64,000 bases of DNA from positions 1-64,000 of the forward strand of contig CAJQOH010000013.1 of the NCBI GenBank assembly GCA_905479915.1. Direction: 5' to 3'. How positions within the stretch are numbered: the first letter of the stretch is position 1; the number at the start of each line of letters is the position of its first letter. This document shows, in pieces, positions 1 through 64,000 of this stretch. Source of the stretch: an uncultured Flavobacteriales bacterium (lineage in GTDB: Bacteria > Bacteroidota > Bacteroidia > Flavobacteriales_E > Vicingaceae). The notes below the pieces were generated by a model. The model was not told the origin of the DNA and did not search any database. It saw only the letters and a program-made list of their open reading frames with translations. The translations under genes were made by a program, and so were the position numbers.

Positions 1-2
1 AA

Positions 3-95
3 GCTCGAAAGGATTGGAATTGGAAACATAATTTTAATTTAGAAAAAATGACTAAAGAAATGCTTTTACAGTTGAAAAAGAAATACCAGCTGTAA
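3..95 (+). CDS. C-terminal fragment of NAD-dependent epimerase/dehydratase (Bacteroidota L-threonine dehydrogenase-like), truncated by window start
   Basis: Frame 3 reads ARKDWNWKHNFNLEKMTKEMLLQLKKKYQL*; resembles the conserved C-terminus of this epimerase family (DWGWKxxxDLEKMTxxML). Confidence 0.55.
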   Translation, partial: ARKDWNWKHNFNLEKMTKEMLLQLKKKYQL

Positions 96-200
96 TTGCT
101 TTTTAATTAAGACTTTACGCATGATTTCACTAAGTTTACAGCCATAATTATTGTTCTACATAACACAAAAAAGCCACTACTTAAGTAATGGCTTTGTTTG

Positions 201-274
201 CTCCTCTTCAAAGACTCGAACTTTGGACCCTCTGATTAACAGTCAGATGCTCTAACCAGCTGAGCTAAGGAGGA
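201..274 (-). tRNA. tRNA-Asn (GTT)
   Basis: Reverse complement TCCTCCTTAGCTCAGCTGGTTAGAGCATCTGACTGTTAATCAGAGGGTCCAAAGTTCGAGTCTTTGAAGAGGAG folds as a cloverleaf; anticodon loop contains GTT. Confidence 0.93.
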
Positions 275-330
275 ATGATATAAATATCAAATCGGCTGCA
301 ATATTAGTAGAAAGTTTTATAATATACAAC

Positions 331-338
331 TATATTTG
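331..338 (+). promoter_or_regulatory. Candidate Bacteroidota -7 element TATATTTG upstream of PfkB kinase
   Basis: Matches TAnnTTTG, 30 nt before the ATG; no clear -33 TTTG seen. Confidence 0.45.
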
Positions 339-367
339 TAAAAAAAATATTAAGAAATAATAGCAGG

Positions 368-1363
368 ATGAATAAAAAGTATAATGTATATGGAATAGGC
401 AATGCCTTGGTTGATGTTGTAACTGAAGTTAACGATCAATTTTTACAAGATCACAACATAGAAAAAGGATTGATGACTTTGGTAGATGAAGAAAATCAAA
501 CTAAAATTTCTAATGCTATTAATATGAATAATAGTAACAAACAATGTGGAGGTTCTGCTGCGAACTCTATTATTGCTGTGAGTCAATTTGGAGGGTCGAG
601 TTATTATTCGTGTAAAGTTGCAAATGATGAATTAGGAAATTTCTACAAGAAAGATTTAGCAGCAAACGGTGTTGATTCAAATCTTCAAAATGAAAATTTA
701 GAAGCAGGAATTACAGGGAAATGTTTGGTAATGACTTCTGAAGATGCATCAAGAACAATGAATACATTTTTAGGGATTACACAAAATTACTCTAAAAATG
801 AGATTAAAGAAGAAGCACTTAAGGATGCTGAATACTTGTACATAGAAGGTTACTTGGTAACTTCTGAGAATGGACAAGATGCAATGAAGCATGCTAAGAA
901 ATTAGCAGAAGATAATGGAGTTAAAACGGCAATAACTTTTTCTGATCCTGCAATGGTAAAATATTTTAAAGAGCCTATGACTGCTGTTGTTGGTAATGGT
1001 GTTGATTTGTTATTCTGTAACGAAGAAGAGGCTATGCTTTATACAGATAAGGAAAACCTTTCGGGTGCTAAGGAAGCTTTAAAAGATTCTGCAAAGCAGT
1101 TTGTTATTACTCTTGGAGAAAAAGGAGCTGTTGTTTATGATGGTGATGCATTTATTGATATCGCGCCAAATGCAGTTAATGCAATTGATACAAATGGAGC
1201 TGGCGATTTATTTGCTGGAGCATTTATGTATGGAATCACAAATGGAAAAAGCTATGCAGATGCTGGGAAGTTAGCGTCTAAAGCATCGTCTCAAGTGGTT
1301 ACTCAGTTTGGTCCTAGATTAGAATTGAATCAAGCTAAAGAAATCTTAAGCAATTTAAACTAA
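368..1363 (+). CDS. PfkB-family carbohydrate/adenosine kinase
   Basis: N-terminal GIGNALVDVV, GGSAANS, and C-terminal DTNGAGDLFAGAF PfkB signature. Confidence 0.9.
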   Translation: MNKKYNVYGIGNALVDVVTEVNDQFLQDHNIEKGLMTLVDEENQTKISNAINMNNSNKQCGGSAANSIIAVSQFGGSSYYSCKVANDELGNFYKKDLAANGVDSNLQNENLEAGITGKCLVMTSEDASRTMNTFLGITQNYSKNEIKEEALKDAEYLYIEGYLVTSENGQDAMKHAKKLAEDNGVKTAITFSDPAMVKYFKEPMTAVVGNGVDLLFCNEEEAMLYTDKENLSGAKEALKDSAKQFVITLGEKGAVVYDGDAFIDIAPNAVNAIDTNGAGDLFAGAFMYGITNGKSYADAGKLASKASSQVVTQFGPRLELNQAKEILSNLN

Positions 1364-1388
1364 GTTTAATTTCTAAATAGAAATATAA

Positions 1389-1425
1389 AATCCCTTGCTT
1401 TAATTAGTGAGGGATTTTTTTTTGT
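1389..1425 (+). terminator. Rho-independent terminator
   Basis: AATCCCT...AGGGATT hairpin followed by T-run. Confidence 0.7.
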
Positions 1426-1432
1426 TTGTGTA

Positions 1433-1496
1433 CGTCATTCCGGACTTGATCCGGAATCTCCTATTAAAAAGATCCTGAATCAAGTTCAGGATGACG
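1433..1496. repeat. Double-hairpin palindromic repeat (CGTCATTCCGGACTTGATCCGGAATC ... GATCCTGAATCAAGTTCAGGATGACG)
   Basis: Two 26-nt arms, inverted relative to each other, each forming an 8-bp hairpin with CTTGA-type loop. Confidence 0.8.
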
Positions 1497-2220
1497 AAGA
1501 AGAAAGTTTAATCAACTCCTCAACCATCCCCTCAATTGTATGAGGGTTTGCAATAGCTGCAACGGGTAGCTTATTTTCTCTGGCAGTTTTAGCCGTTTCA
1601 GGACCTATGCAAACTATTTTTTCATTTTTAACTTCAATTCCTAGTTTGATAAAAGATTGAATAGTAGAACCACTAGTAAAGGTGATGTAATCAATTTGTT
1701 GGTTGAAGATTTTTGCCAATTCTGTTTCACTATACTCAACTGAATTGTTTGTATAAATAGAAATTGATTTTACTTTACCATTTTTTCCTTCAAGGATTTC
1801 AGCACTATCATTTTTGGCCAAGTTAGATCTCGGTATTAAAATAGTATCGTTTTCAGAAATAGGAAGTTCTTCAGCCAATTGTTTAGCGGTATATTGACTC
1901 GGAATAAAATCTACTTGTAGGCCAATTTGTTCAATTGCTTGTTTTGTTTTTTCTCCTACAACAGCAATTTTAGAATTGATACTGTTGGCGTCAATACTTT
2001 CGAAAAAGAACTGCACAGCATTGGTACTAGTAAAAATAAGCCAATTGTAATGAGTAGATTTTATAGCTGATTTAAGTTTTTCTTGGTTAATTGGTGTAGT
2101 TGTAATTAGGGGTAAAGAAATTGTTTTGGCGCCTAAACTTTCAAGTTGATTGATAAATTTTTCTGCCTGATTTGCAGAACGTGTGATAACAATTGTTTTT
2201 CCTTTAAGTGGTTGCATCAC
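1486..2220 (-). CDS. hemD: Uroporphyrinogen-III synthase
   Basis: 244 aa HemD-like sequence (KTIVITRSANQAEKFINQLESLGA, FTSTNAVQFFFE, FTSGSTIQSF) adjacent to hemA/hemC. Confidence 0.85.
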   Translation of the reverse strand: MMQPLKGKTIVITRSANQAEKFINQLESLGAKTISLPLITTTPINQEKLKSAIKSTHYNWLIFTSTNAVQFFFESIDANSINSKIAVVGEKTKQAIEQIGLQVDFIPSQYTAKQLAEELPISENDTILIPRSNLAKNDSAEILEGKNGKVKSISIYTNNSVEYSETELAKIFNQQIDYITFTSGSTIQSFIKLGIEVKNEKIVCIGPETAKTARENKLPVAAIANPHTIEGMVEELIKLSSSSS

Positions 2221-2226
2221 TTAAAA

Positions 2227-4437
2227 TTATATTTCGGTTTCACTCAGTACCGTAGCTTTTTTTTTACTTTCTATCTTTTCTTTAAGCTGAGCAGCTAAAG
2301 TTCTTGCCAATGTTTTTTTATTGTCTATAGTTCCAGATATATTAGCTCTTTCAAAGTTTTTACCATCCTCAGTAGCATAAACACCTTCAATAGATATTTC
2401 ATTTTCGTTTGCTTGAGCATAAGCTGCTATTGGCATATTGCATCCTCCACCAAGAGCAATTAAAAAAGCTCTTTCCGCATCAGCAGCATTTTTGGTAGGT
2501 TCATGTTTTAATTTTTTAACCAGCTCTAAAATATCGCCAGCTTTATCAATTAATTCAATTCCTAAAATTGCTTGACCAACTGCAGGAAGCATCACATCAG
2601 TTTCAAATATTTCTGTTGCAATATCAAGCATGTTCATTTTTTCTAAACCAGTTGCAGCTAAAACAATAGCATCATAACCTTCGGTTTCCATTTTATGAAT
2701 TCTGCTTTCAACGTTTCCTTGAATAAATTTATATTCTAAATCAGGTCTAACCTGCATTAGTTGGGCGCTTCTTCTTAGGCTTCCTGTTCCTATAACTGCT
2801 CCTTTTGGTAGCTCAGCTAAAGTCTGTCCGTTTTTAGAGATTAAAACATCTCTGGCGTCTCTTCTCGGAGTAACTGGTATAACTCTTAATCCAACAACCT
2901 CTTCAGTTGGGATATCTTTGTAACTGTGGATGGCAATGTCAATTTCTCCAGCCAACATGGCTCTTTGTAAAGCTGAGGTAAAAGCACCTACAACATCAAT
3001 GTTTCCTTCATCACCAGAAGTTCTAATTATTTTGGTTTCAAATTCGTAATCAGGTTGTACTTTTTTCAATTGATCAATAATCCAATTGGTTTGCGTTAAA
3101 GCCAGTTTACTTCCTCTAGTACCAACAATTATTTTTTTCTTAGGAACAAAAATATCTACCCCTTCAACATCTAAAATCTTTTTAGCGGTGTTAATAGGAT
3201 TGTCTTGTTCATGGATGTTTTGAGCAATGTTTTTTATTCCTTCTATAGTAGGGTTGGAGATCTTTCTCAATAAACGATGCGTAAAACGGTCCAATACATC
3301 TTTTGTATGTTCGTCAATGTCTCCCATTTTAGGAAGAAGCCATTTGAGTTCTTCATCCTTAATGTTTTCCATGTTTTTCCAATACGCTTCAATAACCGGG
3401 GCAACTTTTCGATTTCTTAACCAAACCATAAACCAGTCTAGCTCTTCGTTAACTAGTTTTCTAGCCTTTGGAATTTCGTCATATCGTTTTAATAACCCAT
3501 CATACGTTATCTTCTTGATATCATCTAAATCATACAAAGAAATATTAGGGTCATTTTTTAATGAAGGATTGAAATTTCTTGGAACACCAAAATCGATAAA
3601 AAGTTTATGTCCTCCAGATTGTAAAGCAAAACTGGCTCTAGGACATTTGCTTTCTGCCATGGTTTCTTCATGGAGTAAGTTGATTTCTCCTTGAGTTCCG
3701 CCAACAATAATATTGGCTTCAGATAAAGCAGTGTGCATGTTCTCCATATCAACAGCTTCACCTTTCCACTCTGCAGCCATTTCTTTAGCACGGTCGATAT
3801 CGTGGCTGGCAACATAAAGCTTTTTAATTTTTGTTCTATCTAAAACAGTAGTTACCAAGTTGGCCATATTTCCAGTTCCAATAACTAAAAAAGTGGAATC
3901 AGATAACTCGTATTTATGTTTGGTAATTAATTCAAAACCAACCGTTGCTAAAGAGGCTGAAAACTTTCCAATATTTGTTTCTAAACGAACTCGTTTTCCG
4001 GTGTGTAAACTTTGTCTAACTAATTCATCCAATACAGGGCCAATTGTTTTTTGTTCTCTTCCTAAATCTAATCCGTCTCTAATCTGTCCTGTAATTTGGT
4101 GTTCACCAATTGCTTGAGATTCTAAACCTGCAGCAGTAGAAAATAAATTTCTGATGGCTATTTCACTATCGGGTAAAATTGATAAGTATTGTCTGTAGTT
4201 CCCAAATTTATCAAAGTATTCTAAAATTTGGTTGTGACTTTTTCCGTAAGCATAGATGGATAGTCTATTACAAGTAGAAACAATAAAAACTTCTTTATAC
4301 GTTTTTTTTAACTCTTGTAAGGCAGTAATCGTTTGTTCCTTGTTAAGGGCTAATCTTTCCCTAACTGCTATTGGTGCAAATCGATGACTAAGTTCTACTC
4401 CTATTACTTTATCCATACCTATTTTAAAGGATAGCAA
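2227..4437 (-). CDS. hemA-hemC: Fused glutamyl-tRNA reductase / hydroxymethylbilane synthase (HemA-HemC); start may be the internal Met at about 4416
   Basis: N-terminal STCNRLSIYAYG and GEHQITGQIRD of HemA; C-terminal IIVGTRGSKLALTQT and dipyrromethane-cofactor Cys region LGGGCNMPIAAYA of HemC; one 736-aa ORF. Confidence 0.9.
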   Translation of the reverse strand: MLSFKIGMDKVIGVELSHRFAPIAVRERLALNKEQTITALQELKKTYKEVFIVSTCNRLSIYAYGKSHNQILEYFDKFGNYRQYLSILPDSEIAIRNLFSTAAGLESQAIGEHQITGQIRDGLDLGREQKTIGPVLDELVRQSLHTGKRVRLETNIGKFSASLATVGFELITKHKYELSDSTFLVIGTGNMANLVTTVLDRTKIKKLYVASHDIDRAKEMAAEWKGEAVDMENMHTALSEANIIVGGTQGEINLLHEETMAESKCPRASFALQSGGHKLFIDFGVPRNFNPSLKNDPNISLYDLDDIKKITYDGLLKRYDEIPKARKLVNEELDWFMVWLRNRKVAPVIEAYWKNMENIKDEELKWLLPKMGDIDEHTKDVLDRFTHRLLRKISNPTIEGIKNIAQNIHEQDNPINTAKKILDVEGVDIFVPKKKIIVGTRGSKLALTQTNWIIDQLKKVQPDYEFETKIIRTSGDEGNIDVVGAFTSALQRAMLAGEIDIAIHSYKDIPTEEVVGLRVIPVTPRRDARDVLISKNGQTLAELPKGAVIGTGSLRRSAQLMQVRPDLEYKFIQGNVESRIHKMETEGYDAIVLAATGLEKMNMLDIATEIFETDVMLPAVGQAILGIELIDKAGDILELVKKLKHEPTKNAADAERAFLIALGGGCNMPIAAYAQANENEISIEGVYATEDGKNFERANISGTIDNKKTLARTLAAQLKEKIESKKKATVLSETEI

Positions 4438-4862
4438 ATTTACTAAAATTGAGATAAGTTCTATTCGTTTATTTCATAAGAATTATTTGAGTCTTTTATT
4501 CTTGTGAAAAATTTTAGAGAATCTATTTGTAGTATTGGTTGTTTTGAGAAAATAACAGTTCCTTTTTTACGTTTTTGGTAGTGTGAAAAGAGGTTTTAGG
4601 ATATTTTTTAATTAAGTATTTATACCTAGGTAATTGTAAGTGCTTGCACATAGAATATTTTTTGAATTAAGAAAGACATGTTAATAACATTTGTTAAAAA
4701 AAACGCAAACCCTTGTGTTTCAAATTATCTTGCAAGGTGAAACATGTTGAAAAATATAGTAGACGAAATGTGTCATAAAACCGACCAATACGCACTATAA
4801 TTGTACTAAGAATTTTAGCAGTAGAATTCGATTATTAATAAACTAATAAAACCCTTTCAGAA

Positions 4863-7493
4863 ATGGAGAAAACATTAAATCAAGTGAGCGAGTCTGTCGA
4901 AAAAAATGAAGAAAAGTTACAGGCGTCTAATCCTAAAAATGACGAAATCGTGAAAAAATCTTATTCTTTTGATGAAGCTTTAGAAGAAGCTACAAAATAT
5001 TTTAAAGGTGATGAACTTGCAGCTAATGTTTGGATAAATAAATATGCGTTAAAAGATTCTGAAGGGAATATTTATGAGAGTAATCCTGATCAAATGCACC
5101 ATCGTTTGGCAAAAGAAATTGCTCGTATAGAAAACAAATATGATAATCCATATTCTGAAGAGGAAATTTATGAGGTGCTAAAGGGGTTTAAGCACATCGT
5201 TCCACAAGGTGGTCCAATGACGGGTATTGGTAATGATTACCAAATAGGTTCTTTATCTAACTGTTTTGTTATTGGTAATGATGGGAATTCAGACTCTTAT
5301 GGAGGAGTTATGAAAATTGATGAAGAGCAGGTTCAATTAATGAAACGAAGAGGTGGAGTTGGTCATGACTTATCTCACATCAGGCCAAAAGGTAGTGCTG
5401 TTAAAAACAGTGCATTAACTTCTACAGGAGTTGTACCTTTTATGGAAAGATATTCTAATTCAACTAGAGAGGTTGCTCAAGATGGTAGAAGAGGAGCTTT
5501 AATGTTATCTACTTCTATTAAGCATCCAGATGCTGAGCACTTTATTGATGCGAAAATGGATGGTACTAAAGTTACCGGAGCAAATGTTTCTGTAAGAATA
5601 GATCATGATTTTATGAAAGCTGTAAAATCTGGTGCTGATTACAAGCAACAGTATCCAATCAATTCTACTGAGCCTAAATTTACCAATACGGTAAATGCAA
5701 AAAGATTATGGGATAAGATTATACACAATGCATGGAAATCTGCTGAGCCAGGAATTTTATTTTGGGATACAGTAATCGATGAATCAATTCCTGATTGTTA
5801 TGCAGATTTAGGATTTAGAACAGTATCTACAAATCCTTGTGGAGAAATTCCTTTATGTCCTTATGATAGCTGTAGGTTGTTAGCGGTTAATTTATATACT
5901 TATGTAGAAAATCCTTTTACCGAAGGAGCTACATTTAATTATGAAAAATTCAATACACATGTAGGGATGGCTCAACGTATTATGGATGATATCGTTGATT
6001 TAGAAATGGAGAAGGTAAATACGATTATCGCAAAAATCGAAGCAGATCCAGAAACTGAAGAAGTAAAAAGAACAGAATTGAGTCTTTGGAAAAAAATTAA
6101 AACCAAAGCAATAGAAGGAAGAAGAACAGGAGTTGGAATTACAGCAGAAGGAGATATGTTGGCAGCATTAAATTACCAATATGGAACTCCGGAAGCAACT
6201 ACTTTCTCAACAGATATACACAAGAGATTAGCTTTAGCAGCTTACCGTTCTTCAGTAGATATGGCTAGAGATAGAGGTTCTTTCCCTGTTTACGATTCAA
6301 TTCGTGAAGAGAAAAACCCAATGATTAACCGTATTAAAGATGCTGATCCAGCACTTTATAATGATATGGTGAAGTATGGAAGAAGAAACATTGCTTTGTT
6401 AACTATTGCTCCTACTGGAACAACAAGTATGATGACTCAAACTTCTTCTGGAATTGAGCCAGTATTTATGGTTTCATACATGAGAAGAAAAAAAGTAAAC
6501 CCGAATGATCAAAATTCTAGAGTTGATTTTGTTGATGAGGTTGGAGATTCTTGGGAAGAATACAATGTGTTCCACCATAAATTTTTAACATGGTTAGAAG
6601 TAAATGGTTATGATACTGATGAAGTAGCAGCAATGAAAGCTGAAGATTTACAAAAGATCGTAGAAAAATCTCCTTATTATGGAGCTACAGCAAATGATGT
6701 TGATTGGGTAGAAAAAGTAAGATTACAAGGAGCTGTTCAAAAATGGATAGATCATTCAATTAGTGTAACAGTTAATGTTCCTAACGATTGTACAGAAGAG
6801 CTGGTAAGTAAAATATACCAAACTGGATGGGAAGAAGGATGTAAAGGAATTACTGTTTATAGAGATGGTTCAAGAAGTGGAGTATTGGTTTCTAAAGACG
6901 AAAAGAAAGAAGCAGAAAAGGATAAAGTAATCAATGCTTTTTTAGAAACTCAAGCACCAAAAAGACCGGCTAAATTAGAAGCAGAAATTGTAAAGTTTAA
7001 CAACGAAAATGAAAAATGGATTGCTGTAATTGGATTGTTAGATGGTCGCCCTTATGAAATATTTACAGGTGGAGCAGAAGAATCTTTTGCAATCTTATCA
7101 CATGTAGAAAAAGGTTGGGTAATCAAAAGTGAATCTGAGGATGGTAGAGCGCGTTATGACTTCCAATACGAAGATGGTCATGGTTATAAAACAACTATTG
7201 AAGGGTTATCAAGAACCTTTAATAAAGAATACTGGAATTACGCGAAATTAATTTCTGGAGTATTGCGTCATGGAATGCCATTAACGTTTGTGGTGGATAT
7301 GGTAAACAATCTACACTTAAGTGATGAAACATTAAATACTTGGAAAAAAGGTGTTGTACGTTCATTAAAACGTTTTATTCCTGATGGAGCAAAACCATCA
7401 GAAAATGTTTGTCCAAACTGTAGTGAAGCAGCTTTAGTATATGAAGAAGGATGCTTAAACTGTAAGAGTTGTGGACACTCTAAATGTGGTTAA
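4863..7493 (+). CDS. nrdJ: Adenosylcobalamin-dependent (class II) ribonucleoside-diphosphate reductase
   Basis: RNR active-site blocks (SLSNCFVIGN, STNPCGEIPL, APTGTTSMM), TSCPD-like region, C-terminal zinc-ribbon-like CPNC...CKSCGHSKCG. Confidence 0.9.
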   Translation: MEKTLNQVSESVEKNEEKLQASNPKNDEIVKKSYSFDEALEEATKYFKGDELAANVWINKYALKDSEGNIYESNPDQMHHRLAKEIARIENKYDNPYSEEEIYEVLKGFKHIVPQGGPMTGIGNDYQIGSLSNCFVIGNDGNSDSYGGVMKIDEEQVQLMKRRGGVGHDLSHIRPKGSAVKNSALTSTGVVPFMERYSNSTREVAQDGRRGALMLSTSIKHPDAEHFIDAKMDGTKVTGANVSVRIDHDFMKAVKSGADYKQQYPINSTEPKFTNTVNAKRLWDKIIHNAWKSAEPGILFWDTVIDESIPDCYADLGFRTVSTNPCGEIPLCPYDSCRLLAVNLYTYVENPFTEGATFNYEKFNTHVGMAQRIMDDIVDLEMEKVNTIIAKIEADPETEEVKRTELSLWKKIKTKAIEGRRTGVGITAEGDMLAALNYQYGTPEATTFSTDIHKRLALAAYRSSVDMARDRGSFPVYDSIREEKNPMINRIKDADPALYNDMVKYGRRNIALLTIAPTGTTSMMTQTSSGIEPVFMVSYMRRKKVNPNDQNSRVDFVDEVGDSWEEYNVFHHKFLTWLEVNGYDTDEVAAMKAEDLQKIVEKSPYYGATANDVDWVEKVRLQGAVQKWIDHSISVTVNVPNDCTEELVSKIYQTGWEEGCKGITVYRDGSRSGVLVSKDEKKEAEKDKVINAFLETQAPKRPAKLEAEIVKFNNENEKWIAVIGLLDGRPYEIFTGGAEESFAILSHVEKGWVIKSESEDGRARYDFQYEDGHGYKTTIEGLSRTFNKEYWNYAKLISGVLRHGMPLTFVVDMVNNLHLSDETLNTWKKGVVRSLKRFIPDGAKPSENVCPNCSEAALVYEEGCLNCKSCGHSKCG

Positions 7494-7510
7494 GAAAAAA
7501 TAAATGAATA

Positions 7511-7541
7511 AAGGCTCCAATAACTTGGGGCCTTTTTTTTG
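7511..7541 (+). terminator. Rho-independent terminator after nrdJ
   Basis: AAGGCTCC-N8-GGGGCCTT followed by T-run. Confidence 0.75.
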
Positions 7542-7548
7542 GTCTTTA

Positions 7549-8001
7549 TTATAGTGAGGCCATTGTTACTGGACTTCCATGGTAAGAAGATGGTCCCGTA
7601 ATATCTCCTTTAAAAAATAAGGAGTTTTCTTTCGAAAGGAGCTCAATGCTGTACTGATGTGCTTGATCTTTTGCAGTTTTGTTTTGAGGTATTTCTCCAA
7701 TGATCTTATTGTTGTAAGAAACTAGTAAAATTTGGTTTCCTTTAGCAGATGGTATCTTGTTGATTAGTTTGCCATTTTTAAATACAATAACATCTTCACA
7801 AAGTGCATCTTTAGATTCGCAGATCCATTTTACCTGGAGTAAATTTTTATCAATGTATTCATTAGTAGAAACTGTTAATGTGTTTCCATAAACAAAATGC
7901 TGAAAATAAGTAATAGGAGTGTTTCCTTTATTTAGGCTCGGGTGCAATGCGAATATCCCCGAAACAACAATGATTGATAATATGTTTTTAACTAAAGTCA
8001 T
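7549..8001 (-). CDS. Hypothetical secreted/anchored protein
   Basis: 150 aa ORF with N-terminal hydrophobic segment, same strand as the downstream sigma/anti-sigma pair. Confidence 0.6.
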   Translation of the reverse strand: MTLVKNILSIIVVSGIFALHPSLNKGNTPITYFQHFVYGNTLTVSTNEYIDKNLLQVKWICESKDALCEDVIVFKNGKLINKIPSAKGNQILLVSYNNKIIGEIPQNKTAKDQAHQYSIELLSKENSLFFKGDITGPSSYHGSPVTMASL

Positions 8002-8054
8002 TAAATATTGATTGCTCTACTACTAACACGATATAGGTTGCTAAAAGGTTGGAT

Positions 8055-9614
8055 TTACTTTCCTTTTTTTAAGAATATATATTTAACTCCTAGATTAAAC
8101 TCAAGAGAAAAGTTGGTTGATGATTTATATGCATTGTCCTCTTTAGAAGTATTTAGAAGTCCTTGGTTGTATCTTATTCCAGGAGTTATGATAAGTGTTT
8201 TTGAAATGTATCTGTCTTGTTCAATCCCTAATATAATTCCTGCATCCAGTTTACAATAGCTATCTAATTTACGAGATACTCCATTGATATCTGATACTGC
8301 AGATCTTAAATAACTTGCATATACACCACCAATTAAGTTGGTTGAATATACTTTGTTGTCGAATGTAGATTTGTTGTTCATTTTCTTTGCCAATAAGCTA
8401 ACAGATGTATAGTTCATGTTTAAGTTTTCTTGATATGTAACACCTTCACCTTCAAATCCCCTCTTATAACCAGAAGTAGAATTTAAATTTATGTTAGTTT
8501 CAATGTTTAAATTGTCAGAAACAATAAGGCCTACAGTAGCACCTATGTTACTTCCAAAATCAAGTAAACTATTTTGTTTGTATTCAGATAATGGCGAATT
8601 TGATTTTAATGATGTGATCATTCCTTGTTTTTTTAAACCGATATTAAAACCGGCATAAATTCTTCTAGTGTAAACTCCAAACATAGAGTAAGAAGAAAAT
8701 CTTTTGGTGTTGAATACAATTTTATCATTATCCTTTTTAACCAGATATTCACTGCCTCTATACATCTGAGAAATATCTTTTTCAGATAACCTTTTTTTGT
8801 TAATGTTTGTATTGATGCCTCTTTCTGTTTCAGATTTTAATTCATCAAGTTTGTCTTTATAAATAGAACTGTAGTATTGTTGAATTTTTTCTAAAGACGC
8901 ATAATTTACATTTTCTTTACTTCTACTACGTTTTTTTGGAGCAGCAGGGTTGACAGTCTCTTTAGCGTTTTGGATTGCTGTAAATACTTTTTCCTTGTCT
9001 GATTTTTTGTTTTGTTGAGGTGTGTTTAAATTCGATTTGTTTGTGATCTTTGAATTGGAAACAACACTGTTTTTATCAGCTGTAAAGTTTTTGCTTGCTC
9101 CTTTAGAAACATTTTTTTCTGTTGAGTTAACAAATGCTGCTTCGTAAACTGAGTTTTCTTTGTTGGGTTGATTGCTTATTGTTTGTGGTTTGATTTGTGT
9201 TGTGGTATTCTTGTTTACAGAAACAGTAGCGTTGTCAGCTGTTTGGTTATCACTAGTGTTGTAGTTGTTGTACGTTAAATAACTTGCAAAAAATAAAAGA
9301 AAAATTGCAGTACCTCTAATAGCTACATTTCTCCACCATATCAGTTGATCATATCTATTTAAGGAAAGCGCTAATTTATCCCAAACAGAAGCAGTATCTA
9401 ATTGTGTAGCAAGCTTCTCCCAAACGGTGTAATCAGGTCGTTCTTCTAATTTAGAAACCTCTTTTTTGTACCAGTCACTAATAGTTTCATCAGTTAATGG
9501 AGTACTTGCATCTAAATCTCCAGATAAAGAATCCCATAGGTTTGCATCGGGCTCAACATTGTAGTTGTTAAGCTCGTCTCTGTACCAGTCTTCTATGTTG
9601 TCTAAATCTTTCAA
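8055..9614 (-). CDS. Putative anti-sigma-like protein: cytoplasmic tandem W-motif region, single TM helix, linker, C-terminal OM beta-barrel-like domain
   Basis: N-terminal repeats IEDWYRDEL..ANLWDSLSGDLD / ISDWYKKEV..YTVWEKLATQLD / SVWDKLALSLN; TM NVAIRGTAIFLLFFASYL; C-terminal alternating beta-strand pattern; starts 2 nt after the sigma gene. Confidence 0.7.
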   Translation of the reverse strand: MKDLDNIEDWYRDELNNYNVEPDANLWDSLSGDLDASTPLTDETISDWYKKEVSKLEERPDYTVWEKLATQLDTASVWDKLALSLNRYDQLIWWRNVAIRGTAIFLLFFASYLTYNNYNTSDNQTADNATVSVNKNTTTQIKPQTISNQPNKENSVYEAAFVNSTEKNVSKGASKNFTADKNSVVSNSKITNKSNLNTPQQNKKSDKEKVFTAIQNAKETVNPAAPKKRSRSKENVNYASLEKIQQYYSSIYKDKLDELKSETERGINTNINKKRLSEKDISQMYRGSEYLVKKDNDKIVFNTKRFSSYSMFGVYTRRIYAGFNIGLKKQGMITSLKSNSPLSEYKQNSLLDFGSNIGATVGLIVSDNLNIETNINLNSTSGYKRGFEGEGVTYQENLNMNYTSVSLLAKKMNNKSTFDNKVYSTNLIGGVYASYLRSAVSDINGVSRKLDSYCKLDAGIILGIEQDRYISKTLIITPGIRYNQGLLNTSKEDNAYKSSTNFSLEFNLGVKYIFLKKGK

Positions 9615-9616
9615 CC

Positions 9617-10147
9617 TTATCTTATGTAATATTTATTCACTAAATCTCTTAAAACACTTTTTGCTTTTGATAATTGAGATTTTGATGTTCCGACACTAAT
9701 GTTTAGCATGTCGGCAATTTCTTTGTGTTTGTAACCTTCTACAGTGTAAAGGTTAAATATAGTTTTTGCTCCATGAGGAAGCATGTTTATGATATCTGAT
9801 AAATCACTTGATTTTGAAATTTCCGAAGTATCATCAAAACCTCCTGCGAGGTATACTGATTCTTGAAAATCAACATTGGTCATTCGATTTGTTTTCCTGA
9901 AATGATCAATGGCTGTATTTACAATTATTCTTCTAATCCAAGCATTTAAGCTCCAGGCATCATTGTATTTGTCAAACTTTTTAAATACTTTAAAGAAGCC
10001 ATCATGTAAGATGTCCTGAGCCAATGCCCTGTCTTTGGTGTAAGTTAGACAAACGCCAAACATTTTAGAAGCAAACATGTTGTAGAGTGCTTCTTGGTGT
10101 TTTCTGCTGCCTTTATAGCAACCTTCTATGATTTCTTCTAATTCCAA
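9617..10147 (-). CDS. ECF-type RNA polymerase sigma factor
   Basis: Region 2 (LTYTKDRALAQDILHDGFFKVFKKFDKY, WIRRIIVNTAIDHFRK) and region 4 (YTVEGYKHKEIADMLNISVGTSKSQLSKAK). Confidence 0.92.
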   Translation of the reverse strand: MELEEIIEGCYKGSRKHQEALYNMFASKMFGVCLTYTKDRALAQDILHDGFFKVFKKFDKYNDAWSLNAWIRRIIVNTAIDHFRKTNRMTNVDFQESVYLAGGFDDTSEISKSSDLSDIINMLPHGAKTIFNLYTVEGYKHKEIADMLNISVGTSKSQLSKAKSVLRDLVNKYYIR

Positions 10148-10300
10148 GTTGGTGTAAATATTTTGAATATTACGCTAGTAATACGGGTAAACATTAAAAA
10201 AGGTTGTAGCGATATTGAAGATTTGTTTTTGGGAATAAAATTATGTTGAAATGTTGTGAAAAAAAAGGGTTGTATAAAACGTTCAATTTGTCGTTCTTTC

Positions 10301-10308
10301 TAACTTTG
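10301..10308 (+). promoter_or_regulatory. Candidate -7 element TAACTTTG for purL
   Basis: Matches TAnnTTTG, 24 nt upstream of the ATG. Confidence 0.5.
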
Positions 10309-10331
10309 CAACATCAATAAAAAAATATAAA

Positions 10332-13300
10332 ATGATAGTATTCTTTAAGACGAAATCAGAAAAAATTATTGCAGTCCAATTTCAAGTTGAAATGAACGAA
10401 AGTGATTTGCCAAAACTGAATTGGTTGTTGGCTGGGGAGCGATTAAATGATTCAGAATTATCTGGATTTTTTATTGGCCCGAGAGCAGCTATGGTTTCTC
10501 CTTGGAGTACCAATGCAGTTGAGATTACTCAGAATATGGCAATCGATAATATTGTTAGAATTGAAGAGTATATCATTGCAGAATCTAAAGATGTTGCTTA
10601 CGATCCAATGTTAGCAAATATGTTTACTTCATTGACTCAAACTTTGTTTGATGTTGATATTAAACCAGAAAGTATTATTTCGGTTGATGATATTGCTGCT
10701 TATAATAAGGCAGAAGGTTTGGCTTTAAGTGATGAGGAAGTAACTTATCTAGAAAATGTTTCTCAGCGTGTAGGTAGAAAATTAACGGATAGCGAAGTGT
10801 TTGGTTTTTCTCAAGTAAACTCAGAACACTGTCGTCATAAAATATTTAACGGGAAATTTATTATTGATGGAGAAGAAAAACCTTCTTCATTATTTAATTT
10901 AATTCGTAAAACATCAAAAGAAAATCCAAATACAATAGTATCTGCATATAAAGATAATGTTAGTTTTGTTGAGGGCCCAAAAGCAATGCAGTTTGCTCCA
11001 GAGACTCAAAATAAAGCAGATTTTTTCGAAACAAAAGAGATTGATACAGTACTTTCTTTAAAGGCTGAAACGCATAATTTCCCTACTACAGTTGAGCCTT
11101 TTAATGGTGCAGCAACTGGTGCAGGTGGAGAAATTAGAGATAGAATGGCTGGAGGACAAGGTTCTGTACCAATGGCAGGAACAGCAGTTTATATGACTGC
11201 TTATTCTCGATTAGAGAAAGATAGAAATTGGGAAAACGGTTTGGCTGAAAGAGATTGGTTGTATCAAACCCCAATGGATATATTAATTAAGGCTTCTGAC
11301 GGAGCTTCAGATTTTGGAAATAAATTTGGACAACCATTAATTAATGGATCAGTTTTAACTTTTGAGCATACCGAAGAAGGAAAAAAGTTCGGTTTCGATA
11401 AGGTAATAATGCAAGCCGGAGGAATTGGATATGGAAAACACCAAGATGCATTAAAACACGTCCCTGAAAAAGGAGATAAAATTGTTGTTTTAGGTGGTGA
11501 TAATTATCGAATTGGAATGGGAGGAAGTTCTGTTTCTTCTGTTGCAACAGGTGAATTTAATAGTGCAATTGAATTGAATGCTATTCAACGATCAAATCCA
11601 GAAATGCAAAAAAGAGCATGTAATGCAGTTAGGGCTTTTGTAGAATCAACTAACAATCCGATAGTTTCTATTCATGACCATGGTGCTGGTGGGCATTTAA
11701 ATTGTCTTTCTGAATTGGTTGAAGAAGTTGGAGGAACTATTAACTTAAGAAGTTTGCCCGTAGGAGATCCAACTTTATCTGCTAAAGAAATTGTTGGTAA
11801 CGAATCTCAAGAAAGAATGGGATTAGTTATTAAGCAAGAAGACGTTGCTCTATTACAAGAGATTTGTGAAAGAGAAAGATCACCAATGTATGTGGTTGGA
11901 GACATTACAATGGATCATAATTTTAAATTTGAAGATGAAGAAACGGGCGAAGATCCAATTGATCTTCAAATTGAAGATATGTTTGGAAGTCCTCCAAAAT
12001 CAGTAATTACTGATACTACTTTAAATACAAAGTTTGAAGCTGTAGCTTATGAAAGCAATCAAATTGAAAGCTACTTAAAACAAGTGTTACAGTTAGAAGC
12101 TGTTGCTTGTAAAGATTGGTTAACCAATAAAGTTGATAGATCGGTAACAGGTAAAATTGCCAAACAACAAACAACTGGAGAAATTCAATTGCCATTGAAC
12201 AATGTGGGGGTTGTAGCATTAGATTTTAAAGGTAAATCAGGAATTGCTACAGCTTTAGGTCATGCTCCAGTAAATGGTTTAATTAATCCGAAACACGGAA
12301 GTAAAATGGCTATTGCAGAAGCATTAACAAACATTGTTTGGGCACCTTTTAAAGAAGGGTTGAAATCTGTTTCATTAAGTGCTAACTGGATGTGGCCTTG
12401 TAAAAATGAAGGAGAAGATGCTCGTTTATATGAAGCTGTTGAGGCCGTAAGTGATTTTGCGTGTAACCTAGGGATTAACATTCCTACAGGAAAGGATTCT
12501 CTTTCTATGGTACAGAAATATAAAGATGATGCAGTTTATGCTCCAGGAACAGTAATTATTTCTGCTTCTGGAGAAGTTTCCGATGTTAAAAAAGTAGTAG
12601 AACCTACTTTAGTTGATGCTGATAATTCTTCATTAATACTAGTAGATTTTTCTAAAGGAAAATTTGAATTGGGGGGATCTTCTCTAGCTCAGGTTTTAAA
12701 TAAGATTGGAGATTCTAGCCCTACAGTTCATGATGACGATTATTTTGCAAGAGCCTTTAATACGGTTCAGAAATTAATTAACGATGGACATGTGTTGGCA
12801 GGACATGATATTTCTTCAGGTGGTTTAATTACTACATTGTTAGAAATGAATTTTGCAAACTCAACGGGTGGAGTAGATGTTAATTTTTCTTCTGTAGAAG
12901 AGAAAGATTTAACGAAGATTTTATTTAGTGAAATTGCAGCTGTTGTTCTTCAAGTTTCTGATAGTAGTACTGTTGTATCTGAATTTGGTAAAAATGGAAT
13001 TCATGCACATATCATAGGAACAACTTCTAGTGATAGAGCAATTAACATTAAACATCATGGTGCAGAATTGAATTTTGATATTGATGAGATGAGAGATGTT
13101 TGGTATAAAACATCTTACTTGTTAGATCAAAAACAATCTACAGAACAATTGGCAACAGAGCGTTTTGAGACTTATAAAAAGACAATCTTAGCGTATAAAT
13201 TTCCAGAGAACTTTACTGGGAAACTTTCGGACTATGCTGTTGAACATGGTAGGAAAAATAAAACAGGAATTAAAGCAGCAATCATTCGAGAGAAAGGAGT

Positions 13301-14012
13301 TAATGGTGATAGAGAAATGGCTTACTCTTTATTCTTAGCGGGATTTGATGTGAAAGATGTTCATATGACTGATTTAATTTCAGGTAGAGAAGATTTAAGT
13401 GATGTAAATATGATTGTTTATGTTGGTGGATTCTCTAACTCTGATGTGTTGGGTTCTGCCAAAGGTTGGGCTGGAGCATTCTTGTACAATCTAAAAGCAA
13501 AACAAGCTTTAGATAATTTTTATGCAAGACCAGATACTTTAAGTTTAGGAGTTTGTAATGGCTGTCAGTTAATGATGGAGCTAGGTTTAATCGAATCTAA
13601 AGGCGCAACACAACCTATGCATCACAATGCTTCTGGTAAATTTGAGTCAGGTTACTTAAATGTAGAAATTCCGGAGAATAATTCTGTGATGTTAAATTCA
13701 TTAGCAGGAAGTAAATTAGGTATTTGGGTAGCTCATGGTGAAGGTCGTTTCTTGTTTGAAGGAGCAGAAGAAGATTACAACATTTCAATGAAATACTCTT
13801 CTAACCATTATCCAGCGAATCCAAACAAGTCTGAATTTAATACTGCCGGTATTTGTTCTGATGATGGACGTCATTTAGCAATGATGCCCCATTTAGAAAG
13901 AATTATTTTCCCTTGGCAAGCAGGTCATTATCCAGTAGATAAAAAACAAGATGAAGTTACACCTTGGTTTGAGGCTTTTGTTAACGCAAAGAAGTGGGTG
14001 GAGAACAATTGA
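10332..14012 (+). CDS. purL: Phosphoribosylformylglycinamidine synthase, single-chain
   Basis: 1226 aa; LKAETHNFPTTVEPFNGAATGAGGEIRD, GVCNGCQLMMELG glutaminase nucleophile, MPHLERI. Confidence 0.97.
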   Translation: MIVFFKTKSEKIIAVQFQVEMNESDLPKLNWLLAGERLNDSELSGFFIGPRAAMVSPWSTNAVEITQNMAIDNIVRIEEYIIAESKDVAYDPMLANMFTSLTQTLFDVDIKPESIISVDDIAAYNKAEGLALSDEEVTYLENVSQRVGRKLTDSEVFGFSQVNSEHCRHKIFNGKFIIDGEEKPSSLFNLIRKTSKENPNTIVSAYKDNVSFVEGPKAMQFAPETQNKADFFETKEIDTVLSLKAETHNFPTTVEPFNGAATGAGGEIRDRMAGGQGSVPMAGTAVYMTAYSRLEKDRNWENGLAERDWLYQTPMDILIKASDGASDFGNKFGQPLINGSVLTFEHTEEGKKFGFDKVIMQAGGIGYGKHQDALKHVPEKGDKIVVLGGDNYRIGMGGSSVSSVATGEFNSAIELNAIQRSNPEMQKRACNAVRAFVESTNNPIVSIHDHGAGGHLNCLSELVEEVGGTINLRSLPVGDPTLSAKEIVGNESQERMGLVIKQEDVALLQEICERERSPMYVVGDITMDHNFKFEDEETGEDPIDLQIEDMFGSPPKSVITDTTLNTKFEAVAYESNQIESYLKQVLQLEAVACKDWLTNKVDRSVTGKIAKQQTTGEIQLPLNNVGVVALDFKGKSGIATALGHAPVNGLINPKHGSKMAIAEALTNIVWAPFKEGLKSVSLSANWMWPCKNEGEDARLYEAVEAVSDFACNLGINIPTGKDSLSMVQKYKDDAVYAPGTVIISASGEVSDVKKVVEPTLVDADNSSLILVDFSKGKFELGGSSLAQVLNKIGDSSPTVHDDDYFARAFNTVQKLINDGHVLAGHDISSGGLITTLLEMNFANSTGGVDVNFSSVEEKDLTKILFSEIAAVVLQVSDSSTVVSEFGKNGIHAHIIGTTSSDRAINIKHHGAELNFDIDEMRDVWYKTSYLLDQKQSTEQLATERFETYKKTILAYKFPENFTGKLSDYAVEHGRKNKTGIKAAIIREKGVNGDREMAYSLFLAGFDVKDVHMTDLISGREDLSDVNMIVYVGGFSNSDVLGSAKGWAGAFLYNLKAKQALDNFYARPDTLSLGVCNGCQLMMELGLIESKGATQPMHHNASGKFESGYLNVEIPENNSVMLNSLAGSKLGIWVAHGEGRFLFEGAEEDYNISMKYSSNHYPANPNKSEFNTAGICSDDGRHLAMMPHLERIIFPWQAGHYPVDKKQDEVTPWFEAFVNAKKWVENN

Positions 14013-14034
14013 TTTTAAATTACTCATCAAAAAA

Positions 14035-14068
14035 AAGCTTATCTCTAAATTAGATAGGCTTTTTTTTG
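14035..14068 (+). terminator. Rho-independent terminator after purL
   Basis: AAGCTTATCT-N7-AGATAGGCTT plus T-run. Confidence 0.75.
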
Positions 14069-14237
14069 TAATGAAAAACTGTTGTTTTCCCTTGTGGCTA
14101 GCACTTATTTAAATCAGTGCTTACACTGGTCTTTTTTACCGTAAATACGCACATCTTTAATTGGTTCTGAACAATAATTTTAATACTAAATATTCTTAAT
14201 TACAAAAGTTAAGAAGTGTAGTTTATTATTATATGTT

Positions 14238-16082
14238 ATGAAAAAAATAGGGGCACATTTTTTTATTACTTTTTTCTTATTTTCAGGAGTTTTTGCTCAA
14301 ACTGGTCCTGGCGGAGTAGGATCAACAGATGGAACCTCTAATTTAGACTTTTGGTTTGATGCCAGTAAGGAAGTTTACAATGATGTAGGGACAACATTAT
14401 CTACTAATAATCAAACTGTTCAACAGTGGAATGATCAATCTGGAAATAATCACAACGCTGCACAAGGAACTTCTGCCAAAAGACCTATTTATAAAACTAG
14501 TATTTTAAATGGCTATCCTGTTGTTGAATTTGATGGGACAAAAACTACATCAGCAAATACAAATTTGATGAGTTTTGCATATTCACACGGTGTGAATATA
14601 GATATTTTTGTTGTAGTAGAAGGTAGTTATATATCTCAAAATCAATTGATTAACATTAGTGGTAATGGAGGGGTTACCCTTTCAAGAACTAGTGCTACTA
14701 ATCTTAGAGGGAAATATTATGATGGTACTACTACTGGTAGTGTTAATATGTCAATAATTGATGGAGATCCTTTTATTGCAAATTATGATTTTAACGCTGG
14801 AGGGAATTCAGAATTATACAATATGGGAACTTCTGTAGGGGCAGCTACTTCTAATGCTCGTACTGTTTCTGCTGGAACAACTTATATTGGTAACCACGGT
14901 AGTGCTATAAGACCTTGGAATGGCGGTGTTGCAGAAGTCTTTTGTTTTAGAGGAAACGTTATAAATGACGCTCGGAGAATAATTATAAACAATTACTTAG
15001 CAGCTAAATATGGACTTTCTCTTACTTCAAATGACACTTATGATGAGGATGACACTGGTTATGACCATGATGTCGCTGGTATTGGTAGGGTTGATGCTTC
15101 TAACATTCATAACGATGCTCAAGGAACAGGTATGGTTAGAATATTAAACCCTGGTCATCTTGATGACGATGAGTTTCTTATTTGGGGACATGATAATGGT
15201 GTAGCTGAAGGAATTGAAAAAACAGACATACCTGTAGGTATTCAAGCTCGTTTTGAAAGAGTTTGGCGAGTAAGTGAAAGAAATGCAGCTAATACAAGTG
15301 ATGTAAATGTTGGAACAGTAGATATGAGATTTGATTTAACAGGATTAGGTTCAGTAACAGCAACCGATTTACGTTTGCTAATTGATCTTGATGATGATGG
15401 AACATTTGCAGATGAAACACCTATAAGTGGTGCAACAAGTTTAGGTTCTAATATTTATGAATTTAGTCAGGTTCCAGGAGGGGCTGCAGGACTAGAAAAT
15501 AATAGAAGGTTTACACTAGCTACAATTAATTCAATTCAAACTCCACTTCCAATTGAGTTAATCAATTTTACTATTCAGCTTACAGATGAAGCTACAGTTA
15601 AATTGAGTTGGAAAACATTAACAGAAACAAATAATGATTATTTCACTATTGAACGCTCTAAAAAAGTAGGGAATTGGGAGGTGATTGATGAGGTTGTAGG
15701 TGCAGGGAATTCTTCTTCATTATTAAGTTATCATAGCTTTGACAATAAGCCTTATATCGGCATATCTTATTATCGTTTAAAGCAAACCGATTTTGATGGG
15801 GAGTATAGTTATTCTGATATAGTAGCTGTTGATAGTAGAATGAAAAAGGGTGGAGAAATAGTCATGTACCCTAATCCAGTAAACGATCAACTAACAATTT
15901 TAAATGAAGAAATGGATTTAGAGAAAGTTAGTATTTACAATGTACTTGGAAAGGAGATTGTCTTAAAGGGACGAATAGTTGGTTATTCAGAATCAAAAAT
16001 AATTATTGATTTTTCTGCTCTTGCAAGTGGTGTGTATTATGTTAAAGTGAATAATAAAATTCAAAAATTTCATAAAAAGTAA
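14238..16082 (+). CDS. Secreted protein with LamG-like N-terminal region and T9SS type A sorting domain
   Basis: Signal peptide; C-terminal MYPNPVNDQLTI...VSIYNVLGKEI...LASGVYYVKV sorting-domain pattern. Confidence 0.85.
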   Translation: MKKIGAHFFITFFLFSGVFAQTGPGGVGSTDGTSNLDFWFDASKEVYNDVGTTLSTNNQTVQQWNDQSGNNHNAAQGTSAKRPIYKTSILNGYPVVEFDGTKTTSANTNLMSFAYSHGVNIDIFVVVEGSYISQNQLINISGNGGVTLSRTSATNLRGKYYDGTTTGSVNMSIIDGDPFIANYDFNAGGNSELYNMGTSVGAATSNARTVSAGTTYIGNHGSAIRPWNGGVAEVFCFRGNVINDARRIIINNYLAAKYGLSLTSNDTYDEDDTGYDHDVAGIGRVDASNIHNDAQGTGMVRILNPGHLDDDEFLIWGHDNGVAEGIEKTDIPVGIQARFERVWRVSERNAANTSDVNVGTVDMRFDLTGLGSVTATDLRLLIDLDDDGTFADETPISGATSLGSNIYEFSQVPGGAAGLENNRRFTLATINSIQTPLPIELINFTIQLTDEATVKLSWKTLTETNNDYFTIERSKKVGNWEVIDEVVGAGNSSSLLSYHSFDNKPYIGISYYRLKQTDFDGEYSYSDIVAVDSRMKKGGEIVMYPNPVNDQLTILNEEMDLEKVSIYNVLGKEIVLKGRIVGYSESKIIIDFSALASGVYYVKVNNKIQKFHKK

Positions 16083-16260
16083 AGTATAGTTGATGAAAAA
16101 TACTAAAAATAACTTTTTAAGTTAGCTATCTTTTGTTTGCTAAAGTTGATTCTTAGGTTTTAAATTAGAAAAATCAAGTTATTCCAAAATGCGTAGTCTT
16201 AATTTTTTGAGTAAAACATTGATTTCTTGATGGGTTTTCTAAACTTTTTTTGTGAAGCTG

Positions 16261-16290
16261 TTGTTGAAATACTAAAAAGTAGTATTTTTG
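16261..16290 (+). promoter_or_regulatory. Promoter of tRNA-Leu: TTG-N19-TATTTTTG
   Basis: -33-like TTG at 16261-16263 and TAnnTTTG at 16283-16290, 10 nt before the tRNA 5' end. Confidence 0.65.
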
Positions 16291-16300
16291 CGATCCTTTT

Positions 16301-16382
16301 GCAGGCGTGGTGGAATTGGTAGACACGCTAGACTTAGGATCTAGTGCCGCGAGGTGTGAGAGTTCGAGTCTCTCCGCCTGTA
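16301..16382 (+). tRNA. tRNA-Leu (TAG)
   Basis: GCAGGCGTGGTGGAATTGGTAGACACGCTAGACTTAGGATCTAGTGCCGCGAGGTGTGAGAGTTCGAGTCTCTCCGCCTGTA; class II tRNA with long variable arm, anticodon TAG. Confidence 0.96.
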
Positions 16383-16388
16383 CAAAGA

Positions 16389-16421
16389 AAAAGGTATAAG
16401 GGTTAACCTTGTACCTTTTTT
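16389..16421 (+). terminator. Rho-independent terminator after tRNA-Leu
   Basis: AAAGGTATAAGG-GTTAA-CCTTGTACCTTT plus T-run. Confidence 0.75.
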
Positions 16422-16434
16422 AATTAGTGAAAAC

Positions 16435-16510
16435 CTGTTTTGTTTTCAAAACAGCAATTTGAACTATCCTGTTGAGAAACAGGATCCAAATTATTAAACT
16501 CAGCTCTTTT
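16435..16510 (+). promoter_or_regulatory. Candidate structured 5' leader of trigger factor
   Basis: Perfect hairpins CTGTTTTG-TTTT-CAAAACAG (16435-16454) and ATCCTGTT-GAGA-AACAGGAT (16466-16485, GNRA loop), then a short TCAGC/GCTGA hairpin. Confidence 0.5.
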
Positions 16511-16538
16511 GGCTGAAACTTATATAAAAAGTAACATT

Positions 16539-17900
16539 ATGAATATTACTAAGCAAAAAGTTGACGATTTAAACGCAATCATTAAGGTGCAAATGGATCA
16601 AGCCGATTATCAAGAAAACGTTGATAAGGTGTTAAAGGATCATAGGAAAAATGCAAATATTCCTGGTTTTAGAAAAGGTCATGTGCCAATGGGAATGATT
16701 AAGAAGCAAGTAGGAGTGAGTGTGATGGTTGATGAGATTAATAAAATTTTATCAGAATCTTTACATAAATTTATTACTGAAGAAGATTTAAACCTATTAG
16801 GTAATCCATTACCAAAATTAGATGAACAGCATACAATTGATTGGACCAATCAAAAAGATTTTGAGTTTAGTTATGAAATAGGTATTGCACCAGAATTTAA
16901 TGTTGATGTAGTTTCTAAATTGAAATTGGATTATTATAAAATTAAGGTTGCGGATAAGGATGTAGATAAATACATTTCTGATGTAGCAAAGCGTTACGGA
17001 AAGATGAGTAATCCAGAAGCTGCAGAAGCTGATGATATGGTTTTTGGAAAGTTTGAAGAGTTGGATGGAACTGGAAATGTAAAAGAAGGTGGTATTAGCC
17101 ATTCTTCAGTTATCATTATAGAGGCGGTTACTGATAAAAAAGTACAAAAAAGTTTAGTTGGGGCAAAAGCCAATGACACTTATGAAATAGATCCGAAAGT
17201 TGTTTCGGCTAATCCTCAAGATCAAGCAGCTGCAATTGGAGTTGATGCTTCTAAATTAGATGGGATTATTTCTAAATTTAAATTTACTGTTGAGAAAATC
17301 AATAAAATAATCCCTGCAGAATTGAACCAAGAGTTGTTTGATAAGGTTTATGGACCAGGAACTGTTAAAGACGAAAAAGAATTTAGAGCTAAGGTTTCTG
17401 ATGAGCTTGGGAAAGGGTTGTCTGCTGATGCTGATAGAAAATTAAAAGTAGATATTCAGGATAAGTTAATTGAAAAACTAAAATTAAAATTACCTGATAC
17501 TTTCTTAAAAAGATGGATTAAAGAATCTAATGAAAAACCAATTACTGTAGAACAAGTTGAGGAAGAGTATGAAAACTATTCTAAAGGTTTGCAATGGCAG
17601 TTAATTGAAAACAAGTTGATTCAAAGTAACGAGATTAAAGTTACTCCAGAAGAAGTTGTTGAGCATACTAAAGGTTTATTGGTACAACAAATGGCAGGAA
17701 TGGGATTGCCTGGAGGAACGAATGATGAGGAGTTAACTGAAACGGCTAACAGAGTGCTTCAAAATGAAGAAGAAGCTAGAAACTTATACATGATGATGTA
17801 TGATGCTAAGTTAATGGACCATTACAAGAGTACTTTAAAGCTGAAAGAAAAAGAAGTCACTTATGAAGACTTTGTAAAATTAGCTTACGATAAAAAATAA
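16539..17900 (+). CDS. tig: Trigger factor, peptidyl-prolyl isomerase (track ORF begins at an upstream TTG 16509; ATG 16539 preferred)
   Basis: IPGFRKGHVPMGMIKKQVG ribosome-binding signature; three-domain length. Confidence 0.92.
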   Translation: MNITKQKVDDLNAIIKVQMDQADYQENVDKVLKDHRKNANIPGFRKGHVPMGMIKKQVGVSVMVDEINKILSESLHKFITEEDLNLLGNPLPKLDEQHTIDWTNQKDFEFSYEIGIAPEFNVDVVSKLKLDYYKIKVADKDVDKYISDVAKRYGKMSNPEAAEADDMVFGKFEELDGTGNVKEGGISHSSVIIIEAVTDKKVQKSLVGAKANDTYEIDPKVVSANPQDQAAAIGVDASKLDGIISKFKFTVEKINKIIPAELNQELFDKVYGPGTVKDEKEFRAKVSDELGKGLSADADRKLKVDIQDKLIEKLKLKLPDTFLKRWIKESNEKPITVEQVEEEYENYSKGLQWQLIENKLIQSNEIKVTPEEVVEHTKGLLVQQMAGMGLPGGTNDEELTETANRVLQNEEEARNLYMMMYDAKLMDHYKSTLKLKEKEVTYEDFVKLAYDKK

Positions 17901-17905
17901 AATTT

Positions 17906-17932
17906 AAAGCCTCACATTGTGGGGCTTTTTTT
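17906..17932 (+). terminator. Rho-independent terminator after tig
   Basis: AAAGCCTCACA-TTG-TGGGGCTTT plus T-run. Confidence 0.75.
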
Positions 17933-18038
17933 ATGCTTAAAACTTGTTCTTAAAAAATCACAAAAACGAAAAACGGAATAACAATATTATAGTAAATTAG
18001 TCGTCTAATTTTAGGTTATAAATTAAAACAAAAGCAAT

Positions 18039-18716
18039 ATGTTCGATAAAGATGAATTCAGAAAATATGCTACTAAGCATCAAGGAATAAGCAGTACTTC
18101 TTATGATAAATATACTTCGATTGTAGGGAATTATATTTCTCCAACAATTATTGAAGAAAGACAAATGAATGTTGCATCAATGGATGTATTCTCAAGATTA
18201 ATGATGGATAGAATCATTTTCTTAGGAACTGGAATTAATGATCATGTTGCAAATATTATTCAAGCACAGTTATTATTTTTAGAATCAGTAGATGCTAAGA
18301 AGGATATTCAGATTTACTTAAACTCTCCAGGTGGGGGTGTTTATGCTGGTTTAGGTATATATGATACAATGCAATACATTGCTCCAGATGTAGCAACAAT
18401 TTGTACAGGGATGGCAGCTTCTATGGGGGCAGTTTTATTGTGTGCAGGTGCTGATGGAAAAAGAACTGCATTAAAGCATTCAAGAGTAATGATTCACCAA
18501 CCTTTAGGTGGCGCTCAAGGACAAGCTTCAGATATGGAGATTACTGTTAATGAGATCAAAAAATTAAAGAAAGAACTTTACGATATTATTTCGAGTCATT
18601 CAGGAAAATCTTTTGAAGAAGTTGAGAAGGATAGTGATAGAGATTATTGGATGAGAGCTGCTGAAGCTAAAGAGTATGGAATGATTGATGAAGTTTTAAT
18701 TAGAGAGAAAAAATAA
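18039..18716 (+). CDS. clpP: ATP-dependent Clp protease proteolytic subunit
   Basis: NSPGGGVYAGLGIYDTMQ, GMAASMGAVLLCAG (catalytic Ser), RVMIHQPLGGAQGQASDMEI (catalytic His). Confidence 0.97.
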   Translation: MFDKDEFRKYATKHQGISSTSYDKYTSIVGNYISPTIIEERQMNVASMDVFSRLMMDRIIFLGTGINDHVANIIQAQLLFLESVDAKKDIQIYLNSPGGGVYAGLGIYDTMQYIAPDVATICTGMAASMGAVLLCAGADGKRTALKHSRVMIHQPLGGAQGQASDMEITVNEIKKLKKELYDIISSHSGKSFEEVEKDSDRDYWMRAAEAKEYGMIDEVLIREKK

Positions 18717-18725
18717 ATAGATGAA

Positions 18726-18775
18726 AGTCGAGAGTTGAAAGTTGAAAGACTTTTTACTTTCTACTTTCTCACTTT
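18726..18775. repeat. Degenerate heptad (GTTGAAA)n / inverted (ACTTTCT)n low-complexity repeat between clpP and eno
   Basis: GAGAGTTGAAAGTTGAAAGAC...ACTTTCTACTTTCTC. Confidence 0.55.
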
Positions 18776-18787
18776 AAACTGAGATAA

Positions 18788-20074
<1,287 letters not shown>

Positions 20075-20090
20075 TAAAATTCAAATTTTC

Positions 20091-20125
20091 AAAAGGCTAT
20101 CTGATTAGGGGTAGCCTTTTTTTAT
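20091..20125 (+). terminator. Rho-independent terminator after eno
   Basis: AAAGGCTATC-N7-GGGTAGCCTTT plus T-run. Confidence 0.75.
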
Positions 20126-20246
20126 GTCAAATTTTATTTAAAACAAATCATTTAACTTCAAGTGTTTGGAAAATAGTCTTATGATTATTATATTCGCAAG
20201 ACTCTGAAAATTCTCAGAGTAATTAACAAAAAAAAGAGGTAGAAAA

Positions 20247-21533
20247 ATGGCAGAAGTAGCAAAGTTAGAATTGGATGGAAAAACGTATGAATTCCCAGTA
20301 ATTGAGGGTTCGGAAAATGAAAAAGCAATTGACATTAGTAAGTTAAGGGCAAGTACTGGTTATATTACGATAGATCCAGGATTTAAAAATACAGGTTCTA
20401 CAAAAAGTGGAATAACATTTTTAAATGGTGAGGAAGGAATTTTACGATATAGAGGTTATCCAATTGAACAATTAGCAGAGAAAGCTGAATTTTTAGAAGT
20501 TGCTTATTTGTTGATTTATGGTGATTTACCAACTACAGCTGAGTATGCTGAATTTAAAAACGAGATTACACAACATACATTAGTGCATGAGGATATGAGA
20601 ATATTCTTTGAAGCATATCCTGCTAAAGCGCACCCAATGGGTATTTTAGCAGCTTCATTAAGTACTATCTCTACTTTTTACCCAGAGTCGCAAGACCCAA
20701 ATAGACCACAAGAGGCTGTAGATTTAACAATTCACAGATTAATGGCTAAGGTACCTACATTAGCTGCATGGGCATTTAAAAATGCAATGCGTCACCCTGT
20801 TGTTTATCCAAATAATAATTTAGATTACTGTGAGAACTTCTTAAATATGATGTTCTCTATGCCAACAGATGATTATGATGTAGATCCAATGATTGCGAAA
20901 GCATTGAATAAATTATTGATTTTACATGCAGATCATGAGCAAAACTGTTCGACTGCAACGGTAAGAGTTGTAGGATCGTCTCAAGCTAACTTATATACTT
21001 CTATAGCTGCAGGAGTTTCTGCTCTTTGGGGTCCATTGCATGGTGGAGCTAATCAGGCTGTAATTGAAATGTTAGAAAAAATTAAGAACGATGGCGGTGA
21101 TTTAGATAAGTGGATTGCTAAAGCAAAAGATAAAGAAGATCCGTTTAGATTGATGGGGTTCGGACATAGAGTTTATAAAAACTTTGATCCAAGAGCAACT
21201 ATCATTAAGAAAGCTGCAGATGACGTTTTAGGAGCTTTAGGTGTTGATGACCCAGTATTAGATATTGCTAAAAAACTAGAAGAAGTTGCTTTAAATGATG
21301 AGTACTTCAAAGCAAGAGGTTTGTATCCAAATGTTGATTTCTACTCTGGAATTATCTATAGAGCTTTAGGGATTCCTACAGAAATGTTTACAGTAATGTT
21401 TGCATTAGGTAGATTGCCAGGATGGATTTCTCAATGGAAAGAAATGATTGAAGATGGTGCTCCAATTGGAAGACCAAGACAAGTCTATACAGGTGCTAAC
21501 GATAGAGATTTTGTTGATATCGCAAACAGATAA
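20247..21533 (+). CDS. gltA: Citrate synthase
   Basis: LHADHEQNCSTATVRVVGSSQANLYTSIAAGVSALWGPLHGGANQAV; MGFGHRVYKNFDPRA. Confidence 0.97.
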   Translation: MAEVAKLELDGKTYEFPVIEGSENEKAIDISKLRASTGYITIDPGFKNTGSTKSGITFLNGEEGILRYRGYPIEQLAEKAEFLEVAYLLIYGDLPTTAEYAEFKNEITQHTLVHEDMRIFFEAYPAKAHPMGILAASLSTISTFYPESQDPNRPQEAVDLTIHRLMAKVPTLAAWAFKNAMRHPVVYPNNNLDYCENFLNMMFSMPTDDYDVDPMIAKALNKLLILHADHEQNCSTATVRVVGSSQANLYTSIAAGVSALWGPLHGGANQAVIEMLEKIKNDGGDLDKWIAKAKDKEDPFRLMGFGHRVYKNFDPRATIIKKAADDVLGALGVDDPVLDIAKKLEEVALNDEYFKARGLYPNVDFYSGIIYRALGIPTEMFTVMFALGRLPGWISQWKEMIEDGAPIGRPRQVYTGANDRDFVDIANR

Positions 21534-21550
21534 AAATTATAAATTGATTG

Positions 21551-21581
21551 AAACCCCTGATTTTCTTCAGGGGTTTTTTTA
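21551..21581 (+). terminator. Rho-independent terminator after gltA
   Basis: AAACCCCTGA-TTTTC-TTCAGGGGTTT plus T-run. Confidence 0.8.
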
Positions 21582-21651
21582 TGTTCAATTTTTTCTTACC
21601 ATTCGTGTAAATTTTGCACTTAAAACAATCGAATAACTTACATTTGTTTTT

Positions 21652-22608
21652 ATGGATTTATTACATGTAAAAAGGGTTTATAAAAGTTATGGAGAGCACA
21701 AGGCTTTGCATAATCTTTCGCTTCATGTAAAGGAGCAAAGCATCTTTGGTTTGCTTGGTCCTAACGGAGCAGGAAAAACTACGCTCATTAGAATTATCAA
21801 TCAAATTACTGGGCCTGATAGGGGTGAAATAATTTTTCAAAAAGAAAAGTTAGCCCCTAAACATATCCCTCAAATTGGTTACTTGCCCGAAGAGAGAGGT
21901 TTGTATAAGAAAATGAAGGTGGGTGAGCAGGCGTTGTATTTGGCTCAATTAAAAGGGATGAATAAGCCTGAAGCAAAGCAAAAATTAAAGTTTTGGTTTG
22001 AAAAATTTGAGATTGATGGTTGGTGGGATAAAAAAATTGAAGAGCTTTCTAAAGGGATGGCTCAAAAAGTACAATTTATTACAACTGTTTTGCATGAACC
22101 TAAATTGTTAATCTTAGATGAGCCATTTTCAGGTTTTGACCCTATCAATACTAATTTAATTAAAAAAGAAATTTTAGAGTTAAGAGAAAAAGGATCTACA
22201 ATAATATTTTCTACGCACAATATGGAATCGGTAGAAGAGATTTGTGATGATATTGCTTTGATCAATAAGTCGAAAAAGATATTGGAAGGGAAAGTTGTGG
22301 ATGTGAAAGAGGCTTATAAGTCTAATGTGTTTGAAATAGTATTTGTAGGGAATATGATTGCTTTTTCAACTGCTTTGTGGACCGCTTTTGAAATCTTAGA
22401 AAAGAAACAGGTAGATAATAGAATTCATGTAAAGATTAGAGCGAATAAATCGAGTGATGTAAATGAATTGTTACAAGTTATCGTTAATCAAGTTCAAGTG
22501 ATATCAGTGCATGAAATTACGCCTAGTATGAATGATATATTTATTCAAAAAGTTCAGGAAGTGATGCCGGAAACACTGGAAGAAGAAAAGGAGGTAGGTG
22601 TTGAATAA
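21652..22608 (+). CDS. ABC transporter ATP-binding protein (NatA-like)
   Basis: Walker A GPNGAGKTT, signature LSKGMAQKVQ, Walker B LLILDEPFSGFDP. Confidence 0.93.
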   Translation: MDLLHVKRVYKSYGEHKALHNLSLHVKEQSIFGLLGPNGAGKTTLIRIINQITGPDRGEIIFQKEKLAPKHIPQIGYLPEERGLYKKMKVGEQALYLAQLKGMNKPEAKQKLKFWFEKFEIDGWWDKKIEELSKGMAQKVQFITTVLHEPKLLILDEPFSGFDPINTNLIKKEILELREKGSTIIFSTHNMESVEEICDDIALINKSKKILEGKVVDVKEAYKSNVFEIVFVGNMIAFSTALWTAFEILEKKQVDNRIHVKIRANKSSDVNELLQVIVNQVQVISVHEITPSMNDIFIQKVQEVMPETLEEEKEVGVE

Positions 22609-23902
22609 GATAAAATTAATTATAGCAAGAGAATACCTTACTAGAGTTAAAAAGAAGTCGTTTATAATTATGACTTTTTTAGGCCCGATTTTTATGGCTG
22701 CTTTAATGATGGTTCCTTATTGGTTGGCAACAAAGGATAGAGATCTTCAGCGTATTGAGGTTATTGATGAGACAGGTTTGTTTCTGGATGCTTTCGAAAA
22801 TACTTCTGAGCTTCAATTTAAAGATGGGCATGAGCCAATAATTAAGGCAAAAGCAAAATTATATGAAAGTGACTATACTGCAATTTTACATATAGAAGAA
22901 ATATCCAAGGGTTCTGAGGTCAAAATTTATTATAAAAAACAGCCTGGTTTCACTACTATTTCTAAAATAGAGCGAAAAATTGAGGGGGTAATTAGAAGTG
23001 CTGAAATACAAAGAAGATTCAATGTTAATAAGGATCAAATGAGTAAAATTCAGCCTAATATTTCTGTAAAACCTATCTCTATTGATGTTGATGGACAGGA
23101 AGAGTCTAAAAGTGTAGCAATAATGAGTGGTGTTGGATATTTTGCCGCTATTTTAATTTATTTCTTCGTTTTCATGTATGGTATTCAGATTATGAGAGGC
23201 GTAATTGAAGAAAAAACCAGTAGGATAGTAGAGATAATTATATCATCAGTGAAACCTTTTGAATTGATGATGGGGAAAATTGTGGGTATTGCATTGGTAG
23301 GATTAACTCAGTTTTTATTGTGGTCAATTTTAACAAGCGTTGTTTATTCCATTATTATGAGTGTTTTTGGTGGGGATGTGGAATCGGTATCTCAAACAAC
23401 AGAATTATTAAAAGAAGCTGGAGCAAAAGGAATGGAGAATCCTTTGAAACTTTTAAAGGATGGGGTGCAGAGTCTTCCACTGGTACAGATATTTTTATCA
23501 TTTCTATTCTATTTTATTGGAGGGTATTTGTTGTATGGGGCTTTATTGGCAGCTATTGGAGCTGCTGTGGATAGTGAGGCTGACACTCAACAATTTATGT
23601 TGCCCGTTACTATTCCATTGCTTTTCTCTATTATGGTAGCTCAAATAATAGTTGATGACCCTGATGGAGCCTTGGCTTTTTGGTTGTCTTTATGTCCTTT
23701 AACTTCTCCAATCGTGATGATGGTTAGGGTTCCGTTTGGGGGTGTAGAAGTTTGGGAGCTAATTTTGTCTATGATATTATTGATTTTAGGATTTTTGGGG
23801 ACAACTTGGGTTGCTGCAAAAATATACCGTACAGGAATATTGATGTATGGTAAAAAGATAACGTATAAAGAGCTTTGGAAATGGCTTTTTTATAAAGGAT
23901 AA
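22598..23902 (+). CDS. ABC transporter permease (NatB/ABC-2 type)
   Basis: Multiple TM segments; overlaps the ATPase gene; MRGVIEEKTSRIVEIIISSVKPFELMMGKI. Confidence 0.9.
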   Translation: MLNKIKLIIAREYLTRVKKKSFIIMTFLGPIFMAALMMVPYWLATKDRDLQRIEVIDETGLFLDAFENTSELQFKDGHEPIIKAKAKLYESDYTAILHIEEISKGSEVKIYYKKQPGFTTISKIERKIEGVIRSAEIQRRFNVNKDQMSKIQPNISVKPISIDVDGQEESKSVAIMSGVGYFAAILIYFFVFMYGIQIMRGVIEEKTSRIVEIIISSVKPFELMMGKIVGIALVGLTQFLLWSILTSVVYSIIMSVFGGDVESVSQTTELLKEAGAKGMENPLKLLKDGVQSLPLVQIFLSFLFYFIGGYLLYGALLAAIGAAVDSEADTQQFMLPVTIPLLFSIMVAQIIVDDPDGALAFWLSLCPLTSPIVMMVRVPFGGVEVWELILSMILLILGFLGTTWVAAKIYRTGILMYGKKITYKELWKWLFYKG

Positions 23903-23905
23903 TCT

Positions 23906-23984
23906 AATGTGAAAATTCTTTAATGTGTTGATGTGAAAATGTATATTTACTGAACACTGTTTACTGAATACTTATAACTGAATT
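23906..23984. repeat. Two adjacent degenerate short repeats (AATGTGAAAAT-type and TACTGAA-type)
   Basis: TAATGTGAAAAT..TTTAATGTG..GATGTGAAAATG then TTTACTGAACACTG TTTACTGAATACTT ATAACTGAA. Confidence 0.5.
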
Positions 23985-25154
23985 ATGGCAAGCATATTAA
24001 TTATAGATGACGAAAGACCAATTAGAAATACGTTAAAAGAAATTTTAGAGTATGAAAAATTTAAGGTTGAAGAAGCAGAAGATGGTCAAGCAGGTTTAGA
24101 GAAAATTAAAGCTGGTAAGTATGATTTGATTATGTGTGATATTAAAATGCCAAAAATGGACGGTATTGAGGTGTTGGAAGCTGCTGTGAATCAGGGGGTG
24201 GATACACCAATAGTTATGATTTCTGGTCATGGTACAATTGAAACCGCTGTTGAAGCATTGAAGAAAGGAGCTTATGATTTTATTTCTAAACCTTTAGATT
24301 TAAATAGATTGTTGGTCACTGTTCGCAATGCTATCGATAGAAAAGAATTGGTTCAGGAGACTAAAAAACTTAGAAGAAAAGTAAGTAAAGGTAAAGGGCA
24401 AACTGAAATTGTTGGGGAGTCGGAAGGAATACTTCATGTAAAAGAAATGATTGAGAAAGTTGCTCCTAGTGATGCGCGAGTATTGATTACTGGAGGTAAT
24501 GGTACAGGAAAGGAGTTGGTTGCTAGAAGTATGCATGAGAAATCAGATAGAAACAAATCTCCATTTGTAGAAGTGAATTGTGCAGCAATACCATCAGAGT
24601 TAATAGAGAGTGAATTGTTTGGGCATGAAAAAGGAGCTTTTACATCAGCTATAAAGCAGCGTAAAGGTTGTTTTGAGCAAGCTGAAGGTGGAACCCTTTT
24701 TATGGATGAGATAGGGGATATGAGTCTTTCAGCTCAGGCAAAAGTGTTGAGAGCTTTGCAAGAGAATAGAATTACTCGTGTTGGAGGGGAAAAAGAAATC
24801 AAAGTTAATGTTAGAATACTGGCAGCAACAAATAAAGACTTGGTAAAAGAAATTGCTGAAGGAAACTTTCGAGAAGATTTATACCATCGTTTAAGTGTTA
24901 TTTTGGTTCATGTTCCTTCTTTGAATGATAGAAAGGATGATGTGCCAATATTGGCAGAATACTTTTTGAATCAACTCTCTCAAGATCATGGAAGAGAAAT
25001 TGAGTTTGATCCAAAAGCATTAGAAGAGCTTAAAAATGTAAACTGGACTGGTAATATTCGGGAGTTGAGAAATATCGTAGAGCGCTTAGTTATCTTGTGT
25101 GAGAAAACTATTACTGCAGCAGACATTAAAATGTATGCAAATCCAAAAGGGTAA
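23985..25154 (+). CDS. Sigma-54-dependent response regulator (NtrC family)
   Basis: Receiver domain DLIMCDIKMPKMDG; AAA+ GNGTGKELVARSMH, ESELFGHEKGAFTSA; no long Fis-type C-terminus. Confidence 0.92.
   Translation: MASILIIDDERPIRNTLKEILEYEKFKVEEAEDGQAGLEKIKAGKYDLIMCDIKMPKMDGIEVLEAAVNQGVDTPIVMISGHGTIETAVEALKKGAYDFISKPLDLNRLLVTVRNAIDRKELVQETKKLRRKVSKGKGQTEIVGESEGILHVKEMIEKVAPSDARVLITGGNGTGKELVARSMHEKSDRNKSPFVEVNCAAIPSELIESELFGHEKGAFTSAIKQRKGCFEQAEGGTLFMDEIGDMSLSAQAKVLRALQENRITRVGGEKEIKVNVRILAATNKDLVKEIAEGNFREDLYHRLSVILVHVPSLNDRKDDVPILAEYFLNQLSQDHGREIEFDPKALEELKNVNWTGNIRELRNIVERLVILCEKTITAADIKMYANPKG
25092..25154 (+). repeat. Copy A of 63-nt direct repeat (3' end of NtrC-like gene)
   Basis: 58/63 identical to 27455-27517. 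Confidence 0.95.
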
Positions 25155-25257
25155 TCCTTTAGGTACATTCTAACAAAAGATTATTTAATAGTTAGTTATA
25201 GTGCACCCTGTCAATAAGCACTTATTCTATAAACGTTTTTACTATCAAAATAAAAAA

Positions 25258-25290
25258 AAGGCTATCTCATTTTTGAGATAGCCTTTATAA
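25258..25290. terminator. Bidirectional rho-independent terminator
   Basis: AAGGCTATCTCA-TTTT-TGAGATAGCCTT between convergent genes, A-run on the left. Confidence 0.75.
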
Positions 25291-25303
25291 AATTATAATA
25301 ACT

Positions 25304-25984
25304 TTACGCTTTAATAAATTTAACCGTTTTCTTCTCGTTAACTCCGTCCGAATATCTTAGGAAATATGTTCCTTTAGGAAGATTTTCTATATTAATAAGT
25401 TTATTTTGAGTAGTTACTGACTGTTTTAAAACTGTTGAACCTAAAATATTAATCAATTCAATTTGATAAGAACCAACAATATCAGTTTTAATAGACAGAA
25501 CATTAGTTGCTGGATTTGGAAATAATTTAAATGAATTAGTTGTAAGTTCATTTTCAATTCCAGTAGCAGTTACTACTGTAATGCAGATGCTGTTCGGACA
25601 CAAATTAATCGTTATATTAGGAGTGCCATGAAGACTGACCGTCTGAATTATATAGGTAGAACCTGTAGGAGCACCAGCAGGTACAGTTAATGGGCTTGTA
25701 GTTAAAGTTGTATCATCAACGTATGTAAAACCATTTTGGCCTACGATAAAATCAAAAGCTGATCCAGCACTAGATACAAATCGAATACTATCAACTTGTA
25801 GCCCTCCAAGATTTGGATTGTTGAATGGATTTGCACTGGTTCCGTCAATGGTAAAACTGTATGTTTGGCCAGCAATAATTTGGTTAGTAGTTACGGATTC
25901 AACTTCAACAAATCCCCCAGCAAAAGTGCTTTGTGATAGAGTAGAAAACAATAAAAAGAATAATAAGTAGTTAATTTTTTTCAT
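25304..25984 (-). CDS. Secreted protein with T9SS type A sorting domain
   Basis: Signal peptide; C-terminal FKLFPNPATNVLSIK...YQIELINILGSTVLKQ...LPKGTYFLRY. Confidence 0.85.
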   Translation of the reverse strand: MKKINYLLFFLLFSTLSQSTFAGGFVEVESVTTNQIIAGQTYSFTIDGTSANPFNNPNLGGLQVDSIRFVSSAGSAFDFIVGQNGFTYVDDTTLTTSPLTVPAGAPTGSTYIIQTVSLHGTPNITINLCPNSICITVVTATGIENELTTNSFKLFPNPATNVLSIKTDIVGSYQIELINILGSTVLKQSVTTQNKLINIENLPKGTYFLRYSDGVNEKKTVKFIKA

Positions 25985-26113
25985 AAGTAGTGATTTTTTT
26001 TCATTTAAATTATATAGATTTATTTAGTAGACGTTGATTTAAATAAATAGGTTGCCTAAGGAGGAAATAATTATTTTTTTATTTAACGTTCTCAATCTTA
26101 AATGATAAAGACT

Positions 26114-26121
26114 TATTTTTG
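26114..26121 (+). promoter_or_regulatory. Candidate -7 element TATTTTTG
   Basis: TAnnTTTG match upstream of 26137 CDS. Confidence 0.4.
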
Positions 26122-26136
26122 TTCTTGTATTAAATA

Positions 26137-27429
26137 ATGTTAATTATGAAACTTTTATTAGGGTTTTTATTCTTCTTCATTTTTTGTTCTATCCAATCAA
26201 TAGCCCAATGGAGTGTTTTGCCAAATAGTCCAACAGAAAATTTTAGGCATGATGATGTTTATTTTTTAAATGTAGATACTGGCTTTGTTGTAAATAACCA
26301 AGGAGCCATATGGAAAACGGAAGATGGTGGAGGGACTTGGAATTTAAAATTGAATATGCCTAATACTTATTTTCGTTGTATTGCCTTTTTAAATGACACT
26401 CTTGGTTTTGTTGGAACTTTAGGAGATGCAGCTTGGCATGCAACAACAACAAATGATACTGTATTATATAAAACTTCAGATGGAGGTGAAACATGGTCAT
26501 CTATTTATTCTGCTATTGCAGGTGATAAATCTGAAGGTCTTTGTGGTTTAAATAAAGTAAATGATTCTACTATTATAGGGGTGGGACGAATTGGTGGTCC
26601 CACGCATTTTTTAAGAAGTACTGATTATGGTGCAACATGGACTTCAAAAGATATGTCATCCTATCTTGGAAGCTTAATTGAGGCACATTTTATAAGTCCT
26701 GATACAGGGTTAATATTTGGAGGGACCGACATGGTTAATGGACCATCAAGGGGTATTATTTTGAAAACAGTAGATGCTGGACTAAATTGGGATACTGTTT
26801 ATGTTACTTCTAAACAAACAGAATGGTGTTGGAAGGTGTTTTTTCCCTCAGATAGTATAGGTTATGTAACTTTACAAAGTGCTAGGAATGATACTATTAA
26901 TTTTCTAAAAACTGTTGATGGAGGTGTTACTTGGGTGGAAAAACCCTTAGTCTTAGGGGAATACTGGGCTCAAGGGGTTGGGTTTTTAAATGATACTGTT
27001 GGATGGATAGGTGGAGATTTGAATCAACCACATTCTTATGTGACGAAAGATGGTGGTGAAACATGGGATTCCATTATGATGGGTGATCCAATTAATAGAA
27101 TTCGAAAAGGAAGTGATGATATTCTTTATGCGGTAGGGCATAGGGTCTATAAATATGACCACTCTTTAGTTTTAGTGCCTGAAATAGAGAATAATAGGAT
27201 TGATGCTAATCTATTTCCTGTCCCAGTAAATGATTTTTTGTATGTTTCTGCCAGCTTTACTTTTGATGAAGTTTATGTGTATGATTATGCTGGTCGAGAA
27301 ATTATTTCTACTTTTTTGCAAGAAGGTAATTTGTGTAAGATAGATGTTTCACTATTGGGAAATGGAATTTATTTGTTGATCGCAAAGCAGGAAGGGTTGT
27401 TCTTGAAAAAAATGTTTATTAAAAAATAA
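26137..27429 (+). CDS. Secreted YCF48/BNR-type beta-propeller protein with T9SS sorting domain
   Basis: Repeated WKTEDGGGTWN / YKTSDGGETWSS / LKTVDGGVTWVE / TKDGGETWDS; C-terminal LFPVPVNDFLYV...VYVYDYAGREI...LGNGIYLLIA. Confidence 0.88.
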   Translation: MLIMKLLLGFLFFFIFCSIQSIAQWSVLPNSPTENFRHDDVYFLNVDTGFVVNNQGAIWKTEDGGGTWNLKLNMPNTYFRCIAFLNDTLGFVGTLGDAAWHATTTNDTVLYKTSDGGETWSSIYSAIAGDKSEGLCGLNKVNDSTIIGVGRIGGPTHFLRSTDYGATWTSKDMSSYLGSLIEAHFISPDTGLIFGGTDMVNGPSRGIILKTVDAGLNWDTVYVTSKQTEWCWKVFFPSDSIGYVTLQSARNDTINFLKTVDGGVTWVEKPLVLGEYWAQGVGFLNDTVGWIGGDLNQPHSYVTKDGGETWDSIMMGDPINRIRKGSDDILYAVGHRVYKYDHSLVLVPEIENNRIDANLFPVPVNDFLYVSASFTFDEVYVYDYAGREIISTFLQEGNLCKIDVSLLGNGIYLLIAKQEGLFLKKMFIKK

Positions 27430-27454
27430 GTTCTAATTCATTTAGTATCTAATG

Positions 27455-27517
27455 ATCTTATGTGAGAAAACCATTACCGCAGCAGACATTAAAATGTATG
27501 CAAATCCTAAAGGGTAG
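27455..27517 (+). pseudogene. Copy B: orphan 21-codon 3' remnant (including stop) of an NtrC-like gene
   Basis: ATCTTATGTGAGAAAACCATTACCGCAGCAGACATTAAAATGTATGCAAATCCTAAAGGGTAG encodes ILCEKTITAADIKMYANPKG*, identical protein to the end of the 23985-25154 CDS. Confidence 0.9.
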
Positions 27518-27684
27518 TTGTGTAAACTCTTTTTAAGTATTTTAAATCTATGTATTTCTGCATTACATAAAAGTAAGTGTGGTTTTCCTCATGGGTTGAA
27601 TTCTCAATAATTTTTAAATTCATTGGAACATGCTGTCAATACTTGATGGTTTACAGTTTTATTTGCTCTTTTTTTAATGTAATA

Positions 27685-27714
27685 TTTGAAATAATTCACA
27701 ATATATTATGTTTG
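27685..27714 (+). promoter_or_regulatory. Promoter of the marR operon: TTTG-N18-TATGTTTG
   Basis: -33 TTTG 27685-27688, -7 TATGTTTG 27707-27714. Confidence 0.6.
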
Positions 27715-27750
27715 CATAATAAAAATGATTAATATTACTATGTAAACATA
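27707..27750. promoter_or_regulatory. Two candidate MarR operators, TATGTTTGCATA (27707-27718) and TATGTAAACATA (27739-27750)
   Basis: Both TATG-N4-CATA dyads, start-to-start 32 bp; the first overlaps the -7 element. Confidence 0.6.
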
Positions 27751-27754
27751 AATA

Positions 27755-28195
27755 ATGAGTAATAACAATACAGTAGATCATCATATAAAATCCACTTGGC
27801 ACAACATGTTTAAGATGTATAATCAGGTGGCATCTAGGTATGGAACAACTCAGGCTACCGGTTTGGTTTTGTTAAGTATAGATCGAGAGGGAACACCATC
27901 AACATCTATAGCTCCCTCTTTAGGGATGGAAGCTACGAGCATGAGTCGTATTATGAAGACTCTAGAAGATAATAAGCTGATTTATCGTAAAAAGGATAAA
28001 AAAGATAAAAGGATGGTACGCATTTTTTTAACTGATGAAGGTGTTGAGAAAAGACGAATTGCTAAAAAAGTAGTTTCTGGTTTTCAGGAATTAATTGCCG
28101 AAGAAATACCTCAGAGTAAATTGAGTATGTTTTTTGAAGTGATGGGATCTATCAACTGTGTTATTGATAAATATAAAGAACAAAACGAATTGTAG
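27755..28195 (+). CDS. MarR-family transcriptional regulator
   Basis: MEATSMSRIMKTLEDNKLIYRKKDKKDKRMVRIFLTDEG winged-helix signature. Confidence 0.92.
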   Translation: MSNNNTVDHHIKSTWHNMFKMYNQVASRYGTTQATGLVLLSIDREGTPSTSIAPSLGMEATSMSRIMKTLEDNKLIYRKKDKKDKRMVRIFLTDEGVEKRRIAKKVVSGFQELIAEEIPQSKLSMFFEVMGSINCVIDKYKEQNEL

Positions 28196-28235
28196 TAAGC
28201 TTAATCCTTTCGTAAGTGAGGGTAAAATAAAAGAT

Positions 28236-30614
28236 ATGAATAGAAAAATTAATAAAGTAGCTGTATTAGGATCAGGAGTGATGGGGTCAAGAATTGCTTG
28301 TCATTTTGCAAATATCGGAGTTGAGGTGTTGCTGTTGGATATTGTTCCAAAAGAAGCTGAGGATTCAAAAGATGCTAAAGCCAGGAATAAGATTGTAGAT
28401 GATGCACTAAAATTTGCATTAAAATCTAATCCTTCTCCTATTTATAGTAAATCTTATACCAATAGAATAACTACAGGGAACTTTAGCGATGACATTTCTA
28501 AGATAGAATCTTGCGATTGGATTGTAGAGGTAGTAATTGAAAGATTAGATATTAAACAGCAAGTTTTTGCAAATGTAGAGAAGCATAGAAAGCAAGGAAC
28601 ATTAATTACCTCTAATACTTCTGGTATTCTTATTGAGATGATGTTAGAGGGAAGAAGTGAAGATTTTCAAAAACATTTTTGTGGAACACACTTTTTTAAT
28701 CCGCCAAGGTATTTAAGATTGTTAGAATTAATTCCATCTTCCAAGACAGATGCTTCGGTAATAGAATTTTTGGAAGACTATGGGCAACGATTTTTAGGAA
28801 AAACAACTGTAGTTTGTAAAGATTCTCCTGCGTTTATTGCAAATAGAGTTGGTGTTTATTCGATTATGGCATTGTTTCATAATGTTACGGAAATGGGATT
28901 GACTGTTGAAGAAGTGGATAAATTAACTGGTCCGGTTATGGGTAGACCAAAGTCTGCCACTTTTAGAACTTGTGATGTTGTTGGTTTAGATACATTGGTT
29001 CATGTAGCAAATGGAGTAAAAGAAAACTGCCCGAATGATGAGGAGAATGAATTGTTTTCCATTCCTGATTATGTTACCAAAATGGTTGACAACGGTTGGT
29101 TGGGATCAAAAACGAAACAAGGATTCTATAAAAAGGTAAAGGGAGATGACGGGCAGCGTAAAATTCTAACGTTAGATTTAAATTCGCTGGAATACCGAGA
29201 TAAGAAAAAAGCCAAATTTCCAACTTTAGAATTGACTAAATCTATTGACGATTTAAAGGAGCGTACAAAGGTTTTAGCAGCAGGAAAAGATAAAGCGGGA
29301 GAGTTTTATCGTAAATCATTTTTTGGATTATTTGCTTACGTATCTAACCGAATTCCAGAAATTACAAACGCTTTATATAAAATAGACGATGCATTAGAAG
29401 CTGGTTTTGCTTGGGAGTTAGGACCATTTAAAACATGGGATATTTTAGGTGTTGAAAATTCATTGCCAGAAATAGAGGCTGGAGGATTTAAAGTAGATCC
29501 TTGGGTAAAAGAAATGTTAGCAGCTGGTTGTCCTACTTTTTATAAAGTAGAAAATGGTATTAAGTATTATTATGATATTGATTCAAAATCATATCAAGTC
29601 ATCCCTGGTTCACAAAATATTTTAGCATTAGAAACTTTAAGAGACGATCATACTGTTTGGAAGAATTCAGGATCAACAATTGTTGATTTAGGAGATGGTA
29701 TTTTAAACTTAGAGTTTCATACCAAAATGAATACAATTGGAGCTGAGGTTATTGAAGGAATTAATAAAGCAATTGATTTAGCTGAAACAGATTATAAAGG
29801 GTTAGTAATTTCTAATGATGGAGAACATTTTTCTGCAGGTGCCAATGTTGGAATGATTTTTATGATGGCTGTAGAACAAGAATATGATGAATTGAATTTT
29901 GCGATTAAGACATTTCAAGATACAATGATGCGAGTAAGGTATTCATCTGCGCCAGTAATTGTTGCACCTCATAGTTTAGCTTTAGGAGGAGGGTGTGAAA
30001 TGAGTATGCATGCTGATAAAGTAATTGCTCATGCAGAAACCTATATGGGCTTAGTTGAATTTGGTGTTGGTGTTATTCCTGGAGGAGGAGGTAGTAAAGA
30101 GTTTGCTTTAAGAGCATCTGATGAATATAAAGATGGAATGCGATTAAATGTATTGAAAAATAGGTTTTTAACTATTGGTCAAGCACAAGTAGCAACATCG
30201 GCAAAAGAAGCTTTTGAATTAGGTTATTTAAGAGAAGGAATAGATGAGGTAGTTATTAGTAGAGCTCATCAATTAACAAGAGCAAAAGAAGCTGCACTTT
30301 CATTAGCAAATAAAGGGTACACGAAACCTATTCAGAGGAAAGATATCAAGGTTCTAGGAAAAGAAGGCTTAGGAATTGTTTATGTTGGTGCTAATTCTAT
30401 GAAATCAGGGAATTATATCTCAGAACATGATCAATTAATATCAGAAAAGTTGGGTTATGTATTGTGTGGAGGTGATTTATCTGCTATAACAGAAGTGAGT
30501 GAGCAATACCTCTTAGATATGGAACGGAAAGCATTTTTGGAATTGTGTCAAGAAAGAAAAACCCTTGAAAGATTGCAAAGCATTATACAATCAGGTAAAG
30601 TATTAAGAAATTAA
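28236..30614 (+). CDS. 3-hydroxyacyl-CoA dehydrogenase / enoyl-CoA hydratase bifunctional protein (track ORF starts at 28158; ATG 28236 preferred)
   Basis: KVAVLGSGVMGSRIA Rossmann start, GTHFFNPP, enoyl-hydratase region GEHFSAGANV...ALGGGCEMSMHAD. Confidence 0.93.
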   Translation: MNRKINKVAVLGSGVMGSRIACHFANIGVEVLLLDIVPKEAEDSKDAKARNKIVDDALKFALKSNPSPIYSKSYTNRITTGNFSDDISKIESCDWIVEVVIERLDIKQQVFANVEKHRKQGTLITSNTSGILIEMMLEGRSEDFQKHFCGTHFFNPPRYLRLLELIPSSKTDASVIEFLEDYGQRFLGKTTVVCKDSPAFIANRVGVYSIMALFHNVTEMGLTVEEVDKLTGPVMGRPKSATFRTCDVVGLDTLVHVANGVKENCPNDEENELFSIPDYVTKMVDNGWLGSKTKQGFYKKVKGDDGQRKILTLDLNSLEYRDKKKAKFPTLELTKSIDDLKERTKVLAAGKDKAGEFYRKSFFGLFAYVSNRIPEITNALYKIDDALEAGFAWELGPFKTWDILGVENSLPEIEAGGFKVDPWVKEMLAAGCPTFYKVENGIKYYYDIDSKSYQVIPGSQNILALETLRDDHTVWKNSGSTIVDLGDGILNLEFHTKMNTIGAEVIEGINKAIDLAETDYKGLVISNDGEHFSAGANVGMIFMMAVEQEYDELNFAIKTFQDTMMRVRYSSAPVIVAPHSLALGGGCEMSMHADKVIAHAETYMGLVEFGVGVIPGGGGSKEFALRASDEYKDGMRLNVLKNRFLTIGQAQVATSAKEAFELGYLREGIDEVVISRAHQLTRAKEAALSLANKGYTKPIQRKDIKVLGKEGLGIVYVGANSMKSGNYISEHDQLISEKLGYVLCGGDLSAITEVSEQYLLDMERKAFLELCQERKTLERLQSIIQSGKVLRN

Positions 30615-30626
30615 AATCATAATAAT

Positions 30627-31805
30627 ATGAACGCATATATAGTAGCAGGATTTAGATCAGCAGTTGGAAAAGCGCCTAAAGGACTTTTTCGATTTATGAG
30701 ACCGGATGATTTAGCAGCAGGAGTTATTAAACATTTAGTAGATAGTATTCCAAACTTAGATAAAGAATCTATTGATGATGTTATTGTTGGTAATGCAACA
30801 CCAGAAGCTGAGCAGGGATTAAATATTGGAAGAATGGTTTCCTTAATCGGCTTAGATACCGATATGGTTCCAGGGGTAACTGTTAATCGTTATTGTTCTT
30901 CTGGAATAGAAACAATTGCCATGGCTTCTGCAAAAATTGATGCTGGTTTGGCTGATTGTATTATTGCTGGAGGAGTAGAAACAATGAGCCCGATTCCTTT
31001 TGGTGGTTGGAGAATTGTGCCCAATGCGGATGTTGCAAAAGAAAACCCTAATTGGTATTGGGGAATGGGGTTGACAGCTGAAGCTGTTGCTAAACAGTAT
31101 AACATCTCAAGAGAAGCGCAAGATGAATTTGCTTTAAAATCTCATTTAAAAGCCTTAGATGCTATCGGTGCAGGAAGATTTAAAGATGATATTGTACCAA
31201 TAGAAGTAGGAGAAATATTTTTAGGGAAAGATGAAAAGAGAGCGACTAGATCTTTTACTGTCGATACAGATGAGGGGCCTCGTAAAGGTTCTAATATTGA
31301 AGGCTTACAACGTTTAAAACCTGTTTTTGCTCAAGGAGGAAGTGTAACGGCAGGTAATTCATCTCAAACTTCAGATGGAGCTGCATTTGTAATGGTAATG
31401 AGTGAGAAAAAAGTGAAAGAATTGGGGCTAGAACCAATTGCTCGTATGGTAAGTTATTCTGTTGTAGGGGTAGAGCCAAGAATAATGGGGATAGGACCAG
31501 TTAAGGCTATTCCTGCAGTTTTAAAGAGAGCTGGAATGAAAATAGAAGACATTGAACAGATAGAATTGAATGAAGCATTTGCATCACAATCTGTTGCTGT
31601 AATGAATGAGCTAAATTTAAATCCAGATATCGTAAATGTAAATGGAGGAGCAATAGCGATGGGTCATCCTTTAGGGTGTACTGGAGCAAAACTTTCGGTT
31701 CAACTATTCAATGAGATGAGAAAAAGGAAGCAAAAATATGGGATGGTAACAATGTGTGTTGGAGCAGGACAAGGTGCTGCAGGGATTTATGAACTATTAA
31801 AATAA
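30627..31805 (+). CDS. Acetyl-CoA C-acyltransferase (thiolase)
   Basis: VNRYCSSGIETIAMA, NVNGGAIAMGHPLGCTGAK, MCVGAGQGAAGIYE. Confidence 0.95.
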   Translation: MNAYIVAGFRSAVGKAPKGLFRFMRPDDLAAGVIKHLVDSIPNLDKESIDDVIVGNATPEAEQGLNIGRMVSLIGLDTDMVPGVTVNRYCSSGIETIAMASAKIDAGLADCIIAGGVETMSPIPFGGWRIVPNADVAKENPNWYWGMGLTAEAVAKQYNISREAQDEFALKSHLKALDAIGAGRFKDDIVPIEVGEIFLGKDEKRATRSFTVDTDEGPRKGSNIEGLQRLKPVFAQGGSVTAGNSSQTSDGAAFVMVMSEKKVKELGLEPIARMVSYSVVGVEPRIMGIGPVKAIPAVLKRAGMKIEDIEQIELNEAFASQSVAVMNELNLNPDIVNVNGGAIAMGHPLGCTGAKLSVQLFNEMRKRKQKYGMVTMCVGAGQGAAGIYELLK

Positions 31806-31810
31806 GAATT

Positions 31811-33595
31811 ATGGATAAAGATGATGTAATAAAAGGAGGGGAATTTCTAATTAAAGAAACGAAAGCAGAGAACGTTTTTATCCCTGAAGATTTTGATGAA
31901 GAACAACGAATGATAGCTGATACTTGTTATGATTTTATTGAGAAAGAAGTTGATCCAGTCATAGATCGAATAGAAAAACAAGAAGAAGGACTGTCGGTAG
32001 CTTTAATGGAAAAAGCTGGTGATTTAGGTATCTTAGGAATATCAGTCCCGGAAGAATATGGTGGATTTGGAAAAGATTTTGTAACCAGTATGCTAACGGC
32101 AGAAGTTATAGGTGGTGGACATTCATTTGCCGTTTCTATTTCAGCCCACACAGGAATCGGAACACTACCTATTTTATATTATGGTAATGCTGAACAAAGA
32201 GAAAAGTATGTTCCCAATTTAGCTTCTGGATTATGGAAAGCGGCCTATTGTTTAACAGAACCTTCTTCAGGTTCTGATGCTAATTCCGGAAAAACAAAAG
32301 CAAAGTTATCTGATGATGGAAAACATTACATTATCAATGGTCAAAAAATGTGGATTACCAATGCAGGTTTTGCAAATGTTTTTACCGTTTTTGCTAAGAT
32401 TGATGATGATGAAAATTTAACAGCTTTTATTATAGAAAAAGATTTTGGAGGAATCACTTTAAACCCTGAGGAAGAAAAATTAGGAATTAAAGGATCTTCA
32501 ACACGACAAGTATTCTTTAATGACTGTAAGGTTCCAGTAGAAAATTTATTGGGAGAAAGACAGGGCGGATTTAAAATAGCATTAAATATTTTAAATATTG
32601 GACGAATTAAATTGGCAGGATCTGCAATAGGCGCGTCTAAAAAAATCATTAAATATGCTGTTAATTATGCAAATGAACGCAACCAGTTTGGAAGACCAAT
32701 TTCTAAGTATGGAGCAATTAAGTATAAGCTGGCTGAACAAGCAATTAAAGTTTATGCTTCTGAATCTGCAATATACAGGTGCAGTCAAAATATTGATGAT
32801 GCTATAAATTCTTTAATTGAAGGAGGAATGGATAAGCAAGAGGCTACTTTAAAAGGAATTGCTCAATTTGCTGCAGAGGCCGCTATATTAAAAGTTCATG
32901 GTTCAGAAACGTTAGATTACGTTGTAGATGAAGGTGTTCAGATATATGGTGGTATGGGATATTCAGCAGAAGCGCCTATGGAAAGAGCTTATCGTGATGC
33001 ACGTATCAATAGGATTTTTGAAGGAACAAATGAGATTAATAGAATGTTAATTGTTGATATGCTATTGAAAAAGGCAATGAAAGGTGATTTGGACTTGATG
33101 GGACCAGCACAAGAGGTTGCTAAAGAACTATTAAGTATTCCTGATTTTGGAGCTGGTAGTGATGATGTTTTTGAGCAAGCTTATGAAATGGTTCAGAAAT
33201 TTAAAAAAGCAGTTTTAATGGTTGCAGGTAGTGCAGCTCAAAAGTTAATGATGAGTTTGGCTAAAGAGCAAGAAATATTGATGAACATTTCTGATATGGC
33301 TATAGAAACTTATGTGGCAGAATCATTGCTGCTTAGGGTTGAGAAACTGGCTAAAAGTAGAGATAAAGAAAGCATGTTAGAGCAAATAGAAATGATGAAA
33401 GTCTATTTTTATGATGTTGCTGATAAGATCAATAAATATGGTAAAGATGCAATTAATTCATTTGCTGAAGGAGACGAATTAAAGGTGATGCATACTGGTT
33501 TGAAAAGATTTACCAAGCAACATTTATTTAATGTAAAGGAGAGTAGGAGAGCAATTGCTGAAAAAATAATATCAGAAAATAACTATTGTTTTTAA
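31811..33595 (+). CDS. Acyl-CoA dehydrogenase
   Basis: YCLTEPSSGSDANS, MWITNAGFANVF, YRDARINRIFEGTNEINRML. Confidence 0.95.
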   Translation: MDKDDVIKGGEFLIKETKAENVFIPEDFDEEQRMIADTCYDFIEKEVDPVIDRIEKQEEGLSVALMEKAGDLGILGISVPEEYGGFGKDFVTSMLTAEVIGGGHSFAVSISAHTGIGTLPILYYGNAEQREKYVPNLASGLWKAAYCLTEPSSGSDANSGKTKAKLSDDGKHYIINGQKMWITNAGFANVFTVFAKIDDDENLTAFIIEKDFGGITLNPEEEKLGIKGSSTRQVFFNDCKVPVENLLGERQGGFKIALNILNIGRIKLAGSAIGASKKIIKYAVNYANERNQFGRPISKYGAIKYKLAEQAIKVYASESAIYRCSQNIDDAINSLIEGGMDKQEATLKGIAQFAAEAAILKVHGSETLDYVVDEGVQIYGGMGYSAEAPMERAYRDARINRIFEGTNEINRMLIVDMLLKKAMKGDLDLMGPAQEVAKELLSIPDFGAGSDDVFEQAYEMVQKFKKAVLMVAGSAAQKLMMSLAKEQEILMNISDMAIETYVAESLLLRVEKLAKSRDKESMLEQIEMMKVYFYDVADKINKYGKDAINSFAEGDELKVMHTGLKRFTKQHLFNVKESRRAIAEKIISENNYCF

Positions 33596-33609
33596 TGCAA
33601 TGATTGTGT

Positions 33610-33642
33610 TTTGGATGTTTAACGATGAATTTGTTACTTTTG
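33610..33642 (+). promoter_or_regulatory. Promoter TTTG-N21-TACTTTTG
   Basis: Both Bacteroidota promoter elements upstream of 33665 CDS. Confidence 0.6.
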
Positions 33643-33664
33643 TCTAAAATTTAACAAGATTCAT

Positions 33665-34384
33665 ATGAGAAAAATAACAATATTACTTTCACTTTTTTTA
33701 ACTGCACTATTTTCAAGTGATAGTGTACAGGCACAAGCATTTCAAAAAGGAACTATAAATGTTGATTTAGGAGTAGGCTTAGGTGTTTATGGGACTAGCC
33801 AGTCTAGCACATATGAAACCACAGCAACTATAGGAACAGTGCCTTTTTCAGAGACGAGCTCTCGTGATACAACAGATGGTGCAGCAAGTACAGTTATTCC
33901 TATTAGTTTTGAGTATGGAATTGCTGACAAAATAGGCGCAGGGATAGATATTATTTATAACAATTATATCATTAGTGATGAAGATAAAGTGAATTTATCA
34001 AGTGTAAAAGCTTTTGATTTTGGACCAAAAATTAGTTATCATCCATTTAATTCAGATTTCTATGATTTGTCTCTTGGTTTAGGGGTTGGTTTTACGTCAA
34101 TAAAATGGAATGTTGTAGGTTTGAATAATGCAGAAAGTTACGGAGGTTCAGGTTTTTATTTAAATATTGATATTAAAAATAAATTCTGGTTCTCAAAACA
34201 TGTTGGCCTATATACAAATATAGGTTATAAAGGTAATTTTTATGGAAACATTAATAGAGACACTTCATCTCAAGAAGCTACTTTTGAAGCTTTGCCCGGA
34301 GTTTCAAATGTTACTATAAAAGATGAATTTAAATGGACAATGCACGGTATGAATCTAGGAATAGGTTTGGCAGTTAAATTTTAA
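33665..34384 (+). CDS. Outer-membrane beta-barrel protein (porin-like)
   Basis: Signal peptide, alternating amphipathic strands, terminal aromatic residue (VKF). Confidence 0.7.
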   Translation: MRKITILLSLFLTALFSSDSVQAQAFQKGTINVDLGVGLGVYGTSQSSTYETTATIGTVPFSETSSRDTTDGAASTVIPISFEYGIADKIGAGIDIIYNNYIISDEDKVNLSSVKAFDFGPKISYHPFNSDFYDLSLGLGVGFTSIKWNVVGLNNAESYGGSGFYLNIDIKNKFWFSKHVGLYTNIGYKGNFYGNINRDTSSQEATFEALPGVSNVTIKDEFKWTMHGMNLGIGLAVKF

Positions 34385-35664
34385 ATTTTTCCTACAACAA
34401 TTTCTGTTAAATCAGATTTATCAAAGTATTTAGCCCCTAAATCCAATAAGATTTTAGGGGTTATTTCTTTTATGATTTTGATGTAGTTGTTATAAAAATC
34501 ATAGTCTAGGCCGTATTCATTTACATTCTCAAACAATGAAGCCATGTTAAAAGGACCATCACAAGACTTTAAAAGTTGCCCTAACATATAATTTTTAACT
34601 AATTCTAACTCCTCTTTTGGAATTTCTACAGTTCTAATAATTTCTATTTCTTTATAGATTTCTGTTAGTGCTTTTTGAGTTACATCACTACCAACTTCTG
34701 TCGAAATAAAAAAGTACCCGGCATTTTTAAGAGATAATATACCCGATCCTATTCCGTAAGTATAACCTTTATCTTCTCTTATGTTATTCATTAATCTAGA
34801 GCCAAAATATCCTCCTAAAACAGTGTTTAATATTTGTAATCCAAAGTAATCTTTATGTAGTTTGTTGGGAAAAACTCTTCCAATTCTTATAGCAGATTGT
34901 AAAGCATTTTCTTTTTCAATATAAATTGTAGTTGGCTTTTTCTGTAAAGCTAAGTCGCCTTTTATTTTTGAAGTTGATTTTGCTATTTTTTCTTTTCCAA
35001 AAAATGTATTCAGTTGATCTATGGTTTTATCGTTTACTTTCCCTGAAACAATAATATTGCAATTCCCTAGGTTGTAATTTTCGTTATAAAACTGTTTAAT
35101 ATCATTTAAAGAGAGTTCATTGTAGTCATTGATATTTACCGAGCCTCCGTAAGGATGTTGTTCAGAAAAGATAGCCGTCATAAATTCTTTTCTTGCTAAA
35201 AAAGATACTTTCTCTAAATTTATTTTAAAACGTTCAATTGCATTTTCTTTAAAAATTTCAAACTCTTTTTCAGAAAATTGGGGTTGTAAAATAACTTCTT
35301 TAACATATGGTAAAACACTGTTGAGATGTTTTGTTAGTGTGTAAAGCGTAAGTGTTGAAGTATCGTAAGAATTTTCAACTTCAAAAAAGGCACCGTATTT
35401 ATCGATTCCTTCTGATATTTCGAAAGAAGAGTAATTTTTAGTTCCCTCTTTCATTAATTGATTTGTAGAAGAAGCAACTAATGATTTTGTTTGAAATAAG
35501 TTTCCGGCATTAAAAATAAAATCAATCTTTAAAATTTCTTGACTTCCCCCATTAATGTAGTTTACTTCAATACCATTGCTAAGTTGTGTTTGTTTAACAT
35601 CAAGAAATTGAATGTTTTTTACCTGTTGAAATTCAGGAGCTATTTTTCGATCTAATACATTCAT
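34381..35664 (-). CDS. M16-family peptidase-like subunit lacking HXXEH (start at MNVLDRK)
   Basis: M16 C-lobe motifs, GGYFGSRLMNNIREDKGYTYGIGSG; no HXXEH. Confidence 0.85.
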   Translation of the reverse strand: MNVLDRKIAPEFQQVKNIQFLDVKQTQLSNGIEVNYINGGSQEILKIDFIFNAGNLFQTKSLVASSTNQLMKEGTKNYSSFEISEGIDKYGAFFEVENSYDTSTLTLYTLTKHLNSVLPYVKEVILQPQFSEKEFEIFKENAIERFKINLEKVSFLARKEFMTAIFSEQHPYGGSVNINDYNELSLNDIKQFYNENYNLGNCNIIVSGKVNDKTIDQLNTFFGKEKIAKSTSKIKGDLALQKKPTTIYIEKENALQSAIRIGRVFPNKLHKDYFGLQILNTVLGGYFGSRLMNNIREDKGYTYGIGSGILSLKNAGYFFISTEVGSDVTQKALTEIYKEIEIIRTVEIPKEELELVKNYMLGQLLKSCDGPFNMASLFENVNEYGLDYDFYNNYIKIIKEITPKILLDLGAKYFDKSDLTEIVVGKI

Positions 35665-35666
35665 AA

Positions 35667-36905
35667 TTATGATTTCTTTGAATAAATAAGGGTAGAGCAA
35701 TTTGATTCTAATAAGACTTCATTTGCAACCCTTTTAATGTCGTTAGCACTAATCTTTTGGTATTTATCTACTTCTAAATTAACATCATTTGCATCGCCTA
35801 ATAATTCAGCAAAAGATAGGTTCATGGCTTTATTTAGAACACTGGTTTCAGAAAACTTTGAGGTAGACTCAATTTTGTTTTTTACTTTTGTGAGTTCTTC
35901 GCTTTTGATTGATTCTGATTTAATGATTTTTAATTCATTAAGAATAGATTGTTCCGCATCTTCGAAAGAAATACCGTCCAATAGCTTCCCACTTATTGTT
36001 AATAAGCCGTTGTCAAAAGAACCAGAAATGAAAGCACTTATTTCACTAAAAAGCTTTTGATCTTTTACTAAAGATTTATAAAGCCGTGATGATTTTCCTA
36101 ATGCAAGAATATCACTAAGCAAATCAGTTGTAAAATAATCTTGGTGCTTTTTATCACACATTTTATATGCTTTGTATATCGCGTTAGCAGGAACGTCACG
36201 TTCAACTTTTAGCCTCCTTTCTTCTGTTTGAATAGGTTCTTTAGGTAGACTTCTTTCAGTTGTTTTGCCTGAAGGTATATTTTCAAACCATTTTTCACAG
36301 AGCTCTTTTATTTTTGCTGTTTCAACATTTCCAGCAATAGTTAGTATTGCATTGTTTGGAAGGTAGTGTTTGTAAAAAAATGCTTTCACATCATCCATCG
36401 TTGCATTTTCGATATGGCTAATTTCTTTACCAATTGTTGCCCATTTGTAAGGGTGTTTTTGATATGCTAAAGGTCTTAATAGAAGCCAAACATCTCCATA
36501 AGGTTGATTAAGGTAGTTTTGTTTAAACTCTTCAATAACTACATTTCGCTGAACTTCTAAACTTTTATTGGTAAAGGCTAGACTTAACATTCTATCAGAA
36601 TCTAACCAAAAAGCAGTCTCTAAATTATCTTTAGGTAAGGTAATGTAGTAATTTGTAATATCGTTAGAAGTAAAAGCATTGTTTGTTCCTCCAACTTTTT
36701 GCAAGGGCTCGTCAAAATTCGGAATGTTAACAGATCCTCCAAACATTAAATGCTCAAATAAATGAGCGAATCCGGTTTGATTTTCGTTTTCGTCTCTTGC
36801 TCCAACATTGTATAGTAGGTTGAAAGCAACAATTGGCGTTGACTCATCCTTATGTACAATAACTTTTAATCCATTTTTTAGTGTGAATTTTTCAAAATTT
36901 ATCAT
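35667..36905 (-). CDS. M16-family zinc peptidase, active subunit
   Basis: HLFEHLMFGG (HXXEH) near N-terminus. Confidence 0.92.
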   Translation of the reverse strand: MINFEKFTLKNGLKVIVHKDESTPIVAFNLLYNVGARDENENQTGFAHLFEHLMFGGSVNIPNFDEPLQKVGGTNNAFTSNDITNYYITLPKDNLETAFWLDSDRMLSLAFTNKSLEVQRNVVIEEFKQNYLNQPYGDVWLLLRPLAYQKHPYKWATIGKEISHIENATMDDVKAFFYKHYLPNNAILTIAGNVETAKIKELCEKWFENIPSGKTTERSLPKEPIQTEERRLKVERDVPANAIYKAYKMCDKKHQDYFTTDLLSDILALGKSSRLYKSLVKDQKLFSEISAFISGSFDNGLLTISGKLLDGISFEDAEQSILNELKIIKSESIKSEELTKVKNKIESTSKFSETSVLNKAMNLSFAELLGDANDVNLEVDKYQKISANDIKRVANEVLLESNCSTLIYSKKS

Positions 36906-36908
36906 TGA

Positions 36909-37862
36909 TTAAAAGTTATATTTTTTAGAATTAATAGTGTTTAAAGCTTGTTTGTATTCTGTAATAATATTTTCAATAATTTTACTTACAGGTTCTATAG
37001 AGTCTATTAATCCAGCTACTTGACCAATTTCTAATTCTCCTTCTTCTAGATCACCTTCAAACATTCCTTTTTTTGCCCTTCCTCTACCTAAAATTTCTTT
37101 TTGTTGCTCAGGAGTTGCTCCGTTAGTAATTGCATCACTAATTTGATGATAGAATTTGTTTTTGATTAATCGAACAGGAGTTACATCTTTTAGTGTTAAA
37201 AGAGTGGCTCCATCTTTAGCTTTTACAATTTCGTCTTTAAAATTAATATGAGAAGAAGCTTCGGTTGTTGCTGCAAATCTACTTCCCATCTGAACTCCAT
37301 CAGCACCTAAAGTCATTGCCGCCAACATACCTTCTCCTGTTCCGATGCCACCAGCAGCAATTAAAGGGATATTCAGTTGTTTTTTTACCATAGGAATTAA
37401 ACAAAAAGTTGTTGTTTCATCTCTACCATTATGTCCACCCGCTTCAAATCCTTCTGCAACAACAGCATCAACTTCAGCTTCTTGAGCTTTAAGTGCAAAT
37501 TTAACCCCAGGGACAACATGAACAACTGTTATTCCATTTTGATGAAAGAACTCTGTGTATTTTTTTGGATTTCCTGCTGAGGTAAAAACAATTTTAACTT
37601 TTTCTTCTATTATGATTTCAATTAACTCATCCATTTGAGGATAAATCATTGGTAGATTAACGCCAAAAGGCTTATTGGTTGCTTTTTTGCATTTTTGGAT
37701 ATGTTCTCTAAAAGTTTCAGGGTACATAGATCCAGCACCTATAAGTCCTAATCCACCACTATTACTGACAGCAGAGGCAAGTTTCCAGCCACTATTCCAT
37801 ATCATTCCACCTTGAATAATTGGATATTTTATTTTAAATAAAGATGTGATTTTATTTTCCAT
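36909..37862 (-). CDS. Nitronate monooxygenase / 2-nitropropane dioxygenase family
   Basis: YPIIQGGMIW, VVAEGFEAGGHNGR, IPLIAAGGIGTGEGMLAAMTLGADGVQMGSRF. Confidence 0.9.
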   Translation of the reverse strand: MENKITSLFKIKYPIIQGGMIWNSGWKLASAVSNSGGLGLIGAGSMYPETFREHIQKCKKATNKPFGVNLPMIYPQMDELIEIIIEEKVKIVFTSAGNPKKYTEFFHQNGITVVHVVPGVKFALKAQEAEVDAVVAEGFEAGGHNGRDETTTFCLIPMVKKQLNIPLIAAGGIGTGEGMLAAMTLGADGVQMGSRFAATTEASSHINFKDEIVKAKDGATLLTLKDVTPVRLIKNKFYHQISDAITNGATPEQQKEILGRGRAKKGMFEGDLEEGELEIGQVAGLIDSIEPVSKIIENIITEYKQALNTINSKKYNF

Positions 37863-37934
37863 AAACGATAAATTACGATATCACGAAAGTACTAAATACT
37901 AGGATTTAAAAGGGATATAAAATATAAGATAAAG

Positions 37935-37966
37935 TTGCAATGATTAGTAGAAGTTTTATATATTTG
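37935..37966 (+). promoter_or_regulatory. Promoter TTG-N21-TATATTTG five nt before the ATG
   Basis: -33 TTG 37935-37937, -7 37959-37966; CAACC then ATG at 37972. Confidence 0.6.
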
Positions 37967-37971
37967 CAACC

Positions 37972-38907
37972 ATGCGGAAATTGCTACTAACATTAGTGTT
38001 TGGAATATCGTCTTTGCTTTCAGGGTATGGACAGTACAATATGGATTATGGCTTTTCCGTTGGAGCATCTAATTATTTAGGTGAATTTGGTGGTGGAGAA
38101 GGTGTGGGAAGATCTTTCGTTTCTGATTTAGAATTTAGTTATACAAGATGGACATTAGGAGGATTTTTTAGATATAGGATTTCTCCTAAAATTGCTACAA
38201 AAATCTCCCTAAACTATATTAGATTATCTGGGGATGATGTTAAATCTGATAATGTAGCGAGAAGAGCTAGAAACTTGAACTTTAAAAATGATATGTTTGA
38301 GTTTTTGTTAAATGGTGAGTTTTATATTTATAAAGTTAATGATGTTGGTGGGACTGGAAGGTACAGTACAGATTTTAACTTGTATTTATATGGAGGAGTT
38401 GGTTTGTTCTATAGTAACCCAAAAGGTCAGTCAGTTACTGGTGAATGGGTAGCCCTACAACCATTAGAAACTGAAGGTGTATCATATAATAAGTTGAACT
38501 TTACAATTCCATTGGGAATCGGATTTTATTATACGATGCAGAGAAAATATAGACTTGGGTTAGAGATTGGTTGGAGAACAACTTTTACAGACTATATTGA
38601 TGATGCTAGTACAAGGTATGCTCACGATGAAGATGGAATATCTAATAAAACAAATCAAGCTTTAATTGATGGGATTAATGCTAAAAATGGTGCCAATCCT
38701 GGAGATGACAATTTTATTCCTGATGCTGAAAATTTTTATGGAGAAGGAAACATAAGAGGGAATCCTGAGAATGATGATGCTTATATGACTGCAACAGTTA
38801 ACTTTAGTTGGGCTATACGAGGGAAGAGTAAATTTTACAAATCTAGACATAGTTGGGTTCTTGGTAAGAAGAAACGAAGAAGAAGAAAGTCCAGAGCTAA
38901 GTTTTAA
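37972..38907 (+). CDS. Outer-membrane beta-barrel protein, DUF6089/PorG-like
   Basis: QYNMDYGFSVGASNYLGEFGG N-terminus and RYRISPKIATKISLNY; resembles T9SS-associated PorG/DUF6089 proteins. Confidence 0.6.
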   Translation: MRKLLLTLVFGISSLLSGYGQYNMDYGFSVGASNYLGEFGGGEGVGRSFVSDLEFSYTRWTLGGFFRYRISPKIATKISLNYIRLSGDDVKSDNVARRARNLNFKNDMFEFLLNGEFYIYKVNDVGGTGRYSTDFNLYLYGGVGLFYSNPKGQSVTGEWVALQPLETEGVSYNKLNFTIPLGIGFYYTMQRKYRLGLEIGWRTTFTDYIDDASTRYAHDEDGISNKTNQALIDGINAKNGANPGDDNFIPDAENFYGEGNIRGNPENDDAYMTATVNFSWAIRGKSKFYKSRHSWVLGKKKRRRRKSRAKF

Positions 38908-38920
38908 AATGATAAAAAAT

Positions 38921-38954
38921 AAAAAAAAGCCTCAAGAGATTGAGGCTTTTTTTT
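38921..38954. terminator. Rho-independent terminator
   Basis: AAAGCCTCAA-GAGA-TTGAGGCTTT flanked by A- and T-runs. Confidence 0.75.
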
Positions 38955-39012
38955 ATTTGACATCTTCTATAGATAACCTATAACTTTGAATAAGAAATAG
39001 AGCCTCTAACTT

Positions 39013-39372
39013 TTAGTGATTCATTCCATCTTTTTGGCAACAATCAGGCAAATCATCATGTGCTTTTTGATTCGCTTTTAGATTATCAGCATCGTAACCA
39101 ATACTGCTTATTGCCAGCCTTATTTTATCTGGATCAGTTTTATGTGGTTTGTACGTAACCGTTAATTCAGCTTTATCTATATTTAAGTTAGAAGATACAA
39201 TGCCTTTTTCATAAGCCATTGCTTTTTCTATTCTCGTTTTACACATTCCACATTCAGTAGACGTTTTTATAATTACCGTTTTTGTTTTTTTTGCCTTTTG
39301 TGCGATAGCAGTATTAGAGTTTATTGCTAGCAATGTGATTAAGGTGATGATTAAATTTTTCATATAGTTCAA
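39013..39372 (-). CDS. Periplasmic heavy-metal-associated (HMA) domain protein
   Basis: Signal peptide; TECGMCKTRIEKAM metal-binding CXXC; SSIGYDAD. Confidence 0.85.
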   Translation of the reverse strand: MNYMKNLIITLITLLAINSNTAIAQKAKKTKTVIIKTSTECGMCKTRIEKAMAYEKGIVSSNLNIDKAELTVTYKPHKTDPDKIRLAISSIGYDADNLKANQKAHDDLPDCCQKDGMNH

Positions 39373-39407
39373 TTTATATTTGATTAATTATTTTCAAAGA
39401 TATTCTG

Positions 39408-41603
39408 TTATTTTATTTTATATCTCAATCCAAAATAGATGTTTCTCCCCATTACAGGACCCCAGATTAATGATGCATCAAAATTTGAGCCATTTGGGTT
39501 GTCTGCAGCTATTATAGGATTATCCTGTCTGTAATTGAGAATGTTTTCTACACCTCCATAAACTTCAAACTTTTTAAAGGCTCTTGTAATTTGTCCATTT
39601 AAAGTATAATAAGGCTTTGATTTAGTATCTATAATATATTCAGTAGAGTTGCTTGACGTACTAGGAATCCTGCTTAAATCAAACCAGTGAGCAGTTAAAT
39701 CAAATTTCCATTTATCAAAATTGGTAACATAACCAAGGTTAACTAGTGCCCGGTTTTTAGGAGTTAAAGGTTTGTCTTTTAATTCTCCATTATAAGTGGT
39801 TTTGATGTTGTACCATTTATACGCAGCTTTTAATTCTAACACTTTGGTTATCTCAACAGAATACTCAGCTTGTAAACTGTGTGAAAATGATTTTCCATCT
39901 AAATTATAAAAAGAAATTTCTCTAGGGTTTTCATAGTCAACAACTACTTGATTGGTAAAGTCTGTATAATAATAATCAAGAGAAAATCCCATTTCTTTTT
40001 TAGCCAATTCAAACTTGTGTGTTATACTGGTTCCATAATTCCATGCAATTTCTGGCTGTAGGTTAAGATCGTTTAGAATAATGTTTCGAGTACTTGCCAT
40101 GGCAGGACCAGAGTTCTCTATAATAGGATTAGCAGTTCTAAATCCCCTCCCAGCAGATAATCTAAAAGCGGACCTATCAGTGAAGTTATATTTGTAATGG
40201 GCTCTAGGGGTTAAAAATGCTCCAAAACTATTGTGATGATCTCCTCTTAATCCTAATACAACTGATGTTTTTTCTTCATCACTGTAAGCATACTCAACAA
40301 AGGCTCCAGGAACCATTTCAATCTTTCCGAACTTATAATTTTCATTTAATATTTTATCGTAATTGTCATACACAAAACTTCCTCCAATTTTTATTTTATT
40401 ATCGGTAGTATTGATTATAGTTTGATAAATTACATTTAAATAGCCACTATATTGTTGAGCATTATATGATTTTTGGCCATAAGAAGATTGGTGGTCATGA
40501 AATCTAAAACTATTAAGGATACCGATACTTTTATAAGGCTTTTCAGGGAACAAAAAACCATTCTTAGTAAATACTTCAAGTTGTTTTGTTTGTACATCTA
40601 TATAGTATAATGGCTCTCGTTCATTTGCTTCTATTTGTCCAGCACTTAAATCATCATAAACGACTCTAAACCCTGCTTGAAACATATGTTTTTTTCCAAC
40701 ATATTTCCAACGGTTAAATAGATTATATTGAGTTCTGATTGGGTGATCATGAAAATTGTCATTGTTGTTATCATGTTTAATACTCTGATTACTAGAATGT
40801 AACATTGTCATTGTACTCCATTTATTATTTATTTTTTGTGGAGCTTGTAGATTGATTTCTCCTCTACTCATTGTATTTCCATAAATATTTAAATACAATT
40901 TGTCTGCTTCATCAGGTTTTTGAAGTTCAATATTGATTTGACCTGTAATAGATTCATATCCATTTACAACCGATCCTGCACCTTTTTTTATTTGAATAGA
41001 GTTTGCTTGAGTTCCTGGAACAAACGTTAATCCATATGCATTAGACAACCCTCTAATTAAAGGAAGGTTTTCGTATTGAGTTTGAGTATAAATACCATCT
41101 AGTCCTAACATTTGAATTTTCTTAGTTCCGGAAACGGCATCTGTAAAATTTACGTCTACCGATGCATTGGTTTCAAAGCTTTCAGAAATGTTACAACAAG
41201 CGGCTTTTGCTAACTCCTTAGTAGTGAGTGTTTCAGTATGTATAGGGTCTATTGTGTTTATATATGTTCCAGATTGTCTTTCAGTAACTTGGAATTCGTC
41301 TAGCCCTACTACATTCTTTAGTGTAATATTTACTTTTTTCTGATAAGATTTTAATAAGACAGTGTCTGATTGGTATCCAACAAAACTTACTATAAGTTGA
41401 GCTGGATAGGTTGTAGGTTCTGTAATTTTAAATTCACCATTAGCGTTTGCTACAACTCCTGTGGTAGTTCCTTTCCAATAAACGTTGGCTAAAGGAATAA
41501 CTTTGTTGTTGTCTTCTGTAACAGAACCAGTAATGCTTTTTTGGGCACTAACAGACATGAAAGCTAACAGAAGCGTAAGTGTTGATATTATTTTATTTTT
41601 CAT
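39408..41603 (-). CDS. TonB-dependent receptor with N-terminal carboxypeptidase-like domain
   Basis: ITGSVTEDNNKVIPLANVYWKGTTTGVVANANGEF; plug with AACCNISESFETNASVDV; beta-barrel C-terminus. Confidence 0.9.
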   Translation of the reverse strand: MKNKIISTLTLLLAFMSVSAQKSITGSVTEDNNKVIPLANVYWKGTTTGVVANANGEFKITEPTTYPAQLIVSFVGYQSDTVLLKSYQKKVNITLKNVVGLDEFQVTERQSGTYINTIDPIHTETLTTKELAKAACCNISESFETNASVDVNFTDAVSGTKKIQMLGLDGIYTQTQYENLPLIRGLSNAYGLTFVPGTQANSIQIKKGAGSVVNGYESITGQINIELQKPDEADKLYLNIYGNTMSRGEINLQAPQKINNKWSTMTMLHSSNQSIKHDNNNDNFHDHPIRTQYNLFNRWKYVGKKHMFQAGFRVVYDDLSAGQIEANEREPLYYIDVQTKQLEVFTKNGFLFPEKPYKSIGILNSFRFHDHQSSYGQKSYNAQQYSGYLNVIYQTIINTTDNKIKIGGSFVYDNYDKILNENYKFGKIEMVPGAFVEYAYSDEEKTSVVLGLRGDHHNSFGAFLTPRAHYKYNFTDRSAFRLSAGRGFRTANPIIENSGPAMASTRNIILNDLNLQPEIAWNYGTSITHKFELAKKEMGFSLDYYYTDFTNQVVVDYENPREISFYNLDGKSFSHSLQAEYSVEITKVLELKAAYKWYNIKTTYNGELKDKPLTPKNRALVNLGYVTNFDKWKFDLTAHWFDLSRIPSTSSNSTEYIIDTKSKPYYTLNGQITRAFKKFEVYGGVENILNYRQDNPIIAADNPNGSNFDASLIWGPVMGRNIYFGLRYKIK

Positions 41604-41690
41604 AATTCTTTTTTAGAGGATGTAATTATCTCATAAATTGTTATGCCGAGCACAACAAATTCTAATCTAAATAGATTAGAAAAAAAGAAT

Positions 41691-42125
41691 CTATATTCTG
41701 AATATTTGAACTAGCTTAAGCAGTTCATAACCACCTGGAGGTGGGAGGTTGGTGTAAAAATGATAATCTGTAACTTTTGCTAATTTATTTGATATAGACG
41801 AGTTTAGATTTAAAGCAAATAATAAAGGAAGTAAGGTTTTAAATTCATTGATATTGCTGCTTTCGTAATCAAAATCAAGTATTATATTATTAGAATCACA
41901 ACACTTCTTATTAAGGTCGCAACATGTTTTATCAGCATCACAACATTTTTTAATAGCAGCTGTATTGTTCTTAACTATTTTCTCGCAATCATCAAATTTG
42001 GACAAGCTTATTTGAATGTCTCCACTCATTAGACATTCCATTTTATACAAACTTATTTGCATGGTTGACACTAGAAGAACTAGTATCATAGAAAAACTAA
42101 ATATGTATTTAACTAATGTTTTCAT
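41691..42125 (-). CDS. Cys-rich small membrane-anchored protein, HYC_CC_PP-family-like
   Basis: N-terminal hydrophobic segment, KMEC, repeated CC motif, C-terminal LPPPGG; next to TonB receptor and HMA protein. Confidence 0.6.
   Translation of the reverse strand: MKTLVKYIFSFSMILVLLVSTMQISLYKMECLMSGDIQISLSKFDDCEKIVKNNTAAIKKCCDADKTCCDLNKKCCDSNNIILDFDYESSNINEFKTLLPLLFALNLNSSISNKLAKVTDYHFYTNLPPPGGYELLKLVQIFRI
41896..41958 (-). repeat. Three 21-nt units encoding [K-x-CCD-x-x] heptads
   Basis: Protein KKCCDAD-KTCCDLN-KKCCDSN. Confidence 0.8.
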
Positions 42126-42189
42126 AAAATGTCTTATCCAAAATTACTAAAAAATGAAGTATGTATTTTGAATTTGAAGTAATAGACCT

Positions 42190-44448
42190 TTATTCTTTTA
42201 TAATCTTTGCGATCTTACTTCCTTTACTATTGTTGAATTTTAGAAGGTAAATCCCCTTAGAATATGTTTCTAGGTTTACAATAATAGAGTTACTTTTTAG
42301 TGGTTTAGACATTACAACTTCACCAAGTAGGTTTGAGATTACTAAAGAAGAATTTTCAAGATCATTGTTTCCTAAATCGATATGAATTTGATCAGAAGTA
42401 GGGTTAGGATAAACACTTATTTCATTTAATTTATTGTTGATGATATTGATGTTTGTTGCATCATAACCTTGATAAAAAGCAAGACCTCCAGATAGGTTTC
42501 CAACAAGCATGTCGAGATAGGTATCGTTATTAATATCAGCCAAACTGATATTTGATTCAACTCCTTCCCAAATACCTAAATAAGTGGAATCTATAGAGAA
42601 AGTTCCAGTTAAATTCCCTTCAATGTTTTCAAACTTATAAATGTATCCGTTAGCTGAACCAGACAACATTTTGTAGGTTCCATTATCATCATAAATAAAA
42701 GGACTACTGCTACCCTGGAAGTCTGTATATCTTTTAGTGTTCACGTTTCCTAATGTAGTTGTTATAAGAGTAAATGCGGGAGTATTGATCGTTCCTGTAT
42801 TCTCATAATAAGTAAAGAATCCATTTTGAGTTCCAATTACTAAGTCAATTTTTGAATCTCTATTTAAATCAATAAGCTGAGGTGTAGAAGAACCGCCAAT
42901 ATCAATGTTGTTGTATTGAGCTTGATTCAATACAAAGTTTGGTACATTACCTACACCAGCTGTATTTTCAAAATAATGTAGATAACCAATATGGTCTCCT
43001 AAGATCATGTCGTCATCCCCATCCCCATCTAAATCTCCAAATGTAGGATGTAATCCTAGCGTTTTTCTATTGTTTAGCGCATCCAGATTTAAGCTAGATA
43101 CGTTTGCATAATTAGAGTCAACCAATTGGTAATATGGAGCATTTGCAGTTCCTTTATTTTCATAAACCCATAAAGAAGAAACGTAATATTCTAAAACAGT
43201 GGGATCATATAAACCATAATTCCCAACAATAATGTCTAATAATCCATCGGCATTATAATCAAAAAATGCAGGATGGTTACCTTGTCCAATCTCTATCATT
43301 CCTTCTTGTAGGAATGATTCTGTAGTTAAATTAAAATCAGGATTATTTGTTAAATTATTGTTTTCGTAAAGCCATACATTATTTGTGTTTTCAGTAAATG
43401 AAGGATTGTTGGTAGAGCAGATTAAATCTTTAATTCCGTCATTATTTACATCAGTATAAAACCCTGCAACAAAATGTTCAATATTGATAGGTGTAGTACT
43501 TAAATTGTTTGCCGGGAAAGCAGTGTCTTGGGTCGTAATAGATGATGAGTTGAGATTGGGACTAACATCGTCATTAATTAATAGTAATAAATTTGAATAA
43601 GCGTTTCCACCTAAAAGAAGGTCTTTATTGTTGTTTCCATCAATATCTAAAGTTAAAAAAGAAGAACCTCCTACATGCTTGTTTGTTGCTTCCATTTTTT
43701 CAGGATTACCAATGTTTGTAAAGCAGGTATCGTTAAAATCTACACTATTGTTCGAAGGAGTTTCTTTAACAAATCCCCAACATTTGTTGGCCAGTTGAAA
43801 ATCCAATTGACTACAGTCTCCATTTCTTTCCATGGATAAGTTTTTATGGTATTCAATTCTACCTCCAGTAATACTTAAGGTAAGGATATCAATATCTCCA
43901 TCATTGTCTATATCATCAAAAGCAGGTAAGTTTGCCGTACTAATAAACAAGTTGGTGTAGCTGGCGTTGGTAGAGTCAGGATGAACATCAGAATGAACTT
44001 GATTGGTATCCAAAACAAAACTAAGTTGACTTGTAGAGTTATTTTTGTAAGCTCCAATTCCTCCTGATGAAGAAGTGAAAATATCCATTTTACCATCACA
44101 ATTATAATCTCTTAATAAAACCCAATCGTGTAAACCTTTTGGGAAGTTTTGAATGTAACTTGGATCATGTGTGTATGTAATTTGATTGGCTTGACCAGCG
44201 TTGATAAAAGTTGATATACGATTTCCTGTTCTGTCAAAAACAAATAAATCTTTTATACCATCTAGGTTAAGGTCTATTTCCGAAAATTGAACGGAGTTAA
44301 AACCACCTGACCATGGGTTTTTTAGGGTGTCTCCATTAACAGATAAGATAGTGAGGTTGTCATTTCGAGAAAACCCTAGCTGAGCTTTAGAAAGGTTAGT
44401 TAATAGTAAACCAGTAGCTAATAATAATAGGGGTATAAAGTTTTTCAT
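42190..44448 (-). CDS. FG-GAP/VCBS repeat secreted protein with T9SS sorting domain
   Basis: Repeated D-x-D-x-D-G/N Ca-binding-like units (DLNLDGIKDLFVFD, DIDNDGDIDILTL, DLDGDGDDDMILGD); C-terminal SVYPNPTSDQIHIDL...SKGIYLLKF. Confidence 0.9.
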   Translation of the reverse strand: MKNFIPLLLLATGLLLTNLSKAQLGFSRNDNLTILSVNGDTLKNPWSGGFNSVQFSEIDLNLDGIKDLFVFDRTGNRISTFINAGQANQITYTHDPSYIQNFPKGLHDWVLLRDYNCDGKMDIFTSSSGGIGAYKNNSTSQLSFVLDTNQVHSDVHPDSTNASYTNLFISTANLPAFDDIDNDGDIDILTLSITGGRIEYHKNLSMERNGDCSQLDFQLANKCWGFVKETPSNNSVDFNDTCFTNIGNPEKMEATNKHVGGSSFLTLDIDGNNNKDLLLGGNAYSNLLLLINDDVSPNLNSSSITTQDTAFPANNLSTTPINIEHFVAGFYTDVNNDGIKDLICSTNNPSFTENTNNVWLYENNNLTNNPDFNLTTESFLQEGMIEIGQGNHPAFFDYNADGLLDIIVGNYGLYDPTVLEYYVSSLWVYENKGTANAPYYQLVDSNYANVSSLNLDALNNRKTLGLHPTFGDLDGDGDDDMILGDHIGYLHYFENTAGVGNVPNFVLNQAQYNNIDIGGSSTPQLIDLNRDSKIDLVIGTQNGFFTYYENTGTINTPAFTLITTTLGNVNTKRYTDFQGSSSPFIYDDNGTYKMLSGSANGYIYKFENIEGNLTGTFSIDSTYLGIWEGVESNISLADINNDTYLDMLVGNLSGGLAFYQGYDATNINIINNKLNEISVYPNPTSDQIHIDLGNNDLENSSLVISNLLGEVVMSKPLKSNSIIVNLETYSKGIYLLKFNNSKGSKIAKIIKE

Positions 44449-44506
44449 AATATATTTATAATGAATAAAATTACTTAAAAAACTAAATCGAAGTATTATT
44501 CTTAAT

Positions 44507-44514
44507 TACCTTTG
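44507..44514 (+). promoter_or_regulatory. Candidate -7 element TACCTTTG for NifU-family gene
   Basis: TAnnTTTG, 20 nt upstream of ATG. Confidence 0.5.
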
Positions 44515-44533
44515 TAGTCTAAAATAGATAAAA

Positions 44534-45160
44534 ATGGAAACAACACAAGCACCATATACAATTTATGCAGAGAGTACACCTAATCCTAATACAATGAAGT
44601 TTGTATCGAATAGGTGGCTAATTACAAATAATAAATCTTATGAGGTTTTAGCAGATCAGCGCATGGGTAGTTCTTCTCCTTTAGCTGAAAAGTTGTTTAG
44701 TTTCCCTTTTATTAATGGTGTATTTATTTCGGCAAATTTTGTTACTGTAACAAAAGCTGAATCTATTGAGTGGACAGATGTGATGATAGAGTTAAGGGAT
44801 TTTATCTCAAATTATCTAAACACTGATGGGATGGAAATTATTCGTAAGGAGTTTTTAGTTGAAGATGAAGTGAATGAGAGTGAAGAGAACTCTAGCGGCA
44901 TTCAATCTTCTTCAAAAAAGGACCTTACAGACTTTGATAAGAAGATTGTTGAGATATTAGATGAATATATTAAACCAGCTGTAGAGAGTGATGGTGGAGC
45001 TATTGAGTTTGATTCTTATTCTGAAGGTACTGTGAAGGTTATTTTAAAAGGTGCTTGTAGTGGTTGTCCTTCATCTACTGCTACTCTTAAGGGTGGAATA
45101 GAATCTTTATTAAAAAGTATGCTTCCTGAAGTAAAAGAGGTAGAAGCAATTAATGGTTAA
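44534..45160 (+). CDS. NifU/Nfu-family Fe-S scaffold protein
   Basis: TPNPNTMKFV Nfu N-domain; C-terminal AVESDGGAIEFDSY...LKGACSGCPSSTATLKGGIESLL. Confidence 0.93.
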   Translation: METTQAPYTIYAESTPNPNTMKFVSNRWLITNNKSYEVLADQRMGSSSPLAEKLFSFPFINGVFISANFVTVTKAESIEWTDVMIELRDFISNYLNTDGMEIIRKEFLVEDEVNESEENSSGIQSSSKKDLTDFDKKIVEILDEYIKPAVESDGGAIEFDSYSEGTVKVILKGACSGCPSSTATLKGGIESLLKSMLPEVKEVEAING

Positions 45161-45177
45161 TCTAGTCTTCTTGTTTT

Positions 45178-45918
45178 TTATTTGAAAAGAGGAAAAGAAA
45201 TTTTCAAGCTTTTAGCTAAGAAATAAGTGATAGATGTTTTAATTACACCAATACCATAGATAGTACTTCTTTTAAAATTTATTGAAGAGGCTTCTTTAAA
45301 GTATTTTGTTGGGCATGTGATTTCGGCAATTCTAAAATTGAAAAAACACATTTGAGCAAGAATTTGATTGTCAAAAACAAAATCATTTGAATTACTTGAA
45401 TAATTAATCTCCTTTAGCACTATAGAAGATATGGCTCTATATCCGGTATGGTATTCTGATAGTTTTTGATTCATCATAATATTTTGGAAAAGAGTGAGTA
45501 CTCGATTAAAAAAATATTTATAGATGGGCATACCTCCAGTTAAAGCACCTTTCCCTAATATTCTAGAACCCAAAACAACATCATAAAGATCATTTGCAAT
45601 TAAATAAGACATTGAATGAATTAGTTTTGGGGTATATTGATAATCAGGATGCAGCATTATAACAATATCTGCACCTAACGCTAAAGCTTTGTCATAACAA
45701 GTTTTTTGGTTCCCTCCGTACCCTAAATTTTTAACATGTCTAATGGTATGTTTTATGTTTAATGCTTTAGCAATTTCATATGTTTTATCGGTACTTTGAT
45801 CATCAACAAGTATAACATCATCAACAATATCAAATGGAATTTCTTGATACGTTTTCTCTAATGTTTTTTCAGCATTATATGCTGGAAGAATAACAATGAT
45901 TTTTTTGTCGTTTATCAT
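45178..45918 (-). CDS. Family 2 glycosyltransferase
   Basis: VILPAYNAEKTLEKTYQEIP, ILVDDQSTDKT, MLHPDYQY. Confidence 0.92.
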   Translation of the reverse strand: MINDKKIIVILPAYNAEKTLEKTYQEIPFDIVDDVILVDDQSTDKTYEIAKALNIKHTIRHVKNLGYGGNQKTCYDKALALGADIVIMLHPDYQYTPKLIHSMSYLIANDLYDVVLGSRILGKGALTGGMPIYKYFFNRVLTLFQNIMMNQKLSEYHTGYRAISSIVLKEINYSSNSNDFVFDNQILAQMCFFNFRIAEITCPTKYFKEASSINFKRSTIYGIGVIKTSITYFLAKSLKISFPLFK

Positions 45919-47546
45919 TCTTGTTTATTGTTAGTTTTTTTTAGGACATATAGATGCTTTAAATTGTTTGGAAGCCAAGTTGAATAGTTGTATTCAGCTT
46001 GAATATTGTACCCTTCAATTATTGTTGGTGCAATAACATAGTGGTTGTTTTCAACCCACCACCAGTTACCTGTATGACTAGGGTTGTAGCTCTTTGATCC
46101 ATATAAGTGCCAAGCATTAAATTCAAATCCTCCATCAATATTTGATGGTGCAATAGCAAGTTCTTCTGTTAGATGATTTCCTGCTTTCCATCTGGTTTTA
46201 TGAAAACTAAAATAGTCGTGTGTACCAGCAACCGAAAAGTAAGTGAGTACGCTAAATGGAATTAGAAATAATATTTTTTTAAACTTAAGACTAAATGAGA
46301 TAACGTATATCAAGAGTAAAAAAGGCAGTAAAAAAAGTAAATAACGATCATTAGCAAAACTAAGGCAAATAGGGAATAGGTAAAAAATGAAAAGTAATAG
46401 AATAAGATGGTGTAGATAGTTTTTTTTATTTATACACTTTGTAAAAACATTATTGAAAATAGAAATAATAAAACAGCAAAAACTAATTCCCCCTAATAGG
46501 TTAAGGCTTTGCCAAAATATTTTTAGAATAAGCGACATGTTTTTGGTTTCATAAGGCTGAAACTCAGCTAATATTATTGGGCCTATCCCTGATGAATAAA
46601 TTATATTACCCACAGTTGGCAGGATATTCTCACTAATAATAACTTTTATTAAAATTAGAAATAAATATATAGTAGCTACTATTAGTAACTTAAAATTATT
46701 TTTAAGTAATGTTAAATGTGTTTTAATGTTACTTAATGTAAGGGGAAGTAAAAATATCCCAATGCAAATTGTAGAGGTAATAAAGTAGTATAAAAAAGAC
46801 TTTATAAGTGCTAAGGTTGGATGGGAAATAACATGAATTATTCTATCAAATTGATAGTTAAAGGTAACGGTCATATTCCCAGTAAATTTTAATATGTAAA
46901 CATAAATGTACAAGATTAGGATGTTAAGTATGAATGGGCTAAAGCTGATTAAAATATTTTTAAACTTAACAGGATAAATAACCAAGTATGTTATAGCGAA
47001 AACAAATGGTAATATTATGCCAGTTTGCCTAACTAAAGTTGCTAATAAAGTAAAGACAATAAATAATACATAGGTATGCAGCTGGAAATTCTTGATAAGC
47101 CTAATCATAAATAAAAAGGCAACCATAGTTAACATTAATATTAAAATGTCGGGCATAAAAGTGTTAGATAATGATAGAACTAGTGGGTTGAATAAGAAGA
47201 CTAGAAGGACTATAAATCTGATCTTTGAAACTACTTCATAAAATTTCAAAATTTGATTAAGTGTAAGAATCATAATGATAGTGGAGAGGATTGATACTAG
47301 TCTTAATGAAAAAAAAGAAGTACCAAAAATTTTGCAAAATAATAACCCTAAGATTTGAAGAGTAACTCCAGGGATTGCCTGCCATTTTAAAAATGTTATT
47401 TCTCCAGTGTTTAAAAATGAAAAGATTGGTTTTGTATAAGCCCAATCATCATTAAGAGGAAATTCACCTAACGGGTAAATTAATATCTCTGAAATAATAA
47501 ATAATAGAATTACAATAACCCAGTTATATTGAATGACTTTTTTCAC
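45915..47546 (-). CDS. ArnT/PMT-like polytopic glycosyltransferase
   Basis: Multi-TM, N-terminal EFPLNDDWAYTKPI acidic loop typical of GT-C enzymes. Confidence 0.65.
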   Translation of the reverse strand: MKKVIQYNWVIVILLFIISEILIYPLGEFPLNDDWAYTKPIFSFLNTGEITFLKWQAIPGVTLQILGLLFCKIFGTSFFSLRLVSILSTIIMILTLNQILKFYEVVSKIRFIVLLVFLFNPLVLSLSNTFMPDILILMLTMVAFLFMIRLIKNFQLHTYVLFIVFTLLATLVRQTGIILPFVFAITYLVIYPVKFKNILISFSPFILNILILYIYVYILKFTGNMTVTFNYQFDRIIHVISHPTLALIKSFLYYFITSTICIGIFLLPLTLSNIKTHLTLLKNNFKLLIVATIYLFLILIKVIISENILPTVGNIIYSSGIGPIILAEFQPYETKNMSLILKIFWQSLNLLGGISFCCFIISIFNNVFTKCINKKNYLHHLILLLFIFYLFPICLSFANDRYLLFLLPFLLLIYVISFSLKFKKILFLIPFSVLTYFSVAGTHDYFSFHKTRWKAGNHLTEELAIAPSNIDGGFEFNAWHLYGSKSYNPSHTGNWWWVENNHYVIAPTIIEGYNIQAEYNYSTWLPNNLKHLYVLKKTNNKQE

Positions 47547-47555
47547 TGACTTAAA

Positions 47556-48791
47556 TTAAATACTGGATAAATGAGTTTTAAAAAAATCTAATAAGCAAAA
47601 ATGTCTTGTTAGTTGAAGTAGCTGACTCATTATTAAAAAAGTAAAGAAAATAATGGTGAGAGAATATTGGTTCGCTTTTAAATTGCTAATTAGGTTGTAA
47701 TTGAGCAACCAATAACAAATCATAAATATACAAGGAATAACAATTAACAATTCAATAAAATACATATGTATTGAGCTGAATTGTGGAAAGAATATTATTG
47801 TTGTTAGTAGCGGTATTAAAAGGAATATGAATTGATTGAAATATAATTTTGATTTATCGTTGAGTACTTTTCCAAGTAGGACGGTTGAGGTTATAAGGAT
47901 TAATGTGCTTAGTGTTTGTTGAGAAGATTTTGGAGAATAAATTACAGATAATATAGAATCGAAGTAAGCAGATGAACCATCAAGTCCAGACCGATATAAA
48001 AATCCTGAAGCAGAACTTCTCAGGTTTAGAGAATTTGCTGCAATTAGAGGTAGGATGTAATTTACTATGTTTGATATAATTATCATAGAAATAATACCAA
48101 GCATTTTTTTTCGAATTTTCAATTCATTCTGTACATATATATAGCACAAAATCCATGCGGGGAAATAGATTGGAGTAATGAATGAAATCATTAACCCTAT
48201 GATTAAAAACAACTTGTCTTTTTTTTCTGTTTTATAATTGTTTACACAGGTTAATGAAAGTAGACAGAAAAGTATTGAAATAACCATATGGAAATTTTCT
48301 AGGTTATTTCTAAGCATAGATGACCATGGAAGAGAGTTGGTGATGAGAAGGCCAATGATCAGAAATATGATAGTTAGAAAATAACTATTACCTGATTGAA
48401 TCAATAATTTTAACTCTTTTAATTTTACTCGGTAGATAACGAAACTAAAGAGTAAGACATTAATGTAAGGTAGGATATTTTGAGCTTTTTCATAACTAAT
48501 ATCAAGTACATGATGAAGTGGTGCAAGAATTATATAATTTATAAAATAAAAAGGATAGGTATAGGTTGTATACACTGTTCCATTAGCAGTTTCATTTTTT
48601 AAATAGTTACCAAGAAAAAAATGGTTTTTTATTGAGGTACTTTCCCACCAATTAAATGTAAAAGGTAATACTCCATTCTTTGCAGTAATAGAAGACTCAT
48701 ATACTCCTAAACTCATAACAACAATAAGCCAAAGAATACAACAAAGAATAAAAAAAACAGATGGGTATAAAAATTGAATTCTCTGTTTCAT
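47556..48791 (-). CDS. Polytopic membrane protein, GT-C-like or unknown
   Basis: 411 aa, multiple TM helices, clustered with glycosyltransferases. Confidence 0.6.
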   Translation of the reverse strand: MKQRIQFLYPSVFFILCCILWLIVVMSLGVYESSITAKNGVLPFTFNWWESTSIKNHFFLGNYLKNETANGTVYTTYTYPFYFINYIILAPLHHVLDISYEKAQNILPYINVLLFSFVIYRVKLKELKLLIQSGNSYFLTIIFLIIGLLITNSLPWSSMLRNNLENFHMVISILFCLLSLTCVNNYKTEKKDKLFLIIGLMISFITPIYFPAWILCYIYVQNELKIRKKMLGIISMIIISNIVNYILPLIAANSLNLRSSASGFLYRSGLDGSSAYFDSILSVIYSPKSSQQTLSTLILITSTVLLGKVLNDKSKLYFNQFIFLLIPLLTTIIFFPQFSSIHMYFIELLIVIPCIFMICYWLLNYNLISNLKANQYSLTIIFFTFLIMSQLLQLTRHFCLLDFFKTHLSSI

Positions 48792-48936
48792 TATGAATTA
48801 AGGGAAAAGTTGTATTTAATTAGGTTTATAATTAATACCAAAGTAATTAAAATTTCTAAGCTATATATCTTTAAACGAGAAGTAACTTGATTAAAAATGG
48901 TTCAACTATTTTAAATAGTTTTCTTTGAAAGATAAC

Positions 48937-50016
48937 TTATTTAATAAGGTTTAGTGTAATGTTTTCTTTTTCATCACCATTTATAATTAAGGTAATTTTA
49001 TGATTTCCAGGATAGTGTTTTCTTGTAGAAAGTTCTTTAAACCACTGTTTTCGTTTAAAGTGCCTCAAAGAATTTTTCTTAAGTGTGAATTCTGAAATTT
49101 GAAATACCTTATTAGAAGTACTTCCGCTTGCTTTTACATAGGCTATCTTATATTCTAACCTGATGTTTCTTTCTTGTTTTGATTTGTTGATAAGGTTGAA
49201 ATCAAAATGAATAAAATCTCCAATATTTATTTGGGGTTTAGAGAGTGCTAAATCAGCAATGTTTATGTTTTTACTGTTGTCTAATCCAAAAATAGAAAGA
49301 GCTTTTTTATTTCCTTTTTTTAAAAGTGTTCTCAAAGCATGTTTAACGATCCAATTCGTATTGGTAGCGTTTCCATACCATTTTTTAGCTATTTGTAATA
49401 CTAAATCAGGATGATCTTTAGAAATGTCATTTATATGATTCGCAACACTTTTTTTTACATAAAGTGAATTGTCGTTTTTTAGATTTTCTAAAATAGGTAG
49501 GGAAGGAGTTGGGTCAGATATAAACCCCTTTAAGGAAGGAGCCCAAGGAAGTTTTGGTCTAGAACCTTCACTGGCTAATCTTCTTAAATGATGGTTTTCA
49601 TGCTTGCTCCAAACTAGCATTTGGTGCATAGTTGCATCTGAGTACTTCTCAATAAAAGGACGTATTGCAAATTCAGCTGTAGAGAATTGTGTGAATAATT
49701 CTATCGCTTTTAAAGATACTTTTAAATCATCTAAACCATAAACTTGAATAAAGTCTGGAAATACCATTCCTTTTAACCCACTGTAATCTGAAACAATACT
49801 GCTTAATATTTCGATTTGTTTTGGGTATGGGTAGTTAAGATGAGAATGAATGCTCATTGTTATAAATCGCATTCGATCTTTTAATTCTCTATTTTTCCAA
49901 TCATTATTAATAATAGTGTTAGAAAAAGAATCTTTGTTAAAAGAAGTAGCTATTGCTGAAAGTTTATTCCCTAAATCTTCAACAAATTCTTTATCATATT
50001 CATCTTTTAGGTTCAT
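48937..50016 (-). CDS. DNA alkylation repair protein (AlkD-like, HEAT-like)
   Basis: HENHHLRRLASEGSRPKLPWAPSLKGF...VKKSVANHINDISKDHPDLVLQIAKKW...WIVKHALRTLLKKGNKKAL. Confidence 0.9.
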   Translation of the reverse strand: MNLKDEYDKEFVEDLGNKLSAIATSFNKDSFSNTIINNDWKNRELKDRMRFITMSIHSHLNYPYPKQIEILSSIVSDYSGLKGMVFPDFIQVYGLDDLKVSLKAIELFTQFSTAEFAIRPFIEKYSDATMHQMLVWSKHENHHLRRLASEGSRPKLPWAPSLKGFISDPTPSLPILENLKNDNSLYVKKSVANHINDISKDHPDLVLQIAKKWYGNATNTNWIVKHALRTLLKKGNKKALSIFGLDNSKNINIADLALSKPQINIGDFIHFDFNLINKSKQERNIRLEYKIAYVKASGSTSNKVFQISEFTLKKNSLRHFKRKQWFKELSTRKHYPGNHKITLIINGDEKENITLNLIK

Positions 50017-50030
50017 TGGTATAAATAAAA

Positions 50031-50056
50031 AAGTTCCCGCATAATACGGGAACTAA
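50031..50056 (-). terminator. Rho-independent terminator for M13 peptidase gene
   Basis: AGTTCCCG-TATTATG-CGGGAACT plus T-run on minus strand. Confidence 0.7.
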
Positions 50057-50080
50057 AATAATTGTAATTGATCTTGTTAC

Positions 50081-52132
50081 TTACCAAATGGTAACTCTTA
50101 AACTATCTGGAGCTATCATAGCGCCTTCTTTACAACCAAAAGCAGTACTAAACTCATGTAGATTTGTTAATGGTCCGTTTGTTCTAAATCTAGTAGGCGA
50201 ATGAGGATCTGTTTTAACTTGATTAATTAAGAAAGCATCTTTAGCATTAGAGTGCCATACCTGAGCCCAACTTAAAAAGAATCTTTGTTGGTAATCAAAA
50301 CCATCAATCATAGGGTCTTCTTTACCTTCCATAGCTTTTTCTAGCGCATAATAAGCAAGTGTAATCCCTGCGATATCAGCAATGTTTTCTCCTAAAGTAA
50401 GTTGTCCATTTACGTGGTTTCCTTCTGCTACTTCATATCCATCAAATTGATTAACTAGTTTAGCAGTTCGCTCACTAAAGTTCGCTAAATCTTGTTCAGT
50501 CCACCAATTGTTAAGGTTACCTTCTCCATCAAATTTACAACCTTGATCATCAAATCCATGAGAAAATTCATGACCAATTACACCACCAATACCACCGTAA
50601 TTCATAGCATCATCAGCTTCAGGGTTGAAGAATGGAGGCTGTAAAATAGCCGCTGGGAATACAATCTCATTCATAGTAGGATTGTAGTATGCATTAATTG
50701 TTTGAGGATTCATACCCCATTCACCCTTGTCAATAGGTTGACCTAATCTATTCATGTTCTTTTTGTATTCAAAATAGTTTACGTTCATAATATTTTGAGC
50801 CAATGTATTTGCTTGAATATCTACAGAACTATAATCTTCCCATTTATCAGGGTAACCAATTTTATAAGTGAATTTGCTTAATTTCTCCATAGCCTTAGCT
50901 TTGGTTTCTTCTCCCATCCAATCTAATTTTTGAACTCGTTCTTTAAATACAAGATTGATGTTATCAATTAAGTCTAGTACTTTTTGTTTTGATTCTTCAG
51001 GAAAATGCTTTTCAACAAATAATTTACCGATTTGTTCACCAACTTTTCCGTTAGCTTTTGATAGTGCTCTTTTCCATCTAGGTTTCATTACTTCCGTTCC
51101 TCTTAAGGTAGTAGAGTAGAAAGAGAAAATTTGCTTTTCAAAATCATCACCTAGGTTTCCACCCATGTCATTAAGTAAATGCCATTTAATATATGTTCTC
51201 CAGTTTTCAATAGGGATAGACTTAAAAATAGTATTGTATTGTGCTAAAAATTCAGGTTGACCTACAATTATTTCTTCAATGTTTTTTAATTCTGCAGCAG
51301 CAAAAACAGCTTCCCAATTAAAATTAGTGCATAATTCTTGTAATTCTTTAACGGACATCTTATTGTACGTTTTTTCAGGATCTCTACGTTCAACTCTATC
51401 CATACAGTTTTCAGCTAATTTAGATTCTAAATCAACAGTTGTTTGAGCAAAGTCTGCAGCAGTAGCTTCATCTTCACCAGCTAAAACAAATAATGCAGCA
51501 ATGTGTTTTTGATATTCAGCTAAGATATGTTCACCTCTTTCATCTTTTGGAGTATAGAAACTCTTATCAGGTAAACCTAAACCACCTTGAGACAATTGTA
51601 AAATATATTGAGAACTATTTTTAGAATCTATTCCAACATAGTAACCTAACATAGACCCTGAACCATGTTTTCTTAACTCAACCATAGTTTCAATTAATTC
51701 TTGAGGGTTGGTTATGGAATTAATTTTATCTAATAAAGGTTGTATTGGTTGAATACCCAACTCGTTTTTTGTGATAGAATCTAAAGCTGAAGCATAAAAG
51801 TCTCCAACTTGTTGAAGTGCAGTTCCTTTTTCTGCTTTTGCATTAACAGCTTCATCAATAATTGCTTTTAATTTTATTTCGTTGGCATCGTGTACAACAT
51901 TAAAACTACCCCAACGGGCTTCAGATTCTGGTACGGGGTTGTCTTTTAACCAGTTTCCGACAGCATATTTTTCAAAATCTTCACAAGGATTAATGGTAGA
52001 ATCTATTTGACTAACATCAAAAGCGGGAGTGCTATTTTTTACTTCCTCTTGTTTTGGCGTTTCATTACTTCCGCATGCAACTGTTATCGCCACTGCAGTA
52101 ATCCCAAGTATAGTTTTATTGATTTTATTCAT
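50081..52132 (-). CDS. M13-family metallopeptidase (neprilysin-like), lipoprotein
   Basis: GVIGHEFSHGFDDQG (HEXXH), ENIADIAGITLAYYA; N-terminal lipobox VAC. Confidence 0.95.
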   Translation of the reverse strand: MNKINKTILGITAVAITVACGSNETPKQEEVKNSTPAFDVSQIDSTINPCEDFEKYAVGNWLKDNPVPESEARWGSFNVVHDANEIKLKAIIDEAVNAKAEKGTALQQVGDFYASALDSITKNELGIQPIQPLLDKINSITNPQELIETMVELRKHGSGSMLGYYVGIDSKNSSQYILQLSQGGLGLPDKSFYTPKDERGEHILAEYQKHIAALFVLAGEDEATAADFAQTTVDLESKLAENCMDRVERRDPEKTYNKMSVKELQELCTNFNWEAVFAAAELKNIEEIIVGQPEFLAQYNTIFKSIPIENWRTYIKWHLLNDMGGNLGDDFEKQIFSFYSTTLRGTEVMKPRWKRALSKANGKVGEQIGKLFVEKHFPEESKQKVLDLIDNINLVFKERVQKLDWMGEETKAKAMEKLSKFTYKIGYPDKWEDYSSVDIQANTLAQNIMNVNYFEYKKNMNRLGQPIDKGEWGMNPQTINAYYNPTMNEIVFPAAILQPPFFNPEADDAMNYGGIGGVIGHEFSHGFDDQGCKFDGEGNLNNWWTEQDLANFSERTAKLVNQFDGYEVAEGNHVNGQLTLGENIADIAGITLAYYALEKAMEGKEDPMIDGFDYQQRFFLSWAQVWHSNAKDAFLINQVKTDPHSPTRFRTNGPLTNLHEFSTAFGCKEGAMIAPDSLRVTIW

Positions 52133-52345
52133 GATAATTAATTGTTAGGGTTTTAATGGTTTCGAAAATAAATAAAAAAACAAAAAGAAATTTTATAAAA
52201 TGATAAACGGTTAAGAATGAGTATGAATAGAAAAAAAGTTGTTAAATATTTATGGAATATTAAAAGTAATAACATCTATAAAGCAAGAATTCTAATAAAG
52301 ACATGTTGATTTAATAATATTTACTTAATTTAAAACTTAGAAGCT

Positions 52346-53059
52346 ATGAAAAAACTAATAACATTATTAATAGGAATTTTCTTTATATCGAGCACTATTT
52401 TTGCTCAGTTAGGAGAAATAAAAGGAATTGTAAAAGATGAGAAAACAGGAGAGCCATTGCCTGGAGCAAATGTTTATATTGAAGTAGGTGGTGTTATGCA
52501 TGGAGCTGCTTCAGATGCGAATGGGAAGTATACAATAAAGCCGGTAAGGCCAGGTACTCATGCTGTTTATATTTCTGCATTAGGGTATAAAAAAGCTAAG
52601 ACTTATGATGTTTTAGTAACGTCAAGTAATATAGCTTATGTAAACTTTGATATGGATATGGTTGTTACTGAATTTGATGAGTTTGTGGTAGAGGAAAAAA
52701 TGCATGAAATCGATTTGATAAATAAATCTGAACCAGGGGTACAACATATTATCCCTAAAGAGTTTAAAAAGAATGTGCATAAAAATGATCCCTTAAAAGC
52801 AATAGAATCTATGTCAACTGGAGTTACTGTGGCTCCAAATGGAAAGGATGTTTATATAAGAGGGGCTAGGCCAATTTCAACTCAGTATATTACTGATGGA
52901 ATGAAATCTATTTCTGGAGAAATTGGAATACCTGGTATGGCAATAGGTAGTATCAAAGTTTATACTGGTGGTGTTCCAGCAATTTACGGAGATGTAACCG
53001 GTGGTGTAATTGTTGTAGAAACGACTAGCTATTTTGATTTAGCTCAACAATATAAATAG
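52346..53059 (+). CDS. Carboxypeptidase-like regulatory domain plus TonB plug-only protein (no barrel)
   Basis: IKGIVKDEKTGEPLPGANVYIEVGG...; plug-like DPLKAIESMSTGVTVAPNGKDVYIRGARPISTQYITDGM...GDVTGGVIVVET; ends at 237 aa. Confidence 0.8.
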   Translation: MKKLITLLIGIFFISSTIFAQLGEIKGIVKDEKTGEPLPGANVYIEVGGVMHGAASDANGKYTIKPVRPGTHAVYISALGYKKAKTYDVLVTSSNIAYVNFDMDMVVTEFDEFVVEEKMHEIDLINKSEPGVQHIIPKEFKKNVHKNDPLKAIESMSTGVTVAPNGKDVYIRGARPISTQYITDGMKSISGEIGIPGMAIGSIKVYTGGVPAIYGDVTGGVIVVETTSYFDLAQQYK

Positions 53060-53071
53060 GAAAGATCTCCA

Positions 53072-53653
53072 TTGATGCGATTATTTAAATCAAAAAATAT
53101 ACAATCCTTAACAGATAATGAGTTAATCATCAGGTATAAAAAATCTGATGATAACTCGTTAGTGGGAGAGTTGTATAAAAGGTATTCGCATTTGGTTTAT
53201 GGTGTTTGCCTTAAATATTTAAAAAATGAAGAGGGAAGTAAAGATGCTGTTTTACAAATATTTGAAAACTTATTGACAGATTTAAAAAAGCATGAAATAG
53301 CGAACTTTAAATCATGGTTGCATAGTGTTTCTCGTAATCATTGTTTAATGTATTTAAGGAAGCAACAAACACAACTTAAGAGGGTAAATGAGTACGAGGC
53401 AACTTATCAGCATGAGGAAACATTTCCTACACCTTTTGCAGTTGACGAAAAAGAAGAAAAAGAAATTGCGTTAACAAAGTTAGAAACCGCAATGTTGAGT
53501 TTAAAAGAGGAGCAACGCGTTTGCATTGAACTCTTCTTTTTAAAAGAAAAATGTTACAATGAAGTAGTTGAAATAACTGGTTACGATATAAAAAAAGTAA
53601 AGAGTTACATACAAAATGGAAAAAGAAATTTAGCCAACATTATGTTGGATTAA
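53072..53653 (+). CDS. ECF-type RNA polymerase sigma factor
   Basis: YKRYSHLVYGVCLKYLKNEEGSKDAVLQIFENLL...WLHSVSRNHCLMYLRK; region 4 EEQRVCIELFFLKEKCYNEVVEITGYDIKKVKSYIQNGKRNL. Confidence 0.9.
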   Translation: MMRLFKSKNIQSLTDNELIIRYKKSDDNSLVGELYKRYSHLVYGVCLKYLKNEEGSKDAVLQIFENLLTDLKKHEIANFKSWLHSVSRNHCLMYLRKQQTQLKRVNEYEATYQHEETFPTPFAVDEKEEKEIALTKLETAMLSLKEEQRVCIELFFLKEKCYNEVVEITGYDIKKVKSYIQNGKRNLANIMLD

Positions 53654-53665
53654 TGAGATATTAAA

Positions 53666-54997
53666 ATGAAAGAATTACATAACCATATATTTTCGAACAC
53701 GACTTGCATCTCGAAAGAAACTATGCTTAGGTATATTAATAAGCAGCTTTCTAAAACTGAGTTACATGAGGTAGAAAAGCATATGCTCGATTGTGAGTTA
53801 TGTTCTGATGCTTATGCAGGAATGGAATATGCAGAAAATTCTTCTATACTTTTTGCAATAGATAATCAGATTGACAAAAGAGTAGTTGGAGGAAATTCAA
53901 AAACTACGCTTATGAGAAATTTGATGTTAGCAGCATCAGTTTTACTAATTGTTTTTGGGACATATTCTACGTTTAACTTTTTTAATAAAGCAGTAAATAC
54001 AGAAGCGGACTTAGCAATTATTGAACCAGTAGAAGTTTTAAATGAAGAACGAGTTGAACAGGATGAAACTGTTTTTGAAGATCTTTCTAATTCGCCTTTA
54101 GAAAGTGATACTGATAAAAAGAAAGAAGTAGAACCTATTGATACTAAAGAAAGATTGATAGCTGATAATAAGTACAAGATTGAAGAAACTAAGATAGTTC
54201 CTGTTCAAGAGAAGGTAACTGATTCAGAAGTCTTTGTAGAAGAATTGGTTGTTGTTGAGGGTGAGATACAAGAGGTTGAAATAGAGGAAGAAGAGCCAAC
54301 TATAGAAAGTGATGATTTTGCTAATAATGACTATTCCATTGAAAATGAATTGCTAAAAAAAGAAGAAAGTAGTAAAAACCGGAGCAAGAAGAAATCTATT
54401 GCTAGTGCACCAGCAAAATCATCAAACGAAAGTTTAGGAAATTCAAGAACTCGTAGAGCTCAAAATCAAAATGGAATTTTAATTATAGACTCATACAAGG
54501 TGATAGATTACCTTGAAGAATATCAACGAAAATATGACTTAGAAAGTGCTGCAGAACATCAGACAAAATCTATTCCTCCTGCATTTGAAAGTAAGGCTGA
54601 TAAGAATTTTGCTGAAAATAAAGATGAAGGAATAATTGTTGAAATTACTTATAAAGAGACTTTGGAAAAAGCCATTAAACTTTATAAGAATCAAAAATAT
54701 AGAGATGCAATTCAAGAGTTTGATATGATTTCAGCTAAACATCCTGAAGAAGTTAATGCTCAGTTTTACTCTGGATTATGTTTTTACCATTTGGGTCAGA
54801 ATGCTTCTGCAATAAAAAAGTTTGATTTTGTCTTAAAGAATATAAAAACTGAATTTAACGAGGAAACGCAATGGTATAAATCTTTGACCTTGATTAAAAT
54901 GAAAGATATTAAGAAAGCAAAAAAGTTGTTAAAATCAATTGTTCAGGAAGACGGATTTTATAAAGTTAAAGCAGAGGAAAAGTTGAGTGAATTATAA
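53666..54997 (+). CDS. Zinc-finger anti-sigma-like protein with TM helix and C-terminal TPR
   Basis: EVEKHMLDCELCSDAYAGM (H-x3-C-x2-C), TM NLMLAASVLLIVFGTYS, acidic linker, TPR-like RDAIQEFDMISAKHPEEVNAQFYSGLCFYHLG. Confidence 0.85.
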   Translation: MKELHNHIFSNTTCISKETMLRYINKQLSKTELHEVEKHMLDCELCSDAYAGMEYAENSSILFAIDNQIDKRVVGGNSKTTLMRNLMLAASVLLIVFGTYSTFNFFNKAVNTEADLAIIEPVEVLNEERVEQDETVFEDLSNSPLESDTDKKKEVEPIDTKERLIADNKYKIEETKIVPVQEKVTDSEVFVEELVVVEGEIQEVEIEEEEPTIESDDFANNDYSIENELLKKEESSKNRSKKKSIASAPAKSSNESLGNSRTRRAQNQNGILIIDSYKVIDYLEEYQRKYDLESAAEHQTKSIPPAFESKADKNFAENKDEGIIVEITYKETLEKAIKLYKNQKYRDAIQEFDMISAKHPEEVNAQFYSGLCFYHLGQNASAIKKFDFVLKNIKTEFNEETQWYKSLTLIKMKDIKKAKKLLKSIVQEDGFYKVKAEEKLSEL

Positions 54998-55561
54998 TAT
55001 TCCTTCAACTACATATTTTAATTCTGGTAAAACTTCTTTTTCAAACCATTCATTTTTGGCTTTCCAAATGTTATTTCTTGGAGAAGGGTGAGGTAAAACA
55101 AAATACTTTGGGAGGTATTGTTTAAAGTTTCTCACTGTTTCTGTAAGGTTTTTTTGAGCACTTTTTCCAAGGTAATAATCTTGGGCATATTTTCCTATTA
55201 GAATTACTAATTCAACTTCATTCATTTGACTTAATACAGGGTTGTGCCATAGTGGAGCACATTCTTTACGAGGAGGTAAATCTCCAGATTTTCCTTTTCC
55301 AGGATAACAAAACCCCATAGGGATTAGTGCAATTTTTTTTGGGTTGTAAAAAGTTTCATTATCTATATTTAACCAATCTCTTAAGTTTTTTCCACTTTTA
55401 TCATCCCAAGGAATACCACTTTTGTGCACTGCAGCTCCTGGTGCTTGACCGATAATTACAATCTTACTTTCTTTGTGAGCAGTAAGAACTGGCCTTGGTC
55501 CAAATTCTAAATGATTGCTACATTCTTGACAATGAGCTATTTTTTGTAAAAGAGGTTTCAT
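54992..55561 (-). CDS. Uracil-DNA glycosylase family protein
   Basis: VIIGQAPGAAVHKSGIPWDDKSGKNLRDWL, FVLPHPSPRNN. Confidence 0.88.
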   Translation of the reverse strand: MKPLLQKIAHCQECSNHLEFGPRPVLTAHKESKIVIIGQAPGAAVHKSGIPWDDKSGKNLRDWLNIDNETFYNPKKIALIPMGFCYPGKGKSGDLPPRKECAPLWHNPVLSQMNEVELVILIGKYAQDYYLGKSAQKNLTETVRNFKQYLPKYFVLPHPSPRNNIWKAKNEWFEKEVLPELKYVVEGIL

Positions 55562-55576
55562 AATTGATTAAAATAA

Positions 55577-55610
55577 CAAAAGGGTTATCAATAATTTTGA
55601 TACCCCTTTT
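55577..55610 (-). terminator. Rho-independent terminator after YHS gene
   Basis: AAAAGGGGTATCAA-AATTA-TTGATAACCCTTTT on minus strand. Confidence 0.65.
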
Positions 55611-55627
55611 GTTCCGTATTTCTATAA

Positions 55628-56101
55628 TTAGTTGTGTGTTTTACTCAACTTTTCCCAGTTATTATCTGCAGTGCTTTTTAATTTGTTATGGTTTTTTTCT
55701 GCCATCCATAATTGTTGAGCATCTAACTCTACATTGTATAAGTATAGGAAATATTTTCCATCTACTACAATAAATTTATTTGGATCAGTTCTAAATTTTG
55801 CTCCAGCGTAAATTCCAAAAGCACAAAAACCACCATACTGAGGGAGATATTTTGTAGGATTTTTATCAAAACTAGCTTTTTGTTCTTTTGATGTAAAATA
55901 GTATGCTATTTTGTTATGTTCTGATTTGAAGTTTTTATTACCTATTTGTGCTAAGTTTAAATCTAAGTAAGAGACAGGACTGTAACCTTGTAAAGCAATG
56001 TTGCTATTGTCTATATTGTTGGCCGTTTTATTTTGAGCAAATGTTGTCGTTGTTATTAATAATGCAATTATTGCTATTGTTAGTTTTACTGTATTTTTCA
56101 T
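55628..56101 (-). CDS. YHS-domain protein
   Basis: LQGYSPVSYLDLNLAQIGNKNFKSEHNKIAYYFTSKEQKASFDKNPTKYLPQYGGFCAFGI. Confidence 0.9.
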   Translation of the reverse strand: MKNTVKLTIAIIALLITTTTFAQNKTANNIDNSNIALQGYSPVSYLDLNLAQIGNKNFKSEHNKIAYYFTSKEQKASFDKNPTKYLPQYGGFCAFGIYAGAKFRTDPNKFIVVDGKYFLYLYNVELDAQQLWMAEKNHNKLKSTADNNWEKLSKTHN

Positions 56102-56133
56102 AATGTTTGTAATTTATTTATTGTTTATAAAAT

Positions 56134-56487
56134 TTATTCTGCGTTAAAATATTCTTCTTGAACTACTAGTCCTTGGTCATTCCAAACTCTACGAATTATT
56201 TCATGCCAATAAATTTTACTGCCATCTTTCATATTGAAATCAAAAGTGAATTCTGAAGCAGAAATATTTCCATCTACAATAGAATGGTGGTGTGTAATTC
56301 CGTTTACTTTTTCAATAGCTCCGGCAAATCCTTCCATTTTGGAAATCATTTCAGATTTGCCTGTTGTACCTCCTTTACCATAGTCTTTTGTGATTACATT
56401 ATCTGCAAAAAAGCCTTTTACAGCATCTACAATTGCACCAGTGCTTACTACGGTATCAATTTTTGTTACTTGTTCTCTAATATCCAT
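56134..56487 (-). CDS. NTF2-like/SnoaL family protein
   Basis: 117 aa, DAVKGFFADNVITKDYG...HHHSIVDGNISASEFTFDFNMKDGSKIYWHEIIRRVWNDQGLVVQEEYF. Confidence 0.75.
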   Translation of the reverse strand: MDIREQVTKIDTVVSTGAIVDAVKGFFADNVITKDYGKGGTTGKSEMISKMEGFAGAIEKVNGITHHHSIVDGNISASEFTFDFNMKDGSKIYWHEIIRRVWNDQGLVVQEEYFNAE

Positions 56488-56560
56488 TATTTTTGTTTTA
56501 GTGAATTAATACACTACAAAGATGGATGGATCGAGTTGTTAAAAGGCTACAAAAAAGGCG

Positions 56561-57616
56561 CTATAAGTTGGACTTTTGTTTTTGAAAGCTGGTTGGTGTT
56601 AATCCGGTATAGTGTTTAAAGAAACTAGAGAAATGGTTGGCTTCTTCAAAGTGGAGATAATCTGCAATAGACTGAATGTTTTCTCCATTTAACAACATTA
56701 ATTTGGCAGTATTTATTATTTCTAATCTAATTAATTGACCCAACGAAGTATTCATTTTAGATTGAACTTTCTTAGAGAGGCTTTTAACAGATAGGTTTAC
56801 TTTATCTGCATAAAAATTAAGGTTTCTTTCTTTGTTGTGATGTTCTTTTAGTAGTGCAAGAATATCTTGAGAGAAGAGGTCACGATTTTTATAATCAAAG
56901 TTTTCTCTAAATTGAATAGGGTTTTGTCCAAGAGATTTTTTAAATACTCGATTAAAATAAGCAACATCTTTAAAGCCTAATTCAAAAGCAATTTCTTGAA
57001 TGTTTTTATCCGTAAATGCAATTTCCTTTTGACTCTCTACAAGCCTTTTAGAGTTCATTAAGTTTTTTACAGATAACCCAATTTTATCTTTAATTAATGC
57101 TTGAGAGTTGTATCCTTTCTCATTAATTAGTTTAGCCAAATCAACATTGGTAAGACGGTTTTGAAACTCTTTGTCTATGATATCTTTAATGTCAAAAATT
57201 ACTTGATATTCTTCTTTATTTGCTTTAAATGGATTTTGCCAATACCATTGTTTTGATGAAAGGTCAATAATATCAGCAGTATTTTTTGTGGTGATGGATT
57301 TAGACAAGAATTTTTGACAATCTTCACATTCCATCAAGTCAATGTATCCTAATGAAATTATATGTTTGAATAAAACACGTACTTCATTGTTGTAAAATTG
57401 TTCTTTATTCTCAAATTCAATTTTTCGAATAGTAAAGTTGTCAGATAAAAATTTAATGTACTGTCCTTTTTCAAGAAATATAGCTTTGTCTTGCCAATCA
57501 AAATAGTTTTTAAAGTCAACCTGAATAGATCCTGAACCCGATAGGATATGTATTAAAGTATGGTTTTCAATAAAGTAAACCTTGTTGAGCTCTGGATTTA
57601 ATTTTTCAACTATCAA
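56561..57616 (-). CDS. AraC-family regulator with two tandem AraC DNA-binding domains
   Basis: First HTH_18: IQEIAFELGFKDVAYFNRVFKKSLGQNPIQFRENF; second: IQSIADYLHFEEANHFSSFFKHYTGLTPTSFQKQK. Confidence 0.88.
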   Translation of the reverse strand: MIVEKLNPELNKVYFIENHTLIHILSGSGSIQVDFKNYFDWQDKAIFLEKGQYIKFLSDNFTIRKIEFENKEQFYNNEVRVLFKHIISLGYIDLMECEDCQKFLSKSITTKNTADIIDLSSKQWYWQNPFKANKEEYQVIFDIKDIIDKEFQNRLTNVDLAKLINEKGYNSQALIKDKIGLSVKNLMNSKRLVESQKEIAFTDKNIQEIAFELGFKDVAYFNRVFKKSLGQNPIQFRENFDYKNRDLFSQDILALLKEHHNKERNLNFYADKVNLSVKSLSKKVQSKMNTSLGQLIRLEIINTAKLMLLNGENIQSIADYLHFEEANHFSSFFKHYTGLTPTSFQKQKSNL

Positions 57617-58739
57617 TGGTTTCCATAATTTTTAGAAAACTATTTTCATTAGAATATTCTCGAGTTAGAAGTACTTTTCGAGCTTCAATTTCTTCATCTG
57701 TAATTTCAATATTAAACGTTTCTTGAATTACTTTTTTTAACTCTGTAATATTGGCATCCATCAAACAGATTTTACCTAATGAAGTTCCTTCAACCATTTT
57801 AGGGTTGACGATACAATGTCTACCATTATAAAGTACGTTCAGTAACTTTAATTTTAAACCAGTAGCTTGAGCAGTATGCAATAGATTGATTTGAGCATCT
57901 TGAATAAGTTCAGTCATTTCCTTATCGGTAGGATTCTGAATTAATTCAATATTGGGATACTTTTTAACTAGGTTAATTAAATCTTTAGTGGGATTTAGTC
58001 CCGCAATCTTTAAAGGAAGAGAACTGTCATTGAAAAGCTTCTTAATGATAAATTGAGCGGCATTATTATTTTCAGCAACACTTAAATTTCCGTGATACAA
58101 GATATATTTTCCTTTACCTTTTTTGATATTAACACTTTCACCAGAATGGAAACTAGGTACAAAAAGTGTTTTGTTATTTGGGTATTTGTTTTGGAAATGT
58201 TTTAAATCAGTTAATGAAACAACACAAATAGCATTTGCATGTTGAACAATTGATTCAAATTTTTCTAATTTTTTTGCTTCAGAAGTATAATATTTCTTTT
58301 TTAAGACATTTTTTTCAGCCTTTGCCAAATGATTATAGTAATCATGTTCGATATTACTTTCTCTAAATATTTTAAAACGATTTGCAAAAGCTTTGTCATC
58401 AAGTAAGAAACAAGAATGTAAACCTTCAAACAAAATTGGAAAATCATTTTTTAAAAGATTTTCTCTAAGTCGTTTCGATGTCCTAGATTTAATAATATAT
58501 GGAGTAGTAGAAATTTGAGACCCCACACCAGTTTTCCTTTTATAATAATTTACTGAAGTACAGTATTTGTTTAATTCTACTTGTTCTCCTCTTCCGTATT
58601 CAAAACAATGTAAATGAATTTTAATTCCTTTACTATGAAAATGTTTTATTTTATAAAAAACATCAATTACTCCTCCATAGTTTGCAGGAAAAGGCACGTC
58701 AAATGATATGATATTAATTTCAGTCAAAGAGATTTGCAA
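57606..58739 (-). CDS. Glycosyltransferase (GT4-like)
   Basis: SFDVPFPANYGGVIDVFYKIKHFHSKGIKIHLHCFEYG; KYILYHGNLSVAENNNAAQFI. Confidence 0.8.
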   Translation of the reverse strand: MQISLTEINIISFDVPFPANYGGVIDVFYKIKHFHSKGIKIHLHCFEYGRGEQVELNKYCTSVNYYKRKTGVGSQISTTPYIIKSRTSKRLRENLLKNDFPILFEGLHSCFLLDDKAFANRFKIFRESNIEHDYYNHLAKAEKNVLKKKYYTSEAKKLEKFESIVQHANAICVVSLTDLKHFQNKYPNNKTLFVPSFHSGESVNIKKGKGKYILYHGNLSVAENNNAAQFIIKKLFNDSSLPLKIAGLNPTKDLINLVKKYPNIELIQNPTDKEMTELIQDAQINLLHTAQATGLKLKLLNVLYNGRHCIVNPKMVEGTSLGKICLMDANITELKKVIQETFNIEITDEEIEARKVLLTREYSNENSFLKIMETIDS

Positions 58740-59817
58740 TTACGTGTTTTTCTTGCTCCCAATTTAATTCTAACGCTGCTTTTTTTGCATTTTCTTTCCA
58801 AATATTCATTTGCTGTTTATCATTTAGCATAGAATTGATCTTTTCAGCAATGTGTTTAGGATCATGCTTTTCTATAGATTCTCCCAATTGATAGTGATGA
58901 ACCAGACTTTTCATTTCTGGTAAGTAAGAGACTAGTACAGGAAGTTCTGCTTGGATGTAATTGAATAATTTATTGGGTAATGCAAAACGATAATTTAACC
59001 CCATATCTTCTTCTAAACTCAAACCTAAATCGGCCTGTTGAGTATACCCGTGAAGTTTTTCTAAAGGAATTTCTCCTAGCATTTTAACTTTATCTTCTAA
59101 TTTTAAAGCAATAATTAATTGTTGAATTTCATCAGAAATATCTCCATAACCAGCAATGTACAAATAGGTGTTTTCTAGATTTTTCATGGCTTTAACCATA
59201 TATTCAATACCTCTATTTACATTTATTGCTCCTTGATATATTATTATTCTTTTTCCTTCAACCTTAATGTTCTCTACGTCAACAATGTGTTTATTTAAAG
59301 CTGGTACATTTCTTAATAATTTCACATCAATTTTATACTCTTTTTTGTAAAGTTCTGCAATTGACGAGCTCACAGTTAAAACATGTTTTAATTTTGGAAG
59401 TATATTACGTTCAATTCGTTTCCAAAACCATTGTACTTTTGGTCTATTAACTAGTTCAGGAACTTCTGTGAAATACTCATGGCTATCAAATACTAGCTTT
59501 TTATTTTTCCATTTAGAAACAATATAGTTTGCCCATAATGTATCTAAATCATTACTCCATAATGCATCACTTTTATTAAAGAGTAAAAAGAAAAATAATT
59601 TGATATTGTAATTGGCATAAAATAAAGGCCCTTTATTAAACCATAAATTAAACCGTTTGGTTTGATAAGAACGAGTTACCTTTTTGCTGTGAGGAAGTAC
59701 TCTCCCAACCAAAAGAACATCAAATTTAAGTTCTAGTAGTGTGTTACAAATTTTATCTACTCGCTGGTCGGTAGATAAATCATTGGTCACAGAAACTATT
59801 ATTTTTCGTTTTGACAT
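58720..59817 (-). CDS. Glycosyltransferase family 4
   Basis: VSVTNDLSTDQRVDKICNTLLELKFDVLLVGR; IIIYQGAINVNRGIEYMVKAM; FALPNKLFNYIQAELPVLVS. Confidence 0.88.
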   Translation of the reverse strand: MSKRKIIVSVTNDLSTDQRVDKICNTLLELKFDVLLVGRVLPHSKKVTRSYQTKRFNLWFNKGPLFYANYNIKLFFFLLFNKSDALWSNDLDTLWANYIVSKWKNKKLVFDSHEYFTEVPELVNRPKVQWFWKRIERNILPKLKHVLTVSSSIAELYKKEYKIDVKLLRNVPALNKHIVDVENIKVEGKRIIIYQGAINVNRGIEYMVKAMKNLENTYLYIAGYGDISDEIQQLIIALKLEDKVKMLGEIPLEKLHGYTQQADLGLSLEEDMGLNYRFALPNKLFNYIQAELPVLVSYLPEMKSLVHHYQLGESIEKHDPKHIAEKINSMLNDKQQMNIWKENAKKAALELNWEQEKHVIANLFD

Positions 59818-59842
59818 CGAGCGTAAAAATAACTCATAAATA

Positions 59843-59850
59843 CAAACCTA
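59843..59850 (-). promoter_or_regulatory. Candidate -7 element TAGGTTTG (minus strand) for glycosyltransferase genes
   Basis: CAAACCTA on + strand, 26 nt upstream of the 59817 start. Confidence 0.4.
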
Positions 59851-59937
59851 TCAACAATAGAATATGAATATTATTTTATTTGTAATAAAGAAATAGTGTG
59901 GTATTAAAATAAATTTGAAGAAGAAAATCTTATAAGA

Positions 59938-60891
59938 ATGAAAAATGTTGCAATAATTGAGGGAGGCTATAGTCATGAGAAAATAATTTCTCTACAAAGT
60001 GCTGAAACTGTTTATCAAAATATTGATAGAGAAAAGTATAACCCAATTAAGGTAAGGATAGATGAAGAAGGATGGTTTGCTTATGAAGGTGATAAAAAAG
60101 TAGAAATAAACCGGACTGATTTTTCATACAACAGTATTAAGTTTGATATAGCTTTTATTGTAATACATGGTACACCTGGGGAGGATGGTAAATTACAAGC
60201 ATATTTTGATATGTTAAATATTCCTTATTCTACGTGTAGTCATTTAGCTGCTACTATTACATTTAATAAATTTGTTTGTAATCAATATTTAAAAACTTTT
60301 GGAATTAAAGTAGCTGATGCTGTTTTAATTCGTGAGAGTGATACAGTGAATACTGCTGAAATTGTTGAGAAAGTTGGTTTGCCTTGTTTTGTGAAACCTA
60401 ATGATGGAGGGAGTAGTTTTGGAATAACTAAAGTTCAAAATAAAAATGAGTTAGAACCTGCAATTAAGTTAGCATTGGAACATGGAACACAGGCAATTAT
60501 TGAAAGTTTTATGAGTGGGAGAGAAGTTACCAATGGGATTTATAAAAATAAAAACGAAATAATTACTTTGCCTATTACAGAAATAGTTACAACTAACGAT
60601 TTTTTTGATTTTGATGCTAAATATAAGGGAGAATCAGATGAGATTACTCCTGCTGATTTAACAGAAGATATTGTTAATAGCGTAAAAGATGTAACAAAAC
60701 AGATTTTTGAAATATTGGATTTAAAAGGAATAGCTCGTGCTGACTATATTTTACAAGATGGAGAGCCTTATTTAATAGAAATTAATACAGTTCCAGGATT
60801 ATCTAAAGAGAGTTTAATACCTCAGATGGCAGCTCATGAAGGTATTTCCTTAAAACAACTATTTAATGAGGTGTTGGAGGTTATAGATTAG
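59938..60891 (+). CDS. ddl: D-alanine--D-alanine ligase
   Basis: [69 protein letters not shown]. Confidence 0.95.
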
Positions 60892-61456
60892 AGAGATGTT
60901 CTATTAATTTATTAGTTGCTTTTCCTCTGTGACTGATTTTATTTTTTTCTTCTAAACTCATCTCAGAAAAGGTGATGTTATGGTTTTCAGGTTTGAAGAT
61001 TGGATCATAACCAAACCCTTCTAGACCACTTTTTTCTGTAGTAATTTCTCCTTTAGCAATTCCTTCTAATAATGTTTCTTTACCATCAATAATTAATGCG
61101 ATAACAGTTTTGAAATGAGCATTTCTATTGGGTTTATTTTCTAAATTTTTGAGAACTTTATTCATGTTGTCATGAGCATCTCGTTGAGGTCCAGCATATC
61201 GAGCTGAGTAAATTCCAGGTTCACCATTTAGTGTTTCTATTTCTAAACCAGTATCATCTGCAAAACAATTATATCCGTAATTATCATATACATATTTCGC
61301 TTTTTGCAATGCGTTACCGGCAATTGTATCGGAAGTTTCTGGAATATCTTCTTTACAGTTGATATCTTCTAAGCTTAATAAATTTACAGAATCATTAAGT
61401 AGACTTTTGATTTCTTTAATTTTATTGCTGTTATTTGTTGCGAAAACTAATTTCAT
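60881..61456 (-). CDS. rdgB: XTP/dITP diphosphatase (non-canonical purine NTP pyrophosphatase)
   Basis: [57 protein letters not shown]. Confidence 0.96.
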
Positions 61457-61472
61457 AGATGATTTTGATATA

Positions 61473-62816
61473 ATGGTTACTCTCCCAAATATAGGATTGT
61501 TTGATTTAGGCTTAGGAGTAACTTACCTTTTTCTTATTTATTTTTTTGCTTTTCGTTTTCAAAGGTCTAAGGTAGAAATGAATAAGAATTATCGTTTTTT
61601 TTTAATAGGACTAAGCTCTAAAATTATTGGGTCACTATGCTTTATAGGTATCTCATTGTTTTATTATGAGAAAGGAGATACTTTTTTGTATTTTCAAATT
61701 ACCCAAGATATTCAAGAATATTTATTTTCTAATCCTACAGAAGGTCTTCAATTAATTTTCTCTCCATACTCTAAATTAGCAAGTCTAAGTTATAACCCTT
61801 TAGAGGTATATGATTATAATTATGAGAGGGGGAGTACATGGAATTTTTCTAGATTATTATTGATTTTTAATCTCTTAGGTGGAGGCTCTTATTTGGTGAC
61901 TTCTATTCTTTTGTCAGTAACATCTTTTTTTGGATTATGGTTAGGATTTATTAGCTTAACTAAGCTTTATAAGGGAGTTTCAAAATATATGTTAGTTCCT
62001 TTTTTTTTAATTCCAACAGCTGTAATATGGAGCTCAGGAATATTAAAAGATACCATTGTTATTGGAATCTTAGGTGTTTTTATCTTTGCCTTTATTAATT
62101 TGATTAACAAAAAAAAGGTTTATTTAAGTGCAGGGTTACTTGTTTTTCTATTTTTTATTTTACAGGTTATAAAACCTATTCTGGTAATTGTATTGACACT
62201 TTCTATTATTCTTTGGTACATTCCTCAAATAGCAAGTTCAATAAAAAAAATAACACATAGAATTGCAATTAGGTTAGTGTATATATTTATAACTTTAGTA
62301 GTAGGTTATCAAATTAATGATGTGTTGGTAGATGGTAATTCTAAATATAAAATAGAAAATTTATTTTCGACTTTAAAAGGTTTTCAAACCTTTCATAGCA
62401 TGGATGTTTTTGTTGAAGGACAGAGTAATTACACTTTAGGTAAAGTAGATTATACATTTTTAGGGGTTTTTTTAAAGATTCCAGAGTCTCTTAATGTTGT
62501 TTTTTTAAGACCTTATCTATGGGAAGTGAGAAATTTACCAACTTTATTAGGAGCATTAGAATCTTTGGTGTTATTTTTATTTTTTATCTATATTTTCTAT
62601 ACGGTTAGAATCTTTTTTGTACGATATCTTTTATCCGATAGAATAGTTTTATTTATGATTATTTTCTCATTAATATATTCAATTGTTGTGGGTATAAGTG
62701 CATATAATTTTGGAGCATTATCTAGGTATAAAATACCAGCTATATTTATGTTTATGAATTCAATTGTAATTATTATTAGTTATAAAAATAAATTTAAAGT
62801 AAATAGATCTAAATGA
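61473..62816 (+). CDS. Polytopic membrane protein, SGILKDT-motif family (track ORF starts 61359; ATG 61473 preferred)
   Basis: Multi-[23 protein letters not shown] and [25 protein letters not shown] shared with the next gene. Confidence 0.75.
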
Positions 62817-64000
62817 GATATGTTCCAGATATATGGGCTCTTGATTATGTATTAGGTTTTTTTTACATTGTATTTTTACTATTAATATTTCATTCGTATA
62901 AGAATAAAAAAATAGAAACAGATATAAACTATCAATATTTCATAATAGCTTTTTGGGTTAAAATACTTGGAGGGCTAGGGTTTATGTTTTTGACTGTGTA
63001 TTATTGGGGGGGAGGAGATACTTATTCCTTCTATAATACTGGAAGGGATATGTTGTCTTATATTATGGAAGATCCCCTTGAACAATTTAAGTTGTTTTTT
63101 AGTTCTGTTGATAATATGAACTGGTATCAATACAAGTTCGCTTATGAACGACATAATTTTCTTAAGTCTGGACCTAACTTTACGACTGTAAAGTTAACTG
63201 CTATAGCTAATTTTTTGAGTTTTCAGTCGTATGTAGTTAGTACAATTATTTTTTCAACATTATCTTTTTTAGGTATTTGGAATATGTATTATGTTTTTTG
63301 TAAAATTTACCCTCATTTAAGAAAACAATTGTTTTTTGCTTTCTTTTTAATACCATCTGTCATTTTATGGGGATCTGGAATATTAAAAGATACGATTACT
63401 ATAGCATCAGTTGGGTTGTTAGTTTATTCATTTATTAATATTATAATATTTAATAGGAAAAAATTAATCAGTTTTATATTGATAACATTGTCTACAATAG
63501 TTATAGCTTCAATAAAACCATATATTTTATATGTTCTTTATCCATGTTTATTTATTTGGGTACAAGGAAATTTGAAGAAAGTAATTACAAGTAATCTAAT
63601 ACGAAAATTATTGGCCCCATTTATTGGATTAACTTTGGTAGTTAGTACTTATTTTTTATCTCAAGAAATTTCTAAAAGTGCTGGTAAGTTTAATATTGAT
63701 CAGTTAGAAAATACCTTACAGGGTTTTCAAAGTTGGCATACAACTGTAAGTGAAACTAAAAATCAATCAGGATATACATTAGGAGAAATGGATTTTAGTA
63801 CTCTAGGATTAATTAAAAAGATACCAATGTCGATTAATGTTACATTTTTCAGGCCTTACTTATGGGAGGTAAGAAACGCTTCTACTCTGTTAGGTGCGAT
63901 GGAATCTTTAGTACTATTTGTTTATACCTTATGGTTGGTGTTGAGACTTAGATTACAGTTGTTTAAAATTATTTATAAAAATAAAGATATTCTATTTTTA
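62813..64000 (+). CDS. Paralogous polytopic membrane protein, truncated by window end (absent from ORF track)
   Basis: ATGA overlap with the previous stop; reads [35 protein letters not shown]...[21 protein letters not shown]...[25 protein letters not shown] to the edge. Confidence 0.8.
   Translation, partial: MRYVPDIWALDYVLGFFYIVFLLLIFHSYKNKKIETDINYQYFIIAFWVKILGGLGFMFLTVYYWGGGDTYSFYNTGRDMLSYIMEDPLEQFKLFFSSVDNMNWYQYKFAYERHNFLKSGPNFTTVKLTAIANFLSFQSYVVSTIIFSTLSFLGIWNMYYVFCKIYPHLRKQLFFAFFLIPSVILWGSGILKDTITIASVGLLVYSFINIIIFNRKKLISFILITLSTIVIASIKPYILYVLYPCLFIWVQGNLKKVITSNLIRKLLAPFIGLTLVVSTYFLSQEISKSAGKFNIDQLENTLQGFQSWHTTVSETKNQSGYTLGEMDFSTLGLIKKIPMSINVTFFRPYLWEVRNASTLLGAMESLVLFVYTLWLVLRLRLQLFKIIYKNKDILFL

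Follow-up and report, generated by a model that had tools for sequence, protein, structure and literature searches.

Dma proteins of B. thetaiotaomicron, encoded beside ECF21 sigma factors, consist of one chain that leads from an N-terminal anti-sigma domain through a transmembrane (TM) helix and a disordered tether to a C-terminal barrel (PMC13088901). Vesicle output is reported to increase, via Das1 or Das2, upon losing Dma1 or Dma2 (PMC13088901, citing for Dma1 its reference 16, PNAS 2024 e2321910121). Members of the family differ strongly among themselves, and sequence homology of the anti-sigma factors is not a published defining feature. Like the locus described here, the pairs M0N98_03760/03761 of P. 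vulgatus and EcfO of B. fragilis consist of an ECF sigma factor and a large anti-sigma factor predicted to span the periplasm and to end in a barrel; they respond to envelope damage, with regulons that reach LPS O-antigen and NigD genes (PMC9308784). In P. vulgatus, loss of the anti-sigma factor results in longer O-antigen (PMC9308784).

FecR/TonB-dependent signalling also conveys an outer-membrane signal to an ECF sigma factor, although it needs a separate receptor and FecR, whereas the single chain studied here would serve as both. In E. coli, the RseA/DegS control of sigma E transmits the assembly state of outer-membrane proteins to an ECF sigma factor through an inner-membrane anti-sigma factor, a logic like the one proposed below for our locus; its barrel proteins are molecules of their own, whereas in our locus the barrel is fused to the anti-sigma candidate.

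The locus analysed here shares with Dma1/Das1 and Dma2/Das2 the same order of parts beside an ECF sigma gene, and is a new, more distant member of the Dma family rather than a new kind of system, the kind having been known since 2022-2024. It lies in a 64,000-nt stretch of DNA (the window) on one contig, C13, of a Flavobacteriales genome of 3.57 Mb in 74 contigs. Most of the named relatives closest to this lineage are marine MAGs, and they include Vicingaceae and Vicingus serpentipes. The earlier note had placed a 519-aa ORF directly after a sigma gene, and this was borne out, the ORF starting after a gap of 2 nt from the sigma stop codon. A third ORF, of 150 aa, follows on the same strand, and the three-gene set is flanked by purL (10332-14012, +) and a ribonucleotide reductase gene (4863-7493, +) (Table 1). 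No terminator was found in the 53-nt gap between the 519-aa and the 150-aa ORFs, and an Rfam search of positions 7000-10700 returned no element. Searches with Pfam and NCBIfam gave no match to a FecR domain at the locus, and there was no large ORF for a TonB-dependent receptor nearby. The best explanation of this arrangement is a single autoregulated operon for a sigma factor, a Dma-type anti-sigma factor and a small, probably exported partner.

Table 1. Features of the operon, with positions in the window and, where applicable, residues of the 519-aa protein.
Feature	Position	Strand	Basis
ECF sigma gene, 176 aa, Das-like	9617-10147	-	Sigma70_r2, Sigma70_r4_2; clade with Das1/Das2-like sigmas; TTG start
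Dma-type trans-envelope anti-sigma candidate, 519 aa	8055-9614	-	ORF; AlphaFold2; directly after sigma gene in 22 genomes
W-module 1, residues 6-36	9507-9599	-	Tandem repeat test; predicted helices 7-16, 26-34
W-module 2, residues 44-74	9393-9485	-	Tandem repeat test; predicted helices 45-56, 62-71
Half module around W78, residues 76-87	9354-9389	-	V77, W78, L81, L85 invariant in alignment A1
Transmembrane helix, residues about 97-119	9258-9326	-	Hydropathy; predicted helix 74-119
Disordered polar tether, residues 120-315	8670-9257	-	pLDDT mostly <50; unconserved
Eight-stranded outer-membrane-type barrel, residues 318-514	8073-8663	-	AlphaFold2 blocks mostly pLDDT >90; Foldseek OmpA, OmpW
Third gene of the operon, 150 aa; compact beta fold preceded by a hydrophobic N-terminal helix	7549-8001	-	22/22 family genomes; model pLDDT 87.6
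Putative ECF-type autoregulatory promoter, CAACCTTT-N13-CGTA (AACC-N16-CGT)	10182-10206	-	21/21 relatives, invariant spacer
Terminator-like hairpin 3' of third gene	7510-7535	listed on +	Palindrome also closes minus-strand operon, T-tail weaker there

The sigma protein matched Sigma70_r2 (E 2.5e-13) and Sigma70_r4_2 (E 6.4e-13). In the sigma phylogeny it fell, together with Das1/Das2-like and other Dma-linked sigmas, into one group with support of 97/96 and weak inner branching, which stood apart from most other ECF sigma factors of the same genome. Our Bacteroidales comparison set comprised genomes with NigD genes, from which loci were picked as the best matches of the focal sigma profile; these matches adjoin either NigD or DUF4943 and DUF4858 genes, neighbours characteristic of the dma1 regulon and the dma2 locus as published. 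Downstream of these Das1/Das2-like sigmas are proteins of 351-439 aa in which one tryptophan-containing module (W-module) is followed by a TM helix, a linker and a barrel of the OMP_b-brl type (OMP_b-brl_2).

As a separate observation, the start codon of the sigma gene seemingly is never ATG: of 21 relatives, 20 use TTG and one uses GTG, and most of these genes have no alternative in-frame start upstream. A conserved weak start codon could keep sigma output low.

The anatomy of the 519-aa protein was confirmed as the earlier note had described it, with two to three copies of a W motif, a single TM helix and a polar linker of about 200 residues. Residues 7-36 and 45-74 share 11 of 30 identities at an offset of 38 (BLOSUM62 score 71), a score that never arose when the second copy was shuffled 50000 times or residues 1-92 were shuffled 5000 times; the W-modules are thus a true tandem repeat with a period of 38 residues, made of two complete copies and the half copy around W78. 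The AlphaFold2 model, built on a 26-member alignment, contains four short N-terminal helices of moderate confidence (pLDDT about 50-75). The TM segment, at about residues 97-115 by hydropathy and contained in a long predicted helix (74-119), has a modest Kyte-Doolittle value of 1.51, compared with 1.3-2.0 in most relatives and less than 1.3 in a few, and its position is conserved among them. The tether that follows (196 aa, 71% polar) is modelled as disordered over residues 118-315; it varies between 122 and 209 residues across relatives and shows nearly no sequence conservation, in contrast to the highly conserved modules and barrel.

Pfam and NCBIfam searches found no recognisable anti-sigma domain in the 519-aa protein, which sets it apart from the zinc-finger and RseA class I anti-sigma factors. 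This would also be expected if its N-terminus had another role and the product were an outer-membrane protein, unusually anchored in the inner membrane, with no link to the sigma factor beyond the common operon. Against this, the W-module is the only cytoplasmic part common to the barrel-tailed proteins and the T9SS-tailed proteins (see below) encoded behind sigmas of this clade. Furthermore, loss of the analogous anti-sigma gene switches on the sigma regulon in Bacteroides (PMC13088901) and Phocaeicola (PMC9308784). We consequently regard a role unrelated to the sigma factor as very unlikely.

Beyond the tether, AlphaFold2 produced a confident eight-stranded barrel with long strands of 12-22 residues each. 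Foldseek comparison with the PDB returned outer-membrane proteins as the best 50 matches, with OmpA at the top (E 6e-10; TM-score 0.70 when normalised to the target length) and OmpW and Ail next. The earlier note had proposed a beta-rich, barrel-like domain ending in KYIF; the model upholds the barrel, but KYIF is not the bare end of the chain, since the C-terminus (...NLGVKYIFLKKGK) reads NLGVKYIF and then continues for five residues, LKKGK. The same note had named a soluble periplasmic C-terminal domain as the outcome speaking against its proposal, and the predicted structure is instead of the outer-membrane type. A soluble, lipocalin-like periplasmic barrel would make the protein a conventional anti-sigma factor of the inner membrane that senses in the periplasm, and the lack of a Pfam outer-membrane family match for the focal barrel itself is in line with it. 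Lipocalins, however, were absent from the best 50 PDB matches, the strands are long, and OMP_b-brl_2, though matched by only 4 of the 26 aligned relatives, occurs at the same place in relatives from other families, making a soluble domain highly improbable. An outer-membrane barrel is therefore the best reading of the modelled C-terminal domain, and we consider it quite probable that the pair consists of a sigma factor and a Dma-type anti-sigma factor spanning both membranes. If this topology is true, one molecule could couple transcription directly to conditions at the cell surface.

The focal protein looks like Dma by every anatomical feature tested, and both it and the Dma-type relatives contain the module P-x(3,4)-W-x2-[LIV]-x3-L. 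An hhalign comparison between the focal anti-sigma family and the Bacteroidales dma1/dma2-type set was not significant (probability 6.7%). The sigma factor and the N-terminal module probably share their ancestry with those of the Dma loci, and the barrel may do so. The focal clade differs from the Bacteroidales Dma loci examined in having two tandem W-modules instead of one, an arrangement also found in relatives from other families (L120, L125, L126 and L127). It differs from the Dma1 and Dma2 loci as well in its host, a marine Flavobacteriales, and in its third gene, which has no detectable sequence relation to NigD or DUF4943. The new elements of the focal system are the duplicated module, the third gene accompanying the pair in 22/22 genomes and the promoter conserved in 21/21.

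The third gene was found in 22 of 46 family genomes, belonging to three genera, and in all 22 the order was sigma, anti-sigma and third gene on one strand, a count that includes G008, in which the anti-sigma frame is interrupted, and G001, in which the sigma gene reaches the contig edge. The association of the downstream gene with the pair, suggested at the outset from the focal sequence, consequently holds in every family genome having that gene. The operon is flanked by purL and the ribonucleotide reductase gene in two genera and by other housekeeping genes in the third; because the flanks differ between genera, the three genes stay together in two settings. A congener, G005 (98% complete), contains neither the anti-sigma nor the third gene. 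Among 296 genomes sampled across the class, several other families had relatives of the anti-sigma protein, which adjoined an ECF sigma gene in the loci read; strong matches to the third gene were confined to the five operon-bearing members of the family in this sample. The Dma design, so far studied in gut Bacteroides, thus occurs in many Bacteroidota families, and the focal locus offers a defined test case outside the gut, with a sigma factor, an anti-sigma factor, one partner gene and one predicted promoter.

In the model of the 150-aa protein, a hydrophobic helix at the N-terminus leads into a compact beta fold. It did not match any sequence in database searches, Pfam and NCBIfam among them. 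Transthyretin was its best PDB match, but with an E value of 0.07, which is not meaningful, and was discarded. The protein has no lipobox, and a stretch, LHPSLN, is conserved directly behind the hydrophobic part. It is probably exported, and may be anchored rather than released.

Upstream of the sigma gene, 29-38 nt from its start codon, all 21 relatives contain AACC-N16-CGT with an invariant spacer, a pattern present in 81 of 42000 shuffled upstream sequences; the focal copy is the only such site within the window. This putative ECF-type promoter suggests self-activation of the operon. Genome-wide searches with AACCNTT-N12-14-CGTATT (7 genomes) and CAACCWTT-N12-14-CGTM (6 genomes) gave counts that hardly differed from the control with reversed patterns and did not reveal a wider regulon, and with the strict pattern the operon site alone was common to all seven genomes. 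Unlike the P. vulgatus and B. fragilis sigmas, the focal sigma has no established target beyond its own operon. A site before a GNVR (Wzz/Wzc-like) gene in four genomes was rejected, as it lies inside an opposite-strand exosortase-like gene and tracks its codons.

Two sister sigmas of the same clade and genome, on contigs C17 and C2, are preceded by CAACC boxes with different -10 elements. We also observed CAACC[AT]TT-N13-CGT located 54-59 nt upstream of a 131-aa gene without Pfam match (G000:C28:45798-46250; L261, L277; orthologues L273-L281), the site being conserved in 8 congeners, those where it was readable. This gene is a candidate target of the focal sigma or of a sister sigma, and was left unassigned to the focal sigma because the C17 and C2 sigmas have similar CAACC boxes.

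In the mechanism that we propose, the W-modules would clamp the sigma factor at the inner membrane, with the barrel folded in the outer membrane. Misassembly of the barrel, outer-membrane damage or a surface ligand would expose or pull the tether, and the anti-sigma protein would then be cleaved or reshaped, freeing the sigma factor. The freed sigma would transcribe from AACC-N16-CGT promoters, chiefly that of its own operon, raising the levels of the sigma factor, of the anti-sigma factor, as negative feedback, and of the third protein.

As to the nature of the signal, we tentatively favour a sensor of outer-membrane condition or barrel assembly, because the barrel is conserved, there are no ligand-use genes nearby, and the toxin BcpT, which raises the sigma gene of the P. 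vulgatus pair 33-fold, also induces in Phocaeicola many of the genes that a BamA inhibitor induces (PMC9308784). With the same protein and topology, the barrel could be a specific receptor, whose loops would bind a ligand, either a glycan or the third protein, and signal via the tether. The authors of the Dma2 work propose an unknown glycan as the barrel ligand and saw effects on PULs (PMC13088901), and the third gene, always accompanying the pair, could provide a ligand or an antagonist. Nevertheless, the neighbours of the operon are purL, ribonucleotide reductase or housekeeping genes instead of nutrient-use genes, and the Phocaeicola pair reacts to envelope damage (PMC9308784), so a dedicated ligand appears somewhat less likely, though a serious alternative, and outer-membrane condition or barrel assembly is retained as the favoured signal.

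The focal genome contains two further loci, L097 (G000:C17:43500-48000; 2084-3349, +) and L099 (G000:C2:8000-12700; 1972-3081, -), encoding proteins with a W-module, a TM segment, a linker, a PKD domain and CHU_C, the sorting domain for type IX secretion (T9SS; E 3.7e-10 and 6e-15, respectively), without a barrel. Their paired sigmas branch inside the focal sigma group, and NCBIfam TIGR04131 scored 32-33 bits on both proteins, just below the cut-off of 35. From their domain composition, both are candidates for inner-membrane-anchored anti-sigma factors with a T9SS address. A search of largely open-access papers retrieved no report of an anti-sigma factor with a PKD/CHU_C tail, and these proteins may be more novel than the barrel-tailed focal protein. 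By bearing a T9SS signal while held in the inner membrane, such a protein could sense type IX secretion directly. We also put forward, as a conjecture that we consider somewhat unlikely, that trans-envelope anti-sigma factors are modular, with one cytoplasmic W-module, duplicated in some lineages, tethered to the outer membrane via either a BAM-assembled barrel or a T9SS PKD-CHU_C tail and failed delivery acting as the signal. Were it true, the cell would sense each assembly route by the delivery of its own anti-sigma factor. The T9SS-tailed sisters would make it testable, for a second export route, how a protein held in the inner membrane brings its C-terminus to the outer membrane and what frees the sigma factor, questions that concern the whole family. 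L127, from another family, may be a third T9SS-tailed anti-sigma factor (E 3e-5).

Other loci presented variations in architecture. In L187 (G055:C13:5500-10000, Bacteroidales), the sigma ORF (922-1608, +; 228 aa) continues into a TM segment and is overlapped, in another frame, by a barrel-like ORF (1605-2414, +); the locus resembles a split version of Dma3, whose single chain comprises both sigma and anti-sigma. In L109 (G000:C29:31500-36000), a 604-aa ORF (2688-4499, +) with a TM segment and a GldK/GldJ-like FGE-sulfatase domain lies behind a sigma-like gene split over two ORFs, and is possibly another anti-sigma factor with an unusual periplasmic part. Finally, two relatives, L119 (301-996, +) and L122 (499-1197, +), contain, directly upstream of the sigma gene, a putative lipoprotein of about 231 aa without Pfam match; small exported proteins recur at Dma-type loci, their sequences being unrelated.
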